From the NCBI RefSeq assembly GCF_900111485.1, contig NZ_FOIC01000031.1, forward strand, positions 1 through 32,210: DNA of 32,210 bases, written 5' to 3'. The number at the start of each line of letters is the position of its first letter. Within the stretch, counting starts at the first letter, position 1. The notes below the pieces were generated by a model. The model ran no database searches. It saw only the letters and a list, made by a program, of their open reading frames with translations, and was not told where the DNA came from. Origin of the DNA: Natrinema hispanicum (GTDB lineage: Archaea; Halobacteriota; Halobacteria; Halobacteriales; Natrialbaceae). The position numbers and the translations under genes are program-made. Positions 1 through 32,210 of the stretch are shown piece after piece.

Positions 1-250
1 ACTTGTAGATCGTGCTGTAGTCGGGGAGGTTCTCTCGATCGAGACCGAGTACGTCACAAATCTCGGTCATGTACTTCAACCGATTCGGCGTTTCACGGTA
101 GCTGTGACCTTCTTCGAGCCGAAAACAGTGTAGGACGACATGGACCCAGCGGGCGAACCCGCCGCTGGCGGGCTCGCCCGCGTGCTTCCCCAACGCTTGT
201 TTGGCTAGGTCACGACACTGCTCAACGAAGTCGAGGAGATCGATTTCCAT
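1..250 (-). CDS. IS5-family transposase, N-terminal part (runs off the window)
   Basis: The reverse strand from the ATG at 250 encodes about 83 residues beginning MEIDLLDFVEQCRDLAKQAL and including a stretch rich in His, Arg and Tyr (LHCFRLEEGHSYRETPNRL). This is the N-terminal region typical of haloarchaeal IS5-type DDE transposases. The catalytic DDE residues lie beyond the window edge. The visible part has no frameshift or stop, so the copy could be intact. Family assignment is from remembered haloarchaeal transposases, not a search. Confidence 0.8.
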   Translation of the reverse strand, partial: MEIDLLDFVEQCRDLAKQALGKHAGEPASGGFARWVHVVLHCFRLEEGHSYRETPNRLKYMTEICDVLGLDRENLPDYSTIYK

Positions 251-326
251 AGGACAGAATCGAATTCCTCGGCTTCATCCTTCTAAGCCAGTGATATCGG
301 CTGATTAGATCGCTGTTCAACAGAGC
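1..326 (-). mobile_element. IS5-family insertion sequence, right part only
   Basis: The window begins inside an insertion sequence whose transposase is read on the minus strand. The outer end is probably at the motif GTTCAACAGAGC (315-326), whose reverse complement GCTCTGTTGAAC resembles the terminal repeats I recall for haloarchaeal IS5 elements. The other end lies outside the window, so the inverted repeat and target duplication cannot be checked. The putative end sits only a few bases from the stop codon of the next gene (331-531). Confidence 0.6.
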
Positions 327-330
327 AATG

Positions 331-531
331 TTAACCGTCCTCGCAGACGACATCGCGGAGTTCGGCAAGCAGCTCAGGATGGTTCTGTTCGAGGAGTTGA
401 ATGTCCTCGGTCAGTTCCTCGTTGATTTTCCGCCTGATACGCGAAACCGCTTGGTAATAACGGTCTGACTTCTCATCGGCGTCTAACAACTCACGCTCAG
501 TATCAGTGAGCATCGCTCTCCGTCTCGCCAT
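331..531 (-). CDS. small conserved haloarchaeal protein, unknown function (66 aa)
   Basis: A 66-residue protein starting MARRRAMLTDTERELLDADE and ending in VVCEDG. It is highly charged, predicted mostly helical, and has a basic N-terminus followed by an acidic C-terminal half (ELTEDIQLLEQNHPELLAELRD). Short proteins of this type recur in haloarchaeal accessory regions, but I do not know a function. The reading frame continues upstream to 825, but the ATG at 531 fits best: a TATA-like CCATATATAGG (560-570, reverse strand) lies about 34 nt ahead, as in leaderless haloarchaeal genes. It is divergent from the RAMP operon and shares its promoter region, so it could be a regulator or accessory of that locus; this is inference. 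Confidence 0.65.
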   Translation of the reverse strand: MARRRAMLTDTERELLDADEKSDRYYQAVSRIRRKINEELTEDIQLLEQNHPELLAELRDVVCEDG

Positions 532-556
532 TCCTTGATTGGATAATTCTGGTTCT

Positions 557-642
557 GTTCCTATATATGGCATTGTTACCACATTAGGGAACGTTCCCAT
601 GATTGGCAAAGTATTAAGTATGTACGTTCCCATAATTGGCAA
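557..642. promoter_or_regulatory. repeat-containing divergent promoter/operator region
   Basis: Three similar direct repeats with approximate consensus GTTCCYATRATTGGCA start at 557, 593 and 626 (36 and 33 nt apart). The copies at 593 and 626 differ at one position over 17 nt; the first is looser. The second overlaps a perfect 12-bp palindrome GGGAACGTTCCC (587-598). The first copy overlaps the TATA-like box of the leftward 66-aa gene, and an AT-rich stretch around 609-623 could be the box of the rightward operon. The arrangement looks like a shared operator for the divergent genes. Confidence 0.55.
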
Positions 643-683
643 TAGAAAGCGCGGAACGCCGGTCAGAAGATGGCCGGAGCGTG

Positions 684-1022
684 ATGGAACACGCCCGACC
701 GCGCTTCGGGACCAACCGAAGCATGAAAAACTCAACCCCCGACTCAATTGAAGGCATCGCTCGCAAGCGTAGTGCCGTTCGCCCAAACTACATCGTGCTG
801 GGCGAGGACACTGACGACCTATCATACATCTACCGTACGTTCGACGAGACGATTCATATCGTCCAGCAGTTCGATCTACGTGGGCGCTCCGTCGATGGCT
901 ACGTGAAATTCGTCCGTGATGAAGTGGATGACCGTGACTGGGCAGAATGGCATTACTACACAGACGACGAAAACCCGTTCAAGGCGCTCGCAAGCACCAT
1001 CAAAACGGGAGTGTCTGCTTGA
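684..1022 (+). CDS. unknown protein, first gene of RAMP operon (112 aa)
   Basis: First gene of the compact operon. The protein has a basic N-terminus (MEHARPRFGTNRSMKNS) and a compact acidic remainder containing YIVLGEDTDDLSYIYRTFDE, VDGYVKFVRDEVDDRDWAEWHYYTD and ending KTGVSA. I recognise no domain. No membrane segment, zinc site or nuclease motif is visible. The ATG at 684 was chosen; the ATG at 723 is equally possible, and a TTG at 636 would overlap the third promoter repeat. Its stop overlaps the next start by one base (TGATG), so translation is probably coupled. Position suggests it belongs to the RAMP module as an accessory subunit or regulator, but this is only context. Confidence 0.65.
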   Translation: MEHARPRFGTNRSMKNSTPDSIEGIARKRSAVRPNYIVLGEDTDDLSYIYRTFDETIHIVQQFDLRGRSVDGYVKFVRDEVDDRDWAEWHYYTDDENPFKALASTIKTGVSA

Positions 1023-1477
1023 TGTCTGGCAACAACGGCCCGAGCTTGGATCTGATCGCTAGACAGGAGATGTCCATCAAAATCCAGTCGTCCTTCACCG
1101 AAGAGGTCGCCCCTAACGCTCACCGAATCAACTACGCAATCAAGAACGGCAAAGGCGTGGGAGTTGATTTCTGGCTGATGATCAGTCGGTTTGATGAGTA
1201 CATCAAACATGTTGGAGACGAGTTCCAGAAGATCGTCGTCCTCGACAATCGGACTCCGAAGATACAACTCTTCCGCCTAGTCCGGTTCATCCATTTCTCG
1301 TTCCTCACTCTCGGCAACGCCATCGGGGAAGGAACCGTTGGCGAAGGGCTTGGATGCTCGGACTCTGAGTACGCCCAAGACATCCTCGCAGACGCCGAAG
1401 AACTGCTTGACGAGTCGGAAGAGGAGTACGAGAACGCGAGTGACGTGGAAACTGAAGTGACCGACGATGACGAGTAA
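1022..1477 (+). CDS. unknown operon protein with acidic tail (151 aa)
   Basis: The start at 1022 overlaps the preceding stop. The protein begins MSGNNGPSLDLIARQEMSIK, has a mixed hydrophobic/aromatic core (VDFWLMISRFDEYIKHV, LFRLVRFIHFSFLTLGNAI) and a long Glu/Asp-rich C-terminal tail. It has no recognisable catalytic motif. The size and a probably helical core would suit a small-subunit-like component of a class 1 CRISPR effector, but I cannot demonstrate homology. Its last codons overlap the start of the next small gene (1467), keeping the operon gapless. It could instead be an adaptor unique to this haloarchaeal module. Confidence 0.65.
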   Translation: MSGNNGPSLDLIARQEMSIKIQSSFTEEVAPNAHRINYAIKNGKGVGVDFWLMISRFDEYIKHVGDEFQKIVVLDNRTPKIQLFRLVRFIHFSFLTLGNAIGEGTVGEGLGCSDSEYAQDILADAEELLDESEEEYENASDVETEVTDDDE

Positions 1478-1598
1478 CGCCCGTATGACGGACCGCATCG
1501 TCCACACGGATGACGGTGAAACCTACAAGGAGTACCGCCTCAGCGCGGTCGCCTGCTGCTCCATCGACGTGCTGGAGGGCGCGCTCGAATCTCACTGA
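1467..1598 (+). CDS. putative 43-aa protein bridging the operon
   Basis: A short reading frame starting MTSNARMTDRIVHTDDGETY and ending in VLEGALESH. It starts 11 bases before the end of the upstream gene and stops one base before the ATG of the Cas7-like gene. Without it the operon would have a gap of about 120 nt, unlike every other junction here, which argues that it is translated. It contains one adjacent Cys-Cys pair. No family is recognised. An alternative is that it serves only as a coupling ORF for the gene at 1600. Confidence 0.5.
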   Translation: MTSNARMTDRIVHTDDGETYKEYRLSAVACCSIDVLEGALESH

Positions 1599-1599
1599 G

Positions 1600-2472
1600 A
1601 TGCCACCCAAAATGAAGGAATCCGACTTCCGTGACGTGTTTGTCCGAATCCGCTCTGACCTGCTCATCATCGACGACAGCATCATGACCGACCGTCACCA
1701 TGCCAGCAACGGCAACTACGAGGACGACGACCCGCAGAACCAGATCGGCGGCATCATCCCCGCGTTCTCACTGTCAGGCTGGCTTCGTCACGGGATGGAG
1801 AAGGTCATGCAGGAACGGGGCGGCACCGCCTGTCACCCCGGCGAGTCCAACGCCAACTTCCGCAAGGATGGCGTGTACTCCCGCGATCTCGATGCCGGGT
1901 ATCACTCGAAGGGAGATTGCATCGACGACGAGGACGGCGACGGGTGCGTGATTCTTGACCTCTTCGGCGGGTTCGGGAATCGCCCCGGTAAGGTGATGCG
2001 GCGGCCCATCAAATTCTCGCCTGTTCGCTCCAGCGTGGACTACACGCGAGGACAAGCCGAAGGCCACTACCGACGCCTGAACCGAAACATTGTCTCTCGC
2101 AACCGGGAGGACAACCGCGAGCCGCTCAGGAACGTGGAGGTAGACGCCGTAGCGAATCTCGACGGCTGCTGGCATCTTTCCTTCCGTGAGGCCAAGCCCG
2201 AGTTCGTCGCGCTGCTCGCTGAGGCCATCGACTATCTCAACACCCACCAGACCGACTTCATGCACCAGCTGGGCGGCGCTCGGAACTTCGGTGGTGGGAT
2301 CGTGGACTGCGAACTCGTGAACCCGCTCTACGAGGAACACGAACTCCGCCGCGTCTTCGACCGAGGCAAGGGCAAGACGCAGAAGATGGAGGAGAAAGAC
2401 GAGACGTGGGAAAACAACCATTTCCACGAGTTCGAGGCCGCACTCGCCGAGCGGGTCAAAGAGGGACCATGA
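1600..2472 (+). CDS. Cas7/Csm3-like RAMP protein (290 aa)
   Basis: This looks like a divergent RAMP-superfamily protein of the Cas7/Csm3 type, which in class 1 CRISPR effectors forms the backbone that binds guide RNA. Three hallmarks appear in the expected order. IIPAFSLSGWLR (about 52-63) matches the early IPGSSLKGxLR element. CVILDLFGGFGNRPG (116-130) matches the middle LFG element. GGARNFGGG (225-233) is the C-terminal glycine-rich loop. Between them lies a charged, Cys/His-containing region. A conserved catalytic Asp as in Csm3 cannot be assigned with confidence. The ATG at 1600 follows the 43-aa ORF by one base; the frame is open further upstream, but that would overlap it. It is coupled by ATGA to the next gene. 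It most likely belongs to the array-less haloarchaeal HRAMP-type module. Confidence 0.75.
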   Translation: MPPKMKESDFRDVFVRIRSDLLIIDDSIMTDRHHASNGNYEDDDPQNQIGGIIPAFSLSGWLRHGMEKVMQERGGTACHPGESNANFRKDGVYSRDLDAGYHSKGDCIDDEDGDGCVILDLFGGFGNRPGKVMRRPIKFSPVRSSVDYTRGQAEGHYRRLNRNIVSRNREDNREPLRNVEVDAVANLDGCWHLSFREAKPEFVALLAEAIDYLNTHQTDFMHQLGGARNFGGGIVDCELVNPLYEEHELRRVFDRGKGKTQKMEEKDETWENNHFHEFEAALAERVKEGP

Positions 2473-3209
2473 GCGGCGTGATGCTCGCCGCCTTCCGGCA
2501 CGACGCTCACAAGTTCACCGGCGAGAGTCACGACAACGCCCGCAAGGAGTTCGCTGGCGTTCCCGTGAACCAGTCGGTGCCGGAGGGCGCGGACGGCGAT
2601 GCAGCGGCGCTCTCACGTCCGCTGGACGTACAGGAGCAGACCGTCCCGACCCACAACGACCACTACCGACTGTCCATACTCACCGGCGAAACCGCCTACA
2701 ACCCCCGCGAGTTCTCCCGGGCGACCATCGAGAGCGAGGTTGGCGACTTACTCGCCGTCGAGGACGGCCAGACCGCACACGAGCGGTGGCTGGAGTCCGA
2801 CGTGGCCGCTGCGTTCAACGAGTCGGTCTATCACCCGCACACGTCGCTGAAGTACCACACGCTCCTCGTGGCGGCGCTCCTCGACAACTACCGCGCAGAC
2901 CATGAGTTCGCCGACCTCCGGCTCATCGTCGATTCGGCGGGAGAGATCGTCCCCTTCCGCACCGTCCTCGACGGCGGGCGGTTCGCACTCCGCATCGACG
3001 CGGACCACGGGGGACGACCGTCGGCCCGTCTCGGGAGTCGCCCGTGGCGGTCGTGGGCGTCGGCGTGGAACCGTCTGACTGAGCATCCGCTCGATACCGA
3101 CCGCGACAAGTACGACATGACGCTTGACGCCAATCTCCGCCGCATCCAGTCATGGAGTACCGCACTCCAGTACATCGAGGACTTCGCTGAGTGGAGGCCA
3201 GACCAATGA
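2469..3209 (+). CDS. uncharacterised protein between the two RAMP genes (246 aa)
   Basis: The start at 2469 overlaps the Cas7-like stop as ATGA. The protein begins MSGVMLAAFRHDAHKFTGES and is rich in charged residues and Trp (SRPWRSWASAWNRL near 200-213). I see no RAMP glycine loop, no HD, PD-(D/E)XK, HNH or PIN signature, and no membrane segment. Its middle part (YHPHTSLKYHTLLVAALLDNYRAD) is probably helical. The published description of the haloarchaeal derived module (Makarova and colleagues, recalled) includes one conserved uncharacterised protein next to the Cas5 and Cas7 homologues; this gene is the natural candidate by position. It could be a large- or small-subunit equivalent, or a novel effector. 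Confidence 0.7.
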   Translation: MSGVMLAAFRHDAHKFTGESHDNARKEFAGVPVNQSVPEGADGDAAALSRPLDVQEQTVPTHNDHYRLSILTGETAYNPREFSRATIESEVGDLLAVEDGQTAHERWLESDVAAAFNESVYHPHTSLKYHTLLVAALLDNYRADHEFADLRLIVDSAGEIVPFRTVLDGGRFALRIDADHGGRPSARLGSRPWRSWASAWNRLTEHPLDTDRDKYDMTLDANLRRIQSWSTALQYIEDFAEWRPDQ

Positions 3210-4093
3210 CGGAGATTCAGCAAGTTCTCTGGGAACTGCGGATGGACTACATCGGCCACCCCTACTACGTCTCGGGGAACGCCATCCTGCACGCCCTCGG
3301 CCAGCACCTCGACGTGGAGACGCACGGGGCGCTGTCAGTGAGCCACGGAGTGTTCGTTCCCGGCCAGTTCGGGACGTTTCCCGAAGAACACAGTCAGTCG
3401 GGAATCCGCCCGTACCTCGGGAGCGGCCTGCCGGACGTAGAGACCTACGACGACTTGTTCCTCCAGCGAGAGGCGATGCACCCGTGGATGCTGGATACCC
3501 GCGCTCGAGACGCGCTGAACACGCATGATCTCCGCGTCCACGGCGGCCACCCGACCCTCGCTCACGAGACTATCATGGGCCGTCGGGAAGACCAGCGGAA
3601 ACAACAGCAGACCACGAAATGGTACGTCCACGCCTACCTTCACGCCGATGACCCGGCGGTGCTCCCGCTCGGCGAGGATGTGCTGGAGGGGCTCCAGTTC
3701 GGCGGCAAGCGCAACTACGGCTACGGCGAGGTCCAGCTGAAGGACACGCAGATGGTGGACCTCGACGGCCTGGACTACTCTCGGCTTGAAGGAGCGGAAA
3801 CATACTTGATCGAGTTGGTGACACCGTTCGTGCTGAAGTCGGAGTATTCAGGAGTCAACGACCGTACCGTCCCGTGGTGGTGGGCCGAGAACCGCGACGA
3901 TCTCCGGCTCCGCCAGGAGAGGATTCTCGAACAGCGTGAGGTCTTCCGGCTGGAGACGGTGGACCACGGGCAGGTCGTGAAGTATCTCGGCGACCGCCCC
4001 GTGGAGACCGCGGAGAACGGTCTTACTCGTCTCAGCTCACACTCCCGATACGGCTTCGGAGAACTGCGATTGAAGCCCCTTGTCAAACAGTAG
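3206..4093 (+). CDS. Cas5-like RAMP protein with two glycine-rich loops (295 aa)
   Basis: The last gene of the operon, coupled by ATGA at 3206 (a GTG at 3191 is an alternative start). Two RAMP-type glycine-rich loops are visible: GGKRNYGYG at about 166-174 and HSRYGFGE at about 279-286, suggesting two ferredoxin-like halves as in Cas5, Csm4 or Cas6. An N-terminal YYVSGNAILHALG (20-32) may be the first fold element. Cas5-type proteins cap the guide-RNA 5' handle in Cascade-like complexes; some act as RNases. A catalytic His/Lys set cannot be assigned. With the Cas7-like gene it defines the module. Cas6-like RNA processing is the main alternative. No array follows downstream. Confidence 0.72.
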   Translation: MTEIQQVLWELRMDYIGHPYYVSGNAILHALGQHLDVETHGALSVSHGVFVPGQFGTFPEEHSQSGIRPYLGSGLPDVETYDDLFLQREAMHPWMLDTRARDALNTHDLRVHGGHPTLAHETIMGRREDQRKQQQTTKWYVHAYLHADDPAVLPLGEDVLEGLQFGGKRNYGYGEVQLKDTQMVDLDGLDYSRLEGAETYLIELVTPFVLKSEYSGVNDRTVPWWWAENRDDLRLRQERILEQREVFRLETVDHGQVVKYLGDRPVETAENGLTRLSSHSRYGFGELRLKPLVKQ

Positions 4094-4209
4094 CAATAAT
4101 CGGAGAAGTAACGACTAACAGACAACCTATGCAATACCAAAATCAAGGAGAATCGGGCAAGAAAATACAGCGGTGCGACTAAATAAAGAAATCATATTAC
4201 TAACAACTA

Positions 4210-4521
4210 TTAATGATGACCGTACAACGAGTACGTGATTGCGACCAGTCCGAACAGCCGACTCACGTTCTCGAGCAGCGCGATCACGATCCGTTCCGGG
4301 TCGATCAGCGTCGTCACCGCGACGTTGAGCACGAACGGACACAGCGTCAACAACAGTAATCCGATGGCGAGATACAGCATCGACTGGGCATCGTTCCGGC
4401 GGTAGCCACGGTAGGCCTGATAGGCGATCAGCGTCCCAAAGAGTGCGACCAGAAAGAGACTCGCGACGGTCAACAGCTCGAACAGTGTCGCTTCGTTGAT
4501 TCGCACGACGCTTTGTGTCAT
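4210..4521 (-). CDS. small membrane protein with probably three TM helices (103 aa)
   Basis: It starts MTQSVVRINEATLFELLTVA at 4521, overlapping the stop of the wHTH gene upstream as ATGA. Hydrophobic segments lie at about 13-35 (LFELLTVASLFLVALFGTLIAYQAY), 46-72 and 80-98, and the protein ends in SLYGHH. It resembles the haloarchaeal families of 90-110-aa membrane proteins encoded beside ArsR-like regulators (DUF7521-like, from memory). The pair regulator-membrane protein is a common haloarchaeal arrangement. The substrate or signal is unknown; the membrane protein may modulate or be controlled by the regulator. Confidence 0.75.
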   Translation of the reverse strand: MTQSVVRINEATLFELLTVASLFLVALFGTLIAYQAYRGYRRNDAQSMLYLAIGLLLLTLCPFVLNVAVTTLIDPERIVIALLENVSRLFGLVAITYSLYGHH

Positions 4522-4865
4522 CGCATCCCCTCCCACATTCGGGTGAACTTGTCGGCGACGTCTTCCTCACGGTACGTTAGCTCGAGTGAAAACGAACCCT
4601 CGTCTAGCGAGAGTTCCAGTCGATCTAAGTTCGCACGGTAGACGCTGTAGTGGTTGCCGTCTTGGGCGAGCTCTGTCTCTTCGGTGACAAGGTGACACTC
4701 CTCGAGTCGGTCGAGCCGTCGATAGATCGTCGGGAGGGAGGCGTCACAGCGTTCGCTCAGGGTACTGGCAGACATGGGTTCGACGCTCGTGTGGGTGAGG
4801 ATATCGCGTGCGTACTCGTCGTCGAGGACCGCGAGCAGCGTCGACAGGTCGGTGTCCTCACTCAC
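4518..4865 (-). CDS. winged-helix transcriptional regulator, ArsR-like (115 aa)
   Basis: A wHTH regulator: LSTLLAVLDDEYARDILTHTS is the first helix pair, SASTLSERCDASLPTIYRRLDRL is the recognition helix-turn-helix, and the segment up to YRANLDRLELSLDEGSFSLEL forms the wing and C-terminal strand. The GTG at 4865 is chosen because the family begins just before the LSTLLAVLDDEYAR segment; the frame continues to 4949 but that part is intergenic in character. It is the first gene of a two-gene operon with the membrane protein at 4210-4521. It is similar in sequence to the regulator at 30916-31248. It is divergent from the ba3 oxidase operon 230 bp away and could regulate it, but there is no direct evidence. 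Confidence 0.85.
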   Translation of the reverse strand: MSEDTDLSTLLAVLDDEYARDILTHTSVEPMSASTLSERCDASLPTIYRRLDRLEECHLVTEETELAQDGNHYSVYRANLDRLELSLDEGSFSLELTYREEDVADKFTRMWEGMR

Positions 4866-5066
4866 TGGTATAGCTGTTCGTTTCGGTATCCCTATGAAAA
4901 GCAGTCCGATTTTTCTCAACCAGAAAACGCGGTCGTCTCGCCGCTGCAACTGGTGTCAGCGACGGCGACGACGCCGCTCTCGACGAACGAGACGAATCCA
5001 ACACTCTCTGTAATCAATACTTTCGTTGTCCAAGTCGGTATTTCGTGTGCGAACGCTCCGCAGGGG

Positions 5067-5072
5067 TTATTT
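5067..5072 (+). promoter_or_regulatory. TATA-like box of the ba3 oxidase operon
   Basis: TTATTT in GGGGTTATTTGATCG, centred about 28 nt before the ATG at 5098, the spacing expected for a leaderless haloarchaeal transcript. Confidence 0.55.
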
Positions 5073-5097
5073 GATCGACGGTGGTGGCAACTCCGAT

Positions 5098-5277
5098 ATG
5101 GGTTCTCGTGTCTCGCGGGAGATCGGCCATGACGAGTATGATCCGTGGGGGACACTCTCGCTGATCGTCATATACTTCGTGGCACTCACGTTGATGTGGC
5201 TGTTCACGTATTTCGTCGAGTTCATCGGCAACACGCCGACGGTCATGGGTATGATCGTACCGGTGATGCTCGGATGA
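5098..5277 (+). CDS. small subunit of ba3-type cytochrome oxidase operon (59 aa)
   Basis: A 59-residue protein beginning MGSRVSREIGHDEYDPWGTL, with one long hydrophobic helix (LSLIVIYFVALTLMWLFTYFVEFI) and a second short hydrophobic end (TVMGMIVPVMLG). Small one- or two-helix proteins precede subunit II in haloarchaeal ba3 oxidase operons (cba type, described in Natronomonas pharaonis). It probably sits in the membrane with the catalytic subunits. The ATG at 5098 follows the TATA-like box at 5067 and leaves an almost leaderless transcript. Its stop overlaps the subunit II start as ATGA. Confidence 0.8.
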   Translation: MGSRVSREIGHDEYDPWGTLSLIVIYFVALTLMWLFTYFVEFIGNTPTVMGMIVPVMLG

Positions 5278-6074
5278 GGATCCATCAGTACGAGAAGATC
5301 TGGATCGCAGGTGCGATGATACTGATTGTCGGCTTCATCGTGACGATCACGTACGGATCAGTCGGGCTCGGCATCACGATGATCGGCGATGAAGAAGAGA
5401 CGATCGCGCCGGACGAACTCAATGATGACGAACAGTTCGGTGAGCCACGAGTCGAACAGGTCGGTGAAAACGAATACGCGGCCTACGTCGTCGCCCAGAC
5501 GTTCATCTTTCAGCCCGATCCGATCGAAATACCGGCGAACAACGAGATCACGTTCTACGTGACGAGCCGGGACGTCATCCACGGCTTCTACGTCCCCGGA
5601 ACGAACATCAACGCGATGGCCATTCCGGGCCAAGTCGCGGAGCTGACCGTCGAATTCGACGAACCCGGCGAGCATGGACTTATCTGTCACGAATACTGTG
5701 GCTCTGGCCATCACACCATGGAAGGGCTAATTGTCGTCCAGTCCGAGGACGAGTTCGACCTGACTGAACTGTCCGCCGAGACACCGGATACCGTCGCGCC
5801 GGGCGAGCAAATCCAGCTCAACGCAACGGTCGAAAACGGGCAACTCGAGCCGCTCGAGACCACCGTCAACGCCGAAATCGGGGACCAGACGTTCCAGCAG
5901 GATCTCACTGTCGACGGGAAAAGCACCCAGAACGTGACGTTCACCGCCGATAGCACGCAACTCGGTGTTGGTGAACACGACTGGACCGTCACCGTCGACG
6001 ACTACGAGGAAACCGGGACGGTGGAAGTGGTGAGCAACGAGACGGATGAGCAAGCGGGAGGTGACGAGTCATGA
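5274..6074 (+). CDS. cbaB: cytochrome oxidase subunit II (CuA) with extra C-terminal domain
   Basis: Subunit II accepts electrons at the binuclear CuA centre on the outer membrane face. One N-terminal membrane helix (about 10-36) anchors the protein. The cupredoxin domain (about 65-158) has all CuA ligands: His103 in DVIHGFYVP and Cys138, Cys142, His146 and Met149 in CHEYCGSGHHTM. Residues about 168-255 form an additional beta-rich CARDB/FN3-like domain (APGEQIQLNATVENG, VGEHDWTVTVDD), so the protein (266 aa) is longer than minimal ba3 subunit II. The chosen start overlaps the small-subunit stop (ATGA), and the gene end overlaps subunit I. The likely electron donor is a halocyanin, which is not encoded in the window. 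Confidence 0.92.
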   Translation: MRIHQYEKIWIAGAMILIVGFIVTITYGSVGLGITMIGDEEETIAPDELNDDEQFGEPRVEQVGENEYAAYVVAQTFIFQPDPIEIPANNEITFYVTSRDVIHGFYVPGTNINAMAIPGQVAELTVEFDEPGEHGLICHEYCGSGHHTMEGLIVVQSEDEFDLTELSAETPDTVAPGEQIQLNATVENGQLEPLETTVNAEIGDQTFQQDLTVDGKSTQNVTFTADSTQLGVGEHDWTVTVDDYEETGTVEVVSNETDEQAGGDES

Positions 6075-7828
6075 CTGCCCTGTTCGTCGACGAGTATCCT
6101 GCAGAGGCGCGACTCGTTAAGGCCGCCTTTCTGAGCTCGTTTATTGCGTTCGGGATCGGCGCACTCTTCGGGATCATTCAGGCACTTCACCGGACGGACA
6201 TCTTCCGATTCATCGATTCAATAAAGTACTATACCGTCCTGACCGGCCACGGCGTCTTCCTCGTCATCGCGTTTACCATCTTCTTCCTCGTCGGGCTGTA
6301 CCAGTGGGCTGTCACGGATAGCCTCGAGCGAGGGCCCGTCGATATCCGATTTACCTGGTTCTGGTATGGCCTAATGGCGATTGGATCGTTCCTCGCAGCG
6401 ATTTCGATCCTCGCCGGCTTCCTCGAGCAGCCGCCGATGGTGCTCGGCGCGGAGTTGCGTGCGAACGTGCTCTTTACGTTCTACGCACCGTTAGAGGCGA
6501 ATCCGCTCTACTATATCGGACTCGCGCTCTTCTTGGTCGGGACGTGGCTCGCAGGCATCGACTGGTTCCGAACGTGGTGGGCCTGGCGGGACGAAAACCC
6601 AGGCGAGCGGATTCCGCTCCGGACGTTTATGGTGTTGACGACGATGATGATGTTCTTCCTCGGATCGGTCGGCGTCATCGTTTCAATCCTCGTGTTTATC
6701 CTGCCGTGGTCGCTCGAGATAACCGAGAGTCTCAACCCCCTGCTGACCCGAACGCTGTTCTGGTTCTTCGGCCACATGATCGTGTACTTCTGGTTGCTGC
6801 CGGCGTACCTGCTCTGGTACTCCGTGTTGCCGAAGCTCTCGGGCGGGCGACTGTTCAGCGATCCGTTGGCGAGGGTTGTGTTCATCCTGTTTGTCCTGCT
6901 GTCGACGCCGGTCGGCATCCACCACCAGTACATGGATCCCGGTATCGCGGAGGGGTTCAAGTTCATCGCGATGACAAACACGATGTTCCTGCTATTGCCA
7001 AGCTTCCTGACGGCGTTTACCGTCGTTGCGAGTATGGAACACGGTGCCCGCCAGCGCGGAGGTGAAGGGCGGTTTAACTGGCTACAGGCGCTTCCGTGGC
7101 GGAACCCGGCGTTTACCGGCATGGCACTGGCTGGGCTGGTCTTCGCGTTCGGCGGCTTCACTGGCATCGTCAACGCAGGGATGAACATCAACTATCTCGT
7201 CCACAACGCACTGTGGATCCCCGGGCACATCCACGCCCAGGTGGGCACCGCGACCGCGTTGACGCTCATGGCCGGGTCGTACTGGCTCGTCCCACAGCTA
7301 ACCGGGAACCGACTCGTCGGTCGGCAGGTCGCCCTTTTCCAGGTCGTGCTCTGGTTCGTCGGGATCGTCTTCATGACGAACTCGATGTTTCGGGCCGGAC
7401 TCGTCGGCGTCCCACGGCGGACGGCGGAACCGCAGTACCAGGGCTTCGAATACGACGTCCCTGTCGGCTCGATGGGCGAACTCAACGCGCAGCTCGCACT
7501 CGGTGGCACGTTGCTGTTTATCTCCGCGATGCTCTTTCTCGTGTTAATGCTCCTGACGGTGTTCAACAACGACAGTGAGCCGATCGTCGACGGAACGCTT
7601 CCACCGGCACTGTCCGGGCCGGAGGACTCACCACAGGTCCTCGACAACTTGCGACTGTGGTTCGGGATCGCGTTCGCGCTCGTCGTTCTGGCCTACGCGC
7701 TTCCACTGGCCGGGATCGTGGCCCAAAGTGGCCTTTTCGGCCAGGATATTCCGCCGTTCCCCGTCTCCAGCGAAGCCGTCATGTATCTCGAGTTCGGACT
7801 AGACTACGTTGGAGCGTTAGTCACCTGA
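6071..7828 (+). CDS. cbaA: ba3-type heme-copper oxidase subunit I (585 aa)
   Basis: Catalytic subunit reducing O2 to water and pumping protons. Ligand residues are visible: His60 (TGHGV) and His388 for low-spin heme, His386 for the high-spin heme in WIPGHIHAQVGT, and CuB ligands His235 (FGHMIVYFWLLPAY, with the cross-linked Tyr at 239) and His284-His285 (VGIHHQYMDP). The HMIVY element places it in the B family (ba3) together with the short length and about 13 membrane helices. It overlaps subunit II (ATGA at 6071) and the following small subunit. No truncation or missing ligand is seen. Confidence 0.95.
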   Translation: MTALFVDEYPAEARLVKAAFLSSFIAFGIGALFGIIQALHRTDIFRFIDSIKYYTVLTGHGVFLVIAFTIFFLVGLYQWAVTDSLERGPVDIRFTWFWYGLMAIGSFLAAISILAGFLEQPPMVLGAELRANVLFTFYAPLEANPLYYIGLALFLVGTWLAGIDWFRTWWAWRDENPGERIPLRTFMVLTTMMMFFLGSVGVIVSILVFILPWSLEITESLNPLLTRTLFWFFGHMIVYFWLLPAYLLWYSVLPKLSGGRLFSDPLARVVFILFVLLSTPVGIHHQYMDPGIAEGFKFIAMTNTMFLLLPSFLTAFTVVASMEHGARQRGGEGRFNWLQALPWRNPAFTGMALAGLVFAFGGFTGIVNAGMNINYLVHNALWIPGHIHAQVGTATALTLMAGSYWLVPQLTGNRLVGRQVALFQVVLWFVGIVFMTNSMFRAGLVGVPRRTAEPQYQGFEYDVPVGSMGELNAQLALGGTLLFISAMLFLVLMLLTVFNNDSEPIVDGTLPPALSGPEDSPQVLDNLRLWFGIAFALVVLAYALPLAGIVAQSGLFGQDIPPFPVSSEAVMYLEFGLDYVGALVT

Positions 7829-8025
7829 TGCACACGTCCCCCGCTAAATTACTGATCCTCATCGCACTGAGCCTCGTGATCCTCGTCGAAGGACGCACGG
7901 TCCTGGCGTTCTTTGGGATCAATATCCCGCCGCTCGAGACGGCGCTGATCGGACTCGTCATCATCGCCACCCTCGTCATCTGGGCGATCCGACCGCTGCG
8001 TGGTAGTCCCACGAAGTCGGAGTGA
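7828..8025 (+). CDS. small membrane subunit following oxidase subunit I (65 aa)
   Basis: The ATG at 7828 overlaps the subunit I stop. The protein begins MHTSPAKLLILIALSLVILV, with a first helix at about 7-32 and a second at 37-55 (LETALIGLVIIATLVIWAI), and ends in a basic tail RPLRGSPTKSE. Two-helix proteins at this position accompany haloarchaeal ba3 oxidases; this is probably an accessory subunit. The exact correspondence to the cbaE gene of Natronomonas is likely but not verified. Confidence 0.78.
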   Translation: MHTSPAKLLILIALSLVILVEGRTVLAFFGINIPPLETALIGLVIIATLVIWAIRPLRGSPTKSE

Positions 8026-8093
8026 TGAGACACCGGTCAAAACCCCGATTCCGACGCCCCAGTGTGAGCGTATCGGCTGGAACAGTGTGGCCG

Positions 8094-8100
8094 ATTAAAG
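8094..8100 (+). promoter_or_regulatory. TATA-like box of the 67-aa membrane protein gene
   Basis: ATTAAAG in GGCCGATTAAAGACGG, about 29 nt before the ATG at 8126. It implies that this gene has its own leaderless transcript although it follows the oxidase operon by only 100 nt. Confidence 0.5.
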
Positions 8101-8125
8101 ACGGCCGCGATAGCAAGTCTCTCCC

Positions 8126-8329
8126 ATGTTCGAGACGCTTACGCCACGAGCCGCGGTCGCAGTGGGATTGCTCGCGGTCATCCCGACAATCGTCTTCGGG
8201 CTCACGCGATCCGGGCTCGGCGGCCTCATCGCGACGGTGAACGTCGCCCTGATCTTTGCGGCGCTGTACGTCGCGATGTCGCCACTCGAGGGGCCAGCCC
8301 GGACAGCCGCCCACGACGCGAGTGCATGA
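8126..8329 (+). CDS. small oxidase-associated membrane protein (67 aa)
   Basis: It begins MFETLTPRAAVAVGLLAVIP and has two hydrophobic helices (about 8-28 and 32-53), with a short polar tail. Proteins of this type are annotated in haloarchaea as cytochrome-ba3 oxidase subunits (DUF8131-like, from memory). It is separated from the main operon by 100 nt and has its own TATA-like box, so its amount may be set independently. No catalytic residues are evident. It may be a structural or assembly component of the oxidase. Confidence 0.7.
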   Translation: MFETLTPRAAVAVGLLAVIPTIVFGLTRSGLGGLIATVNVALIFAALYVAMSPLEGPARTAAHDASA

Positions 8330-8377
8330 GCCCCGTCGGTGGAATGACAACCCTATGACACCGGCCAGTGTGTCGCG

Positions 8378-9115
8378 TTAGCGATCAGCCCACTCGAGCC
8401 AGCCGAACAGCCGATCGAGCAGCCGCCGTTCGCCGGCCCGCGAGAACCGATGGCCTTCGCCCGCGAATCGCTCGAGACAGACGTCACTCTCGAGTCGCCG
8501 CGCCGCGTCGAAACTATCGGCGGGATCGACGACCGCGTCGTCGCCGCCGTGGAAGATCGCAACCGGGACTGACAGCGTCGACACGACATCGTCGAATGGA
8601 TGTCGATCGAGGGCGTCGAAGAACCGACGGTCGATCCGGTCGCCGGTGTCGAACGTCCACTCCCCGTCGCGCTCGACGGCTGCGCGATACTCGTCGAACG
8701 TCCCGGCGGTCGTCACGGGTGCACGCGTCGCGACCGCCGTCACCCGGTCGTCGTCGGCCGCGGCGTGGAAGGCGACTTTCCCACCGAAACTCGAGCCGAA
8801 CAGGACGAACGAGTCGGGATCGAAGTAGTCGACGACGTGGTGGAGATCAGTGAGTCGTGTCTCGAGCGTTGACGCAACGAACGCGCCGTCGGACTCACCG
8901 CAGCCCCGACAGTCAAAGCGAACTGCGTTGTAGCCCGCCTCGACGGCTCGTCGACACCGCTGCTCGTAACTGCCCGATTTGTCGCTTCGGAGACCGTGAC
9001 AGAAGACGAGCCAATCGTCAGACTCGGCCCTGTGGTGGACGGCAGCGACGGTCGGCGGCTCCGTGTCCGTCCCTGTCTCTGCGTCAGTGATCGGAATCCG
9101 ATGTGTCTGGGTCAT
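8378..9115 (-). CDS. alpha/beta hydrolase (245 aa)
   Basis: A serine hydrolase of the alpha/beta fold. The oxyanion-hole segment FCHGLRSDKSG lies at about 38-48. The nucleophile elbow is GSSFGG with Ser109. The acid is Asp193 in HGGDDAVVDP, and the base is His222 in GEGHRFS, so the triad is complete. The pattern RFDCRGCGESDG (66-77) is typical of cytoplasmic esterase/dipeptidyl-peptidase-like members. The ATG at 9115 was preferred over the upstream in-frame start at 9241 because the extra 42 residues are Arg/Pro-rich and overlap the neighbouring promoter. No signal peptide. The substrate is unknown. It is transcribed toward the oxidase operon and is monocistronic. Confidence 0.88.
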   Translation of the reverse strand: MTQTHRIPITDAETGTDTEPPTVAAVHHRAESDDWLVFCHGLRSDKSGSYEQRCRRAVEAGYNAVRFDCRGCGESDGAFVASTLETRLTDLHHVVDYFDPDSFVLFGSSFGGKVAFHAAADDDRVTAVATRAPVTTAGTFDEYRAAVERDGEWTFDTGDRIDRRFFDALDRHPFDDVVSTLSVPVAIFHGGDDAVVDPADSFDAARRLESDVCLERFAGEGHRFSRAGERRLLDRLFGWLEWADR

Positions 9116-9230
9116 TTCGTCACGTTCCGACGGCCGCCGGGGTCTTGACAGCGACGTTCCCGGGGTCGCCGGTTCGAGACCGGACCGGATCGGCGAACCG
9201 CTTATCCGATCCCCTGCGGTTGGTACGGCT

Positions 9231-9395
9231 ATGACCCGCACGACGTATCGATGTCAGTGTGGCGCGCTCCTCGAGTTCAAACAGGACCTCGAGAAGGAAT
9301 CCGGAACGACGACACGGAACTGGAAGTGCAAGGATTGTGGGACGCCGGTCCCGGGGATCACGGCCGAAAAGATCAGCCATCAGAACCCGTCCTGA
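9231..9395 (+). CDS. small zinc-ribbon protein (54 aa)
   Basis: It starts MTRTTYRCQCGALLEFKQDL and has paired cysteines Cys8/Cys10 and Cys33/Cys36 (CKDCGTPVPG), a classic one-domain zinc ribbon. Such mini zinc proteins are abundant in haloarchaea and generally lack assigned functions. A TATA-like CTTATCC at about 9201-9207 precedes the ATG at 9231 by some 27 nt. The region upstream is the divergent promoter shared with the hydrolase gene. DNA, RNA or protein binding is possible, but nothing selects between these. Confidence 0.75.
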   Translation: MTRTTYRCQCGALLEFKQDLEKESGTTTRNWKCKDCGTPVPGITAEKISHQNPS

Positions 9396-9456
9396 CAGCA
9401 GCCCGAGGATCAGGCCACTGTGATCGGTTGGGATGTGCGGTGGCTCTCGGTGTGAT

Positions 9457-9534
9457 TCATACGGACGAGTGAGTCAGTGCCGGCCGGCCGCAACCCACAC
9501 TGCGGGCGGGCCGGGACAGCGTGACAGCAGCCCG
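9457..9534. repeat. dispersed hairpin-rich intergenic repeat, copy A
   Basis: About 78 nt that resemble 29897-29976 in the same orientation. Shared blocks in order are TCATACGGAC, GTCAGTGCCGGCCG, CGGGACAGCG and GACAGCAG. The interior can fold (GGCCGGCCGC paired with GCGGGCGGGCC). It lies between the zinc-ribbon gene and the operon with the recombinase-like gene. No ORF explains the conservation. Confidence 0.6.
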
Positions 9535-9564
9535 TCTCAGCCCGCGGTTGAGAACCCCCACTCG

Positions 9565-9573
9565 ATTTTATAC
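9565..9573 (+). promoter_or_regulatory. TATA-like box of the recombinase-like operon
   Basis: ATTTTATAC at 9565-9573 is the strongest TATA-like match in this gap. A start site about 27 nt downstream would leave a leader of some 34 nt before the ATG at 9631. Confidence 0.45.
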
Positions 9574-9630
9574 CAGGTATTTGATATCGAAACACAGATT
9601 TACGGTCTCGGCCCAGTATCGTTCGCACAA

Positions 9631-9768
9631 ATGGTCCGTCGTTTCGATCCCGCTGTCCGCGTTCGTGCCGTCGGCCCATCCAAGGTCCCGATCCGAGTGC
9701 ACGTAGCGACGTCGACGGCGACAGCAGGCGTCGATCCGGACGATCACACGGAGGTGGGCGACCGATGA
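9631..9768 (+). CDS. small unknown protein coupled to recombinase-like gene (45 aa)
   Basis: It begins MVRRFDPAVRVRAVGPSKVP, is rich in Val and charged residues, has an acidic C-terminus (DPDDHTEVGDR) and could form a small beta structure. The frame continues upstream to 9433, but that stretch covers the intergenic repeat and the TATA-like box, so the ATG at 9631 is preferred. Its stop overlaps the start of the next gene (ATGA at 9765), implying co-translation. No family is recognised; it may be a partner of the recombinase-like protein. Confidence 0.55.
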   Translation: MVRRFDPAVRVRAVGPSKVPIRVHVATSTATAGVDPDDHTEVGDR

Positions 9769-10877
9769 CCGCCGTCGCGATCACGGACGCCGTCGATACC
9801 TATCTCCAACGAAAGGCTGTCGGCGATCCCGACGGCTCAGGTGCAGGCACCTACGCATCCAACGCCGAGTCGATCCTCCGGCGCTGGACCGAGTGGCTCG
9901 AGGCCGAACACGGCGTCAGATTAATTGCCACGCTCGAGGTCGAGCACATGCGCGCCTACGCCGCCGAACTTCGCCGCCGAACCGATCGGGGGGAGTACAC
10001 CGCTTCGTCCGCGGGCACCTATTATGCGGTCGTGCGCGCGTTTCTCTCGTGGTGTGTCCGTGGCGGGATCTGCGAGACGAACCCAGCGGCGACCGACCGC
10101 GCCGAAAGCGCATTGCCAAGCGCCAACCCGCAACCGACGAGTAACAGTTGGACGGCCACCCAGCGCCGTGCGCTCGAGCGATACGTCCGCGAGCGGGCGC
10201 TCGAGACCGCCTCGGTATCGACACGTGAGCGACGCAGCCGGCTGCGCGAGTACGCGATGGTCGCCGTCCTCGCCCACTCGACGGTTCGGGGCTCCGAACT
10301 GTTCCGAGTCCCCGACGACGACCGGCGGACGGGCGCGACCTGGGACGATGTGGACTTCTATACCGGGACGATCCGGGTCCTCGGCAAGTCCCAGCGCCTC
10401 GAGGACGTCCCCTTGCCCGCCCGCGCCCGGACGCCGCTGCGGCGCTACCGGGTCGTCCTCGATCCGCCGTCGACCGACTGGCCGCTGTTCCCGACGGGCC
10501 ACGCACCCTCGATCGCCGCCCGGGTGCGGTCCGTCCTGCGTGATCGAGGCTACGACGAGGACACGATCGAATCAGTACTCGAGGAGACGACAGCGACCGA
10601 ACTCGCTCGCGAGCGGTCGATCGCACCGCCAGCCATCACGACGGAGGGCGCGCGGTCGGTGTTGCGGCGACTCTGTAAGGAGGCCGGCATCGACGTCGAC
10701 GGCGACTATCTGACGCCACGTGGTGTCCGCCGGGATCGATCGTCAGAGTCGTATAGACGAGAAGCGACGGCCTCGAAGCCGACGCTACGGGCGTCGGTGC
10801 TCGAGCAATCGATCGTCGTCCCAGACGATGGCTCACCCGCCGCTGGTGGGCGTGACGAATCGACGGAAAACGACTGA
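9765..10877 (+). CDS. XerC/D-like tyrosine recombinase homologue lacking the catalytic Tyr (370 aa)
   Basis: Residues about 6-115 form the SAM-like core-binding domain (AVDTYLQRKAV, YYAVVRAFLSWCVRGGICETNPA). The catalytic domain retains box I Arg175 (HSTVRGSELF) and a beta-hairpin lysine, Lys208 (VLGKSQRLEDVPLP). Box II is altered: PRGVRRD at 318-324 has Arg319 where His is usual, and the following LRAS (341-344) replaces the LRH element. No Tyr follows; only Asp, Ser, Gly and similar residues fill the last 30 positions. Strand cleavage is therefore unlikely. The length is normal and other frames do not restore a Tyr, so this looks like a non-catalytic DNA-binding derivative rather than a recent frameshift. 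It is convergent with the Mrp operon (20 nt gap). Confidence 0.8.
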   Translation: MTAVAITDAVDTYLQRKAVGDPDGSGAGTYASNAESILRRWTEWLEAEHGVRLIATLEVEHMRAYAAELRRRTDRGEYTASSAGTYYAVVRAFLSWCVRGGICETNPAATDRAESALPSANPQPTSNSWTATQRRALERYVRERALETASVSTRERRSRLREYAMVAVLAHSTVRGSELFRVPDDDRRTGATWDDVDFYTGTIRVLGKSQRLEDVPLPARARTPLRRYRVVLDPPSTDWPLFPTGHAPSIAARVRSVLRDRGYDEDTIESVLEETTATELARERSIAPPAITTEGARSVLRRLCKEAGIDVDGDYLTPRGVRRDRSSESYRREATASKPTLRASVLEQSIVVPDDGSPAAGGRDESTEND

Positions 10878-10897
10878 TTCTCGCCCGTTCGACGCGC

Positions 10898-12751
10898 TCA
10901 GACCACGAGCAGCCACAGGACCACCGTCAGGACGAGCGTCAGCAGGAGGACGGTGGTTCCGATGCTCGCCCGGAGGTGGATCGTCGAGGGACGGCCACCG
11001 TCGGTCGGCTGGCGCTCGTCGACCTCGACCAGTGGGAGCCGACGTGCGGCCGCCTCGACGGCGAGGACCGGGTTGTTCCCGGCCCAGTAGCAGCGTTTGA
11101 CCGCACCGACGACGGCAGCGTCGACGGCGGCGTACGTCTCCGTCACCGCGAGCATCGTCCAGCGGCTGCCGTAGTACGTCACGGGGTAGACGACCATCGC
11201 CGGATCTCCCAGGTCGAGTTTCGAGAGCGGCTTCCGGACGACGGCGAAGGTGACGGCTGCGACGCCGGTCAGGATGCCGGCGGTCTCGAGGTGGCTCGGA
11301 CTGTAGGGATGGAGCGTGCCCTCGCCGCCGGGATACGCGAACGTAAAGTGGCCGCCGTGGGCGTGCAGCGTCGGCGCGAGATCAGCCAGTCCCTCCCACC
11401 AGACGCCGAAGAGGAGACAGGCACCACCCAGTCCGAACATTGCGACGGTCTGGCCGAGTTTGGCGTCGGCGACCTCGAACTCGCTCTCGCCGTGGAAGAA
11501 GACGTAGTAGCCGAGCTTGATAAACGAGAGGAGGGTTCCGATCGCGCCGAGCCAAAGCAGCCAGTACAGCGCCTGGTACTCGGGCTGACCGTAGTAGTGG
11601 GGATCGGGGTTCGCCGCGTCGAAGAGCATCCCCTTGCTCACGTAGCCGTTGAAGCCCGGAATCGCGGTGATCGAAAGCGCGCCGAGTCCGAACCCGATCG
11701 CGGTCAGCGGCATCTCACGCCAGAGCCCGCCGAGTTTGTAGAGGTCCTCCTCGTCGGTGCGGTAGATGACGACGCCGACGGCCATGAACAGCAGGCTCTT
11801 AAAGAGGATGTTGTTGAACAAGTGCGATAGCGCGCCGGCGACGGCGATCTCGGAGGACATCGCCGCGCCCATGCCGATCCCGGCCACGATGTAGCCGAGC
11901 TGGGCCTGAATGTGGTAGGACAGCAGCGCCCGCATGTCGTGTTGCAACAGAGCGAAGGTCGCCCCGTAGACGGCCATCAGCCCGCCCATGTACGCGACGT
12001 AGATCGCCAGATCGCTTTCGCTTCCGATCGGGAACGCCCGGTAGAGGATGAACGCGCTCGTCTTGGTCGTATAGACCGAGAGGAATACCGAAGCCGCGAT
12101 GTGCGGTCGCGGGTAGGTGTCGGGCAGCCAGGTGTGGACGCCGATGAAAGCGACGTTGACGCCCATCCCGAGCACTGCGAGCAGCGCTGGAATGCCGGTG
12201 GCGATCCCGGTTTCGGTGTAGATGAACGTCCCGGTCTGGACGTAGTGAGCAGCGATCGCCAACATCACGAGCACGCCACCGGTGCCGTGGAACAGGGCAT
12301 AGCGGAAGCCAGCCCGAACCGCCTCGCCGCCGTAGTGCCAGACGACGAGCGTGCTGGTGACGGCCATTAGCTCCCACATGAACAGGAGCACGAGCCAGTC
12401 GCCGGCGAAGGCTGCGCCGACCGACGAGGCGACGTAGACGAGCGCCAACGCGACGAGCGTCTTGCTGGCCTCGCTCGAGTACGCGTAGATGACGCTACAG
12501 ACCCCCAAGAAACCGAGTCCGAGCCCGACCATCCGAGAGAAGTCGTCGACGTAGTAGGGAACGACCTCGAAGCCGAGGAACGTCCCGCCCAGGTGCTCCC
12601 CACCGGGTGCGACCAGCGAGATTGCCAGTACGGCTGCGAGACTGAGTGCGCCCATCGTGAACCCGGCGATTCGGGGCAAAGCGAGGACGAGCAGTGCCGC
12701 TACAAAGACGAGAAGCGGCGGGTACGCAAGCGAGAGGAGTTCGAGTTCCAT
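10898..12751 (-). CDS. Mrp antiporter large subunit, NuoL/M/N-like, third copy (617 aa)
   Basis: The last gene of the nine-gene antiporter operon. It belongs to the proton-conducting NuoL/M/N family, with about 14 membrane helices. Family signatures include the glutamate in LFMWELMAVTS, the lysine/histidine-bearing helices around GVHTWLPDTYPRPHIAASVFL and the LSYHIQAQLGYIVAGIG stretch, and SKGMLFDAA near 370. The C-terminal part is extended, with an amphipathic segment (WTMLAVTETYAAVDAAVVGAVKR) and a final helix (TTVLLLTLVLTVVLWLLVV). The start at 12751 shares one base with the preceding stop. It presumably forms one of the ion-translocating modules in the membrane complex. It could also be labelled MnhA- or MnhD-like. 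Confidence 0.85.
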   Translation of the reverse strand: MELELLSLAYPPLLVFVAALLVLALPRIAGFTMGALSLAAVLAISLVAPGGEHLGGTFLGFEVVPYYVDDFSRMVGLGLGFLGVCSVIYAYSSEASKTLVALALVYVASSVGAAFAGDWLVLLFMWELMAVTSTLVVWHYGGEAVRAGFRYALFHGTGGVLVMLAIAAHYVQTGTFIYTETGIATGIPALLAVLGMGVNVAFIGVHTWLPDTYPRPHIAASVFLSVYTTKTSAFILYRAFPIGSESDLAIYVAYMGGLMAVYGATFALLQHDMRALLSYHIQAQLGYIVAGIGMGAAMSSEIAVAGALSHLFNNILFKSLLFMAVGVVIYRTDEEDLYKLGGLWREMPLTAIGFGLGALSITAIPGFNGYVSKGMLFDAANPDPHYYGQPEYQALYWLLWLGAIGTLLSFIKLGYYVFFHGESEFEVADAKLGQTVAMFGLGGACLLFGVWWEGLADLAPTLHAHGGHFTFAYPGGEGTLHPYSPSHLETAGILTGVAAVTFAVVRKPLSKLDLGDPAMVVYPVTYYGSRWTMLAVTETYAAVDAAVVGAVKRCYWAGNNPVLAVEAAARRLPLVEVDERQPTDGGRPSTIHLRASIGTTVLLLTLVLTVVLWLLVV

Positions 12752-14730
12752 TAGTTGGTCACCTCCGTCATGAGCTCACCGAACGGCATGTCTCCGAGTT
12801 GCTCGAAGGGCATCCCGAAGACGCCTTCGACGATCCGGGTCGCAAGCTCGAGAAAGACCGCGTAGTCGGGACCGATCCCGAGGACGACCGCCCCGGTCGC
12901 GATGATGGCGATCGGCGCAAGCATGAGCCACGTGCTCTCTGTCCGCGGCGAGCGACGCGGCCAGCCGCCGGCCGGCGGGCCACCGGTGAGATGGTCGTCG
13001 TGGTCGCCGTGGTGATCGACAGCGGCGACTGACTCGTCGTGGTCGTCGTGATCGTCGTGGCCGTCACGGGTACTGGTCTCGGTCGCTCGAGCGTCGGTGG
13101 GCTGGCTCGGTGCATCCGTGTCGGCGGTCGTATGATCGCTTGGATATTTGTCGACAGCGTATTCGTAGTCATCCGTGTCGGCTGCGTGTGGCTCGTTCTC
13201 GATACCGGACGTGTCAGCGGGCTCGCCGCCATCAGCGGCGACACTCTCGTCATCCGACGTGGTCGCGTACGACTGGATGAGGCCCCCCTCCGGGAACTCG
13301 AGTAAGGGTTTGGCGTCGTGGCGGTCCTCGCTCTCGAAGAAGGCAGTGTAGACGACCGGCCAGAAGTACGCGATGTTGAGCACGGCCGAGAGCAGGAGTG
13401 CGCCGGCGAACAGCCAGTAGCTGCCGCCGACGTCGCCGGCCCCGATCAGCATGTAGAACTTGCTGACGAAGCCAGCGATCGGTGGTAGTCCGGCCATCCC
13501 TGCGGCACCGATGGTAAAGGCGCTCATCGTCAGCGGCATCCGTTTGCCGATACCGGCCATCTCACTGATGTAGTCGGTGTGAGTTTCGACGTGGATCGCG
13601 CCGGCACAGAAGAACAGCGTGAGCTTTGCGAACGCGTGTGCGGGGATGTGGAACAGTGCCCCGACGATCGCGTAGGGATGCAGCAGTGAGAGCCCGAGCA
13701 CGATGTAGGAGAGCTGTGCCGTCGTCGAGTAGGCCAGCCGGCGCTTGAGGTGGTCTTTGCGCATCGCGATGATACTCGCTGCGGTCAGCGTGAACGCTGC
13801 AACGATCGCCACCGGGATGTTCAGCCCGACCTCGCCGATCCCCGGGACGTCAAGTGGGAGATCGTAGATCAGCCCGGGACCGTAGACCTCGAGGATCACA
13901 CGGGCAACACCGAACGCACCGGATTTGACGACCGCAACGGCGTGGAGCAGTCCGGAGACGGGCGTCGGCGCGACCATCGCGTCGGCGAGCCAGGAGTGCA
14001 GCGGCATCAGCGCGGCCTTGACGCCGAAGCCAGCGATCAGCAGGAAAAAGGCCGCCTGTGCGTAGACCGGCTCGACTTGTGCGGCGGCAGCGAGTGCGTC
14101 CATGCCGCCCGCCTCGAAGGCGAGCGTCGGGCCCTCACTGACCAGGCTCGTCAGCCAGTAGATCATCACGGTGCCGGCGAGCAGGAAGACTCCGCCGCCG
14201 AAGAACGTGTAGGTGAGGTACTTCCGGCCGGCGATGCGGGCCTCTTCGTCCTCGTTGTGGGCGACTAACGGATAGGTGACAAGCGACAGCAACTCGTAGA
14301 AGACGAAGATCGTCACCAGATTCGCCGCGAAGGCGATTCCGACGGCAGCCGAGAGACTGGCCGCAAACGAGGCGAAAAAGCGGGTCTGATTGTGTTCGGA
14401 CAGCCCGCGCATGTAGCCCGCGGCATAGAACGACGTAAAGATCCAGAGGAAACTCGCCAGCAAGGCAAAGAAGATCCCCAGCGGGTCGGCACGCAGGGCA
14501 AAGTCAATGCCCTCGAGGAACTGGATTCCCGTCGACTCTTTGAGGCTCCACCGGAAGACGGTGCCGTCCATGACTGCGGGGAGCATGCTGACGACGAGTC
14601 CAAACTTCGTCAGGGCAGCCAGCACGGACCAGCCCTCGCGAAGGTTCGGGCGGCGATGCGACGCGATAATCAGGACGATCGCGACGGCCGAGACGAGTAC
14701 AGCAGCGAGCGGACGAATATCTGCAACCAT
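12751..14730 (-). CDS. Mrp antiporter large subunit, NuoL/M/N-like, with His/Asp-rich loop (659 aa)
   Basis: The second large subunit of the complex. Core motifs: FVFYELLSLVTYPLVAHNED (conserved Glu), KAALMPLHSWLADAMVAPTPVSGLLHAVAVVKSG (channel helices with Lys and His), and RRLAYSTTAQLSYIVLGLSLL. Residues about 1-464 are the usual fold. Residues about 465-598 are an unusual insertion, very acidic, containing HDDHDDHDE and HHGDHDDH, before the last membrane helix (TWLMLAPIAIIATGAVVLGIG) and a C-terminal amphipathic end. The loop may bind divalent metal or cations, or act as an acidic solvation tail; neither is shown. It is one base from the preceding gene, mnhD, and overlaps the following one by one base. 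Confidence 0.88.
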   Translation of the reverse strand: MVADIRPLAAVLVSAVAIVLIIASHRRPNLREGWSVLAALTKFGLVVSMLPAVMDGTVFRWSLKESTGIQFLEGIDFALRADPLGIFFALLASFLWIFTSFYAAGYMRGLSEHNQTRFFASFAASLSAAVGIAFAANLVTIFVFYELLSLVTYPLVAHNEDEEARIAGRKYLTYTFFGGGVFLLAGTVMIYWLTSLVSEGPTLAFEAGGMDALAAAAQVEPVYAQAAFFLLIAGFGVKAALMPLHSWLADAMVAPTPVSGLLHAVAVVKSGAFGVARVILEVYGPGLIYDLPLDVPGIGEVGLNIPVAIVAAFTLTAASIIAMRKDHLKRRLAYSTTAQLSYIVLGLSLLHPYAIVGALFHIPAHAFAKLTLFFCAGAIHVETHTDYISEMAGIGKRMPLTMSAFTIGAAGMAGLPPIAGFVSKFYMLIGAGDVGGSYWLFAGALLLSAVLNIAYFWPVVYTAFFESEDRHDAKPLLEFPEGGLIQSYATTSDDESVAADGGEPADTSGIENEPHAADTDDYEYAVDKYPSDHTTADTDAPSQPTDARATETSTRDGHDDHDDHDESVAAVDHHGDHDDHLTGGPPAGGWPRRSPRTESTWLMLAPIAIIATGAVVLGIGPDYAVFLELATRIVEGVFGMPFEQLGDMPFGELMTEVTN

Positions 14731-16248
14731 TTAGTTGAACACCTCCATGAGGAACGGCTCGAGCAGCCCGGCGATCGTTCCGCCGGCGAAGCCGAGTGCA
14801 ACGGCACCAACGGCGGCGATGACGACGATCGCGAGCATGCCGATCGAAACGGTCGTGTCACCACCGTCGGTCGCGACCGGCTCCGTCGTGCGGGGCCAGT
14901 CGAGTGCCGCCGGTGGCGTGAAATACATCTTCTCGAGCAGGCGGGCGGCGTAGGCCAGCGTCAGCATGGTACTGAGGAAGATCACGGCGGCGACGGGCCA
15001 CAGTTCCGACTGGACGGCACCCAGTGCGATGTACCACTTGCCGACGAAGCCGACGCCCGGTGGGACACCGACGAGTGAGAGCAAGAGAACAGCCATCGCG
15101 CCGGCGACGACCGGCCGCGCTTTAGCGAGCCCGGCGTACTCATCGACGGTGCGGGCACCGTAACTCCGCGCGACGAGTGCAGCCCCCAGGAAAAGTCCGG
15201 CTTTCAACAGCCCGTGGCCGATGAGGTGGATCGCAGCACCGATAAAGGCCGTCTCGGAGCTGCCGGCGATGACGACGCCGTAGGCGGCGATGACGAGCCC
15301 GAACTGCGAGACCGACGAGTAGGCGAGCATCCGCTTGACTTCGGTCTGGATGACGGCCAGTGCCGTTCCCGCGAGGACGCTCACGCAGCCGATCGTGAGG
15401 ACGATCGTGGCCGCGTTCGGCATCGTGGTGAGATAGTCGACACCAAAGACGGTCACGATCAGTCGGCCAAAGGCGTAGGCAGAGGCCGTCGAGACGAGTG
15501 CGGCGATCAGCGGCGTCACGCCGTCGGGGGCCTGCTGATAGGCGCTTGGCTGCCAGGTGTGCAGCGGCCATTGGGCGACTTTGGTAGCAAAGCCAACGGC
15601 GATGAACCCGAAGCCGGCTCGGATCAACGTCGGCCGTTCCGCAGCCGGGATCGCCGTAGCGAGTTCGATCATGTTGAGCGTCCCCGTCGCCATCAGCAGG
15701 AACGCGACCCCGATCAGGTACATCGACGCGGCCATCGTCCCCAGGATCAGGTACTTCAGGGCGGCGACCGCCGACTCGGGGCCGTCGCCGCTGGCGACGA
15801 GCGCGTAGGTCGCGATGCTCGTAATCTCGAGGAAGACGAACAGGTTGAACACGTCGCCGGTCAGGGTGATCCCGAGTAACCCACCGGTCAGCAGCAGGTA
15901 GGCGGTGTAGAACGTGTTTCCACGCGGGCCGCCCTGGCGCGTATAGACGAGGACGCCGGTGGCGACTGCCGTCACGAGCAGGGCGATCAGGATCGAGAAC
16001 TGGTCGGCGACGAGTTGGATCCCGTAGGTCCGCGGATAGCCGCCCAGTTCGTGGGTGATCGGGGCGGCGTCGGTGCCGGTGTAAACGGCGCTCGCGAGGG
16101 CAACGGCAGCGCCGAAGAGGCCGGTGGTCGTGACCGCGGCGATAGGCCAGCCAGTCCGGTCGGTCCAGAGCCCAAGGACGATCGGCAGCGTTGCTGCCAG
16201 CAGTGGCGCGGCGATCAACAGCGGGAGGAGCAACTCGGCGCTACTCAT
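14731..16248 (-). CDS. mnhD: Mrp antiporter subunit D (505 aa)
   Basis: NuoN/MnhD-type membrane subunit with about 14 helices. It shows LFVFLEITSIATYALVASGDGPESAVAALKYLILG (conserved Glu and Lys region), GFATKVAQWPLHTWQPSAYQQAPDGVTPLIAALVSTAS, and LAYSSVSQFGLVIAAYG with the Lys on the preceding helix (EVKRM). The ATG at 16248 gives MSSAELLLPLL, overlapping the end of mnhC by 8 bases; an upstream in-frame start at 16290 would overlap more and is Arg-rich, so it is unlikely. In the Mrp complex, A and D carry the antiport channels and exchange cytoplasmic Na+ for protons, supporting salt and pH homeostasis. Confidence 0.9.
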   Translation of the reverse strand: MSSAELLLPLLIAAPLLAATLPIVLGLWTDRTGWPIAAVTTTGLFGAAVALASAVYTGTDAAPITHELGGYPRTYGIQLVADQFSILIALLVTAVATGVLVYTRQGGPRGNTFYTAYLLLTGGLLGITLTGDVFNLFVFLEITSIATYALVASGDGPESAVAALKYLILGTMAASMYLIGVAFLLMATGTLNMIELATAIPAAERPTLIRAGFGFIAVGFATKVAQWPLHTWQPSAYQQAPDGVTPLIAALVSTASAYAFGRLIVTVFGVDYLTTMPNAATIVLTIGCVSVLAGTALAVIQTEVKRMLAYSSVSQFGLVIAAYGVVIAGSSETAFIGAAIHLIGHGLLKAGLFLGAALVARSYGARTVDEYAGLAKARPVVAGAMAVLLLSLVGVPPGVGFVGKWYIALGAVQSELWPVAAVIFLSTMLTLAYAARLLEKMYFTPPAALDWPRTTEPVATDGGDTTVSIGMLAIVVIAAVGAVALGFAGGTIAGLLEPFLMEVFN

Positions 16249-16612
16249 CGGCACGCACCTCCCGAAGCGTGTCCTCACGGAGCGTGCCATACTCCGCGTA
16301 GATGCGGATGACCAACGCCAGTCCGACCGCCGTCAGCGCGATGCCGACGACGATGGCGGTCAGGACGATGACCTGTGGCAACGGGCTCGCAACCATGAGC
16401 TCGCCGGGATTCTCCGCGTGAGGGACGATCGGTGCCGACCCCCCTTCGATATAGGCCATCGAGATGAAAAACAGAAAGATGGCCGTCTGGAAGAGACTCA
16501 CACCGATCAGTTTCTTCACGAGGTTCTCACTGGCGATCGTCATGTAGATTCCGAGACCAAGCAACACGAAGACCAATACGTACGTGTAGTGGCTCGCCAG
16601 GAGCTCAATCAT
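16241..16612 (-). CDS. mnhC: Mrp antiporter subunit C, NuoK-like (123 aa)
   Basis: Three membrane helices (about 9-30, 36-55 and 82-107) in a 123-residue protein starting MIELLASHYTYVLVFVLLGL. The NuoK-like signatures are the ENLVKKLIGVSLFQTAIFLFF segment and the PLPQVIVLTAIVVGIALTAVGLALV helix. Subunit C is a structural membrane subunit of the Mrp complex. It overlaps subunit B by 8 bases and subunit D by 8 bases, placing it firmly in the operon. Confidence 0.92.
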   Translation of the reverse strand: MIELLASHYTYVLVFVLLGLGIYMTIASENLVKKLIGVSLFQTAIFLFFISMAYIEGGSAPIVPHAENPGELMVASPLPQVIVLTAIVVGIALTAVGLALVIRIYAEYGTLREDTLREVRADE

Positions 16613-17114
16613 CGTCGCTCACCCCCCGATCGGCCGACTCCTCGCGTCCACCGGTTCCGCTCGGGCGTTCGGGCGAGAACCCGGCCGCCATCGAGAAGAA
16701 AAGCGAGATCATGACTCCCGAGACGATCAGCGAGATGCCAGCGATCTCGATGGCCTCGAGCCCCCACTTCGGTTTGATGTGGAAAATCTCCTTGAGTTGG
16801 TAGAACTCGAGGAAGTTCCCACCAAGCGCGATCATTCCGAGCCCGATCGCGCCGAAGATGATGACGCCGCCGGTGATGAGGCCGACGAGAAACGAGTTGC
16901 GAAGCCACTGGCGGGTCGGTTCGATGCCGAAGGCAAAGGCGAGCATGAGGACCGTGACGCCGACGATGGTGCCGCCCTGGAACCCGCCGCCAGGGGCGTC
17001 GCCCCCGTGGAAGGTCATGAACAACCCGTAGGTGAGCGTAAATGGTGCGATGATCTTCACGGCAGTCATGATCACCTGGCTCTCGGTGTACGTATCGTCG
17101 TAAGGGTCAGACAT
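16605..17114 (-). CDS. mnhB: Mrp antiporter subunit B (169 aa)
   Basis: It begins MSDPYDDTYTESQVIMTAVK and carries the MnhB-domain signature FTLTYGLFMTFHGGDAPGGGFQGG at about 26-49, followed by three further membrane helices, the last near 144-164 (ISLIVSGVMISLFFSMAAGF). The C-terminal tail is polar and acidic. The ATG at 17114 is directly adjacent to the preceding stop. Subunit B is needed for assembly and for the cation path in Mrp complexes. Confidence 0.93.
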   Translation of the reverse strand: MSDPYDDTYTESQVIMTAVKIIAPFTLTYGLFMTFHGGDAPGGGFQGGTIVGVTVLMLAFAFGIEPTRQWLRNSFLVGLITGGVIIFGAIGLGMIALGGNFLEFYQLKEIFHIKPKWGLEAIEIAGISLIVSGVMISLFFSMAAGFSPERPSGTGGREESADRGVSDDD

Positions 17115-17654
17115 TCAGGCAAACACCTCGCGTTTCAAGACGAGCAGCGTCGAGACGCCGGCCGCAAAGACGACGACCGCCTCGCCGAAGGTGTCGAACC
17201 CACGGTAGGCGGCGAGGACGGACGTGACGGCGTTGGACACGCCAGTCTGGGCGTAGGTTTCCCGGATGTAGTGTTGGGTCACGTCGGGGTTCGACCAGAC
17301 TGGGGTCTCCGTGATCCCGACCGCGTACATTTCGGGCAGAACGGCAACACACAGCAGGAGCACGAACGCACCGACGACAGCGACCGCCGGCAGGTGAACT
17401 CGCTCTCGGAGCCTGTCGGTCGAGGGGCGAGTCGTCCGGGCGATCGTCAGCAACAACAGCAGCGTCGTCACGCCGGCACCGATCGCGGCCTCGGTCATCG
17501 CCACGTCGGGTGCCAGCAGGAACGTATAGAGGATCGCCATGCCGAGACTGTAGGCCCCGAAGACGATGATGACCGACAGCACGTCGCGAAACAGCACCGT
17601 CGCGACTGCCGTTGCGAGGATAAACACCGCGAGCGTGTACGCGAGGACACTCAT
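17115..17654 (-). CDS. Mrp subunit corresponding to MrpA C-terminal part (DUF4040/MbhD plus MbhE-like; 179 aa)
   Basis: The first about 80 residues (MSVLAYTLAVFILATAVATV, YSLGMAILYTFLLAPDVAMTEAAIGAGVTT) form the DUF4040/MbhD domain. The last part (AYRGFDTFGEAVVVFAAGVSTLLVL, about 148-172) matches the MbhE-like GFDTxGE helix. In bacterial Mrp these two pieces are the C-terminal part of MrpA; here they stand as a separate gene, as in many archaea. Glutamate in MTEAAIG is a conserved membrane residue implicated in ion transfer. The start at 17654 overlaps the mnhG stop (ATGA). Confidence 0.88.
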   Translation of the reverse strand: MSVLAYTLAVFILATAVATVLFRDVLSVIIVFGAYSLGMAILYTFLLAPDVAMTEAAIGAGVTTLLLLLTIARTTRPSTDRLRERVHLPAVAVVGAFVLLLCVAVLPEMYAVGITETPVWSNPDVTQHYIRETYAQTGVSNAVTSVLAAYRGFDTFGEAVVVFAAGVSTLLVLKREVFA

Positions 17655-18019
17655 TGTACCTCACCCTCGCTTTCGACAGCGGTATTAGCATCGTCATCGG
17701 CGTCATCGGGGTCCTCTGTAAGGAGGGGTTCGACACCCGTCTCGGCTGCGGAGCGTGCGATCGCGTGCGCCGCCGTCGGGTTCGTGATGAACACGAAAAA
17801 CAGCAACAAGACGGAATATACCGTCGCCTGCTGCCAGCCGAAGGCGACGGCGACAGCAGCCAGTGCGAATCCCGCGCCGAGCGTGTCCGTCTGAGAGGCA
17901 GTGTGAGCTCGCGCGTAGATATCCGGCAGCCGGAGCACGCCGACCGTCGAGACGAACGTAAAGAACACGCCGAGGCCGAGGAGGACGACGACCGCCCAAA
18001 ACTGGAGTGTCTCGATCAC
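17651..18019 (-). CDS. mnhG: Mrp antiporter subunit G (122 aa)
   Basis: A GTG start at 18019 overlapping the mnhF stop (GTGA) gives MIETLQFWAVVVLLGLGVFF. The MnhG family signature VGVLRLPDIYARAHTASQTDTLGAG lies at about 25-49, with three membrane helices. The tail is acidic (EDPDDADDDAN). The open frame reaches 18379, but the earlier part lies over mnhF and lacks family features. MnhG is a small membrane subunit required for the whole antiporter. Confidence 0.92.
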   Translation of the reverse strand: MIETLQFWAVVVLLGLGVFFTFVSTVGVLRLPDIYARAHTASQTDTLGAGFALAAVAVAFGWQQATVYSVLLLFFVFITNPTAAHAIARSAAETGVEPLLTEDPDDADDDANTAVESEGEVQ

Positions 18020-18297
18020 AACACTCCACCTCGCTCGACGGTGAACTTCGAGATTGCGATCGACATCAGGAAGTTCAACAGGGCGTAGATCAGCGCCACG
18101 TCGAGAAACCACGCCTGATCGAGTCCTGCCGCCAGCAGGGCGAGGATGACGACCGTGTTCGTCCCGAGGACGTTGACCGCCAGCAGCCGGTCCTGCGTCG
18201 TCGGGCCGACAACGGCACGATAAAACATCGCGATCGCCAGCACGACGAATGCGGCGGCTCCACCGAGGAATACCGTCTCGAGCGACCACGGCGTCAC
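18016..18297 (-). CDS. mnhF: Mrp antiporter subunit F (93 aa)
   Basis: It starts with GTG at 18297 overlapping the mnhE stop. The 93-residue protein has three membrane helices and the MnhF signature MFYRAVVGPTTQDRLLAVNVLGTNTV (about 24-49), followed by LDVALIYALLNFLMSIAISKF. Length and motif are fully typical. It overlaps mnhG at its end. It functions as a small structural subunit in the Mrp complex. Confidence 0.92.
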   Translation of the reverse strand: MTPWSLETVFLGGAAAFVVLAIAMFYRAVVGPTTQDRLLAVNVLGTNTVVILALLAAGLDQAWFLDVALIYALLNFLMSIAISKFTVERGGVL

Positions 18298-19361
18298 AGT
18301 TCCTCACCCCCGACGATTTCGGCGTCGTCGCGTTCTCGTGGCGATGGGATCGCCGCGGCGGCGCGACCGTAGAAGACAAAGCGGATGCCCCGCTCTAAGC
18401 CGCCGTCGAAGAGGTCTTCGCGAGCGTCGGGGATCAACGAGTGGACCAGCAGCTCCTGGTTGGTCGCCCGAACCGTCAGCGTGCCCGGCGTGAGCGTGAT
18501 ACTGTTTGCGAGCGCGGTCAGCGGCAGCCCACTCCGGACGCGTGAATTAACCCGGCTCAGCGAGGGGTCGATCGGCATCGACGGTCTGAGGATCACCGCC
18601 GAGACGGCGATGTTGGCCTTGATGATCTCCCAGAGCAAATACGGGACGTAGATGGCAAACCGCACGACACGAATGGGTGATTGGACACGATCGAGCGGGA
18701 CGGTAAAGGTCACCTGCGCGAGCGAGACGGCGACGATGCCGGCGACCGCCGCGCCGGTGAGCAGATCGAACCAGTAGGTCGGATCGCCGAGGACGAGATA
18801 GAACCCATAGGAGATCCAAAACGTCGCGAACAGTCGATCGAAGTCCTCGGTCTCACCGACGAGTCGGCCGCGGCGAGCCGGTCGCTCGACCGGTGCTTCC
18901 TCGTAGGTCAGCCCGATTCGCTCGAGTTCGCGCTCGAGCGGCTGGAGCAGTTGTGCGGTGACGCCGGGCTGGTACTCCGGATCGATGACGACGCGATCGA
19001 TCCCATGGTCGGCGGCGTAGGCGTCGAAGATCTCGGCGTAGTCACGGGGTCCGAAGAGGTACTCGTCGACACCGATCGTCGCCGTCTCGATCGTCACGTC
19101 GGCGGTACCGGCGTCCTCTTCGACCCAGCTTTGCGCCCGCGAGAGCAGGTTTTCGGCATCGTCGCGATACCGATCGCTCTCGGGCACGTCGGCGTCGTAT
19201 GGCATCGCGACGACGAGGTGACACTCGAGGGAATCGGCATCCTCGAGTCCCGACTGGACGGCGTAGCCGACCGTCTGTCGGACGGTCACCGTGTCCGACA
19301 GCGGGACGAGCAGGCGTTCAACCGCCACGGCGGCTCCCTCCTGGTGACCGTCGGTGGACAT
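18294..19361 (-). CDS. mnhE: Mrp antiporter subunit E fused to N-terminal universal-stress-like domain (355 aa)
   Basis: The first gene of the operon. Residues about 14-165 resemble a UspA-type nucleotide-binding-like fold (VERLLVPLSDTVTVRQTVGY, HLVVAMPYDADVPES, HGIDRVVIDPEYQPG). Residues about 180-330 are the MnhE domain: membrane helices FATFWISYGFYLVLGDPTYWF and LLTGAAVAGIVAVSLAQVTF, then the LLWEIIKANIAVSAVIL signature and the NSITLTPGTLTV segment. Typical bacterial MnhE is about 160 aa, so the cytoplasmic fusion is a haloarchaeal elaboration, possibly for sensing. The ATG at 19361 is preceded by a TATA-like box at 19384-19391. Confidence 0.9.
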   Translation of the reverse strand: MSTDGHQEGAAVAVERLLVPLSDTVTVRQTVGYAVQSGLEDADSLECHLVVAMPYDADVPESDRYRDDAENLLSRAQSWVEEDAGTADVTIETATIGVDEYLFGPRDYAEIFDAYAADHGIDRVVIDPEYQPGVTAQLLQPLERELERIGLTYEEAPVERPARRGRLVGETEDFDRLFATFWISYGFYLVLGDPTYWFDLLTGAAVAGIVAVSLAQVTFTVPLDRVQSPIRVVRFAIYVPYLLWEIIKANIAVSAVILRPSMPIDPSLSRVNSRVRSGLPLTALANSITLTPGTLTVRATNQELLVHSLIPDAREDLFDGGLERGIRFVFYGRAAAAIPSPRERDDAEIVGGEEL

Positions 19362-19383
19362 TCATGACTGTCGTTGTTAGTCG

Positions 19384-19391
19384 ACTTAAAC
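19384..19391 (-). promoter_or_regulatory. TATA-like box of the Mrp antiporter operon
   Basis: On the minus strand GTTTAAGT lies about 26 nt before the ATG at 19361, giving an essentially leaderless transcript for the nine-gene operon. Confidence 0.6.
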
Positions 19392-19574
19392 GGCAGCCAT
19401 GGGAAAACGATTTCGTTATCGGCCAGCAGTCGCGTGTTCCCGCGGATTCCACTGGACATTCGTGATATTTCAGTCTCGTCTTCGTTGAAGAGTCGACAGG
19501 AGGATGACACCGCTGCCGTCGGTGAGAGACCGGTAGATTTACAACCAGATTTTCAGTAAGACAATCTAACTTGT

Positions 19575-19766
19575 ATGATGGCCGAAACCGTTCACGACCG
19601 AATCGGGACCGGACATGACGAGCACACGACCGTACAGCTACCGACGACTGTCCTGAATTGGGGAGGGCGCTGGGCAATCGTCGCCAGCTGGTTGGCGTGG
19701 CTGCAGGCGCGAGCCGGCGTCCGGTCGACAACCGAGCGCCGCGAGGACCTGCTGACGAGCCAATGA
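19575..19766 (+). CDS. small protein coupled to ferredoxin gene, possible cobalamin-cluster remnant (63 aa)
   Basis: It starts MMAETVHDRIGTGHDEHTTV (ATG at 19575, or 19578) with a TATA-like TTTACA at 19538-19543 upstream. The first about 26 residues remind me of the N-terminus of haloarchaeal CbtB, a small protein of cobalt transport, but the rest (GGRWAIVASWLAWLQARAGV, then RSTTERREDLLTSQ) does not show the CbtB membrane helix or its C-terminal His pattern. It ends by ATGA overlap with the ferredoxin gene. It may be a real small protein or the scar of a deletion joining two genes. The assignment is tentative. Confidence 0.45.
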   Translation: MMAETVHDRIGTGHDEHTTVQLPTTVLNWGGRWAIVASWLAWLQARAGVRSTTERREDLLTSQ

Positions 19767-20095
19767 AAGAACAAACGGATCACCAACGCGAGCGGTTCGA
19801 CGCCCACGTATTCGTCTGTACCACTGACCGCGACGCCGAGTACGCGAGCTGTGGCGCGGCGGGAGCTAAAACGACCCTCGAAGCAGTCAAAGACTGGCTC
19901 CGCGAGCGAAACGCGTTCTGGACTGCGGTATCGGTCAGCGAAACCTCGTGTCTCGGGCTCTGTAGCGAGAACGGAACCGCGATGACGATTCAGCCGCGAA
20001 ACGTCTGGTACTCGGACGTACAGCCGGAAGACGTACCGGACGTGCTCGAGTCGGCGTTCGGCCCGGACGCAGAACGTGTCCGTGACGATCGCTGA
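19763..20095 (+). CDS. thioredoxin-like [2Fe-2S] ferredoxin (110 aa)
   Basis: The pattern Cys19, Cys30, Cys63 and Cys67 (VFVCTTDRD, YASCGAAGA, SCLGLCSENG) is that of the thioredoxin-fold [2Fe-2S] ferredoxins. The C-terminus (YSDVQPEDVPDVLESAFGPD) also matches this family, which often ends in a partner-binding helix. Such proteins accompany cobalamin biosynthesis genes in haloarchaea, none of which is seen here apart from the questionable upstream ORF. The ATG at 19763 overlaps the preceding stop. It is likely a soluble electron carrier; the partner is unknown. Confidence 0.85.
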   Translation: MKEQTDHQRERFDAHVFVCTTDRDAEYASCGAAGAKTTLEAVKDWLRERNAFWTAVSVSETSCLGLCSENGTAMTIQPRNVWYSDVQPEDVPDVLESAFGPDAERVRDDR

Positions 20096-20228
20096 GAACG
20101 ACTCCGAATCGACCACGGTCGACGGACACGGCCCGAAACGCAGGTCATCGTCCACCGTGACGACGACCCGCCGAACCGCTTCAGTTCCGTGGAGGTACCC
20201 CCACACAGCTGTAGCTGTCTGGAGGCTA

Positions 20229-20393
20229 TCAGAGCTGAATTTCGGCGACGTCCGTCGATCCGCACAGCGGACAGACAGTGTCGCGTTTCGAGAGCGTCTT
20301 GCCACACCGACGACACTCGTAGTGGATGGGTGGTTGCTCGGTCGAGTCGCGACCGATCCCGATGACGCTGAATAGTCCATCAAAGGAGGACAT
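20229..20393 (-). CDS. small zinc-ribbon protein (54 aa)
   Basis: The reverse strand from the ATG at 20393 encodes MSSFDGLFSVIGIGRDSTEQ followed by two Cys knuckles, Cys27/Cys30 (CRRCGKTL) and Cys41/Cys44 (CPLCGSTDV), then EIQL and a TGA. The arrangement is a complete rubredoxin-like zinc ribbon of the kind common in haloarchaea (DUF7129-like, from memory). It is convergent with the ferredoxin gene and divergent from pyrD. Upstream sequence is strongly AT-rich (20400-20500) with several TATA-like candidates. Confidence 0.75.
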   Translation of the reverse strand: MSSFDGLFSVIGIGRDSTEQPPIHYECRRCGKTLSKRDTVCPLCGSTDVAEIQL

Positions 20394-20570
20394 TCGTGAT
20401 TTCGAATGAATTTCGAGAGTGTTCTGGCAAATACTTTGTGGATATTTGTTTATTTTACCGTTCTAGAACTAGACATTTGTCTTCCGATTTTGGATATTAC
20501 CATTGTCTGTCGTGTGCTACTGCTCGTTCACGGCTGTTCGTCGTGACACACTCTCGAGCGCTTCGAGACG

Positions 20571-20579
20571 TTTACCTAT
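20571..20579 (+). promoter_or_regulatory. TATA-like box of pyrD
   Basis: TTTACCTAT lies about 27 nt before the ATG at 20602, supporting that start rather than the ATG at 20578 inside the box. Confidence 0.5.
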
Positions 20580-20601
20580 GGGCCGTTCCCACGTGAGGGC
20601 A

Positions 20602-21672
20602 ATGACGTTGTACTCTCGGGTTCGCCCCCTCGCGTTCAAGCTGCCGGCCGAGACGGCCCACGAGCTTGGCAAGCGGACGCTCCGGACAGCCCAGTCGACG
20701 TGGCCGACGCAGCGGGCGCTTTCGTATGCCTACCAGTACGAGGACCCTGCGCTCGAGGTCGATTTGTTCGACACGACGTTCCCGAATCCGGTCGGCGTCG
20801 CCGCCGGGTTCGACAAGAACGCAGAAGTGACACACGCCCTCGCCGCGCTTGGCTTTGGCTTCGTCGAGATTGGCACCGTTACACCGTATGCACAGACGGG
20901 TAACGACCGCCCCCGGCTATTCCGCCTGCGCGAAGACCGGGCGATGGTCAACCGGATGGGCTTCAACGGACAGGGAATGGAAGCGGTTAAATCCCGCCTC
21001 GAAGCCGACGGCACCCCCGAGATTCCGCTCGGCGTCAACGTCGGGAAAATGAACTCCTCGAGCGAGCGCGAGGCGATCGAGGACTATCGGCGCGTCTTCG
21101 ACCGGCTCTCGCCGTTTGCCGACTATGTCGTCGTCAACGTCTCCTGTCCGAACACGCCCGAGGAGTTCGACGAGGGCTCGCCGGAACACTTGCGAGCGAT
21201 CTTCGAGACGCTCGAGGCCGAAAACGACGCGGACGTCCCGCTACTGGTGAAGATCGGGCCTGACTCGCCCACAGACTCCGTCTTCGATCTCGTCGACATC
21301 GTTCAGGAGTTCGGCCTCGACGGTATCGTCGCGACGAACACCACGACGAGTCGCGACGGGCTCGTCTCTGCCAACAAACAGGAGTGGGGCGGCCTCAGCG
21401 GGAAGCCGCTGGAACGGCGCTCGACGGCCATGATCCGGTCGATTGCGGAATATACCGACGGCGAGTTGCCGATTATCGGCGTCGGCGGCGTCGACTCGGC
21501 CGCCAGCGCATACGCCAAGATCCGTGCGGGTGCCTCGCTCGTTCAACTCTATACCGGATTCGTCTATCAAGGGCCGTCGACAGCAAAACAGATCAATCAG
21601 GGACTCGTCGAGTTGCTCGAGCGCGACGGCTTTTCGTCGGTCGAAGACGCGGTGGGTGCAGGCCTCGAGTGA
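20602..21672 (+). CDS. pyrD: dihydroorotate dehydrogenase, class 2-like (356 aa)
   Basis: It oxidises dihydroorotate to orotate in pyrimidine synthesis and feeds electrons to quinone. The N-terminal helical extension (MTLYSRVRPLAFKLPAETAH) is typical of the membrane-associated class 2 enzymes. FMN-site motifs are VGVAAGFDKNAEV (64-76), IGTVTPYAQTGNDRPRLFRL (90-109), NRMGFNGQG (117-125) and IIGVGGVDSA, with LVQLYTGFVYQGP near the C-terminus. The catalytic-base position in NVSCPNTPEEF is Cys182, whereas bacterial class 2 enzymes have Ser and class 1 enzymes have Cys. Complete length. The dihydroorotase-like gene lies on the other strand 2 kb away. Confidence 0.93.
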   Translation: MTLYSRVRPLAFKLPAETAHELGKRTLRTAQSTWPTQRALSYAYQYEDPALEVDLFDTTFPNPVGVAAGFDKNAEVTHALAALGFGFVEIGTVTPYAQTGNDRPRLFRLREDRAMVNRMGFNGQGMEAVKSRLEADGTPEIPLGVNVGKMNSSSEREAIEDYRRVFDRLSPFADYVVVNVSCPNTPEEFDEGSPEHLRAIFETLEAENDADVPLLVKIGPDSPTDSVFDLVDIVQEFGLDGIVATNTTTSRDGLVSANKQEWGGLSGKPLERRSTAMIRSIAEYTDGELPIIGVGGVDSAASAYAKIRAGASLVQLYTGFVYQGPSTAKQINQGLVELLERDGFSSVEDAVGAGLE

Positions 21673-21738
21673 CTCACCCACTGCGTTCGTCACGGCCTCT
21701 GTCTTGACCGCGATCTCGATCGGTTCCGACCGCTGTCG

Positions 21739-23103
21739 CTATTCTTCTGGACAGTGCACGCGGAACCAGCAGATCTCTGCTTTCTTCTTCGGCTTTCCAT
21801 CCATGGCACTCGTGATTGTGGCACAATATTGGCCGTCAACTTTCTCGGCGGGAACCGGCTCTTGTTCCTTACAGTCATCGAAGCAACCACACGAACCGTG
21901 CTTGCCGCCGTGCTTGCCACCGTGTTTGCCGCCGTGCTTGCCACCGTGTTTGCCGCCGTGCTTGCCACCGTGTTTGCCGCCGTGCTTGCCACCGTGTTTG
22001 CCGCCGTGCTTGCCACCATGCTTGCCACCGTGCTCGCCACCGTGTTTGCCACCGTGCTCGCCACCATGCTTGCCACCGTGTTTGCCACCGTGCTCGCCGT
22101 GGCCCCCGAAGAACTGATCGAACATGTTCTCGTGCTTCATGTGGCCTTTCTTGTCGTGCCAACCTTTCCAGCCTTTCCAGCCCTTCCAGCCTTTCCAGCC
22201 ACCTTTGCCTTTCCCGCCTTTCTTGCGAGTGGCATAGCTGACAACAAATGGGAAGGGTGCACAGATCGTTACTTCTTTTTGATCTCCCTCGATGGTGAAT
22301 ACGTCCGGATCGACTTCGTCCCCAATATCATCATAGGTATCTGGCCACCACTCGCCGTACTTGTACTTGTACGCGATGTTGAGTCCGTCAGGACACTTCG
22401 GCGGGCATTGAATATCGACCATTTCGGCGTACAACACCGTGTCCTCGTACATAATAACGACAGCCGTGATATCTCGATCTCCAGGCAGCGTAACGTGCGC
22501 GGTGCCGTCGGCCCCAACAGTGGGTTCGTACGTTTCCTTTCCGTCCCCGAATGTAACCTCCACAGTGAGCGTATCACCACTGGGAATATTCGACGTAGTA
22601 ATGGCTATTTTTTCACAGGTGATGGTCACTTTGTCAACCGTCGGAACGTCTCCACCGTCACACGAGTAGAACGTTGCGTTGCTGATGTCCTGTGATCCTT
22701 CCGGCAAGCACCATGTAACATTGGCTTCCGCATCCTGGGGCACGTCCGCCAGGAAACAGTTCTGTCCGGCTTTCAGCGTCAGATAGTCGGCATCCTCCGG
22801 AATGGCCGCTGCCGGGAGCGTAAAGCAGGTCCCGGAGAGACCGGTGTACAAGGCAACAGCAGTTGGTTCAGTATCACACACCGCGCGCACGCAGTTGATA
22901 CATTGTCCTGCCTGTCCACCGGGTGGTCTCTCCGGTGGTGTGCTAGCTTCCCCACAGAACTCTGCTTCGATACTGTCTCTACTCTGTGCAGTGGTTGTCG
23001 CCGGGAAGCCACCGAGTGCAGCGAGGCTTATGCTCCCTGCGGTGATTCGTTTTAAATACCGTCTGCGATTAACACTACGACACTCCTGGTTGTCTTCTCT
23101 CAT
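21739..23103 (-). CDS. Tat-exported protein with Gly-Lys-His-Gly repeats (454 aa)
   Basis: A twin-arginine signal is clear: NRRRYLKRITAGSISLAALG, with a likely cleavage after TTTAQS, and no lipobox cysteine. The mature part (about 40-300) is beta-rich, with many cysteines (CINCVRAVC, CEKIAI, QCPPKCPDG), and contains TVEVTFGDGKETY and an acidic region. Then come four GWK units (about 309-324) and some sixteen tetrads GGKH/GGEH (about 347-412), followed by SCGCFDDC and a C-terminal domain ending WFRVHCPEE. The histidine array suggests metal or surface binding; no known family is recognised. The ATG at 23103 was chosen over a GTG at 23130 because of the TATA-like CTATAAC about 37 nt upstream. 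Confidence 0.8.
   Translation of the reverse strand: MREDNQECRSVNRRRYLKRITAGSISLAALGGFPATTTAQSRDSIEAEFCGEASTPPERPPGGQAGQCINCVRAVCDTEPTAVALYTGLSGTCFTLPAAAIPEDADYLTLKAGQNCFLADVPQDAEANVTWCLPEGSQDISNATFYSCDGGDVPTVDKVTITCEKIAITTSNIPSGDTLTVEVTFGDGKETYEPTVGADGTAHVTLPGDRDITAVVIMYEDTVLYAEMVDIQCPPKCPDGLNIAYKYKYGEWWPDTYDDIGDEVDPDVFTIEGDQKEVTICAPFPFVVSYATRKKGGKGKGGWKGWKGWKGWKGWHDKKGHMKHENMFDQFFGGHGEHGGKHGGKHGGEHGGKHGGEHGGKHGGKHGGKHGGKHGGKHGGKHGGKHGGKHGGKHGGKHGGKHGSCGCFDDCKEQEPVPAEKVDGQYCATITSAMDGKPKKKAEICWFRVHCPEE
21898..22106 (-). repeat. 12/24-bp tandem repeat coding for GGKH/GGEH units
   Basis: The 12-bp units alternate between GTGCTTGCCACC- and GTGTTTGCCGCC-like versions, producing a 24-bp higher-order period for much of the array. 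The alternation points to expansion by duplication of two-unit blocks. It sits entirely within the coding region, and every change in number of 12-bp units keeps the frame. Confidence 0.85.
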
Positions 23104-23585
23104 AGTCCAGATAGTGTCGTAACCTGTCACAGTATTGTTATAGAGGTCCTGTATCCTGTTTTGTAGAGTAGCACGTAACTACCATCCGACGTTATCTACG
23201 CCTAAAAGTAATCTCTCAGATTCTAGTATGCGCTACAGTACTACGGATACAATCACGGAGAAGCAGCATCAACTCGACCGAATTCGAGCGGTTGCTCGAG
23301 TCGTATGGTTTCAATCACGGGAGTAGCTACTGACCATCGCTTCAATCCGGCTGTCCCGGCGACCCCGCGACCTAAATGTCAATAACTGTAGTTATTGGTA
23401 TAGATCAATCCTGAACACTGGAAGTAAGCGGATACTCTGCGGTGACGTTCAGGGGAACGAAGAATCGGCTAGATGCCCAGTAGAGCACTCGCATCGGTAA
23501 TTACAACACGCAATCGGATCCAGCATCGGGTTCACGCGACGCAGAAATCGAAGCTCGTTCCGAAGACGGTGACTCGAGGCGGTCG
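23104..23585. other. intergenic region with TATA-like box, small ORF and palindrome
   Basis: A 482-bp gap between the Tat-exported protein gene and the amidohydrolase gene. Near 23140 is the TATA-like box of the former. A 32-codon rightward ORF (23228-23326, starting MRYSTTDTITEKQHQLDRIR) may be a remnant or nothing. An 18-nt inverted repeat lies at 23380-23397. No RNA gene or transposon end is evident. Confidence 0.5.
23380..23397. promoter_or_regulatory. perfect 18-nt inverted repeat, possible operator
   Basis: CAATAACTGTAGTTATTG has two perfect 8-bp arms around a 2-bp centre, in an AT-rich setting unlike the surrounding GC-rich DNA. It lies in a gene-free stretch and could be a dimeric regulator site. 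Confidence 0.4.
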
Positions 23586-24956
23586 CTACTCGGTATCGAC
23601 GTCGACGCGGGTGCCATAGCCCGACTTGCCGACGACATCGCCGTCCTCGTAAACGACTTCGCCGCGGACGACCGTCGTGACCGCTTTGCCGGTGAAAGAC
23701 TCGCCCTCGAACGGCGTCACGCAGTTTTTCGAGTGCAGGGTGTCGCGGTCCGTGAGCGTCCACTCGGCATCGGGATCGATAATTGTGAAGTCCGCGTCGG
23801 TGCCGACCTGCAGCGACCCCTTCTGTGGGTACATTCCCCAGACCTGTGCCGGACGCGTCGAGTGGCGACGGACCCACTCCTCGAGCGTGAACCGGCCCTC
23901 GTCGACGAACGAAAGCATGGCAGGGACTTCGGTCTCGAGGCCGACGAAGCCCGAAATCGCGTCCCAAGTGTTGCCGAAGGGATCGTCGACTTTCTTTTCG
24001 TCGGGCGTGTGGGGGGCGTGGTCGGTGGCGATGGTGTCGATCGCACCCTCCTCGAGTGCGTTCCAGAGTCGGGCCTGCTCGTCGGCATCCCGAATAGGTG
24101 GTTGGACGCGGGCGACGTTGCCCTTCTCGCGCATGACTTCCTCAGTGAACCAGAGGTAGTGGGGACAGGTCTCGGCGGTGACGTCGACACCGCGGGCTTT
24201 CCCCCGGGCGACGGCCTCGGCTGCCGAGCCCGAGGAGACGTGGAACATGTGGATCTTCGCGCCGGTTTCCTCGGCGAAGGTGAGCATCCGCTCGACCGCC
24301 TCCTGTTCGGCGATCACGGGCCGGGAGTGAGAGTGGTCGATCGGCTTGGTTCGCCCCTCGGCCTGGAACTGTTCGGTGTAGTGGTCGATGATCTCGCCGT
24401 TTTCCTCGTGGAAGCCCAGCCGTTTGCCCGTCTCGCCGATTCGCTCCATCGCCTCGAGAATCTCGCCGTCGTTCGGCGGCGGCACGTCACCGACCGTCGA
24501 GCCGAGGAAGATCTTGAAGCCCAGCGCGCCGGCCTCGTCGATCGCCGGAATCTGATCGATGTTTTCGGAGGTGACGACGGCGTAGCTTTGGAAGTCGACG
24601 TGGGCCGACGCCTCGCCGCGCTCGAACTTGAGCTCGAGGTGGTCGGGCCGGTCGATGACGGGGTCCGTGTTGGGCATCCCGACGACGGTCGTCACGCCGC
24701 CGGCAGCAGCCGCTCGCGTCGCGGACTCCCAGTCTTCTTTGTACTCGAGGCCGGGCTCGCGGTTGTGGATGTGGCCATCGATGATGCCGGGGACGAGCAC
24801 GTTTCCGTCGGCATCGACGACGCGGTCGGCGTCGGGGAGCCGGTCGCTGCGGCCGACGGCGACGATAGTGCCGTCCTCGACTGCGACGCCCCCGTTGGGG
24901 GTTCGCCCCGCGGGCGTCACGACGGTACAGTTGCGCACGACGAGATCGACGGTCAT
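23586..24956 (-). CDS. dihydroorotase/allantoinase-type amidohydrolase (456 aa)
   Basis: A cyclic amidase of the metal-dependent amidohydrolase superfamily. Metal and catalytic residues are visible: DGHIHNREPG with His62 and His64, the carbamylated Lys148 in GALGFKIFLGS, His183 (GFHEENGE), His239 (MFHVSSGSA) and Asp312 (ATDHAPHT). The DGHIHNREPGLEYKEDWESATRAAA and VVGMPNTDP patterns fit allantoinase and one type of dihydroorotase (PyrC) equally. Nearby pyrD favours pyrimidine synthesis; the two genes are not in one operon. The ATG at 24956 gives MTVDLVVRNCTVV and follows a TATA-like AGCTATATGC (24981-24990, reverse strand); the upstream in-frame start at 25034 is less likely. Confidence 0.88.
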   Translation of the reverse strand: MTVDLVVRNCTVVTPAGRTPNGGVAVEDGTIVAVGRSDRLPDADRVVDADGNVLVPGIIDGHIHNREPGLEYKEDWESATRAAAAGGVTTVVGMPNTDPVIDRPDHLELKFERGEASAHVDFQSYAVVTSENIDQIPAIDEAGALGFKIFLGSTVGDVPPPNDGEILEAMERIGETGKRLGFHEENGEIIDHYTEQFQAEGRTKPIDHSHSRPVIAEQEAVERMLTFAEETGAKIHMFHVSSGSAAEAVARGKARGVDVTAETCPHYLWFTEEVMREKGNVARVQPPIRDADEQARLWNALEEGAIDTIATDHAPHTPDEKKVDDPFGNTWDAISGFVGLETEVPAMLSFVDEGRFTLEEWVRRHSTRPAQVWGMYPQKGSLQVGTDADFTIIDPDAEWTLTDRDTLHSKNCVTPFEGESFTGKAVTTVVRGEVVYEDGDVVGKSGYGTRVDVDTE

Positions 24957-24980
24957 TGCCCTGGGGTTGCCGAGGGCCGC

Positions 24981-24990
24981 GCATATAGCT
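24981..24990 (-). promoter_or_regulatory. TATA-like box of the amidohydrolase gene
   Basis: AGCTATATGC on the minus strand is centred about 29 nt before the ATG at 24956, supporting that start. Confidence 0.5.
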
Positions 24991-25196
24991 TCCCCAAACG
25001 ACTCGCAGTACTGGATCGGCTCGGATGCTGACACAGTTCGTCGGCTCGTCTCGTTCGCGTTCGCACGGGCGACAGCTCAATCGGAACGCGGGTGGCGCTC
25101 GAGTCAGTTCCCGTTGCACCGCACACTGGCGACGAACGGGCCTGTAGGCAGTGCCTTCCACGGGATACTGACCGCAGAGCAGGGGGTACGAGTCGG

Positions 25197-25205
25197 ATAC
25201 TAAAC
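25197..25205 (+). promoter_or_regulatory. TATA-like box of the epimerase gene
   Basis: ATACTAAAC is centred about 30 nt before the ATG at 25231; the 270-bp divergent gap to the amidohydrolase holds nothing else recognised. Confidence 0.45.
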
Positions 25206-25230
25206 AGCGAGGGACTGGTAGCGAGGCGGG

Positions 25231-26217
25231 ATGGACTCGCCAGCGATTCGCGACCGAACAGTGCTCGTGACCGGCGGTGCGGGCTTTATCGGCAGCCATC
25301 TCGTCGATGCGCTCCACCCGCACAACGAGGTCAGGGTCCTCGATACCTTCAGCACGGGCGACCGAGCCCACCTCCCAGAGGGCGTGGCGGTGATCGACGG
25401 CGACGTTCGCGACCCGATCGCCGTCCAAGAGGCTGCCCGCGGCGTCGACATCATCTTTCACCACGCCGCGCTCGTCAGCGTCTCTCAGAGCGTCGACGCG
25501 CCCCGACAAAGCAACGAAACCAATCTCGAGGCGAGCCTGCTACTCTTAGAGCAGGCCCGCCAGGAAGATGCGCGGGTCGTCGTCGCCTCGAGCGCGGCGG
25601 TCTACGGCCACCCCGACGAACTCCCAGTCTCGGAGACGGCACGCACGAACCCGACCTCGCCGTATGGGGTCCAGAAGCTCGCACTTGACCAGTACACGCG
25701 CCTCTACGAGGAACTGTACGGACTGGAGACCGTCGCGTTGCGGTATTTCAACGTGTACGGACCGCGCCAGCAGGGCCCCTACAGCGGCGTCATCTCGACG
25801 TTTCTCGAGCAGGCGCGGGCAGGTGAGCCGATCACGGTCGAGGGAGACGGCCAGCAGAGTCGTGACTTCGTCCACGTCAGCGACGTCATCCGGGCGAACA
25901 TGCAGGCGGCGACGACCGATGCAGTCGGCGAGGCGTACAACGTCGGCACGGGCCAGCGAACGACGATCGAGGAGTTGGCCGAGACGATCCGTGATGCAAC
26001 TGGGTCCTCGTCACCGATCGTCCACCGCGAACCCCGCCCCGGTGACATCAGACACAGCGGCGCGGACACGTCGAAGGCGACGCGCGAACTCGGATTCGAG
26101 ACGCGAATCAGCCTCGAGTCTGGGATTCGGTCGCTGGTCGGAGAGGGGACGGCGACGCTGACCGACGAGGATACCGGCCCCGTTCAAGAACGCCAGGGAA
26201 GCGGGTCGTATAGCTGA
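25231..26217 (+). CDS. NAD-dependent sugar epimerase/dehydratase (328 aa)
   Basis: An extended short-chain dehydrogenase. The Rossmann loop is GGAGFIG (15-21), followed by LDTFSTGDRAHL, in which Asp38 would bind the NAD ribose. The catalytic pair is Tyr145 and Lys149 (SPYGVQKLALDQY) with Ser121 in VVASSAAVYG. Sugar-site signatures are RYFNVYGPRQ and SRDFVHVSDV. The set resembles UDP-glucose 4-epimerase and related UDP-GlcNAc epimerases used for surface glycans. The substrate cannot be read from motifs alone. It is monocistronic, with no glycosyltransferase neighbours in the window. Confidence 0.9.
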   Translation: MDSPAIRDRTVLVTGGAGFIGSHLVDALHPHNEVRVLDTFSTGDRAHLPEGVAVIDGDVRDPIAVQEAARGVDIIFHHAALVSVSQSVDAPRQSNETNLEASLLLLEQARQEDARVVVASSAAVYGHPDELPVSETARTNPTSPYGVQKLALDQYTRLYEELYGLETVALRYFNVYGPRQQGPYSGVISTFLEQARAGEPITVEGDGQQSRDFVHVSDVIRANMQAATTDAVGEAYNVGTGQRTTIEELAETIRDATGSSSPIVHREPRPGDIRHSGADTSKATRELGFETRISLESGIRSLVGEGTATLTDEDTGPVQERQGSGSYS

Positions 26218-26650
26218 GCTCGATCCGGCGGGATCGGTACGACGCCGGCTGAATCTCGTCGGTGTGTCGAACACGAAATCGATGGGCGACGAAGTCAGAG
26301 TCGACCGAGACGCGGGACTCATCGCGTCGTGTTTGATTCGGAGAGAGTCACACCAACGTTTTTTTACTTCGGAAATCCGGGGAAAATCCGCACTAACCGT
26401 CTCAAACGTCCGGTCTAGTTTATTCGATCCGTTGAACAAAGGCGGCCTATCCCATGATTGGCGACTGTTTCGCCCGGGCGCTCACGAATCGAGTCGACAG
26501 CGCCGCAGCCGAAGTGACTGGCCAGCGACGACGGCGGCTCGGTATCGGTCGGTCGAGTGGAATTCACGGACGGAAAGAGATACAGATAGAATACTAACAG
26601 CATATGGGCTATAAAAAAGGATTTGTAGAGTGGTCACGACCGTACAGGAC
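26218..26650. other. intergenic region with T-run and possible terminator
   Basis: A 433-bp gap after the epimerase. A run of seven T (26359-26365) could terminate the rightward epimerase transcript. A strong TATA-like TATAAAAAA (26610-26618) belongs to the next gene. A 47-codon ORF from 26453 is Arg-rich and unconvincing. Nothing else is recognised. Confidence 0.5.
26610..26618 (+). promoter_or_regulatory. TATA-like box of the membrane wHTH gene
   Basis: TATAAAAAA at 26610-26618 predicts a start site near 26640 and hence a leader of about 40 nt before the regulator, containing the 11-codon ORF at 26651. Confidence 0.55.
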
Positions 26651-26686
26651 ATGAACGAGGCGAATACGGATTTGCTACAGCCATGA
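26651..26686 (+). CDS. putative 11-codon upstream ORF (leader peptide)
   Basis: The reading frame MNEANTDLLQP begins about 10 nt after the predicted transcription start and its stop overlaps the start of the regulator gene as ATGA. This is the layout of translational coupling, unusual in a window where most first genes look leaderless. The peptide has no notable codon run. Confidence 0.35.
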   Translation: MNEANTDLLQP

Positions 26687-27183
26687 GCATCTATCACTTG
26701 GTTGCCGCGTCCACCGCAGCGTTCGTTCCGTCGATCAGTAACGCGGTTGTCGATGTGGCGGGCGCAGGCTCACGATCCGGGTTCGCACCGTGGGCGGGTC
26801 GACCGCTCCAACTCGATGGAAGTGCCCACCTCGCCGCACTCATCGGCATGCTCGCGCTTGCGCTTCTCGGAGCGGTGCTCATCGCACGAAACCGATACGG
26901 GAACGCAGGCTCACTGACATCCGATGCGGAGACGGACCACGAGGAGTTTCTGACTGACCAAGAGCGCGTTCGGCAACTCCTCCAGGAAAACGGCGGCCGA
27001 ATGAAGCAGTCCAATATCGTTGACTCCGTCGACTGGTCGAAAGCGAAGGTCAGCCGACTACTTGCCGACCTCGAGGAGGACGATCAGGTCACGAAACTGC
27101 GCCTCGGGCGGGAGAATCTGGTTTGTCTCCCGGGTCACGAACCGACAGCGTCGAAATCGTCCGAACAGACCCATGACGACTAG
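26683..27183 (+). CDS. membrane-tethered winged-helix regulator (166 aa)
   Basis: A likely membrane helix lies at about 48-69 (LAALIGMLALALLGAVLIAR), preceded by a hydrophobic N-terminal segment (MSIYHLVAASTAAFVPSISN). The C-terminal half is a winged helix: FLTDQERVRQLLQENGGRMK, then SNIVDSVDWSKAKVSRLLADLEEDDQVTKLRLGRENLVCL. This is the DUF7343-type wHTH found in many haloarchaeal membrane-bound regulators. It presumably senses a membrane or extracellular cue. Start chosen by the ATGA overlap with the short upstream ORF. The following gene, encoding an exported acidic protein, is a possible target. Confidence 0.85.
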   Translation: MSIYHLVAASTAAFVPSISNAVVDVAGAGSRSGFAPWAGRPLQLDGSAHLAALIGMLALALLGAVLIARNRYGNAGSLTSDAETDHEEFLTDQERVRQLLQENGGRMKQSNIVDSVDWSKAKVSRLLADLEEDDQVTKLRLGRENLVCLPGHEPTASKSSEQTHDD

Positions 27184-27291
27184 CGGGGACCGTTCCTATC
27201 AACAATCGTTGTTTTCCGTGAGCGAAGCTGCCACTGCGTACACGCCCGCTGAGTCGTAGTATCCGATTTCTCAGCGTAATGGTTCTGCCAG

Positions 27292-27297
27292 TTTATC
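27292..27297 (+). promoter_or_regulatory. TATA-like box of the exported acidic protein gene
   Basis: TTTATC in CCAGTTTATCCGC predicts a transcript starting near 27321, about 16 nt before the ATG at 27337. Confidence 0.4.
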
Positions 27298-27336
27298 CGC
27301 TGTACGAACGACGGGGAAGATGCCTTTACGGCAACC

Positions 27337-28998
27337 ATGAACGCACGCAATCAGGTGCTCGTCGTACTTACCGCGCTGATGCTCGTGTGCTCGAGCGGGG
27401 CGATGGTAACAGCCGCAGCGAGCGGCAATGCCATCCAGAGCAGCGACACCAGCGAGGACGAGTACGACTCGGCAAACGAAACAGCAAACGAGACTGTAGT
27501 CGACGAACAGGACGGCGTCACCGCCGAGGGTGACGACGAGGACGAAACTGAGGCGGCGGACAACGAGTCCGCACAACAACCCGCGTACGTGACGTTTAAC
27601 GATCAGACGACCGACGGCGAGACGGTCGTCGTCGCGAACGTCACGCTGGCGAGCCCCGGGTTCGTGTCGATCCACGACAGTAGCCTCCTCGTCGGCAACG
27701 TCATCGACAGCGTCATCGGCACCTCGGAGTACCTCGAAGCGGGGACTCACGAGAACGTCACGGTGACGCTCGACGACCCGCTCGAGGAGAGCGAGACCCT
27801 GATCGCGATGCCGCATCGCGATACGAACCAGAACGAGACGTACGACTTCGTCGAGACTGAGGGTGAAGAAGACGTTCCGTTCCTCACGCCTGACGGCGAA
27901 CCGGTGACCGACGAGGCAGTGGTCACCGTCGAAGGCGCAGTTGAGGAGGAACCGGCTGACGAGATGCCAGCCGAGGACAACGTCACCGAGGAAGAGCCGG
28001 CTGAAGACGACATGGCTGATGATGAAGACGACGTCGATGACGTCACCGAGGAAGAGCCGGTCGAAGACGACATGGCAGACGATGAAGAGGACGTCGATAA
28101 CGTCACTGAAGAAGTGCCGGACGAAGACGAGATGCCGATAGAAGAAATTCCGGTCGAGGGTGAGGGGCAGCCGGTCTTCATTACAGTCGAAAACCCAACC
28201 ATCGAGGACGTAACCCTCGAGAACGTCACCGCGTACATCGCTGTCGTCGGTGAAGACGTCGACACTGAGCAGATCGTTGATCAGATCGACGACATCACTG
28301 ACGGCGACGTCTCGGCTGACAACGTCACCGTCGAGGAGATGCCAGCCGACGAAGAGGAAGTCGAAGACGAGATGGAGGAGGATGAAGACAACGTCACTGA
28401 GGAAGAACCGGTCGACGAAGACCTTGAAGAGGACAACGTCACTGAAGAAGAACCGGTCGACGAAGACCTTGAAGAGGACAACGTCACTGAAGAAGAACCG
28501 GTTGACGAAGACCTCGAGGAGGACAACGTCACCGAAGAAGAGGAAGTCGAGGACGAGCTCGAGGCGACCGCGTTCAACATCAGTGATCTCGAGGCACCAG
28601 ACAGCGCCACGATCGGTGAGAACATCACCGTGACGGCGAACGTCTCGAACCCCACTGATGAGGAACGCACCGAAACGATCGAGTTCCGTCTCGAGGGTGA
28701 CCTCGTCGCCGACCAGAACGTGACTCTCGAGAGTGGCGACAGCGAAATCGTCGAGTTCGAGGTCGACACCAGTGACCTCGAGCCCGGCGAGTACATCCAC
28801 ATGGTGCTGGGTGACGAAGCCGGCGAAGTCGCGACGATCGAGTTGACCGAAGCCGACGATGTTGGTGTCGAAGAGGGCGTTGACGAGACCGAAGACGACA
28901 CCGGTCTCGAAAACGAGACGGATGAAGACGAGATCGGCATCAACGAAACCGACGACGGTTTCGATGACGGAGCCGATAGTGGCGTGACGGCCGACTAA
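27337..28998 (+). CDS. exported hyperacidic repeat protein, DUF7282-like with CARDB-like domain (553 aa)
   Basis: A Sec-type signal peptide (MNARNQVLVVLTALMLVCSS, cleavage near AAAS) leads into an acidic linker. Residues about 82-200 look like the haloarchaeal DUF7282 beta domain (YVTFNDQTTDGETVVVANVT, FVSIHDSS, YLEAGTHENVTV). Then follows an extremely Glu/Asp-rich region with recurring DNVTEEEP units, including three 15-residue repeats. Within it lies a second short DUF7282-like piece (GQPVFITVENPTI to VTAYIAVVG), and at about 410-505 a CARDB-like domain (LEAPDSATIGENITVTANVS). About twenty N-X-S/T sequons suggest heavy N-glycosylation. It is probably a cell-surface or secreted protein; no anchor is visible at the C-terminus. 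Confidence 0.82.
   Translation: MNARNQVLVVLTALMLVCSSGAMVTAAASGNAIQSSDTSEDEYDSANETANETVVDEQDGVTAEGDDEDETEAADNESAQQPAYVTFNDQTTDGETVVVANVTLASPGFVSIHDSSLLVGNVIDSVIGTSEYLEAGTHENVTVTLDDPLEESETLIAMPHRDTNQNETYDFVETEGEEDVPFLTPDGEPVTDEAVVTVEGAVEEEPADEMPAEDNVTEEEPAEDDMADDEDDVDDVTEEEPVEDDMADDEEDVDNVTEEVPDEDEMPIEEIPVEGEGQPVFITVENPTIEDVTLENVTAYIAVVGEDVDTEQIVDQIDDITDGDVSADNVTVEEMPADEEEVEDEMEEDEDNVTEEEPVDEDLEEDNVTEEEPVDEDLEEDNVTEEEPVDEDLEEDNVTEEEEVEDELEATAFNISDLEAPDSATIGENITVTANVSNPTDEERTETIEFRLEGDLVADQNVTLESGDSEIVEFEVDTSDLEPGEYIHMVLGDEAGEVATIELTEADDVGVEEGVDETEDDTGLENETDEDEIGINETDDGFDDGADSGVTAD
28387..28545 (+). repeat. 45-bp tandem repeat inside the acidic protein gene
   Basis: Units start at 28387, 28432 and 28477, with a partial fourth at 28522, each encoding DNVTEEEPVDEDLEE. 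The first units are nearly identical at the DNA level, implying recent duplication. Degenerate versions occur earlier near 27979-28130. Confidence 0.85.
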
Positions 28999-29139
28999 TC
29001 GGTTTCAGTTCGGCTCGTCACTGCTTTGCCGCCCTACCGGACACGCGTCTTTTCTCGTCGACGACGATGAGCGACCGACTGGACAGTAAGCGCTGCTCGA
29101 CGTGTAGCAGCGAGCCGTCAGTACCCACCGACGCTCGTC

Positions 29140-29643
29140 TCACCCGAGTAGTTGATACAGACTGCTTGCGGCAACGGCGAGAAACATCATGACGCTCGAG
29201 AGTACCGGATCGATGCTCGAGAACACGGGTACCTCGAGACCGGCCAGCGCGATGATCACGAGGCCAAGGGTACAGAGTCCGAGATGGAGCTGCAAGACGC
29301 GGGAGTAGTCGTCCGAGTGGCCGTCGACGTACTGGAGGACCTCGTCGAAGTGGCCGCCGGGGCGAATCGTCTTCGCGTCGGAGTCGTACTCGATCACGGC
29401 GTCTTCTTCCAGCTGCGGGAGATGTGTCTGTTGGAGAGAAACGTAGACGCTCTTGTAGAGGTTATTCGGAACGGGCGTGGTGTCCGATTCGGTCGCGGCG
29501 ATCTCGGTCGCAACGTCGGAGACATCGATCTGTCCATCCGCCGCTGCGAGCAACTGAACGATAGCCCGACGTCTATCGTTGCCGAGGATGTGAAAGACCT
29601 CGCTCTCCTCGAGTGGCTCAGTTCTGTTCGTTTGAACTGACAT
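29140..29643 (-). CDS. DUF7344-like wHTH membrane protein (167 aa)
   Basis: It starts MSVQTNRTEPLEESEVFHIL at 29643. LGNDRRRAIVQLLAAADGQIDVSDVATEIAA is the first part of a winged helix and NLYKSVYVSLQQTHLPQLEEDAVIEYD the recognition helix and wing, the hallmark of the haloarchaeal DUF7344 regulators. Two membrane helices follow (about 121-138, LHLGLCTLGLVIIALAGL, and 146-163, VLSSVMMFLAVAASSLY). The in-frame start at 29691 would add an unlikely Ser-rich extension. An AT-rich stretch at 29718-29740 (AAAAGTTAAAGTT on the minus strand) may hold its promoter. The target genes are unknown. Confidence 0.82.
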   Translation of the reverse strand: MSVQTNRTEPLEESEVFHILGNDRRRAIVQLLAAADGQIDVSDVATEIAATESDTTPVPNNLYKSVYVSLQQTHLPQLEEDAVIEYDSDAKTIRPGGHFDEVLQYVDGHSDDYSRVLQLHLGLCTLGLVIIALAGLEVPVFSSIDPVLSSVMMFLAVAASSLYQLLG

Positions 29644-30082
29644 CGATGAGAGAGAAGACGCGAGGGTTCTCGAGGGGCCGTCCACCACCAATGACCATGT
29701 ATCCCCACTTCACTGACCACTAACTTTAACTTTTGCAGGTTACGGTGGGTGCTGACGGGATCCACGTGACCGAGGTGCATGCAGTCTGTGGTAGGAAGAC
29801 GGTACAGGCAGGCAGTCAGACGGGTTGCTGCCCCGAGTGCTCGGCGCTCGGCGGGGCGGTCACGGGGACACCGGACCTCTCTGATAGGAGCCTGGATCAT
29901 ACGGACTCCTGTCAGTCAGTGCCGGCCGACCGCGACCGGTCTGCGATCCCACCGGGACAGCGGGACAGCAGACCGGAGCAGTCCACCACGCCTGTCACTG
30001 ATCGAGGGTGCGGACTCGAGGGAGAGGGCGGTGGACGCTCGGGAAACGAAAGCTGCCGGAAAACACGCGGATGGTTTCGAAC
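29644..30082. other. intergenic region carrying repeat copy B
   Basis: A 439-bp gap between the DUF7344-like gene and the small zinc protein gene. Apart from the promoter of the former and the hairpin repeat at 29897-29976, I see no convincing gene. Several open frames exist on both strands but are explained by high GC content. Confidence 0.5.
29897..29976. repeat. dispersed hairpin-rich intergenic repeat, copy B
   Basis: About 80 nt matching copy A at 9457-9534 in the same order: TCATACGGAC, GTCAGTGCCGGCCG, CGGGACAGCG and GACAGCAG. Its ends are imperfectly complementary (CGGACTCCTGTC against GACAGCAGACCGG), and the middle GACCGCGACC/GGTCTGCGATC can form an inner stem. It may be a mobile miniature element or a structured RNA. 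Confidence 0.6.
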
Positions 30083-30244
30083 TTATTCGCCGGGGAGATG
30101 GCCGCCGGATTGCATCTCCCGATATGTCGTACAGGACGGGCAGCCATGGACGATATCACCGTTATCACCGAAGACGCGAGCGAACTGCTGTGTGACGTGT
30201 GTCCCACAGTTTCGGCATCGAGCGCCTGCTGTCGACGATTCCAT
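30083..30244 (-). CDS. small zinc protein, DUF7563-like (53 aa)
   Basis: It starts MESSTAGARCRNCGTHVTQQ with Cys10/Cys13 and later Cys35/Cys38 in GCPSCTTYREM. FARVFGDNGDIVHGCP is the FxRVFG...CP pattern that marks the haloarchaeal DUF7563 mini zinc fingers (from memory). The ATG at 30244 was chosen because family members begin just before the first Cys pair; ATGs at 30274 and 30319 are in frame. Stand-alone; no operon partner is seen. Function unknown. Confidence 0.7.
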   Translation of the reverse strand: MESSTAGARCRNCGTHVTQQFARVFGDNGDIVHGCPSCTTYREMQSGGHLPGE

Positions 30245-30915
30245 GGGTTTCCAGTCGTGTTGTTTGGCGTTCATGGGTTTGGGGGTGTACGCGGACGCGT
30301 ATCGATGATCTCGCCACACGCGGAACCAGTCGCGCTCAGTCCCGATGCAGCGACGAGACCGTTCAGCCAGCCCGATACCCGTCCGGACATCGTCGTATCG
30401 AGGGGAGCAAACGCGAATAAAGGACGTTGACTGTTCATAAGCGACGTTGGTCTAGAGAGCAGGGAAACAACCTCTTGCTGGCCGATATCGGTCAGTAGCA
30501 GGGGTATACCCGAAGTGTCGCCGAAGACTCGTCGTTCGACCTCAATCCGAATTCAGCTGTATTGGCGTTCATTCAGTGAGCAAACGCGTTGTTGCCGATG
30601 GCAGGACGGTGTTGAAAGCTGTAGTTTCCGCCTCGAAATGCGATCTTACGTCGTGGAACGAAGTGGCGGCAGTTTGTAAGGTACATCGTTATAAAATACC
30701 ACTATCGCTTACCGATCCTTGTGTCGGAATGTAACCGTGGTATCCCCGGCAGTGGTGGTCCAGTGATACTGTGGGCTGTCCGTACGGTGGGTTCGCCGGA
30801 TGATCTCGGCGGCTCTCACGTCCGGTGACGGCCGGCAGTATCTCGGCCCTCTCGAATCGGCACCTCTCCCAAAGAGCGAACAGACACGCCCCGTCTATGA
30901 CGGGTGATCACAATC
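30245..30915. other. long intergenic region with strong TATA-like box and hairpin
   Basis: A 671-bp gap. TTATAAAATA at 30689-30698 is a good TATA-like box. A GTG at 30721, about 27 nt downstream, opens a 35-codon frame starting MSECNRGIPGSGGPVILWAV and ending at 30828; it might be a leaderless small gene, or the box may serve an untranslated RNA or a long leader of the regulator gene. The stem CCCGTC-TAT-GACGGG at 30890-30904 lies just before the regulator start. Nothing else is supported. Confidence 0.4.
30890..30904 (+). promoter_or_regulatory. short perfect inverted repeat before the wHTH gene
   Basis: CCCGTCTATGACGGG has 6-bp arms and a 3-nt centre and ends 11 nt before the ATG at 30916. 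It could be an autoregulatory operator or a leader hairpin. Confidence 0.35.
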
Positions 30916-31248
30916 ATGTCAACACAAGCGAGTAACACCCGATCGGAATCGACCGCCGATCCAGCGGCCCAACTCGACGTCCTCGGGGACGACTGTGCCC
31001 GGACGATCCTCATCGCAACGAGCGAAGGGCCGAAGACGGCAAAGGAACTGACCGAACGAACGGAGAGTTCGTCGGCAACGGTGTACCGACGAATCAACAA
31101 TCTCCTCGAGAGCGATCTCATCGAAGAATGCGTGCGATTCGAAGACGACGGCTCACATACGACCGCCTACGAGTCGACCGTCGACGTCCTTCGCGTCCGA
31201 ATCGACGCGGACGGCATTAACGTCGCGGTGGCAGAGAGCGACGGCTGA
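30916..31248 (+). CDS. ArsR-like winged-helix regulator (110 aa)
   Basis: It begins MSTQASNTRSESTADPAAQL. The wHTH spans about 20-75: LDVLGDDCARTILIATSEGP, then TAKELTERTESSSATVYRRINNLLESDLIEE, followed by a wing and strand (TTAYESTVDVLRVRIDADGINVAV). Domain layout and length parallel the regulator at 4518-4865, including the T-x-YRR recognition helix, so both belong to one haloarchaeal family. Unlike that gene, it has no coupled membrane protein. A GTG at 30904 is an alternative start but lies in the inverted repeat. Confidence 0.85.
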   Translation: MSTQASNTRSESTADPAAQLDVLGDDCARTILIATSEGPKTAKELTERTESSSATVYRRINNLLESDLIEECVRFEDDGSHTTAYESTVDVLRVRIDADGINVAVAESDG

Positions 31249-31285
31249 CCGCCGACGAACGTATTACCGACGCGATAGCTATCCG

Positions 31286-31306
31286 GTTGCTGTCTCAACC
31301 AGCAAC
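31286..31306 (+). terminator. possible hairpin after the wHTH gene
   Basis: GTTGCTG and CAGCAAC (7-bp arms, 7-nt loop) lie about 40 nt after the stop at 31248. There is no downstream T-run, so a terminator role is uncertain. Confidence 0.3.
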
Positions 31307-31436
31307 GTTGCCTGGACGAGATCCCCCTCGAGCGCCGTCACAACGGTCCCGCTGCCGATCGAGTGACTGTCACGAGAAGCCGCAGTTACGCTCGAGTAAC
31401 ACAGTGTAAACGGACGGAAGGGTCACTGTATGATAC

Positions 31437-31451
31437 GGATAACAAATATCC
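31437..31451 (+). promoter_or_regulatory. TATA-like box overlapped by an inverted repeat, PadR gene promoter
   Basis: GGATA-ACAAA-TATCC at 31437-31451 contains an AT-rich core about 35 nt before the ATG at 31482. The overlap of a dyad with the likely TATA element suits autorepression by the encoded PadR-like protein. Confidence 0.4.
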
Positions 31452-31481
31452 ACTCAGTGGAACGGTCTGTGTGATTGAGCA

Positions 31482-31757
31482 ATGCACGATCTGACCGGCT
31501 TCCAGCGCGACCTGCTGTACGTGATCGCAGGAGCTGACCGCCCGTCGGGGCAGACCGTCAAAGACGAGGTCGAGAAATATTACAGCTCGGAGATAAATCA
31601 CGGGCGGTTGTACCCGAATCTCGATACGCTCGTGAACAAAGAGCTGGTCGAGAAAGGACAGCTCGACAGACGAACGAACTACTATGCGATCACCGATGCC
31701 GGTCGAGAACAGATCGAAGCTCGTCGGGAGTGGGAGGAACAGTACGTCGACTTTTAG
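31482..31757 (+). CDS. PadR-family transcriptional regulator (91 aa)
   Basis: It starts MHDLTGFQRDLLYVIAGADR, the typical opening of haloarchaeal PadR proteins. The winged helix follows: SGQTVKDEVEKYYSSEINHGRLYPNLDTLVNKELVEKG (helices and recognition element), wing QLDRRTNYYAITDAGREQIEARREW. Single-domain length is usual for archaeal members. It presumably dimerises and represses nearby or own transcription; no target gene is apparent because the transposon follows directly. Confidence 0.92.
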   Translation: MHDLTGFQRDLLYVIAGADRPSGQTVKDEVEKYYSSEINHGRLYPNLDTLVNKELVEKGQLDRRTNYYAITDAGREQIEARREWEEQYVDF

Positions 31758-31865
31758 ATCGGACGCTCGGGAAGCCGATGCTAGATCCGCGAGTAACGCG
31801 GCAGCAACAGTGCTAGGACGGCTGCCCTCGCTGAGCCGCTCGTGGCGGTAACACAGGCTTGACAT

Positions 31866-31906
31866 CCTCCTCCGCCTGAAGGCGGAGGAATCCCAAGGTT
31901 GGGATA
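31866..31906 (-). ncRNA. possible 3' end of the TnpB guide (omega) RNA scaffold
   Basis: The two hairpins directly after the tnpB stop (31891-31904 and 31868-31889, minus-strand reading) lie where omega RNA scaffolds overlap the right end of IS200/IS605 elements. The guide would come from host sequence to the left of about 31860. Inferred from position and structure only. Confidence 0.4.
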
Positions 31907-32210
31907 TTACGGTTTGCAGTCCACCACCTCTCGTTGCGGTTGGAATCCGCAGGAGAGGTCATACAGGTAGACTCCGGGCTGTGCCAACCAGCCGGTACTC
32001 CTATCCCCACCCAAACCGGGCGCAGACTCAGAGTTACTTTCTTCGTTGATGCCGAGACAGATGTTCTCCGCCCCGTTCACATCAGCGTTGAACGCCGCGT
32101 CACACGACTCGCACACATACAACCCGCGTTCAACACGCTGACCGTCGTCTTCCCTACCGCACACGCAACACGTCTTGCTCGTGTCCCGTTCGGACACTTC
32201 TACGACTTCA
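31907..32210 (-). CDS. tnpB: TnpB (OrfB) RNA-guided nuclease homologue, C-terminal part
   Basis: About 101 C-terminal residues, in frame to the window edge. The zinc ribbon SKTCCVCGREDDGQRVERGL followed by YVCESCDAAFNADVNGAENI is the diagnostic TnpB block: Cys pairs CxxC and CxxC, then the last RuvC aspartate in ADVNGAENI. The stretch after it (GLGGDRSTGWLAQPGVYLYD) is the usual haloarchaeal tail. The other RuvC residues lie outside the window. The stop is TAA at 31907. Intact in the visible part. TnpB cleaves DNA guided by an RNA from the element's right end. Confidence 0.88.
   Translation of the reverse strand, partial: EVVEVSERDTSKTCCVCGREDDGQRVERGLYVCESCDAAFNADVNGAENICLGINEESNSESAPGLGGDRSTGWLAQPGVYLYDLSCGFQPQREVVDCKP

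Follow-up and report, generated by a model that had tools for sequence, protein, structure and literature searches.

The gene at positions 21739-23103 of the window (the whole stretch of 32,210 nucleotides of DNA that was analysed) encodes a protein that, judged by its sequence, is exported by the Tat pathway. According to the structure models, its array of sixteen GGKH/GGEH units is a disordered insert between the two halves of a conserved C-terminal beta domain and not a tail. We propose extracellular chelation of copper, zinc or nickel as the putative function of this loop, a reading to which we assign a probability of roughly 0.4.

Gene and protein architecture

The gene is read from the minus strand and starts 482 bp behind a dihydroorotase-like gene, to which it is tandem. 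Span (stop codon included), strand and start at ATG 23103 are as the sequence-only reading had given them. The parts of the gene are:

21739..23103 (-): whole gene, 454 aa plus stop, ATG at 23103
21742-23103 (-): coding part without stop
23130 (-): alternative start, in-frame GTG, adding 9 aa
22984..23103 (-): Tat signal, residues 1-40 (NRRRYLK ... TTTAQ), aligning with the RR-type signals of relatives
22648..22983 (-): Cys-rich N-domain, residues 41-152 (CxxC, LKAGQNCF, WCLPEGSQDISNATFYSC), from alignment, search, Pfam and model
22402..22647 (-): Ig/FN3-like domain, residues 153-234, from alignment, model and structure comparison
22219..22401 (-): C-terminal beta domain, first half, residues 235-295 (CPDGLNIAYKYKYGEWWPDTYDDIGDEVDPDVF...APFPFVVSYATRKK), from alignment and models
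21895..22218 (-): disordered His/Lys/Gly-rich loop insert, residues 296-403, from pLDDT of about 30 and composition
22159..22200 (-): GWK repeats (GWKGWKGWKGWKGW), residues 302-315, from Tandem Repeats Finder and sequence count
21898..22089 (-): 16-unit GGKH/GGEH array, residues 339-402, from Tandem Repeats Finder and count
21742..21894 (-): C-terminal beta domain, second half, residues 404-454 (SCGCFDDCKEQEPV...ICWFRVHCPEE), from alignment and models
23104..23283 (-): upstream region kept in the four orthologues, probable promoter by alignment

The Tat signal recognized earlier is present, with a twin-arginine motif (NRRRYLK), a hydrophobic stretch and TTTAQ, and the RR pair is invariant across 12 aligned sequences. 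The earlier description as a surface protein stands in part: export is supported by the sequence, the location at the surface is uncertain. A lipobox, a C-terminal membrane segment or a PGF-CTERM motif was not seen in the protein sequence, and hence we speak of an exported protein.

The AlphaFold2 model was built on an alignment of six natural sequences. Its pLDDT is about 85-96 in the larger part of domains one and two and about 90 in the strands beside the loop, but falls to about 30 in the loop itself. Modelled strands (248-255 and 381-392) flank the loop on either side, hence the array is predicted to be an insertion between strands of one domain, the C-terminal domain (235-454), which the 108-residue loop (296-403) splits in two. 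The same strand order was obtained when the Haladaptatus C-domain was modelled alone. Export signal, three beta domains and a loop inside a conserved domain are what sequence and models together depict. The sequence-only reading had correctly placed a Cys-rich beta region ahead of the array, but the array sits inside a domain rather than after one; likewise, of the Cys motifs said to flank the array, SCGCFDDC does follow it, but no Cys motif lies directly before it.

The middle domain is modelled as an Ig-like beta sandwich (pLDDT about 87-96), present in one copy here and in one to three copies in relatives. In VIA comparisons it matches Ig/FN3 folds with Z values of 4-5.2 and an rmsd of about 2.5 over about 80 residues, including adhesin extender domains (6xi3, Z 5.1; 5irb, Z 4.7; 4p99, Z 4.3 with 27% identity over 77 residues). 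Since the Z values are low and cytokine receptors, beta-glucuronidase domains and adhesin extenders tie as matches, we claim only the Ig/FN3 fold class. The Pfam family Big_3_5 appears below its cut-off in the relatives L043 and L011. For the C-domain, whose model has a mean pLDDT of only 65, the best VIA match is a de novo Ig dimer (Z 5.4) and Foldseek returned no E below 0.26; no clear solved relative of its fold was found among the VIA and Foldseek matches listed.

Repeat array and loop composition

The array consists of exactly 16 units, 14 GGKH and 2 GGEH, and GWK occurs four times inside the loop ahead of it, first at residue 302; the sixteen units agree with the count made from the sequence alone. 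Tandem Repeats Finder scores of 296 for the array (17 copies of 12 bp) and 70 for the GWK run show that neither is a chance pattern. The array holds 16 HGG motifs and 16 HxxxH spacings. Its DNA has the 24-bp periodicity that had been noted before: neighbouring units (lag 1) differ by a mean of 1.87 bases, units two apart (lag 2) by 0.79, and there is a run of identical lag-2 unit pairs. This higher-order repeat sits in the 3' part of the array, where the 24-bp period arises from alternating codon use of units near the C-terminal end. The length variation expected from it is found between close species, the four orthologues having 16 (window), 12 (Haloterrigena sp. H1, with additional HGEH units), 5 (N. 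hispanicum orthologue) and 3 (N. limicola) GG[KE]H units. The higher-order repeats differ as well, with a 24-bp repeat in the window gene and mixed GGKH/HGEH in Haloterrigena sp. H1; this mix and the unit numbers mean that the arrays expanded separately. The loop, most likely a metal-catching one, changed its length quickly between close relatives. Among 391 haloarchaeal genomes the GGKH DNA pattern was found only in the window gene and its orthologue in G008, and in no other gene.

Histidine is confined to the loop to a large degree. The loop holds 21 of the 23 His of the window protein, and only 0-2 His are found in the body, 290-390 aa long, of nearly every full-length member (one member has 6). 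Across 13 C-domain proteins the loop, counted up to CK[EK] after the array, is 16-115 aa long and nearly always rich in His and Lys. In 12 of them it holds 3-21 His (about 12-24% of residues), and the thirteenth, L053 of G376, has 1 His and 17 Lys/Arg. Loop sequences are unrelated between genera, and those of Haladaptatus contain no HGG. The C-domain with its loop removed is 82% identical between Natrinema and Haladaptatus (86% and 78% for the two halves, with dS saturated or 1.8). Conserved halves around unrelated His-rich loops indicate that selection keeps the scaffold and the loop composition, not the loop sequence. Within the clade, loop dN/dS is 0.03-0.10, a rough value from a repeat alignment, suggesting that the letters of the loop are kept though its length is not.

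Relatives and distribution

No Pfam family matches the window protein at E up to 10, no family that fits came from NCBIfam or from sequence searches of the PDB, and no literature on this protein family was found. Accordingly, neither Pfam nor NCBIfam assigns the N-terminal region to a known family with an unrelated established role, the result that the sequence-only reading had named as counting against it. Close orthologues occur in 4 of 29 genomes of the genus, the window's included, and are 91-100% identical over the non-repeat part; the other three match N. hispanicum, Haloterrigena sp. H1 and N. limicola. With more distant members, 19 of 125 genomes of the archaeal family are covered. A search with the N-domain across the class found it in 19 of 391 genomes, about 5% of sampled haloarchaea. 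The loop-bearing C-domain is rarer, with 8 of 391 genomes (2%) from 5 of 86 genera. In Haladaptatus pallidirubidus homologues lie on secondary replicons. Where the C-domain is missing, most members finish with a Pro-rich linker and a Lys/Arg-rich tail that has few His. The C-domain in turn is found on short Tat proteins that lack the N-domain and continue into long charged tails (G330, G376, G394). In one of these, L050 (G330:C1 near 277322), the long tail consists of clear DDWKHDKKRDEKH repeats, so that the C-domain has a second His/Lys/Asp array attached to it that is unrelated to the one in the window.

Origin and genomic setting

The gene lies between pyrD and the dihydroorotase-like gene (pyrC), and DNA collinearity places it at the same position in all three close relatives. 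The gap is empty of the gene in ten congeners, where the neighbours are 112-712 bp apart. The N-domain tree unites the C-domain proteins and G122 in a group with support of 99/99, in which families f1, f3 and f9 and Haladaptatus are mixed; the homologue of the congener G012 stands apart from it. Given the empty gap in congeners and a subfamily tree that mixes archaeal families, these sequence comparisons suggest that the gene was probably acquired horizontally. Most simply, the common ancestor of the four species would have gained the gene by transfer, although it may instead have been lost in the other congeners. Transfer had been suspected before on the grounds that CTCGAG is absent from the gene. 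The absence is real, but as a sign of transfer it is weak and adds little, because about 8% (8.2%) of 1365-base stretches of the window also lack the site, as does window 1-3503; the case for transfer rests better on the empty site, the family-mixing tree and a G+C content of 54% in the gene without the array versus 61% for the window.

Judged by pyrD identity, G024 is the nearest genome that lacks the gene. Other genes stand behind its pyrD; at this locus (L082) the next one looks from its sequence like a gene for a SipW-type signal peptidase. Genes seem to have been gained and lost on the 3' side of pyrD. In two congeners (L083 and L086) the gap without the gene contains a small acidic ORF of about 80 aa, which was not seen at the matching place in the window.

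Elsewhere in the window, positions 27337-28998 (+) encode a second repeat protein, a probably exported DUF7282 protein of 553 aa (E 3.8e-43) with very acidic 60-bp and 45-bp repeat arrays (EEEPVDEDLEEDNVT). At 1510-4093 (+) three ORFs stand in a row, the first weakly Csm3-like and the third weakly Cmr3-like (RAMP); no Pfam family was found for these ORFs with RAMP-like matches, which are possibly part of a divergent CRISPR effector module.

Neighbours of the homologues do not recur beyond pairs or triples of near relatives, and neither a metal transporter nor a metal regulator was found as a recurrent neighbour, which speaks against the metal reading of the loop. LarC nickel-insertion genes lie beside the G122 and G105 homologues; they were set aside as a guide because these members have no His-rich loop and only two genera are involved. 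Downstream of one Haladaptatus homologue, L012 6778-8607 (+) of Haladaptatus litoreus encodes a Tat-exported protein with Q/N repeats of about 25 aa (NQNVNINVIQNAAxGAAQGA), a possible amyloid-like matrix protein, and Q/N-rich exported proteins also lie near the G122 and G105 homologues.

Putative function and alternative explanations

An exported, Cys-rich protein of three beta domains would present the disordered His/Lys/Gly-rich loop from a hairpin of its C-terminal domain. The loop would chelate transition metals outside the cell, copper(II) first and then zinc or nickel. By analogy with the prion HGGGW motif, each HGGK unit may hold Cu(II) through its His imidazole and the amides of the two Gly that come next. 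Added units would then provide a greater metal capacity, and the folded body would hold the loop in position, either on the surface of the cell or within the extracellular matrix.

The main rival to metal chelation is an electrostatic or matrix-tethering role, which we consider less likely. The loop would be a polycationic glue that binds acidic S-layer glycans, exopolysaccharide or extracellular DNA and so holds the acidic body, with His being only a mild, pH-tunable positive residue. The charge distribution fits, the loop (residues 290-403) carrying a net charge of +20 and the body one of -31, and most relatives likewise have loops of positive net charge. Adhesin extender domains are among the many FN3 folds that the Ig-like domain resembles, and the N-domain is also found in TasA/camelysin-like proteins. 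Lys/Arg-rich tails close the family members that lack the C-domain; taken with the basic, His-poor G376 loop, they mean that what the wider family has in common may be positive charge, not His. However, plain Lys/Arg would suffice for such a tether, and 3 of the 13 loops (L011, L043, L050) have a net charge of 0 or -1 and are His-rich nonetheless. At several molar salt, as in haloarchaea, charge interactions are screened, while metal coordination is not. That His is confined to a loop which is exported and disordered favours metal coordination rather than mere charge.

It is improbable that the protein is a structural or biomineral exoprotein, in which the Gly/His/Lys/Trp loop forms a hydrated, sticky or mineral-nucleating segment of a fibre or matrix and metal serves for cross-linking at most. 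The N-domain shared with TasA/camelysin-like proteins and the Q/N-rich exported proteins near the Haladaptatus, G122 and G105 homologues would be in line with it, but no Q/N-type neighbour was found beside the window gene. Moreover, the Haladaptatus Q/N repeat is widespread in that genus, also where the window-type gene is absent, so the link is not specific and Q/N-repeat matrix proteins were rejected as partners. We give equally little weight to the possibility that the array is a neutral passenger without a role, slippage-prone 12-bp repeats in a permissive loop. Higher-order repeats that differ between close species are what slippage would leave behind, but relatives without the GGKH repeat keep a His/Lys-rich loop at the same place, and unit differences within the clade are mainly synonymous.

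Comparison with known systems

The proposed chelation by the loop has its closest counterpart in the octarepeat of the prion protein, PHGGGWGQ, which is a copper-binding region (PMC2663819). Both are tandem, disordered, Gly-rich repeats with a spaced HGG core, an adjoining folded domain and a variable unit number, and the window array has 16 HGG in a segment with a pLDDT of about 30. In contrast, its unit is of four residues (HGGK/HGGE) without Trp and the third Gly, and it lies in a loop inside a beta domain, the protein being archaeal and exported, with no homology to the prion protein. A full HGGGW per repeat is absent and Trp occurs only in the separate GWK run, which makes this an analogy and not membership. 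Disordered His-rich loops also contribute to zinc coordination in the exported Pseudomonas aeruginosa protein PA4063 (PMC8561739). The window protein shares export and such loops, but PA4063 has a ferredoxin-like fold in place of three beta domains with Cys, and genes of the window type have no recurrent metal-uptake genes nearby.

Two haloarchaeal TasA/camelysin-like proteins (Peptidase_M73, PF12389; G309 and G034) have a related N-domain (LKAxxxCYxAxV ... ISNATFYxC; E 1e-19 to 1e-21). PF12389 matches these two only weakly and the window protein not at all, and the latter has a Tat signal; one module is common to them. With Ca2+-stabilised adhesin repeats (NF033510; 4p99, 5irb, 6xi3) the protein shares an Ig-like beta sandwich (VIA Z 4-5), but its domain contains Cys and is present as a single copy, and NF033510 (Ca_tandemer) gave E 0.082 and 13.3 bits against a curated cut-off of 50.

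Archaea have been reported to lack metallothioneins (PMC3600143). It is conceivable, if rather doubtful, that the proteins described here form an unnamed haloarchaeal exoprotein family that is an extracellular counterpart of these, with a Cys-rich scaffold, an exchangeable metal-chelating loop and, in one clade, an independent HGG copper array tuned by repeat number. If the loop binds metal, it would be an extracellular, protein-based metal buffer in haloarchaea, and the 16, 12, 5 and 3 units of close relatives would be a natural series relating capacity to repeat number. If it does not, a Lys/His-rich segment kept on acidic haloarchaeal exoproteins would still be unusual. The scaffold and its exchangeable loop show clearly how a conserved domain can host a fast-evolving disordered segment.
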